DNA from: Nodosilinea sp. FACHB-131 | Lineage (GTDB): Bacteria > Cyanobacteriota > Cyanobacteriia > Phormidesmidales > Phormidesmidaceae | Assembly: GCF_014695395.1 (NCBI RefSeq) | Contig: NZ_JACJOF010000017.1 | Coordinates: 1-64,000 of the forward strand | DNA length: 64,000 nt | Direction of reading: 5' to 3' | Shown here: one piece after another, positions 1-64,000 of the stretch | Numbering within the stretch: position 1 is the stretch's first letter | How the letters are laid out: each line of letters opens with the position of its first letter | Translations under genes and position numbers: made by a program | Notes under the pieces: generated by a model | Told to the model about the DNA's origin: nothing | Database searches by the model: none | The model's input: the letters and a program-made list of their open reading frames with translations, nothing else

Positions 1-147
1 AGTTACATTGAGCGATTCAACAATACTCTCAGACAGCGGGTTTCACGCTTTGTCAGACGCAGCTTAGCCTTCTCTAAAAGTCTGCGCAATCACATTGGCT
101 TGCTGTGGAATTTTATTCACCACTACAACGCATCATTACCTCTCTAG
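1..147 (+). mobile_element. IS1-family transposase, C-terminal end (cut by window edge)
   Basis: The first 48 codons are open from base 1 to a TAG at 145-147. They read as the end of an IS1-type transposase: ERFNNTLRQR, then a basic stretch with FSKSLRNHIG, then FIHHYNASL, which is typical of the C-terminus of cyanobacterial IS1 transposases. The catalytic part would lie upstream, so whether the element is intact cannot be judged. No terminal inverted repeat or target duplication can be checked from one end only. It marks the left edge of the window as a site of past insertion. Confidence 0.75.
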
Positions 148-159
148 TACTACCCAACA

Positions 160-561
160 ATGGCTCAAATCACTATCGCCATTCCCGATGATCTGGTTCA
201 GCAGTTAGCCCCCTTTCAAAGCCAGTTTTCTAATCTCTTTACTCGGCTCATCGCCGCTACCCTGCTCGGTCAGCCTATTCCAGGCCAAAGCCTTGCTGCC
301 TCTCCCGCGTTTACCACCTCTGCTACCTACCAAGAAATCCTCGACTTCCTCGTCAGCCAGCCTACCTTGGAGCAGATTATGGGCTTCAAAATTTCTGAGA
401 CATCGCAAAGCCGCCTGCGAACACTACTACAAAAGAATCGCGAGGCCACTCTCACCTCTGCCGAAACAGCAGAGCTAGACCTCTATAAGCAGTTCGACAC
501 TCTGATCGGGTTTCTCAAAGCCCGCGCTCTCACCGGGCTCAAGTCGGCTCCCAACAACTAG
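160..561 (+). CDS. Small conserved hypothetical protein, antitoxin-like
   Basis: A 133-residue protein starting 12 bases after the transposase stop. The N-terminus (ITIAIPDDLVQQL) looks like a short strand followed by a helix. The C-terminal half is highly charged and helical (RLRTLLQKNREATLTSAETAELDLY). Cyanobacterial proteins of this shape often sit immediately before an HNH or PIN nuclease gene and behave as antitoxin-like partners; that is family knowledge from memory. Here no nuclease follows: the next gene lies on the other strand. It may be an orphan left by the neighbouring insertion, or have another role. No function is assigned. Confidence 0.6.
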   Translation: MAQITIAIPDDLVQQLAPFQSQFSNLFTRLIAATLLGQPIPGQSLAASPAFTTSATYQEILDFLVSQPTLEQIMGFKISETSQSRLRTLLQKNREATLTSAETAELDLYKQFDTLIGFLKARALTGLKSAPNN

Positions 562-651
562 TGTTTTTGTCAAGCTTAATCTTTGGGGTTCGTAGGGTAC
601 ATAACGCCAAGGCGAGGCTTTGCTAGAGCGAGGCAATGCACCATACAGAGG

Positions 652-1107
652 CTAAAAATCATCGATTAAGCCGCTCAGGCGAGACAGCACAGGATCTTCA
701 GGTACCTCTTCGATCTCTTCTGCGTAGTGCACATCGTCTGAGACTGGCTGAGAAAAACTTGGGACAGCAGAACCAGCGCCGGCCAGATGAACCACTTGAA
801 GCGACAACTGCGCCAGTTGAGCTTCCAAGCGCTCTAGCCGGTCTTTCTCCTGGGCAAAAAAACGCTGCTCTACACTGAGCAGCTGGGCCTCAAGGCTCTC
901 GATGCGTTTGTCTATTGATAATTGACTAGGGTAAGAGTGATTACTCAGCAAAAGCTGGTGGAGCGCTTCTTTGCACAGGCCGCTAAAACTCAAGCCTGGC
1001 TGTCTATCTAGCTCAGCCTTTACAGCCGCTAATAGATGTTGATCAAGCTCACTTTGGCGAAAAAGAACCAACTTCTTCGTCTGGCGTAACCACTTCAATA
1101 CCATCAT
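652..1107 (-). CDS. ParR-like ribbon-helix-helix/coiled-coil partner of the actin-like protein
   Basis: A 151-residue protein. The N-terminal part (RQTKKLVLFRQSELDQHLLAAV) has the pattern of a ribbon-helix-helix DNA-binding domain: a basic strand followed by two helices. Residues of about 60-100 form a leucine-rich, charged coiled coil (SIDKRIESLEAQLL). The tail is acidic and ends SRLSGLIDDF. It lies 149 bases downstream of the ParM-like gene on the same strand, the arrangement seen in plasmid parM-parR operons. I chose the ATG at 1105-1107 because AGGA lies 5 bases ahead. An in-frame TTG at 1143, with GGAAGAG ahead of it, would add 12 residues. ParR identity is inferred from domain shape and context. 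Confidence 0.6.
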   Translation of the reverse strand: MMVLKWLRQTKKLVLFRQSELDQHLLAAVKAELDRQPGLSFSGLCKEALHQLLLSNHSYPSQLSIDKRIESLEAQLLSVEQRFFAQEKDRLERLEAQLAQLSLQVVHLAGAGSAVPSFSQPVSDDVHYAEEIEEVPEDPVLSRLSGLIDDF

Positions 1108-1146
1108 TCTCATCCTGAAACCATGGTGCCACCCACTGGTCAAAAT

Positions 1147-1224
1147 CTCTTCCCAATCGACGGCAGAGTTTGCTTTCCCAAGACACTCATCTAAGCAAGC
1201 AAATCAACATTCGATTGGGAAGAG
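1147..1224. promoter_or_regulatory. Perfect 14-bp inverted repeat between parM-like and parR-like genes
   Basis: The arms CTCTTCCCAATCGA (1147-1160) and TCGATTGGGAAGAG (1211-1224) are exact reverse complements separated by 50 bases. They lie in the spacer between the actin-like gene and the ParR-like gene. The arm spacing is too wide for a simple terminator, and no T-run follows. A pair of inverted binding sites for the ribbon-helix-helix protein, an operator or a minimal centromere-like site, is a reasonable inference. Confidence 0.5.
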
Positions 1225-1256
1225 GTTAGGCACGGCTAACGCCCAAATCAAAAAGC

Positions 1257-2390
1257 CTAAGCTGCCGCGCGGGCCGCACGAGCCCCTGCCACCTGGGCTT
1301 CTCCATAAATATACTGCCCTAGGGCGTTAGCCTGTCGGCTCGGCGTAGCGAGGTGGGCATTGATCTTGGCCTCTTTCAGCAAGCGCTGAATATCTTCCCA
1401 AAAGAACTCGCCGCCGCCACCCGTGAGAATGACGTCTGTGACTCGCTCCGGCAGCCAGGCCAACAGCCGGTCACACATCTCCCGAGAGAAATTCTCTTTG
1501 AGGTTGGGCAAGATGTCATCTAAATTAGTAGGCCGATTGGCGCCTCGCGGACGGTAGAAGCGTTCTCCTTTGGGCTGGTTTACAGCCGCGATTAACGCCA
1601 AAGATTGGCTGTCGGCTCCCTCAATTTGGGAGGCTACCTGCTCATAAAACTGGCTCATGGCGAATGCTTCACTTCTAGAGACACCACGCGCAAATCTAAA
1701 GTTATCGACCATGATGCAGTCTGTGGTTTGATGCCCAATATCCACGATCGCAACCGGCAGCTTAGTAAAGTCAACATTAATGTCTTTCTTCTCTTGCACC
1801 TCGTTCCAGAGAATGCTGCCATACCCTTCGGGCATGACCCAAACCTTATTAATGGTGATGGTGATCGGTTCACCCCGATAGCTCATCACATGCGGCCCCA
1901 GCAGCAGGCTCATCAGCTGCTCTTTCTCACGCTCAAACTGATCTTGCGAATGATAGGGCAGTCCCAGCACGACCGAAATCTCATCCCGCATTTGAAAGTA
2001 ACCGACACAGGCCAAAACCTTGACCAAAGCATCGTTTACCTTAGATTGACCAACCCCTAAATTAGCGCCAAAATCTTCTGCGAGCTGTCCCATGGCATAG
2101 CCGCTGCCCTGATAAACCATCCAAATGTCAGATAGAGGATCCGTTGCCCGGGCCTCGAAGGCGCCTCCCTGCACTTGTTCTATCGACAGATGTTTGACAT
2201 TCGCCGGAATGAATACAACACCGTTAGGATCCCGGCTGATAGAAGTTTTTGTAGAGGTTCGTCCCAAATCAACACTGAGAATAGATTTGGAGGACAACCC
2301 AACGTTTTCCTTAGGTGCTGCGGCTTCGCCTGTGGTTCTCACTGGCGAAGTCTGGTTCATCGGTATCGAAGCAGCTTGTGACATGGTCAT
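1257..2390 (-). CDS. ParM/StbA-family actin-like ATPase
   Basis: A 377-residue protein of the actin/Hsp70 ATPase fold. The phosphate-1 loop is VDLGRTSTK (about residues 40-48), the phosphate-2 loop is VDIGHQTTD (about 216-224) and the adenosine loop is TGGGGEFF (about 323-330), in the order and spacing of ParM/StbA proteins. The first 35 residues are low-complexity and the last ten are Ala/Arg-rich. In plasmids ParM polymerises to push apart ParR-bound centromeres. In cyanobacterial chromosomes the job of these actins is not settled. The next gene on the same strand is a ParR-like protein. ATP binding is well supported; segregation is inference. Confidence 0.85.
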   Translation of the reverse strand: MTMSQAASIPMNQTSPVRTTGEAAAPKENVGLSSKSILSVDLGRTSTKTSISRDPNGVVFIPANVKHLSIEQVQGGAFEARATDPLSDIWMVYQGSGYAMGQLAEDFGANLGVGQSKVNDALVKVLACVGYFQMRDEISVVLGLPYHSQDQFEREKEQLMSLLLGPHVMSYRGEPITITINKVWVMPEGYGSILWNEVQEKKDINVDFTKLPVAIVDIGHQTTDCIMVDNFRFARGVSRSEAFAMSQFYEQVASQIEGADSQSLALIAAVNQPKGERFYRPRGANRPTNLDDILPNLKENFSREMCDRLLAWLPERVTDVILTGGGGEFFWEDIQRLLKEAKINAHLATPSRQANALGQYIYGEAQVAGARAARAAA

Positions 2391-2861
2391 TGATTCTGAA
2401 CCCTTTATCGAGCATCACAAAAACCACCAACCTCATGACCCCGCAACAAAGCTGCGTCAAAAACCTCTAAGGACTTTGACGGAGATCAGGTTTTAGACTT
2501 GATGGCTAACTGTCCAAGACTCCTAAATCAACAAAGTGTTCCAGAAAAAAGTTTTCTTCTGCAAGTTTTACTTTGGCATCAAAGTGTTAAGTATTTAAGT
2601 GATTTTCCGGGCAACCAACCTGTCAGTATTCTCTATCATTAACGGGTCAAAAAAATTACCAAGATTCTCCATGAAAGCCTGCAAATTCTAAATCCGAGGC
2701 CCGTTTATTCAATTCCTGTCGTCATCTACCCGGTGGCGTAATAAGCAAAACTGATGATTCTAGCCTGTGGCTTGTCTACCTTGGTCAGTTCGTAGCTGCC
2801 ACAAATATATGGTTCAAACCAGGTGGTTGGAGTAGGCGTAGTTTTTCACTAAAGCAACCAC
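2391..2861. other. Intergenic stretch upstream of the ParM-like gene
   Basis: About 470 bases between the start of the actin-like gene and the groEL terminator. It is A+T-richer than its surroundings and should hold the promoter of the actin-like gene, transcribed leftwards. No convincing open frame, RNA gene or long repeat was seen in it. Confidence 0.5.
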
Positions 2862-2899
2862 AAAAAAGGCTCGGCTAATTTAATTAACCGAGCCTTTTT
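2862..2899. terminator. Rho-independent terminator of groES-groEL (bidirectional shape)
   Basis: The stem is AAAAAGGCTCGG paired with CCGAGCCTTTTT, with an A/T-rich TAATTTAATTAA interior. It ends in a T-run on both strands. It lies 43 bases past the groEL stop and is the obvious end of the chaperonin transcript. Confidence 0.85.
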
Positions 2900-2907
2900 C
2901 ACATACT

Positions 2908-2935
2908 TCAGGCAGCCTAGATTCAGGCTGCCTGA
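2908..2935. other. Stem-loop directly after the groEL stop codon
   Basis: TCAGGCAGCCT (2908-2918) and AGGCTGCCTGA (2925-2935) pair perfectly around a 6-base loop. It sits 6 bases past the groEL stop and ahead of the main terminator. It has no T-run, so it may protect the 3' end of the mRNA or assist termination. Confidence 0.5.
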
Positions 2936-2941
2936 GCGAGT

Positions 2942-4864
<1,923 letters not shown>

Positions 4865-5176
4865 CTAGCCGAGGGCAGCAAGAATGTCAGACTCGCGCAG
4901 CAGCACGTAGTCATCGGTGCCGAGCTTGATGTCGGTACCGGCGTACTTCGAGTAGAGCACCTTGTCGCCGACTTTGACTTCCACCGGCTGGAATGAGCCG
5001 TTGTCGTCGCGCTTGCCGGGGCCGACCTGCACCACTTCACCCACCTGGGGCTTTTCCTTAGCAGTGTCGGGCAGCAAAATGCCACCGGCAGTTTTTTCTT
5101 CGGCTTCGCTGACCTTGACCAAAATGCGATCGCCCAGAGGCTTCACAGTAGACACACTCAGGGTGACTGCGGCCAT
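4865..5176 (-). CDS. groES: Co-chaperonin GroES
   Basis: A 103-residue co-chaperonin, the cap of the GroEL cage. It has the family signature [32 protein letters not shown] in the first 45 residues, containing the mobile loop, and ends [14 protein letters not shown]. The start is fixed by a strong Shine-Dalgarno GGAGG at 5183-5187, read on the minus strand. It is the first gene of the groES-groEL operon, 51 bases downstream of the CIRCE operator. Confidence 0.98.
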
Positions 5177-5227
5177 AACGTACCTCCAAAGGTTTGCTTA
5201 GTAGACGTTTGAGTAATTCAGAATGCG

Positions 5228-5254
5228 TTAGCACTCGCGCATCCTGAGTGCTAA
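5228..5254. promoter_or_regulatory. CIRCE operator (HrcA binding site)
   Basis: TTAGCACTC, nine bases, then GAGTGCTAA: an exact match to the CIRCE consensus. It lies 51 bases ahead of the groES start. HrcA repressor binding and heat-shock derepression follow from established knowledge of this element. Confidence 0.97.
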
Positions 5255-5324
5255 TTTAGCCGCCAGAAAGTTCTCTCCGCAATTCTCTGGAAGGTGTGGT
5301 TTGCCGAACTTAGGAGTAGGGAAT

Positions 5325-5436
5325 GTAAGGGTAGATGAGTGGATAAGTAGGGGGTGGATGAGTTTAACGAAGTGAAGGCGTAAACCGGCAAAAGAGTTAT
5401 AGAACCGGGTTACCCATCCACCCATCCACTCCCCAC
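5325..5436. repeat. CACCCATCCAC-type intergenic repeat, arms in inverted orientation
   Basis: A purine-rich arm (GAGTGGATAAGTAGGGGGTGGA, about 5336-5357) is answered by a pyrimidine-rich arm, ACCCATCCACCCATCCACT (5411-5429). A related tract, CACCCATCCACCCCATCACT, is found at 30823-30842. This looks like a dispersed non-coding repeat family. Confidence 0.5.
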
Positions 5437-5781
5437 TCACCCTTGCCACTCGCCAAACACAATCGACTGCGCCGCCTTCCCAATGCGCCCGAGGTCTTCG
5501 TCAAGCAGCGGCGGCCAGGTGACTCCGGCTTTTTGACCCTGGGCGTAGAGCTGACGGCTCTCGTAGGAGAGGATGAAAAGGGCTTTGGTGAGGGTGCGAT
5601 CGAGGGTGGGTTCGTTCTTTAGGCCTTCAAATAGCGCCTTGAGGGCGAGCAGCAAAGAGGTGACCTGCCCCGGCACGGGCGGTTTGCCCTGGCGTAGGCA
5701 GGCGATAAAGGTATCGGGTAGGTCTTCGCTAGTGCCAAGGGTTTGGCGGACGACAAATTCGCGAGAAGTTTCAAAATCCAT
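5437..5781 (-). CDS. Conserved cyanobacterial hypothetical protein
   Basis: A 114-residue protein, all-helical in appearance, with the conserved-looking blocks RLRQGKPPVPGQ (here CLRQGKPPVPGQ), LLLALKALFEGLK and WPPLLDEDLGRIGKAA. I recognise it as a short protein widespread in cyanobacteria, sometimes loosely named a dethiobiotin-synthetase-like protein, without a proven role. I chose the ATG at 5779-5781 because family members start MD(F/Y)ET. An in-frame ATG at 5892 would add 37 low-complexity residues. It is a single gene, convergent with nothing, divergent from the aminotransferase. Confidence 0.7.
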   Translation of the reverse strand: MDFETSREFVVRQTLGTSEDLPDTFIACLRQGKPPVPGQVTSLLLALKALFEGLKNEPTLDRTLTKALFILSYESRQLYAQGQKAGVTWPPLLDEDLGRIGKAAQSIVFGEWQG

Positions 5782-6000
5782 AGGGGTAACGGTAGCTGAA
5801 TAGGGTGATTTAGCCCCGCGTGTGCTGAGGATTGCGGCTGAGTCGACGCTAAGTTTGCCCCAGTTTACCGCCTGGTCGGATTTCAGCAGCATGGAACTGT
5901 AGAACGGTGTCTCCCTTCAGTTGATAAGGCGTCACAGTATGCGGGCAAGCTGAGCGTAACGGCGATCGCCCGTTGTTAACCCAAACCTACACAGGTGAGT

Positions 6001-7197
6001 ATGACCATCCCTTCTCCACTGGCAGTTCCTTTGGCGGTTCCGTTTGTCGATTTGACCTGGCAGCATGGGCCGTTGCAGGAGGCCATTCAGGGGGTAATTA
6101 ATGCCGTCATCAACCAGGGAGACTTTGTGCTGGGCCAGGCTTTGGCCGATTTTGAGGCAAACTTTGCTTTGGCCTGCGGCACCCAGTTTGGGGTCGGGGT
6201 TGGCTGCGGCACCGATGCGATCGCCCTGGGTCTGATCGCCTGCGGCGTTGCCCCTGGCGACGAGGTGATTTTACCCGCCAATACCTTTGTCGCGACGCTG
6301 ATGGGGGTGCTGCGGTCGGGGGCGATACCTGTGTTTGTGGACTGCGATCGTGCCACCGCCCTAATGGATCTCGATGCTGCCGAGCGCGCCATCACCCCGC
6401 ATACTCGCGCCATTGTGCCTGTCCACCTCTACGGCCAAATGGTCTCGCCCCACGGACTGCTGGAACTGGCCAACCGCCACCGGCTGATTATTTTTGAAGA
6501 TGCGGCCCAGGCTCACCTAGCCCAGCGCGAGGGCTACACCGCCGGTTCCATCGGTCTTGGAGCGGCCTTTAGCTTTTACCCCAGCAAGAATCTCGGCGCT
6601 TTAGGCGATGGCGGCATGTTCGTCACCGGAGATCAGCTGATTGCGGGGACGGCGCGATCGCTGCGCAATTACGGTGCCACCAGCAAGTACTACCACACCG
6701 AACCCCAGGGCACTAACAGCCGGCTAGACACCCTGCAAGCTGCCGTGCTCAACGTCAAACTGCCCCACCTAGCGGGGTGGAACCGGGCTCGCTATGCGAT
6801 CGCCCAACACTACGGTCGCCGTCTCGCCCCCCTAGTTGAGCACGGCATCCTCCCCATGCACAACGACGCTGGCCCCGGCCACATCTACCACCTCTACGTC
6901 GTGCGCATTACCGATACCTGCCCCATCAGCCGCGCCAACCTCCAAGCTCAGCTTGCCACCGCTGGCATCCAAACCGGCATCCACTATCCCATCCCTTGCC
7001 ATCTGCAACCCGCCTTTAGCTCCCTCGGCTATGGCCCCGGCAGCTTTCCCCAAGCCGAAGCCCTTAGCCAAGAGATTCTCTCCTTGCCGATGTACCCCGG
7101 TATGACTTTAGAGCAGGCCGATTACGTCGTAGACGCTATGGTTGAAGCAGTAACCGCCGCTAGAGCTGTCAGTGTTTTGCAAGCCGTGAATGGTTAA
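6001..7197 (+). CDS. DegT/DnrJ/EryC1/StrS family PLP aminotransferase
   Basis: A 398-residue fold-type I PLP enzyme that aminates keto-sugars or related intermediates for surface polysaccharides and glycoconjugates. The start FVDLTWQHGPL and the conserved GTDAIALGL (substrate and PLP contacts) are present. The PLP aspartate block FEDAAQAH and the lysine in SFYPSKNLGALGDGG are also intact. The C-terminal HYPIPCHLQPAF and LSLPMYPGM are typical. The ATG at 6001 has AGGTGAG just ahead; a GTG at 5995 is possible. It precedes the exosortase gene by 99 bases, so it may belong to the same envelope or EPS unit. Confidence 0.9.
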   Translation: MTIPSPLAVPLAVPFVDLTWQHGPLQEAIQGVINAVINQGDFVLGQALADFEANFALACGTQFGVGVGCGTDAIALGLIACGVAPGDEVILPANTFVATLMGVLRSGAIPVFVDCDRATALMDLDAAERAITPHTRAIVPVHLYGQMVSPHGLLELANRHRLIIFEDAAQAHLAQREGYTAGSIGLGAAFSFYPSKNLGALGDGGMFVTGDQLIAGTARSLRNYGATSKYYHTEPQGTNSRLDTLQAAVLNVKLPHLAGWNRARYAIAQHYGRRLAPLVEHGILPMHNDAGPGHIYHLYVVRITDTCPISRANLQAQLATAGIQTGIHYPIPCHLQPAFSSLGYGPGSFPQAEALSQEILSLPMYPGMTLEQADYVVDAMVEAVTAARAVSVLQAVNG

Positions 7198-7202
7198 AGA
7201 AA

Positions 7203-7275
7203 AGTTTTAAGTTTTGAATTTTGAGTTTTGAATTAAAGCCAGAACTCAAAATTCAAAACTAAACACTCAAAACTC
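7203..7275. repeat. AGTTTTGAA/TTCAAAACT intergenic repeat, copy 1
   Basis: A/T-rich tandem words (AAGTTTTGAATTTTGAG...) followed by their inverse (AACTCAAAATTCAAAACT) can fold on themselves. A closely similar copy is at 51304-51379. Both are followed by a C-rich tract and then the start codon of a membrane-protein gene. Confidence 0.75.
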
Positions 7276-7296
7276 CCCACCTCCCTCATCCTCCCC

Positions 7297-8181
7297 ATGC
7301 CCTCCCTCCGCCGCTACCTCACCCCTCCCTGGGCGATCGCCGCCCTCCTGGCGATCCTCTACGGGCCGCTGCTGCTTCACTGGGTTGATGGCTGGCTAAA
7401 CAAGTCCATCAGCATTCAGCATGAGTACTTTAGCCACGGGCTGCTGGGGCTGCCCTTTGCCGCCTATATTGCCTGGGGTAAGCGCCAGGCCTGGGCCGAA
7501 TTGCCCAATCGCTGCCATCCTCTGGGTCTGGGTCTGGTAGGGCTAGCGGGTCTGATGTATCTCACCCGCCTGCCCGACTGGATGAATCTATCGCTGCCGG
7601 TGATGCTAGTGGGGCTGTGTCTGAGCCTAAAATCCGTTGCGGGGTTGCGGCTGCAGGCAATTTCTCTGATTTTGGTGGCGCTGGCAACGCCAAACCAGCT
7701 GCCTTACCTGATTGAGCCCTACATTTTGCCTTTGCAGCGATTGATTGCGTCGGTGGCGGGGTTCTTGCTGGTGCAGCTCGGCATTCCGGTGACGGTCGAG
7801 AATATTTACCTGTTTGTGAACGGCCAAACGGTGGAGGTTGCCCCTCACTGCGCCGGGCTCAAGATGCTGTTTACCAGCCTCTATGTCGCCCTAATGCTGG
7901 CCTACTGGACTGGAGCCTACACATCGCGGCTGAGAACTGTTCTCTTCGTTGGCGGCACGATCGCCATCAGCGTGGTGGGCAACATTCTCCGCAATGCGTT
8001 TTTGAGCTATTTCCACGGTACTGGGCGCGATGGCGCTTTTGATTGGCTGCACGAGAGCTGGGGCGGCGACCTCTACTCGGCTCTGATGCTGCTCACTATC
8101 ATCCTATTGCTGCGACTGATTCAAGAGCGGGTGCCCGCTAGCCTCAATCTAGCGGTGCAGTCGCCGTCATCGTCGGTGTAG
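7297..8181 (+). CDS. crtB: Cyanoexosortase B
   Basis: A 294-residue polytopic membrane protease/transpeptidase of the exosortase family, predicted to process PEP-CTERM-type sorted proteins. About eight hydrophobic helices are visible. The three family catalytic residues sit where expected: Cys in VAPHCAGLKML (about residue 187), Arg in GNILRNAFLSY and His in DWLHESWGG. HEYFSHGLLGLPFAAYI near the N-terminus is the B-type signature I recall. The symbol is the exosortase name (not phytoene synthase). Its downstream partner begins 31 bases later. The substrates are not in this window. Confidence 0.88.
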   Translation: MPSLRRYLTPPWAIAALLAILYGPLLLHWVDGWLNKSISIQHEYFSHGLLGLPFAAYIAWGKRQAWAELPNRCHPLGLGLVGLAGLMYLTRLPDWMNLSLPVMLVGLCLSLKSVAGLRLQAISLILVALATPNQLPYLIEPYILPLQRLIASVAGFLLVQLGIPVTVENIYLFVNGQTVEVAPHCAGLKMLFTSLYVALMLAYWTGAYTSRLRTVLFVGGTIAISVVGNILRNAFLSYFHGTGRDGAFDWLHESWGGDLYSALMLLTIILLLRLIQERVPASLNLAVQSPSSSV

Positions 8182-8211
8182 GTCTGTTGTCTGTAGAATG
8201 CGATCGCTCCT

Positions 8212-8925
8212 ATGACTCCTCAGTCTTCGTCTGATAGCCTGCTCCCCAGCCGCTGGGTCAACTTAGTTCTGGTGGTTGTGCTTACCGCTCTGGTGGGGAT
8301 AGCGATCTTGCCCGCCTACCTGAGCGGGCAGTGGCCCTGGGCCAACAGCCCCCAGGTCGCCCAGATCGATCAGCTGCGCGCCCTGCAAAAAGAAGGGTTA
8401 GCTCTGCCCGGCTGGCAGCAAACCACCGTTGAGCCCATCCCCATCAACCGCCAAACCTGGACTTTGGCGGAGTATCGGGCAGACTCCCCTGAGGCACAAT
8501 CAGCCCCAGTGCAGCAGTTTGCGGTGTTGCTGCACCCCCAGCCCTGGCACAGCAACCAGCCTCAGCTGGAGTGGATCGACCTGGCCGGGGCGCAAAAATG
8601 GCGTGTTGAGTCGCGGCGCAAACTCAGGGTTACCTCCCCCCAGGCTGGGCCAGTGGAGGCCAGGTTTTTTCGGGCCTGGGGCGATCGCCAGAGCTTTGCG
8701 ATCGTGCAGTGGTACGCCCTGCCCAGCGGTGGCCATCCGTCGCCCAGCCACTGGTTTTGGGCCAACCAGTGGTCCCAGCTCACCCAGCGCCGGCTCACCC
8801 CCTGGGTAGCGGTGAGTCTGCTGTTGCCCATGGAGCCCCTAGGCACGATGGATGCCTACCAACCCCTTGCTGAAAACTTAACCGGGCTGATTCAGCAACA
8901 GCTAATCGCCGCTGCCTTTAACTGA
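8212..8925 (+). CDS. Cyanoexosortase B system-associated protein
   Basis: A 237-residue protein with one N-terminal membrane helix (about residues 16-36: VNLVLVVVLTALVGIAILPA) and an outside domain, in the manner of EpsI-like proteins encoded beside exosortases. GWQQTTVEPIPIN and LHPQPWHSNQPQLEWIDL fit the EpsI-like pattern of a short strand-rich domain. It directly follows the exosortase gene and should be cotranscribed. Its exact role in substrate sorting is unknown. Paired occurrence with cyanoexosortase B is established family knowledge. Confidence 0.8.
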   Translation: MTPQSSSDSLLPSRWVNLVLVVVLTALVGIAILPAYLSGQWPWANSPQVAQIDQLRALQKEGLALPGWQQTTVEPIPINRQTWTLAEYRADSPEAQSAPVQQFAVLLHPQPWHSNQPQLEWIDLAGAQKWRVESRRKLRVTSPQAGPVEARFFRAWGDRQSFAIVQWYALPSGGHPSPSHWFWANQWSQLTQRRLTPWVAVSLLLPMEPLGTMDAYQPLAENLTGLIQQQLIAAAFN

Positions 8926-8957
8926 AAAAATGCCTGCCCTGAGCACCAGGGCAGGCA
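8925..8957 (-). terminator. Rho-independent terminator of the Zn-ribbon gene
   Basis: TGCCTGCCCT (8931-8940) pairs exactly with AGGGCAGGCA (8948-8957). Six A on the plus strand (8925-8930) give a T-run on the minus strand, so it ends the leftward transcript of the 158-residue gene. It abuts the stop of the exosortase partner and may serve both strands. Confidence 0.8.
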
Positions 8958-9004
8958 GCCATCGTGAGTAGCTTGGACCTAAATACCCCAGACAGCTTGG
9001 TACC

Positions 9005-9481
9005 CTAAGCTTCGGGCAACGATGTGGGCTGATTGACAGGAGTATGTTGAGCATACGGGTGACTACAGGTGTTGCATCGCTGCTGGTTGAAGCTGGCAGA
9101 GCCATGAGGCTCTCGACTGTCTTGGGAAACGGCTGTGTAACCTTTACCGTGGGGGCATTTGAGAAAGACCGGGCTATAGGAGCTGTTGTTCTGAGGAAAT
9201 AGGCTGATCTTTTCGGTGAGATACTCGCTTAGGTAAGTGCGTCGGGCAGCTGTAGGTAAGTCGTTTTCTTCTACATCGGTATAAAAGTAGTCGATAAACT
9301 CTAGCCATTCAATCAGCTGGTCATCCTCTTCGGCACGGCTCCAAATTTTGGAAATTTGTGCCACCTGCTGATCAGAATCCATATCAGAGTTTGTGATCAA
9401 CAGATAATAATTCCACACCTGAGCTTTTTGGTCGGGGTTCAGGTTAGAAAGAAACTGTTGATCTAGAGTGGGAGTTTTCAT
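9005..9481 (-). CDS. Hypothetical protein with C-terminal zinc-ribbon-like Cys/His cluster
   Basis: A 158-residue protein. The N-terminal 90 residues are acidic and helical (DSDQQVAQISKIWSRAEEDDQ). The C-terminal part has CPHGKGY, later CNTCSHPYAQH, giving C-x-H and C-x2-C-x-H sets that could bind zinc. I do not recognise a family. The gene lies 166 bases downstream of the sigma-like gene on the same strand, with an inverted repeat between them, so it could be a target or partner of that factor. That is inference. It ends at a strong terminator. Confidence 0.65.
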   Translation of the reverse strand: MKTPTLDQQFLSNLNPDQKAQVWNYYLLITNSDMDSDQQVAQISKIWSRAEEDDQLIEWLEFIDYFYTDVEENDLPTAARRTYLSEYLTEKISLFPQNNSSYSPVFLKCPHGKGYTAVSQDSREPHGSASFNQQRCNTCSHPYAQHTPVNQPTSLPEA

Positions 9482-9537
9482 GGTGTTTGTTTGAACGCTC
9501 CACGTTCTGTGTGATGTTGCTTGTCACAATCGAGGCA

Positions 9538-9627
9538 CCAGACCACTTAACGCTACTGTCTGCTAAGTAAGGAAACAACCCCTTGATGGTGAATATTAGA
9601 TGAATTGAATGAACTAAAGTGGTCTGG
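9538..9627. promoter_or_regulatory. 11-bp inverted repeat upstream of the Zn-ribbon gene
   Basis: CCAGACCACTT (9538-9548) and AAGTGGTCTGG (9617-9627) are exact inverses, 68 bases apart. They lie in the spacer between the sigma-like gene and the Zn-ribbon gene, both read leftwards. No T-run follows, so paired operator sites are more likely than a terminator. Confidence 0.4.
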
Positions 9628-9647
9628 CCTTTTCGAAGCAGCAGTAT

Positions 9648-10292
9648 CTAATGAAATTTGTTGGCACCTCCTTCATACAGCTCAAGAAAGACTTTTCGCA
9701 GTCGCTCCAGGGCGCGCGATTCACGTTTTCTCAACGTCTGAGCGGAGGGTACAATGACTTCCTCAGACTCGGCTATGTATTTGTAGTGCTGACGGATTTG
9801 CTCGTAGGTTTTGTGGTGAATAAACTTCATGCGGATGAGTGCCTGATCGGCTTTGGAGAGCCGGTTCAAGGCAACTTCTAAACACTCTAACTGTTCGATC
9901 AGCTCAGACTCTATCAGCGGGCTTTTAGAATGCTGCGCTAGCTGCGTTGCCATGGCAACTTTGCGTTCATCCTTAATTGTGGCGTCGACCTTGCTCCTGA
10001 GAATATTTAGGCAAACCTGGCGTAGCCAAACCTCTGGCTTTTTTATCGGTAGATTGTGCCTAAGAATATACTCAACTCCCCGTTTAATACCCTCAATCAC
10101 CACATCGTCGAGATCAATGTTGGCAATGTGCCACTGTCGGGCAAAGCGAATTAGAAATTTATACAGTGCGGTGCCCTTAAACTCGTCGGGCATGAGCAAA
10201 TAGCTAACGGCTGTAACGAACTCATACACCAGCTCGTGGCCAGGCCCCTGATCAGCGGGCTGCTTTGGGGGGGTATTGGTGGCATTGGTCAT
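9648..10292 (-). CDS. Sigma-70-family (ECF-like) RNA polymerase sigma factor, divergent
   Basis: A 214-residue protein with a two-domain sigma layout. Region 2-like sequence is at about 42-100 (FLIRFARQWHIANIDLDDVV, then a helix with KKPEVWLRQVCLNIL). A region-4 helix-turn-helix is at about 140-205 (LNRLSKADQALIRMKFIHHKTYEQI ... QTLRKRESRALERL). The insertion of about 12 residues inside region 4 (IAESEEVIVPSA) is unusual. It starts with a TGA/ATG overlap with the upstream 101-residue ORF and has AGGA 9 bases ahead. It probably directs a small regulon; its promoter sequence cannot be deduced here. Confidence 0.75.
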   Translation of the reverse strand: MTNATNTPPKQPADQGPGHELVYEFVTAVSYLLMPDEFKGTALYKFLIRFARQWHIANIDLDDVVIEGIKRGVEYILRHNLPIKKPEVWLRQVCLNILRSKVDATIKDERKVAMATQLAQHSKSPLIESELIEQLECLEVALNRLSKADQALIRMKFIHHKTYEQIRQHYKYIAESEEVIVPSAQTLRKRESRALERLRKVFLELYEGGANKFH

Positions 10293-10594
10293 TGCCAGAG
10301 TCCTCGTAGGGTGAGCGGGGGGCTAACGGAGAAAAACAGATACCATTCGGGGTTAATCAGCTTTAAGTCGGTAGTGCGCTCCAGAGGAAAATCGTGACTT
10401 TTTGTCAGTTCACCCAGATCGGTTGGAGAATCTAGGCGATCAACGCAGGGTTGCAGCTTTGTTTGAACGAGTGTCCTTAGGTTGTCTAGCACCCGCCGAG
10501 TAAATCGAATGGCGCTAGCAATCCAGCCTTTAAATCGCAGCCGATTGGGTATATTGGCTGCGTCTGAGTCGGTAACAGCGAAATGGCGAACCAT
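10289..10594 (-). CDS. Small hypothetical protein translationally coupled to the sigma-like gene
   Basis: A 101-residue basic protein of no family I recognise. Its stop overlaps the sigma start (CAATGACC), the hallmark of translational coupling. Its own ATG has GAGGA at the same distance as the sigma gene (GAGGACATAGATCG against GAGGACTCTGGCA), which supports it being translated. It has no transmembrane segment and no Cys/His cluster, so it does not look like a ZAS anti-sigma factor. A regulatory partner of the sigma factor is inferred from gene order only. Confidence 0.5.
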   Translation of the reverse strand: MVRHFAVTDSDAANIPNRLRFKGWIASAIRFTRRVLDNLRTLVQTKLQPCVDRLDSPTDLGELTKSHDFPLERTTDLKLINPEWYLFFSVSPPLTLRGLWQ

Positions 10595-10733
10595 CGATCT
10601 ATGTCCTCAACGAACGGTGCAACGAATTGAACTATCTGTGGGGTAGTGGGCTACGACGGCAAAGTGTGACTCAATTAAACGGGAAGTTTTTGTGCAGCCC
10701 CTAAACAGTCAATCCCCTAGCAGCTGACTGATT

Positions 10734-10958
10734 TTAGGCAGGTTCAATTAGCAGGGTGTTGCCCTGACGATCGATTGGGCGAATGGCATCGCCAGCCTGA
10801 AAGCTATAGCCCGCCAAGGCAGCGCGAGCCGTCCAATACACGCCGTTGACGCGTACGACCCACTCCAGACCCGGCTGTTCCACAGAATGAATTACCCCAA
10901 CGCCGGGATAAAATTTGCCGTCAAGAAGAGCCCTTACTGGTGTATTCAAGATAGTCAT
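10734..10958 (-). CDS. NfeD-like OB-fold small protein
   Basis: A 74-residue protein made of short strands: VIHSVEQPGLEWVVRVNGVYWTAR and AGDAIRPIDRQGNTLLIEPA. This matches the C-terminal OB domain of NfeD, here without the membrane part. A strong Shine-Dalgarno (AGGAGG, 9-10 bases ahead) fixes the ATG. NfeD domains accompany stomatin/SPFH proteins; none is encoded nearby. It stands alone. Confidence 0.7.
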   Translation of the reverse strand: MTILNTPVRALLDGKFYPGVGVIHSVEQPGLEWVVRVNGVYWTARAALAGYSFQAGDAIRPIDRQGNTLLIEPA

Positions 10959-11122
10959 GGCAGATGTGCCTCCTTTTCTCGCTCACTAATAAGTGGAGGC
11001 AGAGGCCAGCATGTGACATATGTAGTACGAAATGTGTACAAAAAAGCTCACCTTGGTAGGGCGAGCTTTTGAGACATCAGCGTAAATTTTGGTGCTAGAT
11101 CGCGATCGGAGGGGCGCACAGC
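10959..11122. other. Spacer with a hairpin
   Basis: Apart from a small stem-loop (11042-11070) and HIP1-like sites near 11101, no gene was found between the NfeD-like gene and the 40-codon candidate ORF. Together with the candidate and the stretch 11246-11415, the gap between well-supported genes is 457 bases. Confidence 0.4.
11041..11070 (-). terminator. Probable terminator for leftward transcripts
   Basis: AAAAGCTC (11042-11049) pairs with GAGCTTTT (11063-11070). Read leftwards, the stem is followed by TTTTTT. It would end transcripts of the candidate 40-residue ORF or of the SpoIID gene further upstream. Confidence 0.5.
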
Positions 11123-11245
11123 CTAATCAGCTGCCACTTCGGTCGATAGTCGATGTTGTCGAGGCAAAGGTTGGTCCAAGCGCTCAACGCAACCAAAATG
11201 ACAAGGGCGATCGCCGCCTGTAAAACGCACAGATGCGTAGCTCAT
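11123..11245 (-). CDS. Candidate 40-residue small protein with CHFGC motif
   Basis: An open frame of 40 codons from ATG (11243-11245) to TAG (11123-11125). The Shine-Dalgarno AGGAG lies 8 bases ahead of the ATG, better than many long genes here have. The product is basic, begins MSYASVRFTGG and contains CHFGC. It is downstream of SpoIID on the same strand and ahead of a terminator. The ribosome site is the main support; I know no family for it. It could be a chance frame. Confidence 0.4.
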   Translation of the reverse strand: MSYASVRFTGGDRPCHFGCVERLDQPLPRQHRLSTEVAAD

Positions 11246-11415
11246 GGGGTGCGCTCCTAACGCTTACACAAGTTGGCTGCGTTGGGGCAGTAGGTGTGAC
11301 TACGGTGCGCTTAAACTCGGCTCAGCAGTTGCACCCGCTGCGCAGCGGATGACTTTGAGCGTCCTAACTCGAATGGCGATCGCGGTGAACCGCACAGGAG
11401 CAGCAGGCTATAGCC

Positions 11416-12654
11416 CTACTCCACCACTAGGCGGGAGAGGCTGGTGCCGGGGTAGTAGTTGCCCAAAATTTGGGTGTAGTTGTAGCCCTTAGAGGCCAGT
11501 TCCATAGCACCGGTTTGGCTCATGCCGTTGCCGCCGTGGGCGGCCTGCACGATCGCATCCGACGCTGCATAGAGCGATTCGACAATGCCGCCGTTATAGC
11601 TAATGAACTCGCCCGTAGTGTCAGCCACCGCCGCCTGGGTCGTGTTGGTCTCTTTGGCGATACCCTTGTAGGCCTGGTAGCGCTGAGTATTGTCAAGGTC
11701 GTAGGCGCGCTCGGCGTGACGCACGTGGTGCACCAGCGCGTAAGAGCGAGCGGCTACCGCCTGGGCCTTGAGCGCTTCGGCGGGCCAGCCCACATACATT
11801 TCGCTGCCGACAACACTGCTGAGGTAATCGTGCATCAGCACATAGTTGACGGCCATCAGGCCAGAGCCATCGGTGATCATCAGCACGCGACCCTTGTACC
11901 AGCTGTCACCCACAAAGACATAGCCGCCTTCGCCGGGCTCTAGCCAAGCGGTGTTGCTGAGGGTGCAGTTGCCGACAGCCATGCCAGACCCCTGGGGTTT
12001 GAGCACTAGGCTGCTCTGGGCAGGCAGGTTGCAGTGGTTTTGGCCATTGATATCCATCAGGTAGCCGTCTACAGAAGTGGCTACCTCGAGGCTGGAGGCG
12101 TTTTTGGCGACTGCCACCCGCATCTCTAGGTTGGTGTCAATGGTTTTGCCGGGGTCAAAGGCGGCGCCAGCATTGCTAGGAGCTGGTGGGGCCGACGGCT
12201 GAGGCAGCGATCGCGTTGGGCCAGAGTTACTAGCTGGTTGGGCAGGTTGGACTTGGGCCTTTGCTGGGCTAGGGGCGGCAACTGGGGCAGCGGCCGCCGT
12301 AGGAGCTTTGGCTGCGGCGACGGCTGCCTCGTCGTTGGCAGGGAGCGTGGCCTGCACCAGCAATCGCCGCGCCCGATAGAGATCGACAATCGACTGACGC
12401 ACCATACCCGTGGTCTCCCACAGGACCGGGCTGAGGTTGCCGGCCTTATTCTCCCGACCCCCAAAGGGAGCCGCCGACACCTGCACCAGCAGTAGGCCAG
12501 CAAAAACTAGCCCACCAAAAATCTTAATTCGGTGGCTCTTATTACCCATTGCCAAAGGTGATGGCAGCGGCTTGGCATGCAGCGGTTTGAGCCGAACAGA
12601 TTTGAGTCGCACCGGTCTCAGCCTTGGCAGCTGAGCTTTCCAGAGATCTCTCAT
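11416..12654 (-). CDS. SpoIID/LytB domain protein
   Basis: A 412-residue envelope protein. A basic N-terminus is followed by one hydrophobic segment (about 47-61: IFGGLVFAGLLLVQV) as anchor or signal. A Pro/Ala-rich linker follows (about 110-170). The C-terminal SpoIID domain shows GWPAEALKAQAVAARSYAL, AYKGIAKETNTTQAAVADTTG and HGNGMSQ-like GGNGMSQTGAMELASKGY, ending YYPGTSL. In sporulating bacteria SpoIID is a lytic transglycosylase acting on peptidoglycan; in cyanobacteria a wall role is likely but unproven. The start is uncertain; an internal ATG at 12549 also precedes the membrane segment. Confidence 0.85.
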   Translation of the reverse strand: MRDLWKAQLPRLRPVRLKSVRLKPLHAKPLPSPLAMGNKSHRIKIFGGLVFAGLLLVQVSAAPFGGRENKAGNLSPVLWETTGMVRQSIVDLYRARRLLVQATLPANDEAAVAAAKAPTAAAAPVAAPSPAKAQVQPAQPASNSGPTRSLPQPSAPPAPSNAGAAFDPGKTIDTNLEMRVAVAKNASSLEVATSVDGYLMDINGQNHCNLPAQSSLVLKPQGSGMAVGNCTLSNTAWLEPGEGGYVFVGDSWYKGRVLMITDGSGLMAVNYVLMHDYLSSVVGSEMYVGWPAEALKAQAVAARSYALVHHVRHAERAYDLDNTQRYQAYKGIAKETNTTQAAVADTTGEFISYNGGIVESLYAASDAIVQAAHGGNGMSQTGAMELASKGYNYTQILGNYYPGTSLSRLVVE

Positions 12655-13044
12655 GGTTGTTTAGCCCAATACCCACACGTTATGTAATAGGACCATGGTC
12701 AGAAGCCTTTGTCACATTTAAGGATAAACGTTAAAAAATGCGTCAGCTCAAACACATTCGTAACATATGCCTAAAGACATAGATTTAGAAAGTTTGGACG
12801 TTTATAGCTTATAGAGCGGCTTGTCAGTTCCTGCAGAAAATCCCTCCAGTCCCTGTTGGTCTTAGCATCAGGCTCAAAAGTTGTTGGTCAAAGCATTAGC
12901 CGAGCGCGTTATGGGAGTGGGCAACACCATCTTCATAGATCTCCATCGTTCAAAGGCAACGACCAGGCCGTCTAAAGGAGACGGTTCTTAATCCTCTCAA
13001 GTTCCCAACCTAGGGAAAAAGCAGGCTTCTGTCTCCAGAGTTGC
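12655..13044. other. Intergenic region upstream of SpoIID gene
   Basis: A 390-base spacer between two leftward genes. It should carry the SpoIID-gene promoter. A 6-bp hairpin (CCGTCT...AGACGG, near 12970-12985) was seen, without a T-run. No gene or repeat was recognised. Confidence 0.45.
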
Positions 13045-14829
13045 CTAGAGAGGCGTGCATTCGTAGTGGCTGTAGGGATGGCCACCGCTGCCCGTTTGGC
13101 TTAGCTGCCGGCATCCGTTGGCGCTCAAATCGGAGCCAATGTGGATAAACCAGAGGTCGAAGGGGCGAGGCAGGGTGGAGAGAATTTCGGCCAGCTTTTC
13201 TTCAGGGGGCACCGAGGGGTTGCTGGGCAAGGTCCAAAGGAAAAATTGGGGCGGCACAGTCCACCCGCTGTCTAGGGTACTGGGGTTGAAATGGCGGTGG
13301 ATCTCCCAACCGATGCTCAACATCTCATGGCCAATCACCGTGGGCTTGCCTTCTTCAATGGTGGCGGGAAAGCCTATGAGCACTGGGTGGGTCGATTCTG
13401 CTTGGATGGTGCGAACCAGCTGGGCCGGCGCAAAATATTTGGCAAAGGCCAGATTGCTGACGACAAAGAGAGCGCTGGCTAGACCGGCAATCCAGAACAG
13501 TTGAACGCTGCGTCGCCCGGAGATTTTTTGCTGAGTAAAGGGAATTTGGAGCGATCGCAACTGGGCTGTGGTCTCTGGCCAGTAGACAGCCAACAGCCCC
13601 CCTATCAGCACCATCACACCGGGATGGAACACAAAATTGTACCGATGCCCTCGGGTGATATCCATGCCTAAGCTATAGGTGACCGCAAAAAAGAGGGCGA
13701 TCGCCGCCAGCACAAACCCGCCCATCAAAAACAGGCCAAACCGGCCGTTGTCAGATTGACTCACCAGGTGCCTGGCCCGCAGCAGTTGTGCCACCATCCA
13801 CAGCAGCACCGGCAGCAGCACCAGCACCGACAGCACCACGGCGGTGATGCCTACAACGCCTTGGGCATTGGTGATGGGCGTGATCACCATAAAGATCAGC
13901 CCGACGAGGGTCTGGGCGATCGGGTCGAGCCACACCCTGGGCTGGCTGAGGTCAATGGCCAAATTAGAGGACTGGCTGCTGCCGTAGAAGTTGAGCAGCA
14001 CCGGCAGCCATACCAGGCAAGCAGCTAGCGTTCCCAGCATGACTGCGTAGAGCCGTCGCCAGGGGCGTTGCCAGAGCGCCTGGGGATGGGTTCGCCCCTG
14101 GTAAATAGCCAATGCCGCTAGCACCAAGGCCTGGGCCAGCAGCGCTAGCACCGTAAAGTAGTGGGTGGCAAACGCCAGGGCATTGATCCCCACCCACAGC
14201 AGCGCCAAAGGCAGGGAAATTGGTTGGGGGGCGGCTGCTTCGGGGTGGGGGCGGCGCAGGCTCCACCCTCCTGCGGCAAAACAGGCTAGCCCCAGCGTCA
14301 CCATCAGGGTGGCCATGCTGTAGTGCCGCGCCTCCTGAGACATGGCCACTCCAAAGGGCGACACGGCCATGAAGGCGGCACCGATTTGCCCAGCCAGCAC
14401 TGAGCGAAACCCTAACCACCCGGCTAGATAGACTGCTGGCGCGCTCAAGGCCCCAAACAGAGCGGGCAGGGCGCGCGCCGCCCAGGGTAAGGCCACCCCC
14501 TGGGCGGTGGGAAATAGGTTCATCCACAGATGGGCGATCGCAAAGTAGGCAGGAGGATGGTTGTCTTCCTGCATGAGGTAGTGAATGGCTGAGCCCACGG
14601 TCGCCTCTGGCCGGGGCTGAAGGGGCGTCAACAGCTGGTCTAGGGGAACGACCTGGTCGAGGGGAGCCGAGTAGCTGCTGTTGCCCAGGGTGAAGATCAC
14701 CGTGGCGGCCTCGTCCATCCAGAGGGGCTTGCTCACCAAAAATGACAGGCGCAGGGCCAGGGCTATTCCAAACCACAGCAGCATCCAGAAGGCTGTGGGT
14801 GACAGCTGCCATGTTTTGAATAACCGCAT
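13045..14829 (-). CDS. GT39-type membrane glycosyltransferase (ArnT/PMT-like)
   Basis: A 594-residue polytopic protein with about 12 hydrophobic helices. Early in the chain it has WMDEAATVIF, the acidic D-E motif in the first outside loop of GT39/GT-C enzymes. Downstream, QEDNHPPAYFAIAHLWM carries the second conserved loop, and SQEARHYSMATLM the third. Such enzymes move sugars from polyprenyl-phosphate donors to lipid or protein outside the membrane. The ATG at 14829 is preferred over an in-frame TTG four codons upstream. The substrate is unknown. Confidence 0.8.
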   Translation of the reverse strand: MRLFKTWQLSPTAFWMLLWFGIALALRLSFLVSKPLWMDEAATVIFTLGNSSYSAPLDQVVPLDQLLTPLQPRPEATVGSAIHYLMQEDNHPPAYFAIAHLWMNLFPTAQGVALPWAARALPALFGALSAPAVYLAGWLGFRSVLAGQIGAAFMAVSPFGVAMSQEARHYSMATLMVTLGLACFAAGGWSLRRPHPEAAAPQPISLPLALLWVGINALAFATHYFTVLALLAQALVLAALAIYQGRTHPQALWQRPWRRLYAVMLGTLAACLVWLPVLLNFYGSSQSSNLAIDLSQPRVWLDPIAQTLVGLIFMVITPITNAQGVVGITAVVLSVLVLLPVLLWMVAQLLRARHLVSQSDNGRFGLFLMGGFVLAAIALFFAVTYSLGMDITRGHRYNFVFHPGVMVLIGGLLAVYWPETTAQLRSLQIPFTQQKISGRRSVQLFWIAGLASALFVVSNLAFAKYFAPAQLVRTIQAESTHPVLIGFPATIEEGKPTVIGHEMLSIGWEIHRHFNPSTLDSGWTVPPQFFLWTLPSNPSVPPEEKLAEILSTLPRPFDLWFIHIGSDLSANGCRQLSQTGSGGHPYSHYECTPL

Positions 14830-14941
14830 AACACTGCCCAAGAAGTTTCAGAGTTGATAATACTCCCCAGCATCGGCTCTGGGGTATTGTGCCTGAGATA
14901 CGCCCTGGCGATCGCGCCCGTTAGAAAAACTAGAGAGCTGC

Positions 14942-14976
14942 AAAAAAAATAAGGGCTCCAGCCTTGGCTGAAACCC
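14942..14976 (-). terminator. Rho-independent terminator of the DUF975-like gene
   Basis: AGGGCTCCAGCC and GGCTGAAACCCT pair (two wobble positions) around TT. Eight A (14942-14949) give a T-run when read leftwards. It lies 26 bases past the stop of the membrane-protein gene. Confidence 0.75.
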
Positions 14977-15001
14977 TAAAACCTCTAAATTAGGCGATCG
15001 C

Positions 15002-15676
15002 TCAAACGGCGACGTCGGACACTGAATTGAGACCCACAATGTCTTCGTAGGCCGCTGCAATGATGCAAACCGAAAGCGGAATGGTCACGAGCAAGCCAAC
15101 GCCCAGCAGAAGGGCACCGCCAAAATTCAGCAAGAAAATCAGCAGCAGCAGCCCAAAGAACGAAAACCATTTTTTGGTGATCAGTTTACGGCTGGTTTCC
15201 ATGGCCTGCCAGAAGTCGGCGCTTTTGTCGATCACCAGCGGTTGGGCAAATAGATAAGCCACGGCCAGGTAAACGCCTGGTAAAACCAACAGCACAAACC
15301 CGATAGCGATCAAAACACCCGAGACGAGCGAAACCAGAAAGAGGGGCAGAAACTTATTGAACCCTTGAAAAAAGTCGTTAAATACCGTATTGCGATTTCG
15401 CGCTATTTGGAAGGCTACAAAGTAATAACCTGCGGTAAGCGCCGGGGTAACTATGTTAAAGGCCAAACTGAGAATGCCGCCGCTGGGACCATCTGCGCTT
15501 CTGGTGCCAATGGGAGCAGGCAGAATAGAGATCACAATTTGGATAAGCACTAGCAGCAGCGTAAACGCGACAAACAGCGGTGCTTTAGCCTTAAAGATCT
15601 CCCACCCGCGGCTAAAGTAATCACCGATTTTGACCTCGTAGTCTCGGCCGGTCAAATCAGAACTAAAACTACTCAT
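15002..15676 (-). CDS. Integral membrane protein, DUF975/YciC-like
   Basis: A 224-residue protein with about five to six hydrophobic helices. It opens with a cytoplasmic segment (YEVKIGDYFSRGWEIFKAKAP). The layout of helices with PGVYLAVAYLFAQPLVIDK followed by FWQAMETSRKLITKKWFSFFGLLL resembles the DUF975/GlpQ-membrane-domain group. In that group the D-x(8-12)-A-x3-S-x5-G/K-W motif is conserved. Function is unknown. The gene stands alone with its own terminator. Confidence 0.65.
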   Translation of the reverse strand: MSSFSSDLTGRDYEVKIGDYFSRGWEIFKAKAPLFVAFTLLLVLIQIVISILPAPIGTRSADGPSGGILSLAFNIVTPALTAGYYFVAFQIARNRNTVFNDFFQGFNKFLPLFLVSLVSGVLIAIGFVLLVLPGVYLAVAYLFAQPLVIDKSADFWQAMETSRKLITKKWFSFFGLLLLIFLLNFGGALLLGVGLLVTIPLSVCIIAAAYEDIVGLNSVSDVAV

Positions 15677-15845
15677 TGTTCTTCACAATCCCCAAAGATT
15701 ATTGAGTAGGATATCGGTTTCACATTAACCGGGGGTGAAAACGCGGCAAAAATTAACCTGAGTGCACCTATCTTAGGGTTGATTTGTAACTAGTTCTAAC
15801 GTTGAAGAGAGAATTTTTGATGGGCATGACAGGGGGCGATCGCCC

Positions 15846-16262
15846 TCAATCGATCACCGGGCTGCCGTGGTGGTGAATCATGTACCACTGATCAGCTATG
15901 CGCTCAAACCCATTGGTGGCCATCGATCGCGCCTCTAGACGGCGACTGCCAAAGCGATCGCTCCCGGCTTCGCTGCCGCTGATTTGCAGCACGTTTTCGA
16001 TCAGCACCACGTAGGCCAGGTCGCCGCTGATTTCAACGGTGAGAATGTCGGTGTCGATTTCGAGGTAGCTGGTGTTCTCAAAGATGCGGACCCAGGCCTC
16101 GCGAATGTCAACCCAGCCCTTGAGGGCATCGCGCCCGGGATGGATGCAGAGGCAGCCCATGCCCTTCGACCAGACCGCCTCCATGGCTTCTATGTCCTTT
16201 TTCTCGAAGGAGCGGTAGAAAGCCTGGTTTGCGGCCAAGACCAGTTCGCGATCGCCAGCCAT
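15846..16262 (-). CDS. NTF2-like/SnoaL-type protein
   Basis: A 138-residue protein of the cone-shaped alpha+beta NTF2 fold: LAANQAFYRSFEKKDIEAMEAVW, then CIHPGRDALKGWVDIREAWVRIF, then strands ending GFERIADQWYMIHHHGSPV. The CIHPG-GW-I-W series is typical of a cyanobacterial/proteobacterial subgroup annotated only as nuclear transport factor 2 family. The ATG at 16262 is chosen because upstream codons carry no family sequence. It is divergent from the ABC ATPase gene; the 104-base spacer must hold both promoters. No enzymatic function can be stated. Confidence 0.75.
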   Translation of the reverse strand: MAGDRELVLAANQAFYRSFEKKDIEAMEAVWSKGMGCLCIHPGRDALKGWVDIREAWVRIFENTSYLEIDTDILTVEISGDLAYVVLIENVLQISGSEAGSDRFGSRRLEARSMATNGFERIADQWYMIHHHGSPVID

Positions 16263-16366
16263 AGGGTCCTCACTGATAAGATACAGGGGCTTTCCCTGCC
16301 TCCCGTCTTGAGCATAACCAACGGTAGGGGAAGGCAACCACCTCCGGCCGCAAAGTTGCACACCCG

Positions 16367-17278
16367 ATGCTAAAACTCGCCAATCTCTGTAAGCGCTACG
16401 GTTCTAAGCCGGTTTTGCAAAATCTCAGCCTGAGCCTACAGCCAGGGGAAATCTACGGTCTGCTCGGGCCCAACGGGGCCGGCAAAACCACCACCATCAA
16501 CATTATCTGCGGCCTGCTTAAGGCCGATAACGGCACGGTCACCATCGGCGATCGCCCCGCCGGAGAGGCCACCAAAGCCTGGGTGGGGGTGATGCCCCAA
16601 AGCAACCTGCTCTACGGCAGTCTGACGTGTAGCGACAACCTGTTTTTCTTTGGCCGCCTCTACGGTCTCTCCCGCCAGGACTGTCAGCGACGGGTGGATG
16701 TGTGCCTGGAGTCGGTGCAACTTTTAGACAAAAAACATGTCCCCGTCGAGCGCCTCAGCGGCGGCATGCAGCGGCGGCTAAGCATGGCGGCGGCGATTTT
16801 ACACCGTCCCAAGCTGGTGATTCTCGACGAGCCCACCACCGGGCTCGATATTGAGGCGCGTCAAGAGCTATGGCAGCTGATTCGCCAGTTTAAGTCGATG
16901 GGGGTGACGGTGCTGCTCACCTCCCACCTGCTAGATGAGGTCGAGCGCTTGTGCCAGCGGATCGGCATTCTGCGCCAGGGGCAACTGCTGGCAGAGGGCA
17001 CCTTAGAGGAACTGCGATCGCGCATTCCCGCCCAGGAGATTGTCACGGTAGAGACTAAGGATCCGCAGGGGGCGATCGCCCGGGCTCGGCAGCTCGGCTA
17101 CCCCCACCGCACCTACGGCGGCGACCTGGCCTTTTGGGTGCCCAACCAGCTCGAACTCAAGGACCTGCTCGATCGCTTCGACGGCATTCCGCTCGACTCG
17201 ATCGCCCGTAGCCCGGTCAAGTTAGAACATGTCTATTTGGAAGTGACTCGGCAGCCTGGGAAACCTATGGGGGTATAG
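16367..17278 (+). CDS. ABC transporter ATP-binding protein (ABC-2 type)
   Basis: A 303-residue ATPase with Walker A GPNGAGKTTT (about 34-43), signature LSGGMQRRLSMA (about 130), Walker B KLVILDEPTTGLD (about 150) and switch His in LTSHLLDEVE. The C-terminal 80 residues are the extension typical of ABC-2 exporters (drug, polysaccharide or lipid export). No permease gene follows; the next rightward gene is more than 2 kb away, so its membrane partner must be encoded elsewhere. The start has no good ribosome site, but homologues begin at the same place. Confidence 0.9.
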   Translation: MLKLANLCKRYGSKPVLQNLSLSLQPGEIYGLLGPNGAGKTTTINIICGLLKADNGTVTIGDRPAGEATKAWVGVMPQSNLLYGSLTCSDNLFFFGRLYGLSRQDCQRRVDVCLESVQLLDKKHVPVERLSGGMQRRLSMAAAILHRPKLVILDEPTTGLDIEARQELWQLIRQFKSMGVTVLLTSHLLDEVERLCQRIGILRQGQLLAEGTLEELRSRIPAQEIVTVETKDPQGAIARARQLGYPHRTYGGDLAFWVPNQLELKDLLDRFDGIPLDSIARSPVKLEHVYLEVTRQPGKPMGV

Positions 17279-17355
17279 GGTTTAAGGTTTTGGGTATAGG
17301 GCTCGTCTCGCACCTTGAACCCTACACCTAACACCTGACACCTCACTCATCTACC
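17278..17355. repeat. Intergenic GGGT-TTAAGG/CCTTGAACCC repeat
   Basis: AGGGTTTAAGGT (17277-17288) is answered by ACCTTGAACCCT (17311-17322) with one mismatch, followed by ACACCTAACACCTGACACC. This looks like one of the short-word intergenic repeats seen elsewhere in the window. It may also fold as the 3' end of the ABC transcript. Confidence 0.4.
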
Positions 17356-17467
17356 CATTATTACGACCAGATCGGCTGTGGCGCTTAGCCCCAGCACCAG
17401 AGAGGTGTTGGCATTGGGTAAACCCCCTGGGCGAGTGTCACATTGGCCACAGATTTTGCATAGATCG

Positions 17468-18799
17468 CTAATCGCTCGCGTCGCTTAAGTAACTCGACCT
17501 TAGCTCTTCGAGCACCATTGCCGCCAGCTTGGTTGAGGCCCCCGCTGCGCCCCGCACCGATCGCAGCTCCTCACGCATTGCCTTCAGCGCGTCTGGATTT
17601 TCTAAATACTCCACCACCTCGGCGGCTACAGTTTTGGGGGTGATTGGGCCAATGCGCTCGGGCACCACCTCGCGTTTTGCCCAGATGTTGGGCCAGGCAA
17701 ACAGCCGCTCCTCCTTATATATTTGTCGTAAAACCAGCCGGTTAATTAACTTGGCAAAGCCATCCCCCACTAGAGGTAGGTTGGCCAGCAGGCCCGGAAT
17801 GCCGTCCCAGGCTTTCATCGCTTCTAGCTTTTGGGTGGCCAGCAGCACCATCATCGGAATACCTAGGGATCCCAATTCTGCGGTGTTGGCCCCTACGGTG
17901 GTGAGGCAAAACTGCATCTGGCCCATCACATCGTAGGCGGGGGTGCCCTGCCACAGTAGCACCTCTACCCCAGCTGGGGTCTGCAAGCGGGGTAGGGCCG
18001 CCTCTGGTTCTACCAGTTCGGCCGTCGTGGCTCCCTCAACTAGGCGGATGTCTGGGTTGCGGGCCGCATCGGCAAACTGGGCCAGCGCCTCTAGCGACAG
18101 CATTGGCGCTACCGGAATCACAAACTGGGTCTGGGGCCGCAGGCGATGGATGGCCTCAGCGGCGGCCAGCGCGAAAGGCAACCCCACGCTGAGCTTGTTC
18201 TTTTTTGATCCGGGCATGAGGCCAATTAGGTCGTAGCCGGGTTTGAGGTTAAGACCATCGCGTACTGACTGCGCGTCCTTATCGCCCTGCACATCGGCCA
18301 TCAGGTCGCCAATCACCTCACACTTGCTGCGAAACTCCTCAGGGGCCGCCTCCACAATGTTGGCCGTCATGCAGCCAAAGCGATCGATCCAGCGGTGCCA
18401 GCGGGCATCCCACTCAGCGTAGATGACGGTGCGATAGCCCAGGCGCTTGCCAAACACGACTGGATAGATCTGGTCGCCACCCAAAAACAGCACTACGCCG
18501 TGGGGGTGCCAGTCCCAATTCTCTGCTGTTTTGCCGGACAGTAAAAAGGAGAAGAAATGCTCTGGCCCCTGGACGCGATTGACCCCCGGCAGGCAACGGG
18601 CCATCTCGGCCTCGCGCCCGGAAGCGTTGGCACAGGGCGACAGCACCACAGAAATGCGAATTTGGCTGGAATTGGGGTGGTGCGATCGCAGCGCCTGCAC
18701 CACCGGGCGCACCCAGGTTGAAATTTCCCCTGGCCCGTTGGAGAGAATCAAAATATCGCCGGGGGCGTCAGCTGGGACGGTCATGGGGGCAACGCTCAT
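17468..18799 (-). CDS. LpxB-like lipid-A-disaccharide synthase-related protein
   Basis: A 443-residue GT-B-type protein related to LpxB. ILSNGPGEISTWVRPVV near the N-terminus corresponds to the AGExSGD region of true LpxB but differs from it. GLMPGSKKNKLSVGLPFAL is the equivalent of the LpxB LPGSR motif. TTVGANTAELGSLGIPMMVLL is the nucleotide-sugar end. The difference supports the cyanobacterial related-protein group rather than lipid A synthase itself. The ATG at 18799 is chosen; an earlier ATG at 18880 adds a poorly conserved leader. Its substrate is unknown. Confidence 0.8.
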   Translation of the reverse strand: MSVAPMTVPADAPGDILILSNGPGEISTWVRPVVQALRSHHPNSSQIRISVVLSPCANASGREAEMARCLPGVNRVQGPEHFFSFLLSGKTAENWDWHPHGVVLFLGGDQIYPVVFGKRLGYRTVIYAEWDARWHRWIDRFGCMTANIVEAAPEEFRSKCEVIGDLMADVQGDKDAQSVRDGLNLKPGYDLIGLMPGSKKNKLSVGLPFALAAAEAIHRLRPQTQFVIPVAPMLSLEALAQFADAARNPDIRLVEGATTAELVEPEAALPRLQTPAGVEVLLWQGTPAYDVMGQMQFCLTTVGANTAELGSLGIPMMVLLATQKLEAMKAWDGIPGLLANLPLVGDGFAKLINRLVLRQIYKEERLFAWPNIWAKREVVPERIGPITPKTVAAEVVEYLENPDALKAMREELRSVRGAAGASTKLAAMVLEELRSSYLSDASD

Positions 18800-19553
18800 C
18801 GTGGGAAATACCTTGCTCTGGGGCCGAGTCCAGCTGTTGACGCTAGACTCTGCTATCAAATCACCATGATACGGACTCATGTTTACGCCGGGCTGGGGTG
18901 CCAGAAATCTGGTGCTCCGACAGCGGTGGGCTGGCGGTCTGTTGGTGTAGGGCGATCGCTAACGAATAGGTCGATCAATTTGTCTTTCGCAATACAACGA
19001 TACGTAACTTAGACTACAGGCTTGCTTTCTCAGGTTTAGGTTCCCCACTTTTGTCATTCTCATGGAAGCTGTTGGAGTCTTGAAACTCTTTTAGAGCAAG
19101 AACTCTTCATGGGCCTATAAAAATGGCTCCAGGGAATGCCGGGTTCCCAAATACTATATTTATGAGAATGCTGATAAGCACTGTTACAATCTGACGACTT
19201 CCTTCAGGATCGTTGTCGGTGTCTGATCCCGGTGCTAACGTCTGAGTCATGGTTCGGATAGCCCTACAGCAAAAAGAGTTAAAACCATGACCCAACCCCA
19301 CAAATTATTTCTCTTGGCGCATTAGGCCAGCGCCCTGTCCCTCGGTTCAGATTTAGCGCGTAGCTACGCCCCTTGCCCTCGTTATCTGAACCCAGCACCC
19401 CACGGGTAGTTCTGACTCATTCAACCGTTTTTGACCTGACTTCACTGACGACTCTAGTGCTACAGAATTCAGCGCTTCTCTAAACAACCGATTCTGATCA
19501 GCACCCTAACTCTAATTACGCTGGCCGAAATTCAGGCTCAGCAGGAGGTTTCT
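18800..19553. other. Long intergenic region between LpxB-like and SDR genes
   Basis: About 750 bases (670 if the earlier LpxB-like start is used) flanked by divergent genes. Both promoters should be here. A 47-codon leftward frame with a hydrophobic stretch (IVTVLISILINIVFG, around 19107-19250) was noticed, but its ribosome site is weak and I do not call it. No RNA gene was recognised. Confidence 0.4.
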
Positions 19554-20360
19554 ATGCTTTTTAACAGTAAAACCGCTTTGATTACTGGCGCTTCTCGCGG
19601 CATTGGTCGCGCCATTGCCCACGCTCTAGCTCGCCAGGGCATGCAGCGTATCTTGCTCGTTGCCCGCAGTGCTCCACGCCTAGAGGAGGTTGCCGCAGAG
19701 GTGCGGCAGTTCGGAGCAGAGGCCGTCATTTTGCCCGTAGATTTGACTGACCCAATTGCGGCCAATGTGGTGATTGCCCGCGCCTGGCAGCACTACGGCC
19801 CAGTGCATCTGTTGGTGAACTGTGCTGGAGTGGCCCACCAGGCCCCGTTTTTGCAGGCCAAACTGCCCCAGGTACAGTCTGAAATTTCGACCAATTTGAT
19901 TGGGCTATACACGGTTACTCGCCTGATCGCTCGCCGGATGGCGACTCGCCGGGAGGGCTGCATTGTCAACGTGTCTAGCCTGATGGGCAAGGTGGCGGCC
20001 CCAACCATGGCTACCTATTCAGCGACCAAGTTTGCGATCGTGGGCTTTACCCAGGCGCTGCGCGGTGAACTGGCCCCCCATCGGGTGCGGGTGGTAGCCC
20101 TGCTGCCCTCGCTGACCGACACCGACATGGTGAAAGGGTTTGAGCGATTTCGCGGCGTGCAGCCCTCGACCCCAGAGCAGGTGGCTGAGGCCCTGGTGCA
20201 GGGCCTGAAGCAAGGCCAGTCTGAGATTTTAGTGGGCTGGCAAAGCCATGCCGTAGTGTGGGCGCAGCGGTTGGTGCCTTGGCTAGTCGATGCGATGGTG
20301 CAAATTTTAGCTCCAGTCAGACCGGGGCAACGTCAGCAGCGCCCCATTCGTTCAACTTGA
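19554..20360 (+). CDS. Short-chain dehydrogenase/reductase (SDR)
   Basis: A 268-residue classical SDR. The cofactor motif TGASRGIGRAIA is at about 11-22. The NNAG element is present as LVNCAGVA. The catalytic Ser, Tyr and Lys lie in NVSSLMGKVAAPTMATYSATKFAIVGF. The helix after it (FTQALRGELAPHRVRV) and PSLTDTDMVKGF, the P-G-like segment that contacts the cofactor, are in place. AGGAGG lies 6 bases ahead of the ATG. The substrate cannot be told; homologues act on fatty-acyl or polyol substrates. It is convergent with the Fur gene. Confidence 0.9.
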   Translation: MLFNSKTALITGASRGIGRAIAHALARQGMQRILLVARSAPRLEEVAAEVRQFGAEAVILPVDLTDPIAANVVIARAWQHYGPVHLLVNCAGVAHQAPFLQAKLPQVQSEISTNLIGLYTVTRLIARRMATRREGCIVNVSSLMGKVAAPTMATYSATKFAIVGFTQALRGELAPHRVRVVALLPSLTDTDMVKGFERFRGVQPSTPEQVAEALVQGLKQGQSEILVGWQSHAVVWAQRLVPWLVDAMVQILAPVRPGQRQQRPIRST

Positions 20361-20378
20361 CTGGGCTGTCAAGTTGAA
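20351..20378. terminator. Stem-loop overlapping the SDR stop codon
   Basis: TTCAACTTGAC (20351-20361) and GTCAAGTTGAA (20368-20378) pair perfectly around a 6-base loop. It overlaps the SDR stop and sits between two convergent genes. There is no T-run, so termination is only suggested by position. Confidence 0.4.
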
Positions 20379-20455
20379 AGGCTAGCAGGTTGAAACTTGC
20401 CGCTCTGGCTTGGCAACCTGGTAACCCGCAAGGTTTGCCCTAAGACAAACTGAGG

Positions 20456-20899
20456 CTACTTGGCAGAGGCTGTAGTACCAAAAAAGTCGATGCGGTAATC
20501 GGTAATCGTGATCCCAGTGCGGGCTTCAATCTGCTGGATCAGATCGGCGGGCAGGGTGACGTCAATGTCGATGATTTCGTTGGTGTCGAGGCAGTTGACG
20601 TGGCTGTGGGAGTCGCTCAGGTGGCCGTAAAGTCGACCATCGGCGCGCTCAACGCATTCGATAATGCCCTGCTCGGAGAGGGCGTCGAGGTTTTGATAAA
20701 CGGAGGTGTGGCCGATCTCGCGGCCCTGCTGATTGAGGCGATCGTAAATTTCGCGGGCGGAGAGGTGGCCCTGGTGCTGCCACAGGAGTTCTAAAATGTA
20801 GCGCCGCTGCCGGCTCAGCCGCATGCCAAGGGCCTGGCAGCGCTCAATGGCATCATCCAGACAGGTAATGGGCTTTTTCAGGACAGCTAACTCATCCAT
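20456..20899 (-). CDS. Fur-family metalloregulator, FurC/PerR-like
   Basis: A 147-residue Fur protein. The winged-helix part reads MRLSRQRRYILELLWQHQGHLSAREIYDRLNQQGREIGHTSVYQNLDALSEQGII, followed by the dimerisation domain with SDSHSHVNCLDTNEIIDID. The first structural CxxC found in Fur/Zur is reduced to a single Cys (NCLDT) and the second is absent. That matches the cyanobacterial peroxide-sensing PerR (FurC) group as I remember it. It would repress peroxide-defence genes; a typical 2-Cys peroxiredoxin gene is in the same window but 38 kb away. A palindrome TACT-C-AGTA lies 18 bases ahead of its start. Confidence 0.85.
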   Translation of the reverse strand: MDELAVLKKPITCLDDAIERCQALGMRLSRQRRYILELLWQHQGHLSAREIYDRLNQQGREIGHTSVYQNLDALSEQGIIECVERADGRLYGHLSDSHSHVNCLDTNEIIDIDVTLPADLIQQIEARTGITITDYRIDFFGTTASAK

Positions 20900-21214
20900 G
20901 GTAGAGGAAGTAATTCATACTCAGTACCACTTTAACTTGTTTGAAAGAATCGTGTCTAGAACTACAAATATAAGGTGGAAACTTGAAGCAAGTCCGGCCT
21001 TATCAAGTATGAAAGGTTGGGTTGGCGTCGTCTAGGTTGCCCAACTGTTAGGAGCTTTAGCATCTACATTGAGGTCTGATGAATCTAACCGCAGATAAAT
21101 TCATTGAGTTCTGCGGCTGAGCTACTTCCTTGAGCTATTTCTTTGAGCCATAGGCTCTAAAGACATTAACTGAAAAGAGTCTGGTTTAAAGACAGGTGTT
21201 CAGCCTAGCGTGAC
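20900..21214. other. Intergenic region upstream of the Fur-family gene
   Basis: A 315-base spacer holding the Fur-gene promoter, including the 9-nt odd palindrome TACTCAGTA at 20918-20926 just upstream of the start. The rest, toward the 164-residue gene, shows no gene or long repeat. Confidence 0.45.
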
Positions 21215-21709
21215 CTAATGGGACGTTTCACCGGTAGAGGTTTGATCGGGTATGAGCTGGCTCTCGAACGTCAGCGGAGCCGGTAAGCCCGCAAAGGTGA
21301 GTTGCCCGCTAAAACTGGCTCCCTCGTGGGTGCTGGCGATCGCAACCCTCTCGACCGGCTGCCTACATACCGTCATAGCCGGTGAGCGACCGGCCAAATC
21401 GAGATTGGGAGAGCGCCATCTCCCATCTAGATTGAAGGGCTCGCCCCCTGCTTCGGCCGACTTCGCCTTGGAGCTGTCTGCCACTAGCGCTCCGTTGACG
21501 AAAACGCCCGACTGCTGAAGGCGCAGCTGCAAAGAGGGGGGCTCAGAACACTGTTCGCTGGGCTCAATTTGCAATTGGTAGTTACCTCCGATCGCAGTCG
21601 GGGCTTGTAGACGAGTTGTGCCATACCGGCTGACTACGCTGAAGAGGGTCACCACAGAGCTAATGGCAACCCCATAAAAAATCAAAGACTTTCGATCAAA
21701 GTGGCTCAA
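21215..21709 (-). CDS. Membrane-anchored hypothetical protein beside the antiporter remnant
   Basis: A 164-residue protein with one N-terminal hydrophobic segment (LIFYGVAISSVVTLFSVV) and an outside domain of short strands. GGNYQLQIEPSEQCSEPPSLQLRLQQSGVFVNGALV, then LDGRWRSPNLDLAGR, suggests a beta-sandwich with a pair of Cys. I have seen similar domains near cyanobacterial CPA2-type antiporters, but do not know a function. It lies 70 bases downstream of the broken antiporter tail on the same strand and is itself intact, so it may have lost its partner. Confidence 0.65.
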   Translation of the reverse strand: MSHFDRKSLIFYGVAISSVVTLFSVVSRYGTTRLQAPTAIGGNYQLQIEPSEQCSEPPSLQLRLQQSGVFVNGALVADSSKAKSAEAGGEPFNLDGRWRSPNLDLAGRSPAMTVCRQPVERVAIASTHEGASFSGQLTFAGLPAPLTFESQLIPDQTSTGETSH

Positions 21710-21779
21710 AGCGCAATCCTCGACGGCAGAAATAAGGTTGATAAAATGAGAAACTGAGCAGATTTAAGCGCTCAGTTAA

Positions 21780-22542
21780 CTAAGATGCGGCGTTTGCCGA
21801 AGCACTTAGAACAGAGGCCAAATGGGGAGAGGCCACCTGACGATATTTTCGGGTGATGAGTAGCGACGAATGGCAGTGGTTAGACAGAGCATCGGCATAG
21901 CGCCCTAGGGTTTGACGCTCTACTCCCCACTCGCGGCTGGCTCCAGCGATGGTCAAATCAGCGTTGCGAGAGGCTTCCACAATGGCTGCGATTGGCTCGC
22001 GGGTAGATTTGACCAGAGTTTCGATGCGATCGCCCATAACCTCGTTCATCTGAGCTATTACTCTACTAAACTCAGTGCTCAGCGCGTAATCACTATAATC
22101 ATTAATGGCAAGCTGCAAGATTTCTAAGTGACATGTAGGCACATTAGCTACCAATCGCAGCCCTAGCTCTAAAGCTAAGTCATTGTGCGCGCTAGCCATA
22201 TAAGGCACTAAAACTGTGTCAATAGAAGTGAGATTTTTGTCCGACAAAAACTGCCACATCTTTGGGTACTGCACTTAATACTTGCCCAACCCGACCACCT
22301 AAACGGTTTTGGTCAAAAACGGGGCGGTGCCAGCCCATTACAATCAAATTAGAGTGCTCTAACTGAGCGATTTCTGAAGTTTCGCGCGCCACATCGTTAG
22401 TAACTTGAACAATCGGCAAAATGGTTTGCTTCGATGCGGCAATACCTAAGGACTCAATTAACTGGTTGAGCGATTGCTGCCGTTGCTCAATTAAGCGATC
22501 GATTTCAGTCGGCGTTGTCGAAAAAGCATAATCTTCCTGCAT
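21780..22542 (-). pseudogene. Remnant of a cation/proton antiporter C-terminus (two USP domains), frameshifted
   Basis: Two overlapping frames together encode tandem universal-stress-protein domains. They resemble the cytoplasmic tail of cyanobacterial CPA2 cation/proton antiporters. The upstream frame (22542 to 22219) holds VQVTNDVARETSEIAQLEHSNLIVMGWHRP and GGRVGQVLSAVPKDVAVFV. The downstream frame (to 21780) continues NLTSIDTVLVPYMASAHNDLALELGLRL. Deleting one G at 22241-22242 joins them as DVAVFVDKNLTSIDTVLVPY, which restores the family reading. The membrane-transport half that should precede is absent; a stop lies about 25 codons upstream. It is probably a decaying gene. Confidence 0.75.
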
Positions 22543-22788
22543 CTCAACTAGGTTTAAAAGATCAACCCTCGCAGATGGTTGGTTTCCGTATGAGGATCAC
22601 AGCAAGTCAGCATTGGGTTCAAATTCCGACTTGAACTTAATCTCTTCCTTGTTGATGGATGGATCTCCACCGAAAAGTCGATTTTATTCAAGTGGGGAAA
22701 CAACTAACGTTTTAAGCATGGTTCAGTAGAACTAAATCGGCCGTTAGCTTCTATTGAGTAGTAGCTTTTAGAAAGGAATATAGTCAAT

Positions 22789-23358
22789 ATGAACGTTAAC
22801 GAAAGAAATAACCAAAGACCGGATCCAAATCATGATCCGGATTATAAACTGACGCCTGAGCACAAGCCAAATCCTGATAGCAATCCAGACCCGATCACCG
22901 GGGAGCATGGCGCTCGTCCTGTGGGTACAGGGGTTGGTGCAGCAGGCGCAGGCGCCATAGGCACCGCTGTTGGGGTTATTGTCGGTGGCCCAGTTGGGGG
23001 TGCTGTAGGCGCTGTAGTTGGCTCGGTAGCGGGTGGGCTGCTGGGTAAGGGGGTAGCTGAAACCCTAGACCCCACGGTTGAAGACGAGTATTGGCGCCAT
23101 AACTATGCCACTCGCCCCTACGTGGAGGCCGACCATAGCTATGAAGACTATAGCCCTGCTTACCGCGTCGGCTATGAAGGTCACTCAACTTACTCGAAAC
23201 AGGGGCTGTCTTACCAAGATGCTGAACCCCAACTGAGACAACGCTACGAAGAGCAGGGCACCCGTCGCATAGGCTGGGATAAAGCAAGGCACGCTAGTCA
23301 AGACGCATGGCATCGGCGCGAGCATAGCGTTTCTGACAATAGGACTACTCTCAAGTAG
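22789..23358 (+). CDS. Glycine-zipper domain protein
   Basis: A 189-residue protein in three parts: a polar, Pro/Asp-rich head (1-45); a glycine zipper (about 46-90) with repeated GxxxG spacing such as GVGAAGAGAIGTAVGVIVGG; and a tail with EDEYWRHNYATRPYVEADHSYEDYSPAYRVGYEGH and WDKARHASQDAWHR. The tail is conserved in many bacterial stress-associated glycine-zipper proteins. Glycine zippers pack helices in membranes or oligomers. It has no signal peptide that I can see. It sits divergently from the antiporter remnant. A terminator follows. Confidence 0.8.
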   Translation: MNVNERNNQRPDPNHDPDYKLTPEHKPNPDSNPDPITGEHGARPVGTGVGAAGAGAIGTAVGVIVGGPVGGAVGAVVGSVAGGLLGKGVAETLDPTVEDEYWRHNYATRPYVEADHSYEDYSPAYRVGYEGHSTYSKQGLSYQDAEPQLRQRYEEQGTRRIGWDKARHASQDAWHRREHSVSDNRTTLK

Positions 23359-23388
23359 GTTCTAGGCGCGATCGCTACACAACACACC

Positions 23389-23429
23389 TGCGGGGTTCAA
23401 AGATTACTTTGGACCCCGCAAGCTGTTTT
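23389..23429 (+). terminator. Rho-independent terminator of the glycine-zipper gene
   Basis: TGCGGGGTTCAAAG (23389-23402) pairs with CTTTGGACCCCGCA (23407-23420), one wobble pair, loop ATTA. It is followed by AGCTGTTTTA. It lies 30 bases past the stop. Confidence 0.75.
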
Positions 23430-23499
23430 AACTGTTAATCAGCCAAACTGATCGGCGATCGCAGAGTGATACCCGTTGTTAGGCTCCACACAATCAAAT

Positions 23500-24618
23500 C
23501 TAAGCGGGTAGCTTAACGATGAACGTGGTTCCTTTGCCTTCTGCACTTTCGATTTCAATCGTCCCATCGTGGGCTTCGACGATGTTCTTGGCCAAGAATA
23601 GCCCTAAGCCCCAACCAGTCTTTTCTTCCGCAGCGGGAGTCCGACGAAATTGTTGAAACAGGATAGATTGAGTTTCTGGAGGAATGGGAGGGCCTTCGTT
23701 GTGAACGGCAAGGTGAATGTGGTTTTCAGCCTCATAAAGCTTGACTGTAATCGGTGTATCTGGATCGCCATACTTCACGGCGTTGCTGGCCAAATTTTCA
23801 ATCACTCGCCGAATTTGTTTGCGGCTGCAGTTGCTTGTAATGCTTGGGTCTGAGACTACGACAAAACGGTCTCCGTAGGTGAAGTTTAAATCTTCGACAA
23901 CATCTTTAAGCAGCTGAGCAAGGTTGCATTCCTCAAACTCTAGCTTTATGTTTTGGCCGGCCCGTAAGCGACTGGCATCAAGCAGATTTTGAATCATTGC
24001 ATCCATGCGATCGATGGCGCTAATCATTCTGACTGTGATATCAAGATGGGCATCGCCTCGTTCAAACCGACGCAAAATTAGTTGTGTTCCCATTTTGACA
24101 ATATTAACCGGACCTCTCAGGTCATGGGTTAATGTCACCATAAACATTTCTTGAATATCTCTCAGGGTGTGGGAAAACTGTGTTGCGGCGTCGTTAACGG
24201 CTTGCTCAATGGAGTCGATAATGATGTCGCGCTCTCTCACGCCTAGAGGGCTTTCTTCCTCTAAAACCTGAAATATGACCTGGCGAAGAATGTGGTATTC
24301 CAAAATGAGCTGACTGACAGTGTAGTCAGCATAACCAGCGCGCTCATGGCCATGCTGCTTGCCTACGTGGGTGCTTTTTAGCCTAGTTGTCTCGATTTGG
24401 GCAGAGGTTTTGCTAGCTTGATCTGAGATTGCATCAGCCAGGTGATTTAGGTAAAGGGGCAAAGAGTTTTGTAGGGCTAGCGAGTTTTGGTGAATTGATG
24501 CACTCAACTCGTCACGGGTTCGAATCTCCCAAATCTCCAGAATCTTTTTAGTATTCCGCTTGAGATGTTCAGAAACTGAGTTCGACATCGTTTCTTCTGA
24601 GGATTGGGAAGCGGACAT
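23500..24618 (-). CDS. Cytoplasmic sensor histidine kinase with RsbRD-like N-domain
   Basis: A 372-residue kinase without transmembrane helices. The N-terminal 150 residues are helical (KKILEIWEIRTRDELSASIH, LILEYHILRQVIFQVLEEE), like the RsbRD/RsbT co-antagonist N-domain used in stress sensing. The phospho-acceptor His is in TLTHDLRGPVNIVK (about residue 165). The ATPase part shows the N-box ENLASNAVKYG, NEGPPIPP and GWGLGLFLAKNIVEAH. No response regulator is adjacent, so it is an orphan. The start could be the second Met, ten codons in. Confidence 0.85.
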   Translation of the reverse strand: MSASQSSEETMSNSVSEHLKRNTKKILEIWEIRTRDELSASIHQNSLALQNSLPLYLNHLADAISDQASKTSAQIETTRLKSTHVGKQHGHERAGYADYTVSQLILEYHILRQVIFQVLEEESPLGVRERDIIIDSIEQAVNDAATQFSHTLRDIQEMFMVTLTHDLRGPVNIVKMGTQLILRRFERGDAHLDITVRMISAIDRMDAMIQNLLDASRLRAGQNIKLEFEECNLAQLLKDVVEDLNFTYGDRFVVVSDPSITSNCSRKQIRRVIENLASNAVKYGDPDTPITVKLYEAENHIHLAVHNEGPPIPPETQSILFQQFRRTPAAEEKTGWGLGLFLAKNIVEAHDGTIEIESAEGKGTTFIVKLPA

Positions 24619-25249
24619 TCTGGCAGCGGTTGTTTAAATAATACCGAGACAGTTATATCAGGTAGCCCCAAGGAAGTTCATCACCCGTTTGGTAGAAGCT
24701 GGCTATCGGTAAGTTTGCTGTCTGGAATTCTCGTGCTGTTGGGCGTGGTAGAGCAATGCAATGGAAAACTTGGGTTCAAAACAATCGCTTTGAATAGGGT
24801 TTCCTCTATAGATTAAGATTAAATGAAATAGCAATAAAATAAATAGCTGCGAAATTTGCGATCGCGTATTGCAGGGCAAGCGAGTAAAGATAGCTGCTGA
24901 TTGATAGCTGTTTATAAGTTGTTAATGACTACACTTCCCAATTAGGTTGCCCTAGAGAAACTGTCGATCGGGGTTAATACTTAAGAACCTGTAATATTTT
25001 GAACCGGCTATGCTGAAGGACATTCGAGAGGCGATCGCTGCCCCTGGTAGCCCTTAGCTCTGCCTTGTCCCGCTGGGGTTTATTCTAAAACTGATGGGTA
25101 GCTAGATGAGCGATCGGGGTAGGTAGTCTTGCGGTATGCCGAGTAGCATAATAATTTGACTAGCAACTGTGGGAAAGGGGTGAAGCGCTGAGGAGCAAGG
25201 CGATCGTCGTCTCCTACGATGGACTCCGCAGCGCATGCCATACAAGTAA
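24619..25249. other. 631-base intergenic region between divergent kinase genes
   Basis: The region separates two divergent histidine-kinase genes and must contain both promoters. It is A/T-rich around 24790-24860 and has HIP1-type sites near 24860, 25030 and 25200. No gene, RNA or long repeat was recognised. Confidence 0.5.
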
Positions 25250-27148
25250 ATGGTAGACAAAACGCCTAAACGAATTGGTATTATCTGGGACTCGCTGGCT
25301 AAGCGCATCGCCTCAGCAGCTCCCCAACCCGCGCCGATATCGTCTGGTGGTCGGGCGCTTTCGCTGAAGTGGTATCTCGTCCTATTGGTTGCGGGGACAT
25401 TGCTGCCGGTAGTGCTATTTGCCGCTGCCGTCGTGTTTCGGCTGTCAAGTCAGGAGCAGGCTGCATCGGAGCGGCTGATGCTGCGAGAAGCTCGCAATCT
25501 GGCCTCGACCGTAGAAAGTGAATTTTCTAGCACAACTCGAACTCTACAGGCCTTGGCGGCCTCTGAGCAGCTCTATCGAGGCGACCTCGATAGCTTTCAC
25601 AGTGAGGCGCAGCGACTAACGGCGACGCAGCCTACCTGGCTGACAACGATACTGCTGAGGCCCGATGGGCAAGAACAGCTGAACAGCAGGCATTCCTTGA
25701 GCACGCCCCTAACTTACACCCCTGAGCCGGACAGTCTAGAGCAACTGATCGAAACCCGTCAGCCTACGGTGGGTGACCTGGGTGAGGGGCAGCTGGGGTA
25801 CGACTTTACCTTTCCGGTGCTTGTCCCCGTTCTTCAGGACGGCAACTTGCAGTACGTGCTGACGGCGCTGATTACGCCTGAGACTTTGTCTAAAGTGGTG
25901 GTTGCTCGCCTCCCAGTCGACGGAGAATGGACGCGCGTCATTGTCGATGGTCAAGGGGTTGTCGTCGCTCGCACCCGCAATCCTAAGCGCTTCGTGGGAA
26001 AGTCTGGCACACCCTCCTTCTTAAAGCGGATTAGGGCCACCGACGAGGGCGTCTATCGGGATATTAGCCTGGACGGGAAGCGGGTGTATGTTGCTTTCAG
26101 TCGGGTTCACAATACCCCTTGGACGGCGGCAGTCACGGTGCCGGTCAATGTGATTCAAAGGCCCATGCAGCGGGCGATGTTGTTGGTGGTTGGGCCAGGT
26201 TTAGCGCTGCTTCTGGTGAGCGGTGTGGGGGCTTTTTTGCTGTCGCGCCAGATTTCTCGCAGCATTACCAAGGCTGCCCTGGCTGCTGAAGCCCTGGCTA
26301 AGGGTGAGCCTCCCCAGGTGAGCACGTTGTCCATTCGGGAAATTGTTTTGTTGGGGCAATCGCTAGAATTTGCGGCCAATTTGCTGTCGCAGCGAGAGCG
26401 AGAGCGCACTGAAAACCTAATGCGGGCAGAATCTGCTAGAGAAGAAGCGGAGGCGGCTAACCGCATCAAAGATGAATTTTTGGCGGTGCTATCCCATGAG
26501 TTGCGCACGCCCCTAAACCCCATTGTGGGTTGGTCTAGTCTGCTGCGCGCTGGCAAGTTGGACTCCAAGAAAACAGCGTTTGCTTTAGAGGCGATCGAGC
26601 GCAATGCTAAACTCCAAACCCAGCTGATTGAAGATCTGCTAGATGTTACCCGCATTATGCAGGGGAAACTGAACTTCAATATGATGGCGGTTAATTTAGG
26701 GGCAATTGTTGAAGCCGCGATCGAAACGGTGCGATTAACCGCAGAAACCAAATCGATTAATATTCAAGCTGATTTAGACCTGGCGGTGGGGCAAGTGTTG
26801 GGCGATCCTACCCGGCTTCAGCAGGTGATTTGGAACCTACTCAGCAACGCTATCAAGTTCACAAATGAGGGCGGAACGGTAGTTGTTCGGCTGGCGAGAA
26901 TTGGCTCCCAGGCTCAAGTTCAAGTTAGCGATAGCGGCAAAGGCATTCATCCCGATTTTATCGCCCATGTATTTGAATATTTTCGCCAGGAGGATGGCAC
27001 AACCACTCGTAAGTTTGGCGGCTTGGGGTTAGGGCTGGCGATCGTGCGAAATCTGGTGGAGCTGCACGGCGGCACTGTGCAAGCAGAAAGCCCTGGCGAA
27101 GGGCAGGGGGCAACGTTTACCGTGAGGTTGCCGCTGCTGGAGCGGTGA
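25250..27148 (+). CDS. Membrane sensor histidine kinase (dCache-like sensor, HAMP-like linker)
   Basis: A 632-residue kinase. A first membrane helix (about 41-64: WYLVLLVAGTLLPVVLFAAAVVF) is followed by an outside sensor of about 240 residues of the dCache type (LLREARNLASTVESEF; GYDFTFPVLVPV). A second helix lies at about 309-330. A short linker and coiled coil lead to the HisKA His in AVLSHELRTPLNPIVGW (about 416). ATPase motifs are NLLSNAIKFTNEGG, DSGKGI and GGLGLGLAIVRNLVELHGG. Many relatives carry a C-terminal receiver domain; here the chain ends after the ATPase. Its partner regulator is not adjacent. Confidence 0.9.
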   Translation: MVDKTPKRIGIIWDSLAKRIASAAPQPAPISSGGRALSLKWYLVLLVAGTLLPVVLFAAAVVFRLSSQEQAASERLMLREARNLASTVESEFSSTTRTLQALAASEQLYRGDLDSFHSEAQRLTATQPTWLTTILLRPDGQEQLNSRHSLSTPLTYTPEPDSLEQLIETRQPTVGDLGEGQLGYDFTFPVLVPVLQDGNLQYVLTALITPETLSKVVVARLPVDGEWTRVIVDGQGVVVARTRNPKRFVGKSGTPSFLKRIRATDEGVYRDISLDGKRVYVAFSRVHNTPWTAAVTVPVNVIQRPMQRAMLLVVGPGLALLLVSGVGAFLLSRQISRSITKAALAAEALAKGEPPQVSTLSIREIVLLGQSLEFAANLLSQRERERTENLMRAESAREEAEAANRIKDEFLAVLSHELRTPLNPIVGWSSLLRAGKLDSKKTAFALEAIERNAKLQTQLIEDLLDVTRIMQGKLNFNMMAVNLGAIVEAAIETVRLTAETKSINIQADLDLAVGQVLGDPTRLQQVIWNLLSNAIKFTNEGGTVVVRLARIGSQAQVQVSDSGKGIHPDFIAHVFEYFRQEDGTTTRKFGGLGLGLAIVRNLVELHGGTVQAESPGEGQGATFTVRLPLLER

Positions 27149-27318
27149 GGATAGGTGCGATCGCACAACATGTCCCCAGCCAGCTAACTAGGGACATAAT
27201 TGAGTCCATCTACCGCAAAGACTGGGGCAGCTAATTGACGCAAACTAGCCAAAGCACCGCTGTCAAAACTCAACCCCTATAGCGGTAGCTAGATCACCGC
27301 CCAATGGAGGACCCTTGC

Positions 27319-27801
27319 ATGAGCGCACCCCAAAAAACCATCGCAGTCCTAGCCGCTGATGCACCGCTGCGAACGAGACCGTCACTCTATCCAGAGCCTT
27401 TTGCCTCAAGAATGGCGGGTCGTGAAAAGCGACCGCTGGGAAGTCTCTTTGAGCTGTCGAACTTTGGTGTTAACCACGTGACATTGGCTCCCGGCGGGGT
27501 TTCAGCGTTGCGCCATGCCCATGCCACTCAAGATGAATTTGTTTACGTTATTTCAGGCCAACCCACTTTAGTGACTAATGCTGGCGAAACTTTGCTGCAA
27601 CCTGGCATGTGTGCTGGCTTTAAAGCAGGCGATGGCGACGCCCACTGCTTAGTCAATCAGACCAGCGAGGATGTTGTTTACCTGGAGATGGGCGATCGCA
27701 GCCCCAACGATCGGGTTTTATACCCCGATGACGATATTGAAGCGGTGCTCTCCCCAGACGGCCAGTGGCAATTCAACCACAAAGATGGCTCGCCCTACTG
27801 A
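27319..27801 (+). CDS. Cupin-domain protein
   Basis: A 160-residue single-cupin protein. The first cupin motif is recognisable in VSALRHAHATQDEFVYVISGQPTL (metal-ligand His/His/Glu) and the second in LQPGMCAGFKAGDGDAHCLVNQ (His). The C-terminal YLEMGDRSPNDRVLYPDDDI is typical of a group with unknown substrate annotated only as cupin. GGAGG lies 8 bases ahead of the ATG at 27319, so this start is preferred to the ATG at 27304. It is convergent with htpX. Confidence 0.85.
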   Translation: MSAPQKTIAVLAADAPLRTRPSLYPEPFASRMAGREKRPLGSLFELSNFGVNHVTLAPGGVSALRHAHATQDEFVYVISGQPTLVTNAGETLLQPGMCAGFKAGDGDAHCLVNQTSEDVVYLEMGDRSPNDRVLYPDDDIEAVLSPDGQWQFNHKDGSPY

Positions 27802-27823
27802 GCTAGGTCACGCTTGGGGCTTT

Positions 27824-28729
27824 CTAAGCGCTAGGGCTGAGGGCTTTCTCATCGGTCTTACCTGCGATCGCCTGCTCGGCCATGGCCCTCAATCGCTGAA
27901 TGCGATCGTCGGTGGAAGGGTGGGTCATAAACAGCGTCATCATCCCTTCCTTAGAGAGAGGGTTGACGATAAACAGGGGTGCAAAGGCCGGATTGCCGTG
28001 GATGGGCACTTTTTGCCCCGTTTCCTCCAGTCTTTCCAACGCCCGTACTAGCGCTAGAGGGTTACCGGTAATCTCAGCGGCTCCGGCATCGGCGGCATAT
28101 TCTCGGGTTCTCGAAAGAGCCATGCGCAGTAGCCCAGCGGCGAAAGGAGCAATCACCAGCAGAAACAAAATGGCAAGGGGGTTGTTGCCGCGTCGTCCCC
28201 CGGCTCGGGCCATCGGAAAATACAGTGCCCCAAAGGTCAGAATGCGGCCTAGAAAGGTCAGCGATCCCGCTAGGGTGCCCGCTACAGCCTGGGTAAGGGT
28301 ATCGCGGTTGCGCACGTGGGTGAGTTCGTGGGCGATAACGGCATCCAGCTCGTCATCGGGCAATAGATCGATGATGCCCTTGGTGAGGGCGATCGCCGCG
28401 TGGTTGGGGTCGCGGCCGGTGGCAAAGGCATTGGGCGACTCTGCGGGCACCAGGTAAAGGGTCGGGGTGGGAATGTTGGCGCGATCGCTCAGCTTCTCCA
28501 GCCGCTCGTACAGCTCGGGCGCCTCTTCGCGGGGCGTGGGCTGAGCCTTAAATGCCGCCAGTGCCGCCTGGTCAGAGTAGTACCACGAGCCAAAGCTGCT
28601 CACCGCCGCAAAGCCTAGCCCATAGAGCAAACCTGTCTCATTTCCGACCAATAGGTAGCCTGCCAGCACAATCAGCCCGCTGAGCAACGCTAATAGCGCA
28701 AAGGTTCTGAACAGATTCATGCCAACCAT
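27824..28729 (-). CDS. htpX: HtpX-type membrane zinc metalloprotease
   Basis: A 301-residue M48 peptidase that degrades misfolded membrane proteins. Two N-terminal membrane helices (FALLALLSGLIVLAGYLL; then GLLYGLGFAAVSSFG) precede the active site VIAHELTHVRNRDT (HExxH, about 143). Two further hydrophobic segments follow. The third zinc ligand is Glu in SRTREYAADAGAAEI. The conserved MTHPSTDDRIQRL is near the end. GAGGAG lies 6 bases ahead of the ATG at 28729, so I prefer this start to a longer one at 28771. It is often heat-induced, but no CIRCE is seen here. Confidence 0.92.
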   Translation of the reverse strand: MVGMNLFRTFALLALLSGLIVLAGYLLVGNETGLLYGLGFAAVSSFGSWYYSDQAALAAFKAQPTPREEAPELYERLEKLSDRANIPTPTLYLVPAESPNAFATGRDPNHAAIALTKGIIDLLPDDELDAVIAHELTHVRNRDTLTQAVAGTLAGSLTFLGRILTFGALYFPMARAGGRRGNNPLAILFLLVIAPFAAGLLRMALSRTREYAADAGAAEITGNPLALVRALERLEETGQKVPIHGNPAFAPLFIVNPLSKEGMMTLFMTHPSTDDRIQRLRAMAEQAIAGKTDEKALSPSA

Positions 28730-28932
28730 AGATCGCTCCTCAGGCCATGGTGTCTGCTCACAGCATCTCAAAGGTATGCATCACTGAAGTCTACCTAGGG
28801 AAAGACATTTGCTTAGCCAGCCTCTCAATCACCTGTTACCAGTAGTGAGGACACTAGTAGAGCACATCGGCTCGCTGGGGCGATTGAGGTAATGGGATAT
28901 GATCAAGTTGCCGCAGAGAGCATGGATCGCCT

Positions 28933-29535
28933 ATGACAACGCTGTTGATCCAGACAGAAAACCTGCCTCTAAGGGTCAATTTCCCGGCCAGTGCCGAGAT
29001 GACTGCTGCTGAGTTTTATGACTTTTGTCAGGCCAATCAAGATTTGCGCATTGAGCGTTCGGCTAGCGGTGAGGTGATTGTCATGCCCCCGGCCTTTTCG
29101 GATACCGGCAATCGCAACCTCAAGATTGCTCAGCAGTTGGCGAACTGGGCCGATGTCGATGGTACCGGAGAAGCCTTTGACTCTAGCGCCGGGTTTACCT
29201 TGCCCAATGGCTCAACGCGATCGCCCGATGCTGCTTGGATCCGCTTAGAGCGTTGGATAACACTGACTGAGGCTGAGCAGGCCTCCTTCGCGCCTCTCTG
29301 CCCAGATTTTGTGGTGGAACTGCGATCGTCGAGTGATTCACTCAGTGGGCTAAAGGAAAAGATGGAGGAGTACGTCGCCAATGGTGCAGCTCTAGGCTGG
29401 CTAATCGATCGCAAGGCTCGTCAGGTGCATGTCTACAGGCCTAATCAAGCACCCGAAATTTTAGTGAACCCTGTCACGGTTAGCGGTGACCCCGAGCTGC
29501 CGGGTTTTACCCTTCAAATGGCTAGAATCTGGTAG
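28933..29535 (+). CDS. Uma2-family (DUF820) putative nuclease
   Basis: A 200-residue protein of the PD-(D/E)XK-like Uma2 family, greatly expanded in cyanobacteria. AEFYDFCQANQDLRIERSASGEVIVMPP is the family opening. The core acidic residues are in SPDAAWIRLERW and CPDFVVELRSSSDSLSGLKEKMEEYVANGA, which carries the E-x-S/K pattern. GWLIDRKARQVHVYRPNQ is the standard end of the core. Nuclease activity is inferred from the fold; biological roles are unproven. It stands alone between two convergent or divergent neighbours. Confidence 0.9.
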   Translation: MTTLLIQTENLPLRVNFPASAEMTAAEFYDFCQANQDLRIERSASGEVIVMPPAFSDTGNRNLKIAQQLANWADVDGTGEAFDSSAGFTLPNGSTRSPDAAWIRLERWITLTEAEQASFAPLCPDFVVELRSSSDSLSGLKEKMEEYVANGAALGWLIDRKARQVHVYRPNQAPEILVNPVTVSGDPELPGFTLQMARIW

Positions 29536-29624
29536 AGAAACCGAATTGCTTTGAGCAAACGCGAAGCGCGATTGCAACTGTCCAAACTTCCGGTTGCCTG
29601 AGGATGCGGTGATTTAACCTTTAG

Positions 29625-30092
29625 CTAAACCGGCGAATCGATTAGCCCTGGGTGACCCTGTGGGCGGGGGCTGGAGGCATCCCAGAAGAAGCGGCGTTCT
29701 TCAGCGGTGATGGGGCGATCGTTGATGCTAGCTTCGCGACGGCGCATGAGGCCGTTCTCATCGAACTCCCAGTTTTCGTTGCCGTAGGCGCGGTACCATT
29801 GGCCACCGTCGTCGTGCCACTCGTATTGAAAGCGTACGGAAATGCGGTTGTCGCCGTAGGCCCACACCTCTTTTATCAAGCGGTAGTCGAGTTCTTTATC
29901 CCACTTGCGGCGCAAAAAGGCGCGGATGGCGTCGCGGCCCTGGAAGATTTCAGCTCGGTTGCGCCAGTGGCTGTCTTCGGTATACGCCAGGGCAACGCGA
30001 TCGGGGTCGCGGCTATTCCATGCGTCTTCGGCCATGCGGGCTTTGGCGATCGCAGTCTCTAGGGTAAAGGGGGGGACGATGGGAGTGGGCAT
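29625..30092 (-). CDS. DUF1348 / NTF2-like protein at the end of the cyanate operon
   Basis: A 155-residue protein of the NTF2 fold and DUF1348 family: [42 protein letters not shown], then [28 protein letters not shown], ending [17 protein letters not shown]. The family is said to be stress-associated but has no proven reaction. The start at 30092 fits family length. It lies 91 bases past cynS on the same strand, but a 24-bp palindrome lies between, so cotranscription is uncertain. Confidence 0.85.
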
Positions 30093-30126
30093 GGGGGTGG
30101 GGAAGAGCGAAGAAGGAAGAAGGAAA

Positions 30127-30150
30127 GGCTGTTGGCGATCGCCAACAGCC
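30127..30150. repeat. Perfect 24-bp palindrome centred on a HIP1 site
   Basis: GGCTGTTGGCGA followed directly by TCGCCAACAGCC is a perfect palindrome whose core is GGCGATCGCC. It lies between cynS and the DUF1348 gene. It could fold as a hairpin in RNA (without loop bases this needs opening at the centre) or be a HIP1-derived element. Confidence 0.7.
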
Positions 30151-30183
30151 CGGAGATTGTGAGTCAGGACGCGCAACCGGGGT

Positions 30184-30627
30184 CTACCACTTTTTGTAGG
30201 GCAGGAATTTGCCGTTCATGATCACTTTGACGCGATCGCCCTTCGGATCCTCAACTTTCTCAATATCGAGGGTGAAGTCGATGGCGCTCATGATGCCGTC
30301 GCCAAACTTTTCGTGGATGACGGCTTTCATCGGCATGCCGTAGACCTGCATAATCTCGTAGAAGCGGTAGATCAGCGGGTCGGTGGGGATGACGGGATCG
30401 AGCCCGCCTTTGACGGGGAAGTCAGTCAGCGCCTCAATCAACGAGACGTCGGCCCCAAGTGCTTCGATGATCTTGGTGGCCTCCTCCACAGAAGCGCTGG
30501 CCTGGCGATAGAAGACAGAGGCAATCCAGACTTCGTCGCAGCCGATTTTAGCTTCGAGGTCGGCGAAGCTAAGGCCAGCGGCTTTTTTGGCGGCCAGCAG
30601 TTTTTCGGTGATAGGAGAAACAGTCAT
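30184..30627 (-). CDS. cynS: Cyanate hydratase (cyanase)
   Basis: A 147-residue cyanase that converts cyanate and bicarbonate to ammonia and CO2. The N-terminal helix-bundle domain ([32 protein letters not shown]) resembles phage-repressor folds. The C-terminal catalytic block [40 protein letters not shown] contains the Arg, Glu and Ser catalytic residues. It closes the cynA-B-D-S order known from cyanobacteria. It is 214 bases after cynD; that gap carries two copies of a dispersed repeat. Regulation by nitrogen status is likely from known homologues. Confidence 0.96.
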
Positions 30628-30666
30628 GGTTGAATCCTCTTAATTACGTCGTTTACTCAAATACTC

Positions 30667-30687
30667 GGTAGGGTGGGCATTGCCCAC
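30667..30687. repeat. Dispersed GGTGGGCnnTGCCCACC repeat, copy 2
   Basis: GGTAGGGTGGGCATTGCCCAC, containing the palindrome GTGGGCATTGCCCAC. It is in inverted orientation to copy 3 and lies in the cynD-cynS spacer. Confidence 0.75.
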
Positions 30688-30786
30688 TTACGTCCTTAGC
30701 GGAGCTGATATCCCTTCGCGCTTCAATGAATGGGCAGGTGACCAAGGTCGGGGACAGAGGTAGCCTGGGTGAAGGCGCGGTGAAAT

Positions 30787-30810
30787 GGTGGGCATTGCCC
30801 ACCCTACGGG
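30787..30810. repeat. Dispersed GGTGGGCnnTGCCCACC repeat, copy 3
   Basis: GGTGGGCATTGCCCACCCTAC, then GGG. With copy 2 it forms a head-to-head pair 120 bases apart in the cynD-cynS spacer. The GC-rich ACCCTACGGGTT end is shared with the region near 4770. Confidence 0.75.
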
Positions 30811-30841
30811 TTGCTTTAGGTTCACCCATCCACCCCATCAC

Positions 30842-31726
30842 TCACCCCCCCACTCGCTCCGCCTCCACCGCGCGGGTTTCACGAAACAGATGGCTCTCCA
30901 TCTCGGCTTTGAGGCTCTGATAGGCGGGGTGCTGCTGAATGGTTTCGCGGTTGCGGGGTCGGGGAAAGGGCACCTCCAGGATCTCGTCGATGCGGGCGGC
31001 GGGGCCACGGGTCATCATGACGATGCGATCGCTTAGCAGCAGCGCCTCTTCGATGCTGTGGGTAATCATGATCACGGTCTTGCGCTGCTGTTCCCAGATG
31101 CGCTCGACCTCCTCCTGCAAAAAGGCGCGGGTGAGGGCATCGAGGGCACCAAAGGGCTCATCCATCAGCAAGATCTGGGGGTTGATGGCCAGGGCGCGAG
31201 CAATGCCGACCCGCTGGCGCATGCCGCCCGACAGTTCGTGGGGGTGCTTGCGCTCGGCCCCGGCGAGGCCCACCAGCTGAATGTGCTCTTTGATGATGCG
31301 ATCGCGCTTTTTTGCTGAAATTTTCGGCTCTACGGTTTCTACCGCAAACCGCAGGTTTTCTTCCACCGTCATCCAGGGCATCAGGGCATAGTTTTGAAAG
31401 ACCATACCCCGGTCTGGCCCTGGCCCTGCGATCGGGGCACCGTTGAGCAAAATCTCGCCGCTCGTGATCGGGCTGAGGCCCGCAATCATGTTTAGCAGAG
31501 TCGATTTGCCGCAGCCAGAGGGGCCGATGATCGACACAAAGGTGTTGGGCTTAATATCGAGGTTAATGTCTTGAATGGCGACAAAATCGCGGCGGGTTTT
31601 GCCGGTCAGCTTGCTGAGCAGGTCTTTTTTGCCGGGGAAAACCTTGGCCACCTGGCGAATCGACAGCTGGGCAGTCTGCGATCGCGCGTTGGCTAAATCA
31701 ATCGCGTTCACGGGAGCAATACTCAT
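30842..31726 (-). CDS. cynD: Cyanate/nitrate-type ABC transporter ATP-binding protein
   Basis: A 294-residue ATPase of the nitrate/sulfonate/taurine family. Walker A is GPSGCGKST (about 69-77), the signature [15 protein letters not shown], Walker [13 protein letters not shown] and the switch His in [14 protein letters not shown]. Its start overlaps the cynB stop by 4 bases, so translation is coupled. It powers cyanate uptake with CynA and CynB; order and the cynS gene downstream point to cyanate rather than nitrate. A C-terminal CmpA-like solute domain, found in NrtC, is missing, as expected for CynD. Confidence 0.92.
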
Positions 31727-32562
31727 GAGTTTCGACCAAAGGCAACAAATTTTTCGAGGGCAGCAAACAGACTATCGAGCACTAGCCCCGTCAACCCAAT
31801 AATGAAAATGGCCACCAAAATATTCGGTATCGACAGGTTGTTCCACTCATTCCAGATGAAGTAGCCCAGGCCTGTGCCCAGCAGCATTTCCGCCGCCACA
31901 ATCACCAGCCAGGCAATGCCCATGCTGATTCGTAGACCCGACACAATATTCGGCAGCGCCGCCGGAATAATCACCTTCCAGATCGTCCGCAGACGCGAGG
32001 CTCCCAGAGTCTTAGACACGTCCAGATAGTCTTGATTGACGTTAGCGACTCCAAAGGTGGTGTTAATCAGCGTCGGCCAAATGCTGGAAATAAAAATGAT
32101 GAAAACGCCGGTTTTCTCAGAGTCGCGCAGCAAATATAGGCCCAGGGGCAACCAGGCCAGGGGCGAAATCGGCTTGAGCAGCTGCACGTAGGGGTTAAAC
32201 GCCTTAAACGCCACCGGCGAAATGCCAATCAAAATGCCTAGGGGCACCGCCACCAGCGACGCTGCAATGTAGCCGATCGCCACCCGCCGCAGGCTAATCA
32301 GCAGATTCCAGCCGATACCCAGGTCGTTGGGGCCGTTGCGGTAGAAAGGGTTAGTTACCCACCACCAAAACTCTTTAATTGTCTCGGTAGCGGTGGGCAC
32401 GCCCTTCACAAACCAGCCCGACTTCGCCCCAATTTCCCAAATCAGCAGAAAAACGCTGAGGGAGAGCATAAACAGCGCGAATGCTTTCACATTTTCGTTT
32501 TGCCAGAGCGGTGTCTGCCGCTCCGCTCCGATCAATCCAGGCGTGCTGTGACTCGCCGCCAT
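31723..32562 (-). CDS. cynB: Cyanate ABC transporter permease
   Basis: A 279-residue permease of the NrtB/CynB/SsuC family. About six hydrophobic helices are present (first at about 29-48: [19 protein letters not shown]). The EAA-like coupling loop [31 protein letters not shown] (about 182-212) binds the ATPase. [12 protein letters not shown] and [14 protein letters not shown] are typical. The gene follows cynA by 92 bases and overlaps cynD. Confidence 0.92.
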
Positions 32563-32654
32563 GATGCAATACCTCCTAAAAACTGCGCCGATGCGGTTTC
32601 ACCAACTCAGACCGGCCCTAGGCCAACGGCGGGACTCATGTCTGGGCCCAAAAC

Positions 32655-34298
32655 TTACTTCCCAAACTGGTCGATTTGGCTTTTGACATAGTCTGCCGAC
32701 GCGGCCGGATCAAAGGTGTCGAAGGCTAGAGTTTCGGTGCGATCGGTCTCGAAGGGAGGCTCTTGGCCCAGCTCTAGAGCTAGCTCGCGGGCCAGATCCG
32801 TTAAAAAGACCTCTGCACCCACCTGATCAATGTCGCTGTTGCTGACGGTGGCAGCGGTGTTGCCCTCCCCCAGCAGCTCCCAGCGCACCAGCTGGGACGA
32901 AATCCATTTGGCAAAGCTCTGCCAGGGGTAGGGCTCGAAGCCAATGCGATTGGGTTCTGAAAGGGTGTTGCCCTGGCCATCGTCAAAGTTGCCGGTCAGC
33001 ACCGCTTCAACGACCTCGGGAGGCTGGTTTAAAAAGGCGCGATCGGAAATCGCAGCGGCAATCTCGGGCCGGTTAGCCGGATCTTGAGCGTAGGCGGCCG
33101 CCTCGATGATGGCCTTGTTCAATGAGCGAAAGGCGTTGGGGTTGGTGGTAATCCATTCGTCGCTGGCGGTGAAGGCGCAGCAGGGATGCCCATCCCACAG
33201 CTCTTTGCTCAGCATGTGAATATACCCGGCGCCTTCGTACACGGCCCGCTGGTTGAACGGGTCAGGCATCAGCATGGCGTCAATATCGCCAGCGATCAGC
33301 TGAGCAATGCTGTCCGGCGGAGGCACGGGACGAATCTGCACATCTACGTCAGGATCCAATCCGCCGGAGGCCAAGTAGTAGCGCAGCAGCAGGTTGTGCA
33401 TCGAGTAGGGGAAGGGTACGCCGATCACAAAGCCCTTAAAGTCGGCGGGGCCGTCAACCTTGCCCTTGTGGCGCTCGGCCACGGTGATGGCCTGGCCGTT
33501 GACGTTTTCGATGCTGGCCAGCTTGACACCAAAGGCGGCGGAGCCAAGGCCTAGAGTCATGGCGATGGGCATGGGGGCCAGCATGTGGTAGGCGTCGAGT
33601 TCGCCTGCGATCGCCGAATCGCGCACCGCACCCCAGCTCGGCATCTTCACCACCGTGGCGTTAAAGCCGTACTTTTCGTAGAAGCCCAGCGGCTCCGACA
33701 TGATAATTGGCGTCGCGCAGGTGATAGGAATAAAACCCACCTGAATGTCGGTTTTCTCCAAGTTGCTAGTGTCAACGGGGGCCACGGTCGACTCTTCTGC
33801 CACCGGCTCGTCGCTACCACCAGCGCAGCTGGCCAGGGTCACCAGGGCTGCACCTACGGCCATGTTGCGCAGGAACTCGCGACGGGTCGCCCCACTGTTG
33901 CGAACTGAATCGGCAAAGAAGAGCCCGGCCTGGGGGCCAAAGGCTGCCGCAAAGGCATTTTCTAACCCGCCTGCCTGCTCACACAGCGCCAGAATCAGCT
34001 TTTCGCGCTTGGGGTCGTTGCGGCCCACTCGCTTGAGGAACAGCGCCTTGCGCAGCTCGTAGGCATTAACAGTGTCGGCAGCGCGCAGCTGGTTTTGCTT
34101 GTAGACCCCCATCTTTACTAGGTCGTCGACTATATCGACCGGGTCTTGGGGCATGGTTTCCATAAACCGCGAGTGATTGCCCGTAAAATGCACCGTGCCG
34201 CAGTCCCGACAGGGATGACCGGGCAACATTAGGGAGGGCGACGTGCAACTCAAACTGCCCCAGTCGTTGAGCGACTTTGCTACTGCTGAAATGACCAT
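32655..34298 (-). CDS. cynA: Cyanate ABC transporter binding protein with N-terminal extension
   Basis: Up to 547 residues. The C-terminal 390 residues are a CmpA/NrtA-type binding protein (IQVGFIPITCATPIIMSEPLGFYEKYGF; YHMLAPMPIAMTLGLGS; SMHNLLLRYYLASGGLDPD). A Tat-type lipoprotein signal, RREFLRN then LASC, is not at the N-terminus but at about residues 139-158. Before it lies a helical stretch with C30, C33, H37 and H42 (PCRDCGTVHFTGNHS). No start codon lies near the signal, so the extension seems real. Candidate starts are 34298, 34229 (retains the CxxC) and 34163. It is first in the cynABDS operon. No clear NtcA site was found upstream. Confidence 0.88.
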   Translation of the reverse strand: MVISAVAKSLNDWGSLSCTSPSLMLPGHPCRDCGTVHFTGNHSRFMETMPQDPVDIVDDLVKMGVYKQNQLRAADTVNAYELRKALFLKRVGRNDPKREKLILALCEQAGGLENAFAAAFGPQAGLFFADSVRNSGATRREFLRNMAVGAALVTLASCAGGSDEPVAEESTVAPVDTSNLEKTDIQVGFIPITCATPIIMSEPLGFYEKYGFNATVVKMPSWGAVRDSAIAGELDAYHMLAPMPIAMTLGLGSAAFGVKLASIENVNGQAITVAERHKGKVDGPADFKGFVIGVPFPYSMHNLLLRYYLASGGLDPDVDVQIRPVPPPDSIAQLIAGDIDAMLMPDPFNQRAVYEGAGYIHMLSKELWDGHPCCAFTASDEWITTNPNAFRSLNKAIIEAAAYAQDPANRPEIAAAISDRAFLNQPPEVVEAVLTGNFDDGQGNTLSEPNRIGFEPYPWQSFAKWISSQLVRWELLGEGNTAATVSNSDIDQVGAEVFLTDLARELALELGQEPPFETDRTETLAFDTFDPAASADYVKSQIDQFGK

Positions 34299-34521
34299 AA
34301 ACAGATGGTTGAACGCGACAAAACCCTTTCCCGATCAATTTGCAAACCCAACTGAGTAATCTAGATGAAGAGCATTTAGCTGCTTTCATACCTACTCTTA
34401 TTTGCGGGTCAGATCCAAGTTATTGAATAGGTTACCAAGACCAAATTGAAAGCGCACTGGAACAAATTTTGCACATAGTGGGACTTTCTTTTGGATTTAG
34501 TTTCGAGCCTAAAATCAAGCA

Positions 34522-35307
34522 CTAATCTGTTAATTCTGATACAGAAATTCGCCTCCAAATCTGAGGAGAAACACCATGAAGCTGACGAAATTGACGGGTG
34601 AAATAGCCCGCATCGCTATAGCCTGAAGCTTCAGCAATTTGGCGGATGCTGTCGGTGGTAGTGGCCAGCAGAGTTTTGGCCTCGGCCATGCGGCGCTCAA
34701 TAATCCATTGTTTGACCGTGCGCCCAGTGTATGACTGCACCAAACTGGTCAGATAAGCTGGAGAATAGCCCGCATCTTGAGCCACATCATTGAGGCTGAT
34801 TGGCTTTTGGTAGTGGGCTTCGATAAAGCAAAAGACGTTGGCTAGCTTGGGCTCAACGGGAAAAATATTGGTTGATAGGGAACTTTGGGACAGTTCTTGG
34901 GGCTGGCTTACCCCGTCGGCGTAAAGCTTTGAGAGCTGCTCCTGGCGCTGCAAGCGGCTGTTAACGGCAGCCAAAAATTGCTCGACAGTGCAGGGTTTGG
35001 TCAAGTAGTCGTCAGCCCCCAGTTCCATGCCTTGGCGCAGATCGGCCATGGTGACCTTGGCGGTGAGAAAGATGAGGGGAATCAGCGCTGTCTGCTTGGT
35101 TTTGCGCAGTGCAGAGAGCACCGAATAGCCATCCATATCGGGCATCATGATGTCGCATACAACCAGGTCGGGGGTGTGCTGCTGGGCCATTGCCACCCCG
35201 GCGGTGCCGTCGCTGGCCCCCACGGCCCGAAACCCCTCAAACTCTAAGCATTTGAGAAAAAGATGGCGCGTTTGGGTTTCGTCCTCAATGATGAGAATAG
35301 TCTTCAC
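34522..35307 (-). CDS. Response regulator with AraC-type DNA-binding domain
   Basis: A 261-residue regulator. The receiver domain (1-120) has the acidic pocket IEDE, phospho-Asp in VVCDIMMPDMDGY, FLTAK and DYLTKPC. The AraC/XylS output domain (about 160-255) has two helix-turn-helix units: ISLNDVAQDAGYSPAYLTSLVQSYTG, then RQIAEASGYSDAGYFTRQFRQLHG. The GTG at 35307 is chosen because the receiver fold begins there. It is divergent from a PAS histidine kinase 337 bases away, the likely partner. Confidence 0.9.
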   Translation of the reverse strand: MKTILIIEDETQTRHLFLKCLEFEGFRAVGASDGTAGVAMAQQHTPDLVVCDIMMPDMDGYSVLSALRKTKQTALIPLIFLTAKVTMADLRQGMELGADDYLTKPCTVEQFLAAVNSRLQRQEQLSKLYADGVSQPQELSQSSLSTNIFPVEPKLANVFCFIEAHYQKPISLNDVAQDAGYSPAYLTSLVQSYTGRTVKQWIIERRMAEAKTLLATTTDSIRQIAEASGYSDAGYFTRQFRQLHGVSPQIWRRISVSELTD

Positions 35308-35644
35308 AAGAATTCTCGTTTTTTCAGATCGGCAGCGTTTACTGGAGCGATTCAAGTACTGAGTTTTTTAGATCAAATCGACTATCAAAATTTATTATGC
35401 AAGTAATATCAATACAGCTTAAATAGAGCTAGAGAGCCAAGCTATAATTCCAAAAAATCCAAATTTGCACCATAGACGCTTGTCCCTACCATTGAGTACG
35501 TAAATTGCTCCACAGTTCTGTAGTAAACCTTAGGGGAATAGGCTGTTGTATAGAGTGATACCTTCTTTTTGGCTGACGGAATGGACCTAGGGCTGGCTTT
35601 TCCCTAGAGCTGGCAAAATGTTTTGTTGCGATCGCTAACCCCAG
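35308..35644. other. Intergenic region between divergent RR and HK genes
   Basis: A 337-base shared promoter region between the response-regulator and kinase genes, A/T-rich around 35370-35430. No repeat or gene was seen; an autoregulatory AraC-type site would be expected here but cannot be identified by eye. Confidence 0.5.
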
Positions 35645-36859
35645 ATGACCCAAACCTACTGGCTACCCCCTAGAGATGCTTCCTCCACCGCACCCCTGGG
35701 ACAGCTAGAGCACCTGCGCCGCCAGCACCAGCTGATTCTCAATGCTGTGGGCGAGGGCGTTTACGGGCTGGATATGGCGGGCAACGTCACCTTCGTCAAT
35801 CCCGCTGCTGCCGCCATGATCGGCTGGTCAACTGAGGAGCTGATTGGCCAGTCAATGCATGCGGTGATGCACCATTCTCTAGCCGATGGTCGCCCCTACC
35901 AGCGGGAGGCCTGCCCGATCTATGCGGCGTTTCAGGATGGCAGCGTGCGGCGGGTGACCAATGAGGTGTTTTGGCGCAAAGATGGCACCAGCTTCCCGGT
36001 CGAATATATCAGCACCCCCATGCGGGATGAAGAGGGGCGGCTGATTGGCACAGTGGTAACCTTTCGCGACATTACCCAGCGGCGCTGGGCCGAGCAGGTA
36101 TTGCAGCGGGCCAACGAAGAGCTGGAGCAAAAGGTGCAGGAGCGCACCGCCGAGTTGCAGAATGCCAACCAGCAGCTGCGGCAGCTGAGCGATCTGCGAT
36201 CGCGCTTTGTCTCCATGGTTTGCCACGAGTTTCGCAACCCGCTCAACAACATTGCGCTGACGGTGTCATCACTCAACCGCTACGACACCCAGCTGCGCCC
36301 TGACGAAAAAACTGACTACCTGCTCATTATCAACGCCAACGTCGAGCGCATGACCCAGATGATCGACGACATTTTAGTGATCGGCAAGATCGAGGCCAAG
36401 GTGTTGGAGGTCAACCCCAGACCGCTGGATCTGGTAGCTTTTTGCCAGGAACTGCTGGCCGAGGGTGACTACCAGCGGCCCCAGTGCCCGATTCAGTTTG
36501 GCTGCCGTAGTCATCGGATGCTGGCCTGTTTAGATGAGCGACTGCTGCGATCGATCCTCAGCAATCTGCTGTCGAACGCAATTCGCTATACTCCGCGCGA
36601 TCGCCCCATTGGGCTGAAACTGGCCAAGCAGCGGAGCCAGGTCATCATCAAAGTGCAGGACGAGGGGATTGGCATTCCTTCAAGCGATCGCAGGCAGCTG
36701 TTTGAGCCTTTTCACCGAGGTCAAAACGTTAGCAACATTCCAGGAACGGGGCTGGGACTGAGCATTGTGAAGCAGTTTGTGCAGCTCCAGCAGGGCTCTA
36801 TCAAAGTCACCAGCCGGGTGGGCATGGGAACTACGTTCACGGTCAGCCTGCCAGCGTAA
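35645..36859 (+). CDS. PAS-domain sensor histidine kinase
   Basis: A 404-residue soluble kinase. The PAS fold is at about 28-150 (ILNAVGEGVYGLDMAGNVTFVNPAAAAMIGWSTEEL; GTVVTFRDITQRR). A coiled coil follows (EELEQKVQERTAELQ). The HisKA His is in MVCHEFRNPLNNIAL. ATPase motifs are NLLSNAIRYTP, DEGIGIPSS and GTGLGLSIVKQFV. There are no membrane helices, so the signal is probably intracellular. It is likely to phosphorylate the divergent AraC-type regulator. A dispersed repeat copy follows the stop. Confidence 0.92.
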   Translation: MTQTYWLPPRDASSTAPLGQLEHLRRQHQLILNAVGEGVYGLDMAGNVTFVNPAAAAMIGWSTEELIGQSMHAVMHHSLADGRPYQREACPIYAAFQDGSVRRVTNEVFWRKDGTSFPVEYISTPMRDEEGRLIGTVVTFRDITQRRWAEQVLQRANEELEQKVQERTAELQNANQQLRQLSDLRSRFVSMVCHEFRNPLNNIALTVSSLNRYDTQLRPDEKTDYLLIINANVERMTQMIDDILVIGKIEAKVLEVNPRPLDLVAFCQELLAEGDYQRPQCPIQFGCRSHRMLACLDERLLRSILSNLLSNAIRYTPRDRPIGLKLAKQRSQVIIKVQDEGIGIPSSDRRQLFEPFHRGQNVSNIPGTGLGLSIVKQFVQLQQGSIKVTSRVGMGTTFTVSLPA

Positions 36860-36895
36860 TGGGCTTACTTAAAAGGTGGCAGGCTGCGGCTGAGT

Positions 36896-36979
36896 GATTC
36901 GCGAAGCGTAAAGCCTACGGCATCCCAGAAACGGGAACCAATTCGGAACGAGTATTCGTTTCAAAATCGCGTCTGGATC
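36896..36979. repeat. Dispersed GATTCGCGnAGCGTAAAGCC repeat, copy 1
   Basis: GATTCGCGAAGCGTAAAGCC begins a stretch of about 84 bases which, with few changes, recurs at 58771-58850. Shared words include AGAAACGGGAACC and AGTAT(T/C)CGT. It lies downstream of the PAS kinase gene. Confidence 0.8.
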
Positions 36980-37074
36980 CGCTCTGCAACTGCTTTGAGG
37001 CGATCGCCCCTAGGGCAGCACCGAATGGGCTGGCCTGTGCCACAATTATCGCCGTGTGATGGAGGGATGACATT

Positions 37075-39294
37075 GTGGCACAGCAGTCGGGCAAGGGCCT
37101 TTTACTGGTCGCGATGGCCTCTTGGGGGCGGTCTTTAACCATTGCAGGGTTAGTTGGGGGAGTGGGCCTGCCCATGCTGCCGGTCTTCGCCCAGGTCGAG
37201 ATCCCATCTAGGCAAAACCAGCCGGCTAGCGCTGCCCTTCCCGACAGCTTAGAGCTATACCTAGAACTTACTGACGATTCCGAGGTAGAGAGCTTTCCTT
37301 TAGTCCCCACTGCCGAGCCATCGCCCGCTCCACGCCCTGGTCGGCGGCCTACCCATGTGCCGTCGCCGCCGCCGCTGCCTCCCTCCCAGCGACCCAGGGT
37401 GGTTCAGCCCGCTAATTCAGACAATGCCACAGTAGACTCGCCCAGCCCCACCTCGGGCGACCCCGCCGAGCAGATTGCCCCGGCAGTGATCGAGCTGTCG
37501 CCCACCGGCCGGCCCCCCAGCCCGGTCGTGTTTCTGGCCATGCAGCAGGAACTCAAGAACCTGATTGGCCGCTTCGAGAGCGCCCTGATTATGGCGAACT
37601 CGCTGGATGCGCCCACGGCCCTCACCCTGCCCGATCGCCTGCCCGTGCTCACCGCTGCCGCCGACCAGGTCAATGTGGCCGGAGGGCGTGGGGCCGATCT
37701 GCACCCTACCCTGGGCGAGGCCCAGCAGCTTTTGAATGATTGGGATGGGCTGCTGGCGGCAGATAAACATAGCGAGGTACGCGATCGCTGGCTAGCCACC
37801 CGCACCGCCCTGTGGGAGAACTTCCCTACCGATCGCCCCATCAACCAGGGTGAGATTCGCGCTATGTGGCTCGATCGCGGCACCATTGTGCGGGCTAGGT
37901 CGCCCCAGGGGCTGAGCGAAATCTTCGACAAACTGGCGGCCGCTGGTATCAACACCGTCTTCTTTGAAACTGTGAATGCGGGCTACACCATCTACCCCAG
38001 CCAGGTAGCCCCCGAGCAAAACCCTCTCACCCAAGGTTGGGATCCCCTCGCCGCCGCCGTGGATTTGGCCCACCAGCGGGGCATGACCCTGCACGCTTGG
38101 GTGTGGGTATTTGCAGCGGGCAACCAGCGCCACAACCGCCTGCTCAACCAGCCTACCAACTACCCCGGCCCGGTGATCTCGCGACACCCCAGCTGGGCCG
38201 CCTACGACAACAGCGGCAGCCTCATCCCTCGAGGGCAAGATAAGCCTTTCTTAGACCCTGCCAATCCCGAGGTGCGCAGCTACCTCACCCGGCTGATGAC
38301 CGAAATCGTCACCAACTACGAGGTCGATGGCCTGCACCTCGACTACATTCGCTACCCCTTTCAAGATCCTGGGGCCAACCGTACCTACGGCTATGGCGAA
38401 GTTGCCCGCTGGCGCTTTCAAGGCATGACCGGCGTGGACCCTGCCACCCTCAATCCCCGACCCGACGACGCCCTCGATCGCAACCAGCGAATTCAGCAGC
38501 AGGTGCTCTGGGAGCGCTGGAACGAGTTTCGAGTGCAGCAAGTCACCTCGTTTGTGCAATCCATCTCCAGCACCCTGCGGCGGCAGCACCCCGGCTTGGT
38601 AATGTCGGCGGCAGTGTTTGCCAACCCCGAGCACGAGCGATTACAGCGCATTCAGCAAGACTGGGGAGCCTGGGCCCGAGCCGACTACCTCGACTGGATT
38701 GTGCTGATGAGCTATGCGGGCGACACCAGTCGCTTTGAGCGCATTGTTTCCCCCTGGTTGGTGAATGAATCCTTTGGCTCAACCCTGGTCATTCCAGCGA
38801 TTCGGCTGCTGAATCTGTCGAATGCTGCCACCCTCGACCAGATGCAGGCCAGCCGCGACCTGCCCACCCCCGGCTATGCTCTATTTGCCGCTGCCGATCT
38901 CAATACTGAACTCAACACCGTGCTGGCCCAAACCCAAAGCGGCAGCCCACCTGGCCCCACTGCCCCCTACGCCATGGCTGCTAGCCGTTATGCTGCTCTC
39001 CAGCGCGAGTGGAGCTGGCTGCTGACTCACCAGCGCCTCTCGATGGATCGCAATGACTTAGAACCTTGGATTGGCGAGGTCAATGACCTGGGCGGCAAGT
39101 TTGACGCCCTAGCCCAAGAGCCATCCCACCGCAACCTGGAAAATGTGAAAGCTGGACTGGCTAGGGTACGCACCTCGGTGAATCAAAGAATGTCGGTAGA
39201 TACGGCAAATAGTGGCTATAGGCTGCGATCGTGGCAGCACCGATTAACGGCGATCGAGCAGTTGCTAGAGCATGGGGAGAAAACTCAGCTTTAG
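37075..39294 (+). CDS. GH10-like (GHL10/PF02638-type) secreted hydrolase
   Basis: A 739-residue exported protein. A signal peptide (LTIAGLVGGVGLPMLPVFAQ, cleavage after AxA-like VFA) is followed by a Pro-rich linker (about 80-110). A helical spacer comes next, then a TIM-barrel domain from about residue 260: EIRAMWLDRGTIV, AAGINTVFFETVNAGYTIYPS, MTLHAWVWVFAAGN, VDGLHLDYIRYPF and DWIVLMSYAGD. This is the glycosidase-like group called family 10 glycosylhydrolase. The GTG start has GGAGG 9 bases ahead. It is likely to act in the periplasm on an envelope glycan; the substrate is unknown. Confidence 0.88.
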   Translation: MAQQSGKGLLLVAMASWGRSLTIAGLVGGVGLPMLPVFAQVEIPSRQNQPASAALPDSLELYLELTDDSEVESFPLVPTAEPSPAPRPGRRPTHVPSPPPLPPSQRPRVVQPANSDNATVDSPSPTSGDPAEQIAPAVIELSPTGRPPSPVVFLAMQQELKNLIGRFESALIMANSLDAPTALTLPDRLPVLTAAADQVNVAGGRGADLHPTLGEAQQLLNDWDGLLAADKHSEVRDRWLATRTALWENFPTDRPINQGEIRAMWLDRGTIVRARSPQGLSEIFDKLAAAGINTVFFETVNAGYTIYPSQVAPEQNPLTQGWDPLAAAVDLAHQRGMTLHAWVWVFAAGNQRHNRLLNQPTNYPGPVISRHPSWAAYDNSGSLIPRGQDKPFLDPANPEVRSYLTRLMTEIVTNYEVDGLHLDYIRYPFQDPGANRTYGYGEVARWRFQGMTGVDPATLNPRPDDALDRNQRIQQQVLWERWNEFRVQQVTSFVQSISSTLRRQHPGLVMSAAVFANPEHERLQRIQQDWGAWARADYLDWIVLMSYAGDTSRFERIVSPWLVNESFGSTLVIPAIRLLNLSNAATLDQMQASRDLPTPGYALFAAADLNTELNTVLAQTQSGSPPGPTAPYAMAASRYAALQREWSWLLTHQRLSMDRNDLEPWIGEVNDLGGKFDALAQEPSHRNLENVKAGLARVRTSVNQRMSVDTANSGYRLRSWQHRLTAIEQLLEHGEKTQL

Positions 39295-39690
39295 CTATAA
39301 GGCGAGCAGTCAAGCGCTACAACCGGCACCCTAGGCTATTAATGTCCAAGAAAGGCTTGATTTAGGCTAGGAGATCAAGGATATTCTCTTATTAAATTGA
39401 CTGCCATCTCTTCGACGAACTCGTGTTCGCAAACTTTGTGAAAGAGCAGAAAAGTTTACGGTTTGAAGCTGAGGTGTTTTTTGTAAGGAAAACTCATGAG
39501 TAAGACCTATGCTTTTGACCGCAGGATATCTGCTTTCCCGATCTTCAAGAAGTATTATGTTGACTCATCAGTCAAGAGCGTTGAGACAGGTGGGTGCTCA
39601 GACGCCATACCGGAAATTCCCTAGTCCACAACAATTATCGAGCTGCTAATTGCAGTTCGATAACTGTTGTGAAGGTCAAACGGGCGATCG
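39295..39690. other. Intergenic region with a long hairpin
   Basis: A 396-base spacer between convergent genes (GH10-like and the HTH protein). Its main structure is the 45-base hairpin at 39627-39671. No coding region was recognised; a short frame from 39496 (ATGAGTAAGACC) does not look like a protein. Confidence 0.5.
39627..39671. repeat. Long near-perfect palindrome (20-bp arms, 5-base loop)
   Basis: The arms CACAACAATTATCGAGCTGC and GCAGTTCGATAACTGTTGTG pair at 18 of 20 positions plus one wobble, around TAATT. No T-run follows, so it is not a standard terminator. It lies 20 bases past the stop of the HTH gene. A small mobile-element remnant or 3'-end structure are both possible. Confidence 0.65.
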
Positions 39691-40194
39691 CTAAGAGATT
39701 TGGGGATCTTCGGGTAGGGGCACGGTGAAGTTAGCCTGTTTAGCGATCAGCTCTAAAAATTTAGCAGTGCTGCGATCGGGGTCGTAAACACCGTTTTCCC
39801 ACTCGCTAACGGTTTGGCGGCGTACGCCCATCTGCTCAGCAAACTCCATTTGGGTAAGGCTCATATGCTTGCGCAGGGCGCGGATGGCATCTTGCTGCCA
39901 AACGATTTTGCCGTCTTTTTGCTCAATGTTGTATTGAGCCTCAAACTTGCGAAAGGTGACAGTTTTGCTGTCCACATCAATGTCGTAGACGTGGTAGCCC
40001 GCTCCTACCCAGGCTCCGGCCTGGAGAGCGGCAGGAGTATCGCGGTTGCTCCACCAGTTCTTGCGCTCAACCGCTGAGTGGGGTAGCGGGTTCCCAAGCA
40101 AAGCCTCGATGTCGGCGAAGGTCAGCAAAACTTCGGCCTTGCCAGAGGTCTTCAGGTGATTGAACAGAGGAAAGTATTTGCTGCCGGGTTTCAT
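39691..40194 (-). CDS. DUF7662-like domain plus XRE helix-turn-helix protein
   Basis: A 167-residue protein. Residues 1-75 look like the DUF7662 domain: YFPLFNHLKTSGKAEVLLTFADIEALLGNPLPHSAVERKNWWSN followed by AALQAGAWVGAGYHV. The C-terminal part has an XRE helix-turn-helix: IRALRKHMSLTQMEFAEQMGVRRQTVSEWENGVYDPD. Similar one-chain combinations occur in cyanobacterial regulators. The DNA-binding half is clear. The N-domain function is unknown; it may bind a ligand or partner. Confidence 0.8.
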   Translation of the reverse strand: MKPGSKYFPLFNHLKTSGKAEVLLTFADIEALLGNPLPHSAVERKNWWSNRDTPAALQAGAWVGAGYHVYDIDVDSKTVTFRKFEAQYNIEQKDGKIVWQQDAIRALRKHMSLTQMEFAEQMGVRRQTVSEWENGVYDPDRSTAKFLELIAKQANFTVPLPEDPQIS

Positions 40195-40471
40195 AGGTAA
40201 GCGCGATCGCGACTCAATCTCAGCGGTAAACCATATGACTCTCTATAATGACGCAAAAACCTGACTTAATGACCGCAGAGTTAGCAAGACATTGAGAACT
40301 TTGATCTGGGCGGTTCATCGTATCCCTTTGAGTTAATGGTCTTTAAGGGGAAGAGCGATCGCTATTTACGGTCACATCGTTGGTGCTGTTCCTACGCCAA
40401 ACATTTTCTCTGTTGCACTGGCATCCATAGATTCGTTACGGTAGCAAAGCTGACTCTGCTTCATATCGCCT

Positions 40472-40723
40472 ATGGCCCGTCCTGAGCTCGACCTAAACAC
40501 CGTTGACCGCGTCATCGAAATGGCCTGGGAAGATCGCACACCCTTTGAGGCCATTGAGACTCAGTTTGGGCTAGCAGAGAAACAGGTGATTGCCATCATG
40601 CGTTGCTACATGCAGCCCTCTAGCTTTCGTCTGTGGCGAAAGCGGGTGACGGGGCGCAATACCAAGCATCAGCACAAGCGAGACTTTGCCCTAGGCCGGT
40701 TTAAGTCGGCTAACCAAAAATAG
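40472..40723 (+). CDS. TIGR03643/DUF2805-family small protein
   Basis: An 83-residue basic protein: LNTVDRVIEMAWEDRTPFEAIETQFGLAEKQVIAIMRCYMQPSSFRLWRKRVTGRNTKH. This matches TIGR03643 (DUF2805), a helix-turn-helix-like family of unknown function. It is followed after 4 bases by a CxxC small protein, a pairing I recall from other genomes. The two are probably cotranscribed. Confidence 0.88.
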   Translation: MARPELDLNTVDRVIEMAWEDRTPFEAIETQFGLAEKQVIAIMRCYMQPSSFRLWRKRVTGRNTKHQHKRDFALGRFKSANQK

Positions 40724-40727
40724 AAGC

Positions 40728-40916
40728 GTGGCATCTCATCTGCGCGCCAAGCCCTGCGACCTGTGCCAGGCTCCAGCAACCGTGCGGTACCGTATTCAAT
40801 GCGCCCCTGGAGCAGCCTGGGTATTGGCCTGCCCCCACTGCCAAAAGACTCAACGCGAGCAGAACCCCAATTATCGCTATGGCGGCACCTGGAAAGCTCG
40901 CCTCAAAAAGGGCTAG
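40728..40916 (+). CDS. Small CxxC zinc-finger-like protein
   Basis: A 62-residue protein with two CxxC pairs, PCDLCQ (residues 9-14) and ACPHCQK (about 34-40), spaced like a zinc ribbon. The C-terminus YRYGGTWKARLKKG is a recognisable end of this small family. The GTG start 4 bases after the previous stop indicates coupling. Role unknown; nucleic-acid binding is plausible. Confidence 0.75.
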   Translation: MASHLRAKPCDLCQAPATVRYRIQCAPGAAWVLACPHCQKTQREQNPNYRYGGTWKARLKKG

Positions 40917-41082
40917 CCCCACTCATTTTTATTGCCATAGTCGCTTTTCTTTAAACATGAAAGCGCTCTGTAAAATTACCTAGGCTTATTTCAAGCTTAT
41001 AAGAAACCTTGTCGATTCTTCACAGACTCAGATTAAACCGAGTTATGTTGAGGGAACTATAGGTGTAACCGTTAATTGCCTA

Positions 41083-41886
41083 ATGCACATAGCCATGAAA
41101 ACTTCTACAGTTCTGGTGCATTCAACCCTTGCCCAAGCGCCTGCCGCCAGCCGGCCCCAGCTTGATAACCCTTGGATGCTCTCGTCTGGGGGATTGCTAG
41201 TGCTATTGCTAGGGTTGGGTGTCTATTCTCACCTGCAAACTCGCCGTCTGTTAAAACAGCTCAAATTCGAATCCTACAAAAATCAAGAGCTGCAAAAAAA
41301 GGTCAAGCTAGCTCTCAAAACCATCAGCAAGATGGAGCAAAACCCTGACCTAATTCACTCTCGCGAATTTAACCTTGACTACCTGCGCATGCGCATGGAC
41401 GAAGAGCATTTCCACACCTCGATTGTGAACCAGCTCAAGGTCAAAGTTAAGCAAAAAATTAGTGTTGCCCTGCGTCCCCGTCAGGCTGAAGAAGGGTTAA
41501 TTGGGGTGGCTAGCAAGCCTCGCGTAGTGGATGAAATATTTGATGTCGAGTATTCCCCTCAAGACAACCCTACTGCGAAAAAGCGGGTGCTGTTTCGCAT
41601 TCAAATTCGGCTGGCCAAGCTGCCGACCCAGGCTACTTCCTCGACCATCGGTCAGCTGGTTGAATGTATTGAAAACTTTATGAGCCCCGATGCGGAAGAA
41701 ACCCACTGGCAGCCCACTATCCAGGGGCGCATCGCCAATATGCACTGGGACCAAAAAGCTAAGCCCACTCCCCTGCTGGTGATTGAACAATCTAGCGAAG
41801 GGGCGAATGTGACGTTGCGCAGCCGCAATGAGTTGCCGACCAGCATGAGCAGCACCAGCAGAACGCCCAAAAGGAACCCGGCCTAA
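41083..41886 (+). CDS. Membrane-anchored conserved hypothetical protein
   Basis: A 267-residue protein with one membrane helix (about 33-50: LSSGGLLVLLLGLGVYSH). A basic coiled coil follows (RRLLKQLKFESYKNQELQKKVKLALKTISKM), then a cytoplasmic domain with RMRMDEEHFHTSIVNQLKVKVKQKISVALRP and KKRVLFRIQIRLAKL. I recognise it as a cyanobacterial conserved protein with no assigned role. The tail is Ser/Thr/Arg-rich and probably disordered. The start may be the second Met at 41095. Confidence 0.7.
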   Translation: MHIAMKTSTVLVHSTLAQAPAASRPQLDNPWMLSSGGLLVLLLGLGVYSHLQTRRLLKQLKFESYKNQELQKKVKLALKTISKMEQNPDLIHSREFNLDYLRMRMDEEHFHTSIVNQLKVKVKQKISVALRPRQAEEGLIGVASKPRVVDEIFDVEYSPQDNPTAKKRVLFRIQIRLAKLPTQATSSTIGQLVECIENFMSPDAEETHWQPTIQGRIANMHWDQKAKPTPLLVIEQSSEGANVTLRSRNELPTSMSSTSRTPKRNPA

Positions 41887-41919
41887 CTGCTCAGTTACTG
41901 GTTGATTGTAAGCAACTAG

Positions 41920-43179
41920 TCAATAGACAGCGGATGCCATGGCGGTGGCATCCGCCACTGGTGCTGGGGCCGATCGCGCCTGGGCCATATCCGAGAGAAT
42001 GGCATCAAGCAGTTGCTCGCGCAGGTCGGGGATGACAGCCAGAGCCCGAGTCCAGTCAGGAATTTGAGTACCGGTGGGGTCGTCGAGGTACTGGTTGCCG
42101 GCTTCAAGAATCACCTGTTCAAAGGTTTCGATGGTGATTTCTTCCTGGTGGCGATCATACTCTAGACCGTTGAAGCGGGCATCGACGAAATACTGACGAG
42201 CAAGGTTTTGGGCCTCGCGGCGGTACTTAATCCGCAGGGCGCGAATGTGGTCTTGGCCAATCACCACCTGTTCGGTTTCGGTCAGGGTTCTAAACACCGA
42301 CTGCAGAATGTCGCGGCACATTTTTTGCAGCCCTGAGTTGGTTGTGCTGCCTAAGGTCTGGTGCTTGTGCTCAAAAACGCCCAGGTCGATTTGGGCAATG
42401 CGCTTGAGGGAGACGTTGCGGTAGACCTCGGCCAGCAGACCCACCTCTAACCCCCAGTTGCCAGGGATGCGGGTGGTCAGCGCCAGGTCGGCGGACAGGG
42501 CAAACTCGCCTGAGAGGGGGTAGCGATAGGCGTCGAGATAGCGTAGGTAGTCGCGGTAGCCAAACAGCTCCATCAGCGAGGTGAGCAGCGGAGTAACAAA
42601 CAGCCGGGTGACCCGACCGTGCATGCCACGGGGATCGCCGCCGACGCGAGCGTAATAGGCTTTGCTGAAGTCGATGCCAAAGTCTTGCTCCAGTAGGGGG
42701 TATAGCAGCTTCAGGGGATAGGCGCGATCGTAGGTGACAATGTCGGCATCGTGGAGGGCGATCGCCGCCGCATGCAGAGAAGCTACTCCTAGCCCGAGCC
42801 ATACGGCGACACCCTTGCCCTTAAATCGCAGCAGGTCTAGCCCTTTGTCTTTAAGGGTTTGCAGAATGTCGGTAATGCGCGGCCCATTTTCCCACAGGAC
42901 AAAGGTGGGCTGGGGCAGCGGCTCGAAAAACTGCACCGCATGGCGATACTGCTCAAAGGTATCGGCATAGAGGCAGACAATGACGTTATTGACAAACGGA
43001 GAATGGCTGAGGTGGTCGCGAATGGTTGCCAGGGCCGGGCGCTCTAGCTCTTCGTAGAGCGACGGAATCAGCACGGCGGTAGGGTTGGTTTGGCTAAGCT
43101 CGGTGAGACGCTGCTCTAAACGCTCGAAATCGTACCCCAGGTCGTGGATGGTGGTGATTAGCTCTTGCTTATAGTCCAT
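41920..43179 (-). CDS. Glucosyl-3-phosphoglycerate synthase-like glycosyltransferase (GT81)
   Basis: A 419-residue GT-A protein. The chain opens TAVLIPSLYEELERPALATIRDHL. A nucleotide-sugar and metal region is seen in AIALHDADIVTYDRAYPLKLLYPLL. RVGGDPRGMHGRVTRLFVTPLL and LSGEFALSADLALTTRIPGNWGLEVGLLAEVY follow; these blocks fit GpgS-type enzymes that make glucosyl-3-phosphoglycerate, precursor of the compatible solute glucosylglycerate. Mannosyl-transfer alternatives cannot be excluded. It lies 111 bases after a GH57 gene on the same strand. Confidence 0.78.
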   Translation of the reverse strand: MDYKQELITTIHDLGYDFERLEQRLTELSQTNPTAVLIPSLYEELERPALATIRDHLSHSPFVNNVIVCLYADTFEQYRHAVQFFEPLPQPTFVLWENGPRITDILQTLKDKGLDLLRFKGKGVAVWLGLGVASLHAAAIALHDADIVTYDRAYPLKLLYPLLEQDFGIDFSKAYYARVGGDPRGMHGRVTRLFVTPLLTSLMELFGYRDYLRYLDAYRYPLSGEFALSADLALTTRIPGNWGLEVGLLAEVYRNVSLKRIAQIDLGVFEHKHQTLGSTTNSGLQKMCRDILQSVFRTLTETEQVVIGQDHIRALRIKYRREAQNLARQYFVDARFNGLEYDRHQEEITIETFEQVILEAGNQYLDDPTGTQIPDWTRALAVIPDLREQLLDAILSDMAQARSAPAPVADATAMASAVY

Positions 43180-43290
43180 ACCCTGATATCCCTAGAATGC
43201 TAGGTCTCATCATAGGGATAAGTGGCGATCGCAAGATGTCTGAATCACTACCCGATGCTCGAACGCTGCCCGGCGTCTATGGATTGCACC

Positions 43291-44784
43291 TTAGGCAAAG
43301 TCGTGGGCCAATATGGCCTGGCCGCGGCGGTAGAGCTCTTCGGCGTAGCCCGTCCAAGTGCCCTGACCCCAGTAGCGAAAGCAGCTGGTTTGCAGCAGCA
43401 GGTTGTGAATCAGGGCGTTGCGATAGCGGTGCTGGCCCTCTAGGGCATCGCCCCGCTCGGGTTGACGAGCCATGGTTTGGTGAAATTGGGCCGACAGGCG
43501 CTGCATGGGGTCGAGCACGTTGTCGTAGCCCACAACCCAGCTGCGATCGCCCGTCCAAGACCCGCCTTCCATGGAAAAGTTGCTGTCTTCGGCGCGCAGG
43601 GCGGCGATCGCCTCTGTCACGGCCTCAGGGCCGCTGGCATCACCCATAGCCTGCCACAGACGAGATTGCCCCACCGCCTGACAGATCGGGAAGGTCTCTG
43701 GTCCGGCCCCCGCCGCTGCCAACAGCTCCAGATATTCGGTGCCGTTAAAGCCCACTACCCCTTGGCGGCCGCCCCCCTGATCGCGCATTTCGTACCACGA
43801 CCGCATGAAGGCGCTGGGGAACTCATTCATCATCACGCCGCCGTTTTCGCCGTCGCTGATTTGGCTGACCAACTGCGGCACTGTAGCGTTGCCGAGGGCA
43901 ACTTGGCTCAAGGTCTTGGCCTCCCAGTAGGGCTGCATCTGACCCACCAGTTTGGTGTCAGAACCCTGAGTCTTGACGAGAACCACAATCTCTTCCACCT
44001 CGCCCTGGGCATTGCGGGCTACCAGGCGGTGGGGCAGGTGGGGCTGCGATAGGCCATGACCCTCTACCGATTCCACCGTGTGCTCCTGCACTAGCATCCA
44101 GCGGTAGCCGCAGTCCTTGAGGGTTTTGACAAAGGCGTAGAGCACATCGGGATGGTTGGGCAGGTGCATCTCCGGCGGCGAGAAGCCCCGCACGCGGGCC
44201 AGGGCTTCGGCCCCAAACAGAGCGGCAAAGTGGTGCTGCCAGGCGCGAATGTGCAGCTTGAGGTCGGGCACGGGGGTAGAGGGCACCACCGCGTGGCCCC
44301 AGCAGGTGCCCAGCCATTCGACGTAGGGTTGGTAAGTAGGGTCGCAGGCCAAGCGGCGCAGCTTGGCCAGAATGTCTTGCCGGTCCATCTGCTGGAGGCC
44401 CCACAGCAGAGTGCCCGAGTAGTCGAGCATGACGCGAGGGTTGCAGCCCTGGTTCACCAGTTCTGGAATAAAGTCGCCCAGGCGGGCGTAGCAGTAGGCG
44501 AAGGTGCCCGCGTTGTGGTTATCCCCGTCGTAGGGATGCTCAAACATGTATTGGAGGTGGTTGATTAGCTCACCCGTGGCCCCAGCCGGAATGGTGGGCT
44601 GGTGCATGTGCAGGGCGATCGCAAAGCCCGCCGAAATATCGGCCAAATTTAGGTTGGTGTGGGGCAAAAACACCGGCTCCGGGTTAGCCATAATGCCGGC
44701 GATATCGGCCTCTCGACCCGACAGCGGGGGCAGCCCGTCTTCAAGGGCGGGCCAGTCTATAGGGGAGAGCACAGCACCGGTCAT
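43291..44784 (-). CDS. GH57-family glycoside hydrolase-like protein
   Basis: A 497-residue protein of the GH57 (alpha-glucan-acting) barrel fold. FAIALHMHQPTIPAG has the family HxHQP motif. VEWLGTCWGHAVVPSTP, FSPPEMHLPNHPDVL (candidate nucleophile region P-x-E) and FSMEGGSWTGDRSW follow. The end includes TSCFRYWGQGTWTGYAEEL. The ATG at 44784 has GAGG 6 bases ahead and is preferred to a GTG two codons upstream. Pairing with the GpgS-like gene suggests glucan or glucosyl-solute metabolism. No exact substrate is claimed. Confidence 0.85.
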   Translation of the reverse strand: MTGAVLSPIDWPALEDGLPPLSGREADIAGIMANPEPVFLPHTNLNLADISAGFAIALHMHQPTIPAGATGELINHLQYMFEHPYDGDNHNAGTFAYCYARLGDFIPELVNQGCNPRVMLDYSGTLLWGLQQMDRQDILAKLRRLACDPTYQPYVEWLGTCWGHAVVPSTPVPDLKLHIRAWQHHFAALFGAEALARVRGFSPPEMHLPNHPDVLYAFVKTLKDCGYRWMLVQEHTVESVEGHGLSQPHLPHRLVARNAQGEVEEIVVLVKTQGSDTKLVGQMQPYWEAKTLSQVALGNATVPQLVSQISDGENGGVMMNEFPSAFMRSWYEMRDQGGGRQGVVGFNGTEYLELLAAAGAGPETFPICQAVGQSRLWQAMGDASGPEAVTEAIAALRAEDSNFSMEGGSWTGDRSWVVGYDNVLDPMQRLSAQFHQTMARQPERGDALEGQHRYRNALIHNLLLQTSCFRYWGQGTWTGYAEELYRRGQAILAHDFA

Positions 44785-45010
44785 AGACACCTCGTAGAAA
44801 CGATTTATCCAGCAGCGGTGGATAAACCTATGGTCACTATTTAGTGTGACACCGGGCGGAGCACTTATACTAGAGCGATTTACATTTCGTGGCCAATGGG
44901 CTAAAACGGCTTAAAAGCTCAGGCGCACACCGCCATAAGACAGCTCTTAAGGCCGTTATACTAACTTGTAGAATTTCAACACAGCCTGCTGACCTAGTGA
45001 GGGAATTGCA

Positions 45011-45295
45011 GTGAATGTCAAAGAAGCCGTCGCACGGGCTAAGCAATATATTTTTGAGCTTTTTTCGGATGAAAACCCCAAGAATATTGGGTTGGAAGAG
45101 GTCGAGTTTGATGATCAAGCTAATGAGTGGCTCGTCACCATCGGCTTTTCTCGCCCTTGGGATAATTTAGCAGAGTCTCCCCTTGCAGCAATCTCTAACC
45201 TGCAAAAACCGCCAGCTAGAGCTTATAAGATTGTGAGAATTTCTAACGATAAAGACAAGGTAGTCTCCGTGAAATCCCGTGAGATAAAAGTTTGA
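45011..45295 (+). CDS. Antitoxin-like protein paired with PIN domain
   Basis: A 94-residue protein: NVKEAVARAKQYIFELFSDENPKNIGLEEVEFDDQANEWLVTIGFSRPW, then KIVRISNDKDKVVSVKSREI. It looks like a cystatin/YggU-like alpha-plus-beta fold and has no obvious DNA-binding domain. The GTG start has GAGGG 7 bases ahead. The last codon overlaps the TTG start of the PIN gene, so the two are coupled. I regard it as the probable antitoxin or modulator; this is inference from gene order. Confidence 0.75.
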   Translation: MNVKEAVARAKQYIFELFSDENPKNIGLEEVEFDDQANEWLVTIGFSRPWDNLAESPLAAISNLQKPPARAYKIVRISNDKDKVVSVKSREIKV

Positions 45296-45756
45296 CTGCG
45301 CGCACAGTTTTGGTTGACACGAACCTTCTCGTTTTGCTGATTGTGGGAGCAACGTCGCGAGACTACATAGCCAGACACAAGCGCCTGACCGCATTTATTC
45401 CAGGAGATTATGATGTTTTGCTTGGGCTAATCTCAGATGCTCAAGCGGTACGAGTGACGCCAAATATCCTCACAGAGACATCTAATTTGGCCGCTTACAT
45501 TGACAATCCGGCCAAAAGCCGAATTTTTGACACGTTTCAACAGCTAATTTCCAGTTTTCTGGAGGTGTATGTTCCCAGCACTGCTGCCATCGGACGTTGG
45601 GAATTCATTCGCCTTGGGCTAACCGATGCGGCAGTGCTTGAAGCGTTGACCGACCAAGTAGTTCTTCTCACCACTGATTTAGATTTATTTTTGGCGGCTC
45701 AGTCCACTGGGGCCGCAGCTATTAACTTTAACCAAGTGCGCGATCAGTATCTATGA
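45292..45756 (+). CDS. PIN-domain putative ribonuclease (toxin-like)
   Basis: A 154-residue PIN protein. The acidic residues of the active site are in VLVDTNLLVLL (Asp), TPNILTETSN (Glu), IRLGLTDAAVL (Asp) and LTTDLDLFLAA (Asp), spaced as in PIN ribonucleases. Start TTG is inside the overlap TTGA with the preceding stop. Such coupled small-gene/PIN pairs commonly act as toxin-antitoxin modules. The partner is not one of the common VapB DNA-binding types, so the module would be a variant. Confidence 0.85.
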   Translation: MTARTVLVDTNLLVLLIVGATSRDYIARHKRLTAFIPGDYDVLLGLISDAQAVRVTPNILTETSNLAAYIDNPAKSRIFDTFQQLISSFLEVYVPSTAAIGRWEFIRLGLTDAAVLEALTDQVVLLTTDLDLFLAAQSTGAAAINFNQVRDQYL

Positions 45757-45780
45757 CTCACGACCTGACTGCTAGCCGCG

Positions 45781-46797
45781 CTAAACCACCAGTTGGGGAC
45801 GGCTCGACTGGGGCTGGTTGAGTTCAATGGTGGCTACCACCTGCCCGTGGTCGGACTGCCAGGGTTCAATCGTCTCATCTAGTAGGGTTTGGTCAAACAG
45901 GTGGTCATTAAACACCGACACATAGGTGACTTGGCCAATGCGATCGCGGTTTTGGGCCGAAAATTCTTCGCTCACCATGATGTGGTCGAGGCTGTCGTAG
46001 TGGCCGTTGTGAATGTGGGTGTAGTAGTGGTCGCCGTAGCCCAGCCGGGCCTGAATGTCTTTGACCTGGTACAGCAGCACGTCCCATACGGGGGCTTTTT
46101 TGCGGTAGGGCCAGCGTTCCCAGGGGGGCTGCCCAGCCACAATTTGGGTGGTGACGGCGGTGTGGTTGTCGTTGACATCGCCCACGACAATCACCGGATA
46201 GCGGCGATCGCGCAGTCCCTCCATCAGCAAAAACCGTAGGGCAGCGGCCTCGGCGGTGCGACGAATCAGCGAGCGGGCGTAGCCCTTAGCAATTTCGACC
46301 GGGTCGCTGCGATCGACACCGTTGGTCATCATCGGTCGCTTTGACTTCAGGTGCACCACAAACACGGTGCAGTGAATCGCCTCAGTTAGAGCCAGATCGA
46401 CAGCTAAGACCGGGTGCGAAAACCGCCGAATTGGGATCTCAGCCCCCTCTAGATCCAGCACGCTCTCGGGCGGAAAGTTGTCGTACATGCGCTGCCCTAA
46501 AACCTGAAACCGGGTTGCCAGAGCCACCCCAGGTCCCCGCCCAAACCCCTCGGCCATGACAATTTCGTGCTGCTGGTGGTACTCACTGCGGTGCAACGCT
46601 TCTTTCAGCGCCCCCCGGTGAAACACCTCCTGAAAGCCGCAGATATCGACCTTCATGCGATCGAGCTGGGCCCCAATCCAGGTGAGCTTTTTGAGGTAGT
46701 TGACCTGGGAATGGACTTCGCCAGGATAAAACTCGCGATCGGGCAGCATCAGGTTGTTGAGGTTAAACGTGCCGATGCGAAACTGATTGCGTTCCAT
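45781..46797 (-). CDS. Endonuclease/exonuclease/phosphatase-fold protein
   Basis: A 338-residue EEP-fold protein. FRIGTFNLNNLMLPD at the N-terminus and ICGFQEVF (metal-binding Glu) open the fold. VIVVGDVNDNHTAV is the D-x-N catalytic block, and DSLDHIMVSEEF with the final SDHGQVVATIEL carries the conserved Asp-His pair. It may be a nuclease or a phosphodiesterase on lipids or nucleotides. No signal peptide is seen. Single gene, convergent with the PIN gene. Confidence 0.85.
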   Translation of the reverse strand: MERNQFRIGTFNLNNLMLPDREFYPGEVHSQVNYLKKLTWIGAQLDRMKVDICGFQEVFHRGALKEALHRSEYHQQHEIVMAEGFGRGPGVALATRFQVLGQRMYDNFPPESVLDLEGAEIPIRRFSHPVLAVDLALTEAIHCTVFVVHLKSKRPMMTNGVDRSDPVEIAKGYARSLIRRTAEAAALRFLLMEGLRDRRYPVIVVGDVNDNHTAVTTQIVAGQPPWERWPYRKKAPVWDVLLYQVKDIQARLGYGDHYYTHIHNGHYDSLDHIMVSEEFSAQNRDRIGQVTYVSVFNDHLFDQTLLDETIEPWQSDHGQVVATIELNQPQSSRPQLVV

Positions 46798-46862
46798 AGC
46801 TGCCGCTGAGTGGGGGTGCGTTTAAGAATAGCGCCGTTGCCACCAGCGGCTATAGACGCTGC

Positions 46863-48176
46863 TTAAGGGATGGGAGGATTGGGCAAGGGTTCATTGGAGA
46901 GGGGCTCAATCGCCATGTCTTCGGGGGCGTTGGTTTCGGCAAACTGGGCGTCTTGCAGCGTTAGCTTGATGGCGGCTAACACCTGAGAGGTGACCTGCAA
47001 AAACGACTGCTTGCGGGAGTTCACCCAAAACTGCGCCTCAAGGTTCACAGTGCTGGGGGTCAATTCTCGCACCAGCACAATGGGTTCAGGATCTAGCTCC
47101 ACCCCCTCAATTTGCTTCATCTGCTGCTGAATGCGGTTAAACAAGTCGGGCAAATCGGCATTGTGGTCGATGCCCACGGTGACGCTGCTGAGGCGCACGG
47201 GCGAGGCAGTGTTGTTGGTAATGCTGCTCTGAAATACCTCCTGGTTGGGAATGTAGACCAGGCGCCCGTCGTAGGTTTGCACCGTGGTAGCCCGCAGCTG
47301 AATTTGCGTGACCGTGCCCTCGAAACTGTTGATGACGATCTGGTCGCCAATGCGAAAGGGCCGGGTAGCCAGCAAAATTACCCCAGAGATGTAGTTGCTC
47401 AACACATCGCGCAGGCTAAAGCCGATGGCAACACTGGTTAGTCCCAAGGTGCCCAGCAGGGCGGCGAAGTTGAGCCCCATTACCCCTAGGGCCACCACAG
47501 AGCCCAATGTCCACACGCCGCCGTAGCAGAGGCGGCTGATCAGCTCTTCGGTGGTGCGATCGCCCTCGGTTTTTGAGGCCCACACCAGCACAGCGTGGCG
47601 CGCCGCCGCCGCCAGCAGCCAGGTCAGCACCAGCACCACCAGCGCCCCCAGCAGAGCGGGCAAATTGTCTAGAGTGTTTCTCACCAACTGCTGGGCGGTG
47701 CCGCGAATGCGGTACGACACCGCCACTGCTAGATTAGTGCGGGCCATAGCCTGGTTGAGCAGCGCGGCCCAGCGCTGGGCTAGGGTGGCTATGTCGCTGT
47801 CAAAGTCCAGCGCGTCTTGCTGGGTCACAGTCATGATCACCTGCTGGTTCACTTGCAGGGTGGCCAGGTTGCGATCGCCGTCAATGTTCACGGTCAGGGG
47901 GGCTGGGTTATCGGTCTGGTTGAGCAGCGCGGCAATGCGTCGGTTGATTTGCCTCGCTCGCTCAACCGCGCTAACATCGGGCAGCCCTCCTACCTGAAGC
48001 ACGGGCTGCCCCTGCACCAGCACGTCGGCAAAAAACTGCTCCGCTGGGTCTACGGTTGTCTGGGCAAAGGCGGGTAGGCCCCCTTGGGGCACCGGCCAGC
48101 CAAGGCAAAAAGCCAGTCCTAGGCCGAGCGCCAGCAGCCAGAGTCGCCGCCAATGGTTCTGTCTTCCCCAAGCCAT
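46863..48176 (-). CDS. Mechanosensitive ion channel (MscS family)
   Basis: A 437-residue protein. An N-terminal signal-type helix (LWLLALGLGLAFCLGW) leads to a periplasmic stretch of about 120 residues. Then come membrane helices: LPALLGALVVLVLTWLLAAA, CYGGVWTLGSVVALGVMGL and LLGTLGLTSVAIGFSLRDVLSNYISGVILLATRPF, the pore helix with A/G packing. The MscS beta domain (FRIGDQIVINSFEGTVTQIQLRATTVQTYDGRLVYIPNQEVF) follows. It releases solutes on hypo-osmotic shock. The ATG at 48176 is preferred to a TTG at 48212. Confidence 0.92.
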   Translation of the reverse strand: MAWGRQNHWRRLWLLALGLGLAFCLGWPVPQGGLPAFAQTTVDPAEQFFADVLVQGQPVLQVGGLPDVSAVERARQINRRIAALLNQTDNPAPLTVNIDGDRNLATLQVNQQVIMTVTQQDALDFDSDIATLAQRWAALLNQAMARTNLAVAVSYRIRGTAQQLVRNTLDNLPALLGALVVLVLTWLLAAAARHAVLVWASKTEGDRTTEELISRLCYGGVWTLGSVVALGVMGLNFAALLGTLGLTSVAIGFSLRDVLSNYISGVILLATRPFRIGDQIVINSFEGTVTQIQLRATTVQTYDGRLVYIPNQEVFQSSITNNTASPVRLSSVTVGIDHNADLPDLFNRIQQQMKQIEGVELDPEPIVLVRELTPSTVNLEAQFWVNSRKQSFLQVTSQVLAAIKLTLQDAQFAETNAPEDMAIEPLSNEPLPNPPIP

Positions 48177-48254
48177 ACTGTCATCCAACTCCGCTAGGCC
48201 AATTACCCGCAATCCCTGCTCGGCAATTCTTCATTCAATCCCATCTCGGGCGCT

Positions 48255-49175
48255 ATGGCACACCCAACCTTGGCCTCAACCCACCGCCGACTGCTGATTA
48301 CCGGCGCTAGCGGCTTTTTGGGCTGGCATCTGGCCCGTGCGGCCCAGGCGACCTGGCAGGTCGAGGGCACCTACCACCGCCAGGCTCCCCCACTGCCGGG
48401 AGTCAAGCTGCACTGTATCGATCTGACCGATGCGATCGCCGTTAACGACTGGCTCACACAGGTCTCTCCCGATGCCGTGATCCACACCGCCGCCCTGTCG
48501 CAGCCCAACCACTGTGAGCAAGACCCCGACCTCTCCTACGCGATGAATGTCGAGGCGACGCGGGTGCTGGCCCAGTTTTGTAGCCGCCACCAGATTCCCT
48601 TGGCCTTTACTTCCACTGACCAGGTGTTTGACGGCCAGGCGGCTCCCTACGACGAAACCTCGCCTCCAAACCCCATCAGCGTTTACGGTCGCCACAAGGT
48701 CGAAGCTGAAGCCATCATTCAAGCCTTACATCCCGCCGCCGCGATCTGCCGCCTGCCGCTGTTGTACGGCCCCCCAAGCCCGACGGCAGAGTGTTTTTTG
48801 CAGGGGTTTCTACGCACGCTGGAGGCGGGGCAGCCCCTGCGCCTATTCACCGACGAGTTTCGCACCCCGGCTTACGTCGAAGACGCCGCCGCTGGCCTGC
48901 TGCTTGCCCTAGAGAAGGCCTCAGGTCTGCTGCACCTCGGCGGTCCTGAACGCCTCAGCCGCTACGACTTTGGCCTGCGGATGGCCGAGGTCTTTGGCCT
49001 CGATCGGGGCCTCATTCTGCCTAGCAAACAGGCCGATGTCACCTTGCCTGCCCCTCGTCCGGCCGATGTGTCCTCTGCCAGCCAAAAGGCGTTTGAGCTG
49101 GGGTATCGCCCGCGCGGCATCGTGGCAGGGTTGACGGCCGTGAAAGAATGGACGTTAACATTTGGCGCTCAATAA
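48255..49175 (+). CDS. RmlD-like NAD(P)-dependent sugar reductase/epimerase
   Basis: A 306-residue extended SDR. The cofactor motif TGASGFLGWHLA is at about 17-28. VIHTAALSQPNHCEQDPDLSYAMNVEAT and TSTDQVFDG (catalytic Thr region) precede YGRHKVEAE, which carries the catalytic Tyr and Lys. This order fits dTDP-4-dehydrorhamnose reductase (RmlD) relatives, but the rest of a rhamnose pathway is not nearby. Divergent from the MscS gene. Confidence 0.85.
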   Translation: MAHPTLASTHRRLLITGASGFLGWHLARAAQATWQVEGTYHRQAPPLPGVKLHCIDLTDAIAVNDWLTQVSPDAVIHTAALSQPNHCEQDPDLSYAMNVEATRVLAQFCSRHQIPLAFTSTDQVFDGQAAPYDETSPPNPISVYGRHKVEAEAIIQALHPAAAICRLPLLYGPPSPTAECFLQGFLRTLEAGQPLRLFTDEFRTPAYVEDAAAGLLLALEKASGLLHLGGPERLSRYDFGLRMAEVFGLDRGLILPSKQADVTLPAPRPADVSSASQKAFELGYRPRGIVAGLTAVKEWTLTFGAQ

Positions 49176-49220
49176 CCTTTTGGGGGCATTGGCGCCTTTG
49201 CGTTCTTACCCTCTGCCACT

Positions 49221-49928
49221 ATGGATGACGATAAGCTGCCTCCGGTTTGGCACAAGGTTCAGATTCTCAGTGGTCTGGCGGCAAGCGTCTTGGTGCCTCT
49301 AAGCATTGGCATGGTGAGGCAGGGCATCAATGCCAAGGGCTACTCTCCCGCGCCGCTACCCGAGGCCACCCAGCAGGAGCCTCAACAAGATCCAGGAGTT
49401 GAGCTGGTGGCCACCTTCGAGGGTAGCCGCTCGGCTGGGGATGGGAAGATCTACTCCTACAACGATGGCTTGGGCAATCAGATCATCGGGTATGGGCACC
49501 TGATTCAACCCCATGAGCAACAGTCGGGGACTATCACCATTGACGGTGAAGCGGTGCCCTTTGCCATTGGCATTAGCGCGGCCCAAGCTAAAGCCCTACT
49601 CGATCAAGACTTGAAGCCCATTCGCCAAGAGGTTGACAAGCTCGTTGCCGTTGAGCTTACCAACAACCAGCGTGCCGCCCTAGCCTCATTTATGTATAAC
49701 GTCGGGCCGCAAACTTTTGCGGAAAGCACGCTGCTGAAAAAGCTCAATGCTGGGGAGTACGATGCCGTGCCCGCAGAACTCATGAAATTTATCAGGGCTG
49801 GTGCTGAAGAACTGCCGGGCTTAGTGACTCGGCGCAAAGCCGAAATTGAGCTGTGGCACAAGCCCGATGCTCCTGCCCCAGGGAAGCATTCTGCGCTGTG
49901 TGGTCGCAAAATCTGTTCTAGTCGCTGA
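49221..49928 (+). CDS. GH24 phage-type lysozyme, membrane-anchored
   Basis: A 235-residue protein with a hydrophobic anchor (about 15-31: ILSGLAASVLVPLSIGM) and an outside lysozyme domain. The catalytic Glu is in ATFEGSR (E67) and the Asp in SYNDGLGN (D82). The Thr that usually precedes IGYGH is Ile here (NQIIGYGH). Later blocks NNQRAALASFMYNVGPQTFAESTLLKKLNAGEYDAVPAELMKFIRAG and PGLVTRRKAEIELW are typical. It should cut peptidoglycan, but the replaced Thr makes activity uncertain. No phage genes are adjacent, so it is a host gene. Confidence 0.85.
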   Translation: MDDDKLPPVWHKVQILSGLAASVLVPLSIGMVRQGINAKGYSPAPLPEATQQEPQQDPGVELVATFEGSRSAGDGKIYSYNDGLGNQIIGYGHLIQPHEQQSGTITIDGEAVPFAIGISAAQAKALLDQDLKPIRQEVDKLVAVELTNNQRAALASFMYNVGPQTFAESTLLKKLNAGEYDAVPAELMKFIRAGAEELPGLVTRRKAEIELWHKPDAPAPGKHSALCGRKICSSR

Positions 49929-50028
49929 GTTAGCGGAACCCGCACCGCCTGACATCTATTGAGAGATAGACGCCAGGATTAAAAACTGTAAAGTAAATTA
50001 AACCCAACAGCTTAGGGGATTCAAGACT

Positions 50029-51300
50029 ATGGTTGGCGAACGGTTGCGAGCGGCCAGAGGCGTCCTGGTCCGTTCATCAAGGCTTTTAGTAATGACGGGC
50101 GTTGCGATCGCAACAGTAGCCTGTGGCAAACCCGTAGAGCCCGCTGCCCAGGCCCAGCCCGAGCAGCAAGACGGCCCCACCGTAGTCGATACAGCCGTGG
50201 CTGCCGCTGCCGATGATTCGAGCCGCACCTACACTGGCACCACCAGCCCAGCGCGGGAGGTCTCGCTGCGATCGCAGGCCGAGGGGCGGCTGCTCTCCCT
50301 GGCCCGTGATGTGGGCGACACAGTGCAGCAGGGCCAGGTGATTGCCACCATCGACAATGTGCTGCTGCAAACCGCCGTGGGCGAAGCCCAGGCCGAACTC
50401 GCCGCCCGCCAGTTTGAGGTCGCCCAGGCCGAGGCCGAACTGGCCGACATTCGCACCTCCATCGAAGACGCGCGGGTACGGCTTCAGCAGGCCAGCAACG
50501 ACGCCCAGCGCCTGGCGACCCTCGCCTCCCAGGGCGCGATCTCGACCCAGGCCGCTGAGCAGGCCCAAACCACCCTGAGCACCTCCGAACAGGCTCTCGC
50601 TTCGTCCCAAGAGCAGGTACGCACGCGGCAACAGGCTGTGGCGGCCGCCCAGCAGCGCGTCGAAGCCCAGCGAGCAATTTTGCGCGAGGCTCAGGAGCGG
50701 CTCTCCTTTGCTAACCTAACGGCCTCGCTGTCAGGCGTCGTGCTCGAACGCGTCGCCGAACCCGGCGATTTAATTCTTCCTGGCGAAGCCGTCTTAACGC
50801 TGGGCGATCTGTCAGAAGTGTTGGTGGTCATTCAAGTGGCTGACAGCAACCTCAGCGAATTTAGCGTTGGGCAGTCGGTTGAAATTGCCATTGATGCTTT
50901 CCCCGACGACACCTTCACCGGGCGAGTGACGCGCATTTCGCCGGTAGCCGACAGCACCTCGCGCCTGCTGCCCATTGAGATTACCGTGGCTAACCCCGGC
51001 AACCGCATCAGCAGCGGTCTGCTGGCCCGGGTTACCAGCACCGGCAATGAGTCCGATGTCGTTGTGGTGCCTGAAAGCGCCCTAGAAACCGCAGAAAACA
51101 GCGACAACCAAATCTTTGTCGTCACTGAGGCCGAGGGCGACCCGGTGGTTGAGTCGCGATCGGTGCAGGTGGGCGATCGCGCCGATGGCCAGGTCACCAT
51201 TCTCTCCGGCCTCACCCCCGGCGAGCAGTATGTTGTCCGCAGCAGCCAGCCCCTAGAAGCAGGGCAAGCCGTAGAGCTCAGTTTGACCTCTGAAGGATAA
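50029..51300 (+). CDS. RND efflux periplasmic adaptor (membrane fusion protein)
   Basis: A 423-residue lipoprotein: a hydrophobic signal ending TVACGK gives a lipid anchor at Cys. The lipoyl/barrel halves (SLRSQAEGRLLSLARDVGDTVQQGQVIATIDN and LTASLSGVVLERVAEPGDLILPGEAVLTLGD) flank a long alpha-hairpin (about 115-215). The C-terminal domain ends TPGEQYVVRSSQPLEAGQAVEL. It links the inner-membrane pump encoded next to an outer-membrane channel not present in this window. The pump gene follows after 121 bases containing a dispersed repeat. Confidence 0.93.
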   Translation: MVGERLRAARGVLVRSSRLLVMTGVAIATVACGKPVEPAAQAQPEQQDGPTVVDTAVAAAADDSSRTYTGTTSPAREVSLRSQAEGRLLSLARDVGDTVQQGQVIATIDNVLLQTAVGEAQAELAARQFEVAQAEAELADIRTSIEDARVRLQQASNDAQRLATLASQGAISTQAAEQAQTTLSTSEQALASSQEQVRTRQQAVAAAQQRVEAQRAILREAQERLSFANLTASLSGVVLERVAEPGDLILPGEAVLTLGDLSEVLVVIQVADSNLSEFSVGQSVEIAIDAFPDDTFTGRVTRISPVADSTSRLLPIEITVANPGNRISSGLLARVTSTGNESDVVVVPESALETAENSDNQIFVVTEAEGDPVVESRSVQVGDRADGQVTILSGLTPGEQYVVRSSQPLEAGQAVELSLTSEG

Positions 51301-51303
51301 GCA

Positions 51304-51379
51304 AAGTTTTGAATTTTAAGTTTTGAGGTTTGAATTGAGCGCTTCCTAGAGAACTCAAAACTAAGCACTCAAAACTAAC
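51304..51379. repeat. AGTTTTGAA/TTCAAAACT intergenic repeat, copy 2
   Basis: The same word pattern as at 7203-7275: AGTTTTGAATTTTAAG, then GAACTCAAAACTAAGC and ACTCAAAACT. It lies between the two RND genes, in the same position relative to a downstream membrane-protein start as copy 1. Confidence 0.75.
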
Positions 51380-51421
51380 TTCACCATACTGATCGCCACG
51401 CTCCCTCATACCCTCCCCACC

Positions 51422-54400
51422 ATGACCACCCCCTCCTCCTTTCCTAAGAGCAGCTTTAGCATCAGCGGGCTGGCGATTCGGCGGCACATTGGCACCCTGA
51501 TGCTGACGCTGACTGTTTTCGTGATGGGCTTTTTCATTACCTCTCAGCTGCCGGTAGACCTGCTGCCCTCCATCACCTACCCCCGCATTGGCCTGCGGGG
51601 CGACACGCCGGGTCTGTCGCCCGAGGTAGCCATCGACGAGGTGACTCGACCCCTAGAGGAAGCCCTGTCCGCCACCGAAGGCGTCGTTCAGGTGTTTTCG
51701 CAAACCCGAGAGGGGCAGGTCAGCATTGACCTCTATTTTGAGCCCGGCGGCAATATCGACCAGGCTCTCAACGACGCCACCGCCACCCTCAACCGTGCCC
51801 GCAGCACCCTGCCCGAAAACATCGAAACCCCGCGCCTGTTTAAGGCCGACCCCTCGCAGCTGCCGGTGTACGAAATGGCGCTCACCTCTGACCGGCTCAG
51901 CTCGCAAGAACTGCGTATTTTTGCCGAAGAAGAGCTGGCCCGAGAGCTTCAGCAGGTGCCTGGCGTCGCTAGCACCGATGTCTCTGGTGGTGTCAACGAG
52001 CAGGTGCAGGTGAACGTCGATCTGCGCCGCCTTCAGGCCGCAGGCATTGCTGTGACCGACATCCTCGACGCCCTGGAAGAGCGCAACCAGGATATCTCTG
52101 GCGGGCGGCTGCGGGGTGGCAGCGAAGAAAATCTCACTCGCCTAGTGGGACGGTTTGAGTCAGCGGATGAGCTGCAAAATATTTCCATTACCGTGCCGGA
52201 TACCGACCCGCCTCAGCAGGTCTACTTACAGGATGTTGCCACCGTCATTGATGGCACCGAAGAGCAGCGGGTCTTCGTCAATTTGAACGGTCAGCCCGCC
52301 GTCAAGGTGAGCATTCAAAAGCAGCCCGCCGCCAACACCATCGATGTCGTAGATGGGGTCAAGGCCAAGATAGAAGAAATGCGTCAGGCTGGCCAAGTGC
52401 CTGAGGGTATGAACACGGTTGCCACCCTCGACGAGTCACGGTTTATTCGCAACTCCATTAACAACGTGACCATGTCGGGGTTGAGCGGTGCTGCCCTAGC
52501 AGGGTTGGTAGTCCTCCTGTTTCTAGGTTCTCTGCGGCAAACCTTCATCATTCTCACCGCTATTCCCCTAGCCACGCTGATGGCCCTCATCTTGATGGGG
52601 CTGTTTGGGCTGTCGCTCAACGTGTTTAGCCTGGGGGGCTTGGCTCTGGGCGTTGGCATCGTGGTGGATAACTCCATTGTCATGCTAGAGAATATGGCCA
52701 AACGGGCCGAAGAACTGGAAAAATCTCGCCAGGAAGGTGGCTACAGCGTTCGTGAGGCGATTTTTCAGGCCGAAGCCAGCAGCCAAGAGTTAGAAAGCGC
52801 TCTGTTTGCCTCTACTATCACCAACCTGGTAGCAGTGCTACCCTTTTTGCTGATTGGCGGCTTCATTGCGCTCATCTTCAACGAGCTGATTTTGACTGTT
52901 AGCTTCTCCGTTGCCGCGTCTCTGGTGGTGGGTCTGACCGTCGTGCCCGCTCTAGCCGCACGACTGATTATGGGTCGGCCAACGCGATCGCTGCAAAGCT
53001 GGGGGCCATTCCGCTGGTTTAACAACCGCTTAGAGGGCGTTACCATCGGTTACGGTCGCTTACTCAGCCGCGTCATTCAGAACAAGATTTTAGTCATTGC
53101 TGTGGTGCTACTAGTCTTTGGCGGCGGTAGTCTTTGGATGGTAGGCCAGATTCCCCAAGAAATTTTGCCCCGCATTAGCACTGGCCAGGCCCGGGTCAAC
53201 GCTCGCCTACCCGCTGGCACCTCCGTCGAAGATAACCGACGGGTTATGCAAGCCGTTGATGAAGTGCTGCTAGCCCAGCCCGAAACCGATTATGTATTTA
53301 CCACCGCTGGCGGTTCTCTGTTTGGCAGCAGCACCAGCGAAAATACCCTGCGGGGCAGCAGCACTATTACCCTCAAGCCCGGCACCGATACCGTGGCCTA
53401 TGTGGAGCGGGTCAATGGAGAGCTAAGCGGTCTTCCCCTGGTGGATACCCGCATTAACGTTAACCCTGAATCGGTTCGGGGTCTGGTCCTGAGCAACTCT
53501 CCAGTGCGCTCTGACCTAGATGTCGGCCTCCAAGGCAATGATAGCGAGGCTTTACTTGAGGCCGGTCAGCAGGTGGTTGCTGCCCTGGGTGAGCGGGCTA
53601 CCCTGGCCCGCTTTCGTCCCGAAGGCGAAGAACCCCAGGAGGAAGTACGCATTCTGCCCGACTGGGCTCGGGCTGCTGACCTAGGCCTCTCGGCCGCAGA
53701 TATTGGGGCTACTATTCAAACTGCCCTAAACGGCTCGGTGCCCACTCAGCTTCAGCGAGGCGATCGCCTAGTGGATGTGCAAGTGCAGATCGAGCCCGGC
53801 AGCGTGCAGCAGTCGTCTCAGCTGCTCGACATTCCGCTCTTTACCGATGGTGGTCAGCGCATTCAGCTGGGTGATATTGCCACGGTTGGTCTGGGGCCAG
53901 CGCCGGGCGAAATCCAGCGCATCAACCGGCGGCAGGTTTACCTGATTGGGGGCGACTTAGCTGAGGGGGCTAGCCTAGGGGCAGCCCTGGCTGAGGCGCA
54001 GGCCATTCTTGCAGACATCGATCTGCCTGAGGGCGTGTCTGTGCTGCCGAGTTCTGCCGCCGCAACCAACAGTGAACTACAGAAATCTTTGGTGGTGCTC
54101 GGTGCCCTCGCCGCTTTCCTGGTGTTTGTGGTGATGGCAGTGCAGTACAACTCGCTGATTGACCCGCTAGTGATTATGCTTACCGTGCCCCTGGCTCTAG
54201 CTGGGGGGATTTTGGGTCTCTATGTAACCCAGACGGCGATCGGGGCCACGGTAGTGGTGGGTGCGGTACTGCTGGTGGGCATTGTGGTTAACAACGCCAT
54301 CATTATGGTGGAGCTGGCTAATCAAATCTATGAGGCCACTGGTTGCTCGCGCGAAGAGGCCATTCTACGCGCGGCTCCCCATCGTCTGCGCCCTATCTTA

Positions 54401-54649
54401 ATGACCACATGCACTACGGTACTGGGGCTGTTTCCCTTGGCCCTAGGTATTGGTGAGGGAGCGGAGTTTCTGCAACCCTTGGGCGTTGTGGTGTTTTCGG
54501 GCTTATCGCTAGCCACAGTACTGACGCTGTTTATCATTCCCTGCTTCTACACCCTGCTCCATGGCGGGTTTGGTTCAGGTGGCAAACGCGCGATCGCCGA
54601 AGACGATTCGATTGAGCCGGTGGATTCGCCTGAAGTTCTTCGGTCCTAG
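51422..54649 (+). CDS. RND efflux transporter permease (AcrB/HAE1-type)
   Basis: A 1075-residue pump with 12 hydrophobic helices in two halves. The first helix LMLTLTVFVMGFFITSQLP is followed by porter-domain sequence. The proton-relay block GVGIVVDNSIVMLENM (Asp) lies in TM4 and matching GIVVNNAIIMVEL in TM10, where the Asp is replaced by Asn, as is usual. Porter repeats (TRPLEEALSATEGV; RATLARFRPEG) are clear. With the adaptor it would export drugs, lipids or other hydrophobic compounds. A perfect terminator follows. Confidence 0.95.
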   Translation: MTTPSSFPKSSFSISGLAIRRHIGTLMLTLTVFVMGFFITSQLPVDLLPSITYPRIGLRGDTPGLSPEVAIDEVTRPLEEALSATEGVVQVFSQTREGQVSIDLYFEPGGNIDQALNDATATLNRARSTLPENIETPRLFKADPSQLPVYEMALTSDRLSSQELRIFAEEELARELQQVPGVASTDVSGGVNEQVQVNVDLRRLQAAGIAVTDILDALEERNQDISGGRLRGGSEENLTRLVGRFESADELQNISITVPDTDPPQQVYLQDVATVIDGTEEQRVFVNLNGQPAVKVSIQKQPAANTIDVVDGVKAKIEEMRQAGQVPEGMNTVATLDESRFIRNSINNVTMSGLSGAALAGLVVLLFLGSLRQTFIILTAIPLATLMALILMGLFGLSLNVFSLGGLALGVGIVVDNSIVMLENMAKRAEELEKSRQEGGYSVREAIFQAEASSQELESALFASTITNLVAVLPFLLIGGFIALIFNELILTVSFSVAASLVVGLTVVPALAARLIMGRPTRSLQSWGPFRWFNNRLEGVTIGYGRLLSRVIQNKILVIAVVLLVFGGGSLWMVGQIPQEILPRISTGQARVNARLPAGTSVEDNRRVMQAVDEVLLAQPETDYVFTTAGGSLFGSSTSENTLRGSSTITLKPGTDTVAYVERVNGELSGLPLVDTRINVNPESVRGLVLSNSPVRSDLDVGLQGNDSEALLEAGQQVVAALGERATLARFRPEGEEPQEEVRILPDWARAADLGLSAADIGATIQTALNGSVPTQLQRGDRLVDVQVQIEPGSVQQSSQLLDIPLFTDGGQRIQLGDIATVGLGPAPGEIQRINRRQVYLIGGDLAEGASLGAALAEAQAILADIDLPEGVSVLPSSAAATNSELQKSLVVLGALAAFLVFVVMAVQYNSLIDPLVIMLTVPLALAGGILGLYVTQTAIGATVVVGAVLLVGIVVNNAIIMVELANQIYEATGCSREEAILRAAPHRLRPILMTTCTTVLGLFPLALGIGEGAEFLQPLGVVVFSGLSLATVLTLFIIPCFYTLLHGGFGSGGKRAIAEDDSIEPVDSPEVLRS

Positions 54650-54671
54650 ATACCAAGACTTTCTACCGTTG

Positions 54672-54714
54672 AACACAAAGCCCCACCTAGTGAGCTGGGT
54701 GGGGCTTTGTGTTT
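54672..54714 (+). terminator. Rho-independent terminator of the RND operon
   Basis: AACACAAAGCCCCACC (54672-54687) and GGTGGGGCTTTGTGTT (54698-54713) are a perfect 16-bp stem with a 10-base loop. The T-rich end is part of the stem, so it can act on both strands between convergent genes. Confidence 0.9.
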
Positions 54715-54777
54715 AGCCGTCTATTTGAGGCTAGGATATGCCGCTGAGTGAGCCTTGCTCAGCCGAGAGTTCCAGTT

Positions 54778-55983
54778 TCAGTCGGTGTTGATCATGCCCT
54801 CTTCGGGGTTAATTAGCCGCCAGAGCTTTTGCTTGATCTGAGTGTCAAAGACTTCCCACTTAAGCCGGTTGAACTCCGAGTTTTCGTAAAAGCCCGACAA
54901 AAAGCCTACCGGAATTTCAAAGCCCCCGGCCATCGATCGCCCGCCGCCAAAGAAGCGGCCCTCGCTGTCTTGGCCAAAGGCTTCTTTGATAAACTCGTCG
55001 GGGTCGAGGGTGATTTTGCTGGTGCGCAGCGAGCCAATCACCACCTCGCGCTCTTCATCCTCGTCGTGGACAATGCCGTAGACCACGGCAGTATGCACGT
55101 TTTCTTCAGTGACCAGAAAGTCTGCTGCTTGAGGAATGGCGTCGCGGTCGTCGTAGCGCAGGTAGCCGACCCCGGCGATAGAGACGTTGTTTTGCACTTT
55201 GCGGTTGCGCAGCGATCGCTCGATCACGTCCATCACCCGCTTTGAGCGCGAGGCTTGCAGCACCGCACTCAGCAGTTGACCATCGTAAAACTGGCTCAGA
55301 TAGGCCGCCGCCATAAAGTCGCTAGCCCCAGCATGCATCAGCTGGTTGGTGTCGGCTCGCAGCCCGTGCATGAGAGCAGTGGCGCACTTGGTGTGTTTGC
55401 TGTTGTTGCGATCGAGGTTCAGCAGCCCCTGCTGCAAATACTGAGTGAGAATGGTGGCCGTGGCCCGAATGTGGGGCCGCAGATCGACATATTCTGCGTC
55501 GAGCTTAGACTGGGGGGCGTGGTGATCGATCACCAGCACCAGGGGCAGCCCACCCTCCCGCAGGTGTTCGTAGAGCTGGCTCGTCGTTCCTTGGTTATCT
55601 ACCAGCACCAGCCCCTGGTAGTCGGCCAGGCTAGCCCCATCGGCAGCGGTCAGCCAGCGACGGGCAGGCAGACCCGTGAGCCGGACGAGGGCAATATTTT
55701 CCTGGTGGCTGAGGGTGCCCGCGTAGACAATGTCGCACTCGATTTTGTAGTTGCTGGCAATCAGCTTGTAGGCCCAGGCCGACGACAGCGCATCGGGGTC
55801 AGGAAAGTCTTGCAGCAGCACTAGGTGGCGATCGCCGCGATGCTTCTCCAGCAGCCGACGCACCGCCAGTACCGGATCCTCGGAGTCGCTGTCGTTTTCG
55901 GGGCGGGGCACAAGAGAAATCATCCCGCTGCCGTTAGAAAAGTTGGCTTCAGCGGTCTCGGAGTCTATATTGAATGTCATCAT
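54778..55983 (-). CDS. DHH-family phosphoesterase (NrnA-like)
   Basis: A 401-residue protein of the DHH/DHHA1 superfamily. LLQDFPDPDALSSAWAYKL carries the first metal Asp residues (the usual leading His is not seen). GLVLVDNQG and VLVIDHHAPQ (DHH) follow. The C-terminal DHHA1 domain has GGGRSMAGGFEIPVGFLSG. Relatives degrade nanoRNA, pAp or cyclic dinucleotides. The ATG at 55983 has AGGA 7 bases ahead and replaces an upstream TTG. Convergent with the RND operon. Exact substrate unknown. Confidence 0.88.
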   Translation of the reverse strand: MMTFNIDSETAEANFSNGSGMISLVPRPENDSDSEDPVLAVRRLLEKHRGDRHLVLLQDFPDPDALSSAWAYKLIASNYKIECDIVYAGTLSHQENIALVRLTGLPARRWLTAADGASLADYQGLVLVDNQGTTSQLYEHLREGGLPLVLVIDHHAPQSKLDAEYVDLRPHIRATATILTQYLQQGLLNLDRNNSKHTKCATALMHGLRADTNQLMHAGASDFMAAAYLSQFYDGQLLSAVLQASRSKRVMDVIERSLRNRKVQNNVSIAGVGYLRYDDRDAIPQAADFLVTEENVHTAVVYGIVHDEDEEREVVIGSLRTSKITLDPDEFIKEAFGQDSEGRFFGGGRSMAGGFEIPVGFLSGFYENSEFNRLKWEVFDTQIKQKLWRLINPEEGMINTD

Positions 55984-56267
55984 GGGCAATTCCTTGTGCG
56001 ACAGCGCGCTCGATGGTAGTTAGACATAGCCCCTTAGTGCAAAGACAAGGGATCGACCTCAACGGCGTTAGGGGAGCTAACGTCAACCCGCTTGGCTCAC
56101 CATCGTCTTGATTCAAAAGCGCTGTCAATAGCGCTGCGGCCCTATTTCATTATCGCAAATTGCAGCGGAACTGCTAGAGTCACCCGATAGAGTCTTGTGC
56201 TAACGGTTGTTAGACTGTGGGATTTCACATTTTCATGACCCTGAGGCCGCACCTCAAAGGATGAATC

Positions 56268-56300
56268 TAGCCGATGGCTTCGACGCTACACCATCGGCTA
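56268..56300. other. Stem-loop downstream of the HNH gene
   Basis: TAGCCGATGG (56268-56277) and CCATCGGCTA (56291-56300) pair perfectly around 13 bases. It lies just past the HNH stop. No T-run follows in either direction, so termination is possible but not shown. Confidence 0.45.
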
Positions 56301-56312
56301 CTCTTAGCGCAG

Positions 56313-56813
56313 TCATGAGATGCCAATAACGTACTTCTTCCACTCCTGATGTACGCCGCTGTGAATTTGCCGCGTCACCTCAAAGTAGAGGCTGCTGTGG
56401 GGCTTACGGGGTTGGCTAAAGAGCGGCATGTTGGCCTCCCGCGGGGTGCGGTTGCCCTTTTTCACGTTGCAGCGGACGCAGGCGGCCACCATATTTTCCC
56501 AGGTGTCGCCGCCGCCGCGCGATCGAGGTATCACGTGGTCGAGGGTAAGCCCATCGCCGCTGTAGGCGCAGTACTGGCAGGTGTGGTTGTCGCGCTGGAG
56601 TAAGTTGCGCCGAGTGAGTGGTATATCTTTATAGGGCACCCGCACGTAATGGCGCAGCCGTATTACCGTCGGCAGCGGAAAATCGGCGTAGACAAACTTG
56701 CCGTTATGCTCAACCCGCTCCGCCTTACCTTTGATAATAAGGACGACAGCCCGACGCCAGCTCGTAATGTTGAGCGGTTCATAGGAGGCGTTAAGCACCA
56801 GAACCTTACCCAT
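56313..56813 (-). CDS. HNH endonuclease
   Basis: A 166-residue HNH protein. The N-terminal VLVLNASYEPLNITSWRRAVVLIIKGKAE and LPTVIRLRHYVRVPYK are typical of a host HNH family widespread in bacteria. The nuclease core is CQYCAYSGDGLTLDHVIPRSRGGGDTWENMVAACVRCNVKKGNRTP, with two CxxC zinc pairs and the catalytic DH. Role unknown; DNA repair or housekeeping is more likely than a homing nuclease, because it is a stand-alone gene without intron or intein traces. Confidence 0.9.
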   Translation of the reverse strand: MGKVLVLNASYEPLNITSWRRAVVLIIKGKAERVEHNGKFVYADFPLPTVIRLRHYVRVPYKDIPLTRRNLLQRDNHTCQYCAYSGDGLTLDHVIPRSRGGGDTWENMVAACVRCNVKKGNRTPREANMPLFSQPRKPHSSLYFEVTRQIHSGVHQEWKKYVIGIS

Positions 56814-56995
56814 TCGAATGCGTGGATAATTGGCTAAAGAATATTTGGATTGATGTTAGCACAGAAGCTAAATTGAGGTTTTTGACCTTTGATAGACTGG
56901 CCTGGAATCAGCGTCTTGGCGTAGCGTTGGCACATCTGGTGGCCAATTCTGGCGCTATGATGAGGCGCTAGCCCCGGTGGTGAAGGAGGAACACA

Positions 56996-58192
56996 ATGCT
57001 GAATTGGGATCACACTCCAAGCCTGGAACCCATGCGCTGCTGTCGTGCCTGGGTTGAGATCAACCTGGCGGCGCTGCGCCACAATGTGCGCCAGTTTAAG
57101 GGGCTGCTGCCTGCCACCACCCAGCTCATGGCCGTGGTGAAGGCCGATGCCTACGGCCACGGCGCTGTCGCCGTTGCCCAAACGGCACTGCAAGCGGGAG
57201 CCGCCTGGCTGGGCGTGGCCACCGTCCCCGAGGGAATTGAGCTGCGGGCCGCAGGCATTCAGGCCCCAGTTTTGGTCATGGGAGCGGTCAACAGCACCGA
57301 AGAAATGCAGGCGATCGCCCACTGGCGGCTTCAGCCCACCCTAGTAAACCCCAAGCAAGCCCTTGTCTTCTCCGACACGCTCTCCGGGCAAGCTGCGTCT
57401 CGTCCAGTAGGCGTTCACCTCAAGATCGACACTGGCATGACCCGCCTAGGGTTTCCCTGGGCTGAGGCTGTGGACTTTGCCCGGTTTGTGCGGCAGTTGC
57501 CCCACCTCAAAATTGACAGCCTCTACTCTCACTTGGCCACCGCCGATAGCCCCGACCCCACCATTATGCAGCAGCAGCAGCAGCGGTTTAGGGCGGCGCT
57601 GGGGCACCTTCAACAGCAGCAGTTGCTCCCTCCCCGGCTGCACTTGGCCAACACCGCCGCCACCCTGGCTGACCCCGCCCTACACTACGACCTGGTGCGA
57701 GTTGGTCTCGGGCTCTATGGCCTCTACCCAGCTCCTCATTTGCGATCGCGGCTCGACCTACAGCCGGTTATGCAGGTCAAAGCCCGGATCACCCATCTCA
57801 AGGACGTGCCCGCCGGCACTGGCGTCAGCTATGGCCATCAATACGTGTGCGATCGCCCCCTCCGCCTAGCGGTGGTCGGCATTGGCTACGCTGACGGGGT
57901 GCCGCGGGTGCTCTCCAACCGGCTACAGGTGATGGTCAAAGGCCGCCTCGCTCAACAAATTGGCGCCATCACCATGGATCAGCTCATGCTGGATGTCAGC
58001 GACATCCCCAGCCTGCAAGAGGGCGATGTCGTTACCCTCCTCGGCCATGACGGGCACCACATCGTTGGCCCCGACGATTGGGCTGCTATGGCCAACACCA
58101 TCAGCTGGGAAATTCTCTGTGGCTTTAAGCACCGTCTGCCCCGCATCGCCGTAGAGCAGCCCCTAGCAGCCTCTACAGCTATTCAGAGCTAG
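56996..58192 (+). CDS. alr: Alanine racemase
   Basis: A 398-residue PLP enzyme making D-alanine for peptidoglycan. WVEINLAALRHNVRQF leads to the PLP lysine in AVVKADAYGHGAV (about 45). The conserved Arg/substrate block HLKIDTGMTRLGFPW, the phosphate-binding RVGLGLYGLYP and the catalytic Tyr in GTGVSYGHQYVC are present. C-terminal GDVVTLLGHDG and EILCGFKHRLPRI are standard. GAAGGAGG fixes the ATG. Convergent with the peroxiredoxin-like gene, whose stop begins at the next base. Confidence 0.95.
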   Translation: MLNWDHTPSLEPMRCCRAWVEINLAALRHNVRQFKGLLPATTQLMAVVKADAYGHGAVAVAQTALQAGAAWLGVATVPEGIELRAAGIQAPVLVMGAVNSTEEMQAIAHWRLQPTLVNPKQALVFSDTLSGQAASRPVGVHLKIDTGMTRLGFPWAEAVDFARFVRQLPHLKIDSLYSHLATADSPDPTIMQQQQQRFRAALGHLQQQQLLPPRLHLANTAATLADPALHYDLVRVGLGLYGLYPAPHLRSRLDLQPVMQVKARITHLKDVPAGTGVSYGHQYVCDRPLRLAVVGIGYADGVPRVLSNRLQVMVKGRLAQQIGAITMDQLMLDVSDIPSLQEGDVVTLLGHDGHHIVGPDDWAAMANTISWEILCGFKHRLPRIAVEQPLAASTAIQS

Positions 58193-58729
58193 CTAAAGCC
58201 TACTTAAGGCAGCTAGCAGTGTTTCTGGCGATGTAGTGGGGTGCAGCAGCGAAAATAGGTGGCAGTAACGCAGTCTTCCCTGAGCGTCTAGCACAAACTG
58301 CGCCGGCAGGGGTGCTCCCAGCGCTTGCCCAGTGTGGTAAGCGCGAAAGCTTGCTCCCGTAGGGTCACACAGCAGCGGCAATCTTAAGCTCAGATCGTCT
58401 ACCGCCGCCTGAGCTTGACGCTGGGGCTGATGGCCGATCGCCAACACTTCGGCCCCAGCGTTGCGAAACTGGTCGTAGGCCTGACTGAATGCCACCAGCG
58501 AGGCGTACCGCTGAGGGCTGTAGGCTATCTCCGCCAGGAGGCGGGAAAAGAGCAAGACCACTGGCTGTTTACCGCGCCAGTTAGCCAGACGCACGGTGCG
58601 CTGGTAGGTGACATCCCACAGGGCAAAGTCGGGGCATATCTGGCCGAGGGGCAGACCTAAGTGAGGGGGCAACGGCAGCCAATAGCGCCAGGGAGTAGCC
58701 TGGTCTGGCAGTGGCGCGATCGGAGTCAT
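58193..58729 (-). CDS. Peroxiredoxin-like (AhpC/TSA-fold) protein lacking the peroxidatic cysteine
   Basis: About 178 residues of the thioredoxin/AhpC fold: GQICPDFALWDVTYQRTVRLANWRGKQPVVLLFSR, then LLAEIAYSPQRYASLVAFSQAYDQFRNAGAEVLAIGHQP and LPLLCDPTGASFRAYHTG, ending PAQFVLDAQGRLRYCHLF. In active relatives a Cys (TxxC or CxxC) follows the LLFSR strand; here the site reads AEIAYSPQ, so no catalytic Cys is present. The three remaining Cys are elsewhere. It may be a non-catalytic partner or a decayed enzyme. The ATG at 58729 is preferred to a TTG at 58747. A true 2-Cys peroxiredoxin gene is next upstream. Confidence 0.8.
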   Translation of the reverse strand: MTPIAPLPDQATPWRYWLPLPPHLGLPLGQICPDFALWDVTYQRTVRLANWRGKQPVVLLFSRLLAEIAYSPQRYASLVAFSQAYDQFRNAGAEVLAIGHQPQRQAQAAVDDLSLRLPLLCDPTGASFRAYHTGQALGAPLPAQFVLDAQGRLRYCHLFSLLHPTTSPETLLAALSRL

Positions 58730-58770
58730 CAGGCCAAAAAATGACAATACAACAGCGGCATAGCAGGGTC

Positions 58771-58850
58771 GATTCGCGGAGCGTAAAGCCTATGGCATCC
58801 AGAAACGGGAACCGACTTGAAACAAGTATCCGTGCCGGAATCGCTATGGG
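58771..58850. repeat. Dispersed GATTCGCGnAGCGTAAAGCC repeat, copy 2
   Basis: GATTCGCGGAGCGTAAAGCC begins a stretch that matches 36896-36979, including AGAAACGGGAACC. It fills the gap between the two peroxiredoxin-fold genes. Confidence 0.8.
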
Positions 58851-58854
58851 GTCG

Positions 58855-59460
58855 CTAGACCCCAGCAAAAAATTCCCGTGCCTTGATGGGGTCAGGGATC
58901 ATGGTTTTATTCCCAGGTTGCCAGTCAACCGGGCAAACTTCATCGGGGTTAGCCTGCACATGCTGGATAGCCTGTAAGACTCGCAGGGTTTCATCGACTT
59001 TACGGCCAAAGGCCAGGTTGTTGATGGTGGCGTGCTGGAGTACCCCATCGCGATCGATGATGAACAATCCCCGCAGCGCTACCCCACTATCGGGGTCCAG
59101 CACGTTGTAGGCAGCGCTAATGTCTTTTTTGATGTCGGATACCAGAGGGTAATTGAGGTCCCCTACTCCGCCTAACTTACGCTCAGTCTGGATCCATGCT
59201 AAGTGGGCAAATTCGCTGTCTACGGAGATGCCTAAAATCTCGGTGTTAAGAGCCTTAAACTCACCGTAGCGATCGCTAAAGGCAGCAATCTCTGTGGGGC
59301 AAACAAAAGTAAAGTCAAGGGGGTAAAAAAATAGGACCACATATCGGCCCCGGTAGTCGGATAGCTTAACAATCTTGAAGTTCTGATCGACTACGGCGGT
59401 GGCACTGAAGTCAGGCGCCATTTGGCCAACCCGCAAACAGTCATCTCTCATCTCAGGCAT
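58855..59460 (-). CDS. Typical 2-Cys peroxiredoxin
   Basis: A 201-residue thiol peroxidase. The peroxidatic Cys is in [13 protein letters not shown] (about residue 54) and the resolving Cys in [12 protein letters not shown] (about 176). The GG(V/L)G motif ([12 protein letters not shown]) and a C-terminal tail ([11 protein letters not shown]) resemble sensitive typical 2-Cys enzymes, though the tail lacks the YF motif. It removes peroxides using thioredoxin. GAGG lies 10 bases ahead of the ATG. A perfect 17-nt palindrome lies just upstream and may be an operator. Confidence 0.95.
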
Positions 59461-59495
59461 GGACTCATTTCCTCAAGGTCTTACCGCCGTTGCGC

Positions 59496-59512
59496 AGTAC
59501 TATCATAGTACT
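59496..59512. promoter_or_regulatory. 17-nt perfect palindrome upstream of 2-Cys peroxiredoxin
   Basis: AGTACTAT-C-ATAGTACT, centred 44 bases ahead of the peroxiredoxin start. The TACT...AGTA half-sites around a single C recur as TACT-C-AGTA ahead of the Fur-family gene (20918-20926). A metal- or peroxide-regulator site is inferred. Confidence 0.5.
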
Positions 59513-59667
59513 TTGGCCAGAGAAACCCCCCCTAGCGTCCTTGTCCGCTCTCGGCTTTACCTTACCTACAGAGTGCTAGAGCCTTTCGACGCGTCACTCC
59601 AAACGAACCTTAACTAGAAAGAGGCTAGACCAAGCGCTTGCCGAACAGATTGTTGAACCGTTAAGAA

Positions 59668-59739
59668 TGGCTCAGGCGGGATTTGAACCTGCGACCAAGG
59701 GCTTATGAGTCCCCTGCTCTACCACTGAGCTACTGAGCC
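59668..59739 (-). tRNA. tRNA-Met (CAT), elongator type
   Basis: Read leftwards, a complete cloverleaf is visible: acceptor GGCTCAG/CTGAGCC, D-stem GCTC/GAGC, anticodon loop CTCATAA with anticodon CAT, and the T-loop TTCAAAT with A as discriminator. The 3' CCA is not encoded. The anticodon stem GGGGA/GCCCT has one A-G mismatch at its base, and the T-stem has one A-C mismatch. A CAT anticodon could also be a lysidine-modified tRNA-Ile, but the sequence resembles elongator Met. Confidence 0.88.
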
Positions 59740-59860
59740 GTAGCATCGATTTTCCTTACCTAGGGCATAGCCCTATCAGTCAACCAACAGTTAATGAATC
59801 TATCACAGAACTAGTCAACACACCAAGCATATCCAGCATTTTTTTGATAGAAAATATTCT

Positions 59861-59896
59861 ACAAAAAGCGGGCCAGCAGCAATGCCGGCCCGCTTT
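59861..59896 (-). terminator. Rho-independent terminator of the LysM/M23 gene
   Basis: AAAGCGGGCC (59865-59874) pairs exactly with GGCCCGCTTT (59887-59896). Read leftwards, the stem ends CTTTTTGT. It lies just past the stop of the peptidase gene and ahead of the tRNA. Confidence 0.85.
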
Positions 59897-59917
59897 AATA
59901 AACTGTAGCTAAACCGT

Positions 59918-62089
59918 CTAGCGCTCGGGTAGGTAGGCCATAGGGTTAACGGCACCGTTGCTAGGCAAGTGCACCTCAAAGTGAAGGTGGGGGCCAGTGC
60001 TGTAGCCTGTGCTACCCATCTCAGCGATCTGCTGCCCTTGGCTCACTTGCTGACCCTCACGCACCAGCAAACGGCTGTTGTGGGCGTAGCGGGTCAAACT
60101 GCCGTCAGAGTGACGGATATCCACCAGATTGCCATAGCCGCCGGAATTCCAACCCGATCGCGCGACAACTCCTGGCGCTGCCGCCACAATCGGAGTCCCG
60201 ACGGGACCAGCGATGTCGACACCGCGGTGCATGCGGCCCCAACGCCAGCCGTAGCCAGAAGTGAGGGTGCCACGGGTAGGCCAAATGTAGCCGTTGGAAA
60301 GACGAGGCGCCTCGGGTAAAAACTCGTTGGCACCTGGCATCATCGGCATGCTGGGAGATACAGTTTGCCCGACTGGCATGCTCGGTGAAACCCGATAAGC
60401 ATCAGCACTTAGGGGAGCAGCCGCTAGCAACTGACTAGGGGGAGCAGCATCGACCTGCTCAGGCTCATCAACCACAGCCTCATCTGCTGGGCCCAAGGCT
60501 GCGATCGGCTGAACCTGATCTTTGGCGGCATCGGTAACTGTCCAATCAGAATCAGCAGCAGGCGATGCAAGGGTTTGGGCACCCTCCCTAGCGGCTAGAG
60601 CTGTCGCGTTGGCAGGTTCAGGTCCACCTACTGCGGTGGAAGCCACAGCCGCCGGCTCAGGGCTGTGATACTCCAAAGCCGCAGCTGTAGATGTATTGGT
60701 AGCACGGCTGCGCTCAAGCTCTTCGCGAGCCTCGCGAATTCGCGCATTGAGTTCATTGCGATCAACTTGACTGCTATTGGACTCACGGATGCGGGCTAAG
60801 TGATCGCGAATAGCCTGCTCACGGGTTCTAGGAGCAGCTGCTAAATCGCTGGAAGGTGAGCTAACCGCTGCTTCCGTCGCGGAGGCTAGGGGAATGCTCA
60901 GGCTATCGCCGACTGATAGCGCTTCAGGCTGGTTAACAACGTTGTTGTGGCTGAGCAGCTCGTCTAGGGTGATGCCGTTGCGAGAGGCAATTGACCACAG
61001 AGTGTCGCCCGGCTTAACCTGGTAGGACCGTACGGTACCAACCTCAGCGGTTGAAGTGGTCGGCGCTGTTCTTGGGGGCAGTGCCGCTACGGTGAGATCT
61101 TTCTTGACCTCTCGGGCCGAAGTGCTGGCAATTTCTGCAGGAGCTGGCGTGCTGGTAGCTGCAGCAGGCTGTAGCGATTGGGCGGCAGCAACAGGACGCT
61201 CGCCTTCTCCCTGGTGGAGCGGCAAGCTAGCAAAGGACTCAACTGGCTCAGCCGTTGCACTGGCTTCTTGCCTGGTTGCCTCGTCCACCTTAGCTATTGG
61301 CTCGATGGCGACTGGCTGAACGTCAGCGATTGGCTCTGCTGCGGATTCCTGGATCGCCTCTTGCTCGAGAGTGGGAAGCGCAGCTAGGGGAAGCGAGTTA
61401 GACGTGCTGTCTTCAGCGCTAGTTTCGAGCTCTTCTTCAGACAGCTTGTCTAAGTTAGCCGCAGCGAGCTCTTCTTCGGACAGCTCATCTTCAGTCTTGA
61501 GAGCCAGAGCATCCTCTAGCTGCCAAGCTTTCTCCAGCTCACCTACTGTGGGTATATCGCTGGCAGGTAATAGGCTGCTAGCAGTCGCTAAATCACCACC
61601 CACGCCTCCAGTAGCACTGGCTTTGAGCGCCAAACGAGAGACGTCAGCGCTAGCCGTCAAACTGGCCATTCCTACGGCAGGAACGCGAATGACCTGCCCA
61701 ACCCGTAGTACATCGTTACCAGCAATGCCGTTGGCCACCTTGATGGCCTTAACATCGGCCTCATGCTGGGCAGCAATTTGCCAAAGGCTTTCCCCTGCTT
61801 CAACGGTGTGGTAAGACGAGGCCGAGATTGTCTCGGCAGGCACCAACTTGAGCGTCTCGGGTTGACCCCGATTGGCCGCAGGTAAAACCGTCAGGTTTGT
61901 GCCGTCGGCAGCTAGAGCCAATTCTGGCTCAGTGAAGAACGGAGCAGAAGCTCCGAAAGATAGGGCTATGCCCAGCATGGCTGCCGAGGTTTGCACTCGA
62001 CGATAACCTCCTGAAGACTCAGATTGAGCGCTGCTCAAACTAGAGGGCAGGCAATCAGCTTCAGACTCTTGGGGAACTACGCGTTTCAA
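59918..62089 (-). CDS. LysM/M23 peptidoglycan metallopeptidase (NlpD-like)
   Basis: A 723-residue envelope protein. LysM repeat 1 (YHTVEAGESLWQIAAQHEADVKAIKVANGI) is at about 93-137 and LysM 2 (YQVKPGDTLWSIASRNGITLDELLSHNN) at about 357-400. Between and after them are long Ala/Ser/Glu linkers. The C-terminal M23 domain (from about 612) shows GYGWRWGRMHRGVDIAG (zinc His, Asp) and STGPHLHFEVHLP (H-x-H). It binds and trims or activates trimming of peptidoglycan, with division-related relatives. TTG is the start, supported by AGGAGG 8 bases ahead. The upstream leader is unusually long. Confidence 0.9.
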   Translation of the reverse strand: MKRVVPQESEADCLPSSLSSAQSESSGGYRRVQTSAAMLGIALSFGASAPFFTEPELALAADGTNLTVLPAANRGQPETLKLVPAETISASSYHTVEAGESLWQIAAQHEADVKAIKVANGIAGNDVLRVGQVIRVPAVGMASLTASADVSRLALKASATGGVGGDLATASSLLPASDIPTVGELEKAWQLEDALALKTEDELSEEELAAANLDKLSEEELETSAEDSTSNSLPLAALPTLEQEAIQESAAEPIADVQPVAIEPIAKVDEATRQEASATAEPVESFASLPLHQGEGERPVAAAQSLQPAAATSTPAPAEIASTSAREVKKDLTVAALPPRTAPTTSTAEVGTVRSYQVKPGDTLWSIASRNGITLDELLSHNNVVNQPEALSVGDSLSIPLASATEAAVSSPSSDLAAAPRTREQAIRDHLARIRESNSSQVDRNELNARIREAREELERSRATNTSTAAALEYHSPEPAAVASTAVGGPEPANATALAAREGAQTLASPAADSDWTVTDAAKDQVQPIAALGPADEAVVDEPEQVDAAPPSQLLAAAPLSADAYRVSPSMPVGQTVSPSMPMMPGANEFLPEAPRLSNGYIWPTRGTLTSGYGWRWGRMHRGVDIAGPVGTPIVAAAPGVVARSGWNSGGYGNLVDIRHSDGSLTRYAHNSRLLVREGQQVSQGQQIAEMGSTGYSTGPHLHFEVHLPSNGAVNPMAYLPER

Positions 62090-62887
62090 GGAACGACCTC
62101 CTGTAAACCAGCGCTTAACAACCTATGAAAGCCTCACTATCCATCTGATGGAGGCACTGCCAGTCGGCAGAAACTCTATCGTTAGGGGAGCAACAAGGCA
62201 AGGTGTTAGCAGAAGAACAACAACGGATCGACAGATTAACGCCTCGGCTAGGTAACATTACCCTGCTTTCGGCAACCTAGGCAAGTTTACATGACTTAAC
62301 ACGAAAATCAATACCCAGGGGTTCTCTGTCATTTCCCTGAACACTAGGCTCGTGACCGGGAACTTGATGAGCACAACATAAACGTTTAACCCCAAAAAAA
62401 AGTATTTGGCAAGCGTATTGTTTGGGCTTGACCGAGCCGACTAACTGTAGCGTCTGCCTGGTTTCTAGGGGCATAAACTACTGTGGCTAAAACCTCAAAC
62501 CTTTACCCACTGGGCTGATCACCTACAGAGCAAAACATACAATTAGACCTCTATAACCAATGGCAGATGTCGAGCCAGAAACCATCAAAGTAGGTTATAT
62601 GAATTTCTTATCTCGACTACCTCAATTTTGTATCCTCGGAAACCGCTTATTTTTATGGCTGGCTTTTTAACGCAATTTTGCTCTGAAAAACGCCTGCATC
62701 AGGGGTTTCACCCCTTTATGCCTACGGAGTGGAGGCACTAAAGACTCGATAACTCAGCTCAGTGATGCTATAGACATGACATTACTCGATAGCTATCAAC
62801 CATTGACCATTCCTGCCCTCGGCCCTCGATGTGTCCTTTAGCGAATATCAAATTCTGGTTAGCTAGGGCAGACCCTAGCGCTCGAGA
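62090..62887. other. Long intergenic region / leader upstream of the LysM/M23 gene
   Basis: Nearly 800 bases between the M23 start and the trmL stop, both genes read leftwards. The part next to the M23 gene can form stems such as CTAGGT/ACCTAG (62246-62280) and CAGGG/CCCTG (near 62318-62340). A run of eight A at 62394-62401 marks an A/T-rich spot. A hairpin GGGGTTTCACCCC lies near 62702-62714. No coding region is convincing; a structured 5' leader is possible. Confidence 0.4.
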
Positions 62888-63391
62888 CTAAGCTAGGTCT
62901 TCGTTACTGGCAATGGCTGGTGTGTGGCGTGGGTGAAAGAGGTGAAGCTGGCGCAGGGTCTCATAAAGGGCTATGGCGGCGCTTACGGAGAGGTTGAGAC
63001 TGCGCACAACGGTACGATCCATAGGAATGTAGGCAGTTTCGTCACAGGTAGCCAGGACTGTCTTCGGAAGTCCTTCGGTTTCGCTACCAAATAGGAGCCA
63101 GTCATCGGGGCGATAGGTCAACTCCGTATAACTACATCGCCCAGAGGTACTAAAGCCAATGGTTCGCCCTCCCTGCTGGCGCTGCTGAACAGAGAAAGCA
63201 TCCCAGTCGGTGTGCAGGGTGAGGTTGACTTGGGGCCAGTAGTCGAGCCCGGCTCGTTTGAGGGCGCGATCGCTGAGGTCAAACCCGAGGGGGCCAACGA
63301 GGTGTAGGGGAGTGGTCGTAGCGGCGCAGGTGCGGGCGATATTCCCTGTGTTTGGAGGAATCTGGGGCGTGACTAAAACAATGGTTGGCAT
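62888..63391 (-). CDS. trmL: tRNA (cytidine/uridine-34-2'-O)-methyltransferase TrmL-like (SPOUT)
   Basis: A 167-residue SPOUT methyltransferase: NTGNIARTCAATTTPLHLVGPLGFDLSDRALKRAGLDYW, then WLLFGSETEGLP and the knot-forming end VRSLNLSVSAAIALYETLRQL. This short, single-domain form matches TrmL, which methylates the wobble 2'-OH in tRNA-Leu. The ATG at 63391 is chosen over an in-frame TTG five codons upstream. Single gene. Confidence 0.92.
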   Translation of the reverse strand: MPTIVLVTPQIPPNTGNIARTCAATTTPLHLVGPLGFDLSDRALKRAGLDYWPQVNLTLHTDWDAFSVQQRQQGGRTIGFSTSGRCSYTELTYRPDDWLLFGSETEGLPKTVLATCDETAYIPMDRTVVRSLNLSVSAAIALYETLRQLHLFHPRHTPAIASNEDLA

Positions 63392-63594
63392 AGATAGGAG
63401 AACCAAAATACGGGAGAGAGCCGCGAGTAAGAGATGAATTTAGGACAGCGGTGGAAATGTCCAGGGGATATAGATTTTATTAATACTTCCCTCAGTAGTT
63501 TTACTCTGTTCGCAAACTGAGCGAAAAAGCGGGGATCGGGTTCCACTGAAGAAAGTTTTCCTTATTGTGCCTATAAGTAAATTTTTACTTAGGC

Positions 63595-63610
63595 GGCCGC
63601 GATCGCGGCC
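63595..63610. repeat. 16-bp palindrome with HIP1 core
   Basis: GGCCGCGATCGCGGCC is a perfect palindrome built on GCGATCGC, flanked by CTTAGG and CCTAAG arms that extend the pairing. It lies just past the stop of gshA and may act as its 3' hairpin. Confidence 0.55.
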
Positions 63611-63630
63611 CTAACCCTAAGAAACTTCCC

Positions 63631-64000
63631 CTAGGCGGCACAGGGTTCGCACAGATCGCGAGCCAACATCCCCTCACTGGCTGCTACCTCAGCGATCGCA
63701 TTTTGTATCACCTGCTGCACTGACTGCCCTGCTTCGTGCTGCTGCAGCCACCGCTGGGCCTCGTTACCTTCCCGCAGAATTTTCTTCACCGGGCTGAGGA
63801 AGCAGCTAAGCCCGTTGGTCTTGGCAATCGGCCACACCTCATCATAGAGTTGCTGGATCCAGTCACGGGCCAAAATTGGGCGGCCGTCTTGCCAGTGGCG
63901 CAGTTCGGCCTCCAGGCTCTGGCTGGCGGCGGCCATCTCGTTGGCATCGGTGAGGGCAACCAGGTCATCGTTGCGGCTGGCGACCGGCAGCTCACTCAGG
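63631..64000 (-). CDS. gshA: Glutamate-cysteine ligase, C-terminal part (cut by window edge)
   Basis: The reading frame is open to the right edge. Its last 122 residues read SRNDDLVALTDANEMAAASQSLEAELRHW, then LARDWIQQLYDEVWPIAKTNGLSCFLSPVKKILREGNEAQRWLQQH, ending ARDLCEPCAA. This is the C-terminus of the cyanobacterial/plant-type-distinct glutamate-cysteine ligase that starts glutathione synthesis. The catalytic part and start are outside the window. Confidence 0.82.
   Translation of the reverse strand, partial: LSELPVASRNDDLVALTDANEMAAASQSLEAELRHWQDGRPILARDWIQQLYDEVWPIAKTNGLSCFLSPVKKILREGNEAQRWLQQHEAGQSVQQVIQNAIAEVAASEGMLARDLCEPCAA

Follow-up and report, generated by a model that had tools for sequence, protein, structure and literature searches.

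What is the role of the actin-like ATPase gene and the small-protein gene that follows it near the start of this contig, and what is the inverted repeat that lies in the spacer between them? An earlier note on the 64,000-nucleotide stretch analysed here (the window) described the pair as a ParM/ParR-like module that looks chromosomal, raised the possibility of a centromere in the parM-parR spacer, which it called unusual, and named segregation of something else or a cytoplasmic filament as possible roles. Plasmid ParM-ParR-parC is a type II partition system, and it shares with the window the combination of an actin-like ATPase and a small coiled-coil partner in one operon. Both open reading frames were found in the order first described, on the minus strand (Table 1).

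Table 1. Features at and around the two-gene operon, in window positions.
Feature	Position	Strand	Basis or remark
groES	5176-4865	-	name read from sequence
groEL	4576-2942	-	name read from sequence
terminator-like hairpin, groEL to corM	2859..2903	-	consensus scan only
fcmB/corM, actin-like ATPase, 377 aa	1257..2390	-	NCBIfam NF052678, Pfam ALP_N and MreB-like_C, PDB 9rmi
predicted intercistronic RNA hairpin, 87 nt, 28 consensus base pairs	1142..1228	-	folding, covariation, covariance model R1
base stem, 5' arm (first half of inverted repeat in the sense of transcription)	1211..1224	-	
upper stem-loop, 11 consensus pairs, within the 50 nt between the arms	1171..1201	-	from alignment A4 columns 29-59
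base stem, 3' arm	1147..1160	-	
fcmC/corR, 150-151 aa	652..1107 (ATG 1104 is the start kept in relatives)	-	NCBIfam NF052682
133-aa ORF, no family match over cut-off	160-561	+	

Identity and chromosomal setting of the two genes

The ATPase scores 670.4 bits against the curated FcmB equivalog model (cut-off 300), covering positions 11-373 of the 373 in the profile, and it exceeds the cut-offs of two Pfam domains of the actin-like fold (62.5 bits for ALP_N and 35.9 bits for MreB-like_C). The best solved structure by sequence is CorM, with which residues 4-375 of 377 align at an E value of 2.7e-179, and the closest named relatives belong to Nodosilinea, including strains labelled Phormidium and Leptolyngbya. 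The small protein reaches 144.4 bits against the FcmC model, whose cut-off is 90. The ParM/ParR-like character first noted is borne out and, judged by these matches, the two-gene module is the known FcmB-FcmC system, also named CorM-CorR, a chromosomal ParMR derivative that shapes the cells of filamentous cyanobacteria as rods and has been in print since 2025. A preprint by Springstein et al. from the same year reportedly describes the CorM-CorR system. A genome-wide search of the assembly (6.16 Mb in 45 contigs, base 1 of the window being base 1 of contig 9) returned corM and corR as single copies.

The chromosomal location suspected from the start is upheld by the adjoining groESL genes and by related loci whose contigs measure 5.46 Mb in G012 and 3.84 Mb in G025. 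The operon adjoins groEL in nine of the ten genomes of the genus that carry it intact; unlike these nine, G013 (L071) has its intact operon on a different contig from this groESL. Since the window begins at the first base of its contig, these groESL neighbours and the orthologous megabase contigs are what the test for a plasmid rests on, and the window itself carries no plasmid sign. The terminator-like hairpin downstream of groEL suggests that corMR may be transcribed separately from groESL. On the other side of the operon, the 133-aa frame recurs behind corR in L033 and L034 and behind groEL in G010, and the contig starts inside a transposase-like frame (window 1-147, plus strand, SYIERFNNTLRQRVSRF...), which we take to be a transposase of IS1 type and which may explain the break in the assembly.

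The start codon of corR conserved among relatives is the ATG at 1104, giving 150 residues; the length of 151 residues reported earlier holds for the ATG at 1107 but not for this conserved start. Nothing in frame corresponds to the TTG at 1143 in L010, L035 or L038. The coiled coil already suspected is supported by the predicted structure, in which two short helices are followed by a long coiled coil, a flexible linker and a C-terminal helix near the end, DPVLSRLSGLIDDF. The AlphaFold2 model places helices at 19-34, 40-53, 59-109 and 138-147; an extended N-terminus precedes the first two, and the linker ahead of the helix at 138-147 is of low confidence. This model is weak (mean pLDDT 74.5, pTM 0.34), and fold searches with it gave no match at E <0.001 or Z >=8 and listed no ParR or ribbon-helix-helix protein; a ribbon-helix-helix in CorR is suggested by the sequence pattern alone. 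An alignment with 28 of the 31 CorR references (L012, L014 and L019 were left out) contains 12 invariant columns, with a helix of the type SFSxLCKxAL, the coiled coil, and DPxxxRLxxxxDDF as the pattern at the C-terminal end; the most distant members vary somewhat. The C-terminal helix of plasmid ParR is its ParM-binding end and, by analogy, the conserved C-terminal peptide of CorR is probably the end that binds CorM. The N-terminus, rich in Trp and Lys (MVLKWLR or MFQWSKK), is a candidate for membrane association.

Comparison of CorR with the PDB by sequence returned SlmA alone, at E 0.8-0.9. A profile search gave matches from E 2e-4 in the coiled-coil part, the best of them including a phage tail needle, reovirus sigma-1 and designed coiled coils. 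A chain named Par (PDB 8csh) was matched at E 0.0076 over positions 63-137, which was taken as coiled-coil similarity.

The inverted repeat as the probable base of an RNA hairpin

The repeat proved to be a perfect 14-bp inverted repeat as first described, CTCTTCCCAATCGA at 1147-1160 being exactly complementary to 1211-1224, and it extends to 17 nt with one mismatch. It is not due to chance: a perfect 14-mer inverted repeat occurred in 1 of 20,000 random spacer-like sequences, and the window holds 9 perfect 14-mer matches within 150 nt, at 3 places, compared with a mean of 0.04 in 50 first-order Markov sequences of 64 kb.

The predicted hairpin segment (1142-1228) lies in the 152-nt spacer, beginning 28 nt past the corM stop codon and ending 37 nt before the conserved ATG of corR. 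Folded as the transcript, it gives a z score of -6.5, and none of 200 shuffled sequences was equally stable. Spacers of relatives were compared, as the earlier note had proposed, and 11 of the 13 loci compared in the Nodosilinea group have the inverted repeat in the same position; each of these 11 hairpins is more stable than all of its own 200 shuffles (z from -5.1 to -8.9), and the six that were tried with extra flanking sequence gave z scores from -2.1 to -4.6. The 13 distinct loci are the ten intact carriers among 26 genomes of the genus together with L033, L035 and L038; L032, L034, L036 and L037 duplicate L003, L004, L008 and L011 and did not enter the count a second time.

The changes among these loci favour a pairing in RNA over a site in DNA. 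The base stem, defined from the perfect repeat of the window alone, keeps its 14 pairs in 153 of 154 cells across the 11 loci, and sliding one partner by 1-3 columns lowers the pairing to 36-58%. Changes on both sides that preserve pairing affect 4 of the 14 pairs in the 11 sequences, a count reached in 2 of 500 shuffles, and 4 pairs of the whole 28-pair stem are doubly changed in 10 sequences, as in 16 of 500 shuffles; the sequences being related, such low counts overstate the case and are no probabilities. The cells of the whole stem in these 10 loci comprise 222 Watson-Crick pairs, 48 G-U, 1 A-C, 4 other and 5 gapped, although this consensus structure was derived from the same sequences on the coding strand and leans to G-U there. 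The stronger points come from the base stem, in which the cells other than Watson-Crick are 14 G-U, no A-C and 1 C-U, and from L038, whose CorM is 83% identical and whose arms differ in sequence but still pair at 14 of 14 positions. The repeat looks like a transcribed hairpin because its G-U pairs exist on the coding strand only. We consider it probable, jointly with the role in cell shape and in limiting CorR set out below, that the inverted repeat forms the base of a conserved 87-nt RNA hairpin in the corM-corR transcript. A search of window positions 1-6000 against Rfam gave nothing above a gathering score; the single overlap with the hairpin, MIR6201, was dismissed as chance (18.2 bits against a gathering score of 69).

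A perfect palindromic pair of arms close to a start codon might also be a DNA operator for a dimeric regulator, CorR or another protein, at a second promoter before corR, and the conservation of the leader between the hairpin and the start codon as well as that of the arms would suit such a site. A duplex operator, however, needs no strand preference and would not account for one-sided changes of the base stem that give G-U pairs and never A-C, nor for the arms of L038 changing in step; furthermore, 50 nt separate the half-sites in the window, and this intervening sequence is itself paired. We regard the operator as unlikely. The conserved leader stretch (1117-1134, minus strand, GGGTGGCACCATGGTTTC) is largely kept in L010 and L035, which are devoid of the hairpin, and partly kept in L038.

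The two exceptions within the group differ from each other. In L010 the repeat has been lost and another hairpin is predicted instead (z -2.3, with 6 of 200 shuffles as stable), while the spacer of L035 is longer and contains no stem that matches. Beyond the group the repeat and hairpin were not found in any of the 21 loci that have both genes, and the spacer is at most 36 nt in 20 of them. The loci L039-L052 have spacers of 5-9 nt in 14 of 14 cases and no hairpin, as opposed to the 152 nt with an RNA hairpin in the window, and the more distant loci L012-L019 have spacers of -4 to 36 nt in six of eight. The spacer of L016 is about 117 nt, without a match to the covariance model of the hairpin (R1), and L015 has corM with no corR found alongside, a 430-aa frame following instead. 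L053 (truncated), L002, L020, L031 and L054 were left out of the table of spacers. In the loci seen here, tightly linked corM and corR frames are thus the usual arrangement, and a long spacer that holds a hairpin is a feature of the Nodosilinea group.

The distribution, the G-U bias and the absence of iterons here led us to reject the centromere that the earlier note had considered between parM and parR: the repeat was not found in the 21 outside loci, and its G-U pairs are kept on the coding strand. A true segregation system, of a plasmid or of the chromosome, with the spacer repeat as parC, would explain a ParM-like ATPase followed by a small ParR-like gene and an inverted repeat that is real, and CorM does match the plasmid ParM model, but at 54 bits, far under the cut-off of 417. 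The full match to FcmB/CorM, the groESL context of nine of the ten carriers, the megabase contigs of two related loci and the short spacers of L039-L052 all argue against it. Repeated sites of the parC type were sought next to the operon, and the spacer contains one repeat pair. Any 10-mer, with one mismatch allowed, has at most 2 copies in the 500 nt upstream of corM in the window, as in 10 shuffles, and window positions 1-3000 hold no tandem array beyond 2-3 short units. The segregation reading is in our view exceedingly improbable, and the misleading notion of a centromere within a chromosomal parMR can give way to a cytoskeletal system described in 2025. When the same iteron test was applied to 32 loci, L017 alone exceeded its 10 shuffles, with 4 copies of CGCGATCGCC, presumably a HIP1-like sequence.

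A mobile palindromic element, a MITE or similar, that landed in the spacer by chance would fit the restriction of the hairpin to one genus-level group, and the longer spacer of L035 is apparently interrupted at the same place. R1 matches at E <=1.9e-14, however, are confined to the corM-corR spacer, where 9 of the 26 genomes have one each; these nine are among the ten sequences from which R1 was built and are recovered by construction. No strong place outside corM-corR was found among the 150 candidates scored per genome, out of 1280-3425 first-look candidates, a depth at which weak copies could be missed. Comparison of the window spacer by blastn recovered 8 of the 10 carriers (G003 and G013 were not found) at one place each, with no second place in those 8 genomes. 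Since the compensatory changes also point to selection on pairing, we hold a mobile element to be highly improbable. Of the remaining R1 matches, seven fall on the other strand at places already counted (28-47 bits as against 75-103), and two are 41-nt stretches, in G004 (E 0.0017) and G020 (E 0.03), that were taken as chance. R1, having been built from other loci, finds the hairpin of L038 weakly (20.9 bits, E 0.027).

Proposed role of the operon and its hairpin

The functions of the two proteins are known from Nostoc punctiforme, where, as passages of Nguyen et al. (2025, PMC12645912) report, fcmB and fcmC form one operon, FcmB assembles into membrane-bound filaments that encircle the cell, FcmC is required to keep these filaments at the membrane, and the loss of either protein leads to rounded cells. 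The same source describes no obvious change of nucleoid distribution upon deletion of fcmB, which is a further point against segregation. The window shares with that system, as far as it is described there, the gene order and the chromosomal location. By orthology we infer that CorM of this genome polymerises into membrane-bound, shape-setting filaments and that CorR would link them to the membrane. The cytoplasmic filament that the earlier note offered as an alternative is more likely than plasmid segregation, the module being the published FcmBC/CorMR.

We propose, as the most probable interpretation, that the locus is a chromosomal cell-shape operon in which an intercistronic RNA hairpin keeps CorR scarcer than CorM. 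Standing between the two reading frames, the hairpin would uncouple the expression of corR from that of corM; it could guard the 3' end of the corM message, be cut during processing, or stop part of the polymerases, and in each case the outcome would be a smaller amount of CorR. The position of the hairpin should leave room for the ribosome on either side, and masking of a ribosome site is disfavoured by the 37 nt that separate the segment from the conserved ATG. Intercistronic hairpins are also present in the puf operon of Rhodobacter. Unequal amounts of the two proteins would fit the observation in Nostoc punctiforme, from fusions that were non-functional, that FcmC-GFP is far less abundant than FcmB-GFP (PMC12645912, in the passages on these fusions). 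In Escherichia coli, according to parts of Dar and Sorek (2018, PMC5927463), structured RNA shapes the message ratios of operons; both cases concern stable hairpins in an operon transcript that could give unequal neighbouring cistrons, but the structures described there generally lie within coding regions and the one proposed here lies between cistrons.

The stopping of polymerases may be considered in its own right, with the hairpin acting as a partial intrinsic terminator that releases part of the RNA polymerase after corM. The stem is followed by ATTTTG or a similar sequence, with four or five T in 9 of 11 loci, and the outcome, more corM than corR, would be that of the interpretation above, which names this mechanism among others. 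The T run, however, is broken in L007 (TTTGTG) and L038 (TTTCG) and in several loci pairs partly with the 5' side; the hairpin was also not listed by a terminator scan of positions 1-3000, a scan that allows loops of 3-8 only. Partial termination seems to us possible but rather doubtful. A more speculative mechanism is that CorR, once a centromere-binding protein, has moved from DNA to RNA and binds the hairpin of its own message, the state of the cortical actin filaments feeding back on the amount of their membrane anchor. This we judge very unlikely; if CorR did bind it, the hairpin would have descended from a ParR operator, or replaced one, in the form of RNA.

A conserved hairpin between the genes of an actin and its anchor suggests that, in the Nodosilinea group, their ratio is under selection. 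Literature searches, partly weak in that 'actin' also matches Actinobacteria, found no publication that deals with the hairpin, or with corMR/fcmBC in Nodosilinea, and relative to the literature searched the corM-corR RNA hairpin in this group and the patchy presence of the operon within the genus are apparently new.

Patchy presence within the genus

Intact corM was found in 10 of the 26 genomes of the genus and fragments with a stop codon in one (G001), with no match in the remaining 15 (E 1e-30). Of the 20 genomes with a completeness of 90% or more and a contamination of 5% or less, 9 have a corM match, fragments included. FcmC was matched in one of the 16 genomes without intact corM, as a fragment in G001 below the cut-off. 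In L020 (from G001) and L054 (from Nodosilinea sp. P-1105), which are probably the same place, degraded corM and corR stand side by side as an operon pseudogene.

The presence of the operon was followed on an rpoB tree that covers 25 genomes, all but G021, in which the gene is broken up. The carrier label needs 6 changes on this tree (5-7 in bootstraps), of which the starred branches alone force at least 2, and 45 of 500 label shuffles need as few. The non-carriers G010 and G020 fall inside a clade with 100/100 support together with five carriers. The tree by itself does not tell loss from gain; loss of corMR is suggested because a pseudogene exists and because the operon adjoins groEL in nine of ten carriers. 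In G010, about 560 nt separate groEL from the next frame, the one that comes after corR in the window, and this gap contains no match to corM or corR. G020 also lacks this copy of groEL, and part of its absence of corMR could be an assembly gap.

All of the 26 genomes except G006 have an MreB match that passes the cut-off, and the match in G024 is interrupted; in G010 and G020 it covers positions 1-332 of 334. An operon that is kept, absent or wrecked within one genus offers a natural experiment on the role of its actin in cell shape with MreB present. Absence of FcmBC from some filamentous strains is reported in passages of PMC12645912, which do not mention absence within a genus, and a search of its main text for the terms Nodosilinea and Leptolyngbya returned none; the present case differs in being patchy within one genus.

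Other genomes of the genus and family encode a second actin-like protein of about 380 aa (L021:1321-2451, and similar in L022-L029), about 22% identical to CorM. Three of these proteins were tested and match the FcmB model weakly (45-50 bits against a cut-off of 300). In L021 the gene is followed by a frame of 162 aa, and the second protein could belong to another ParMR-like or FcmBC-like module.
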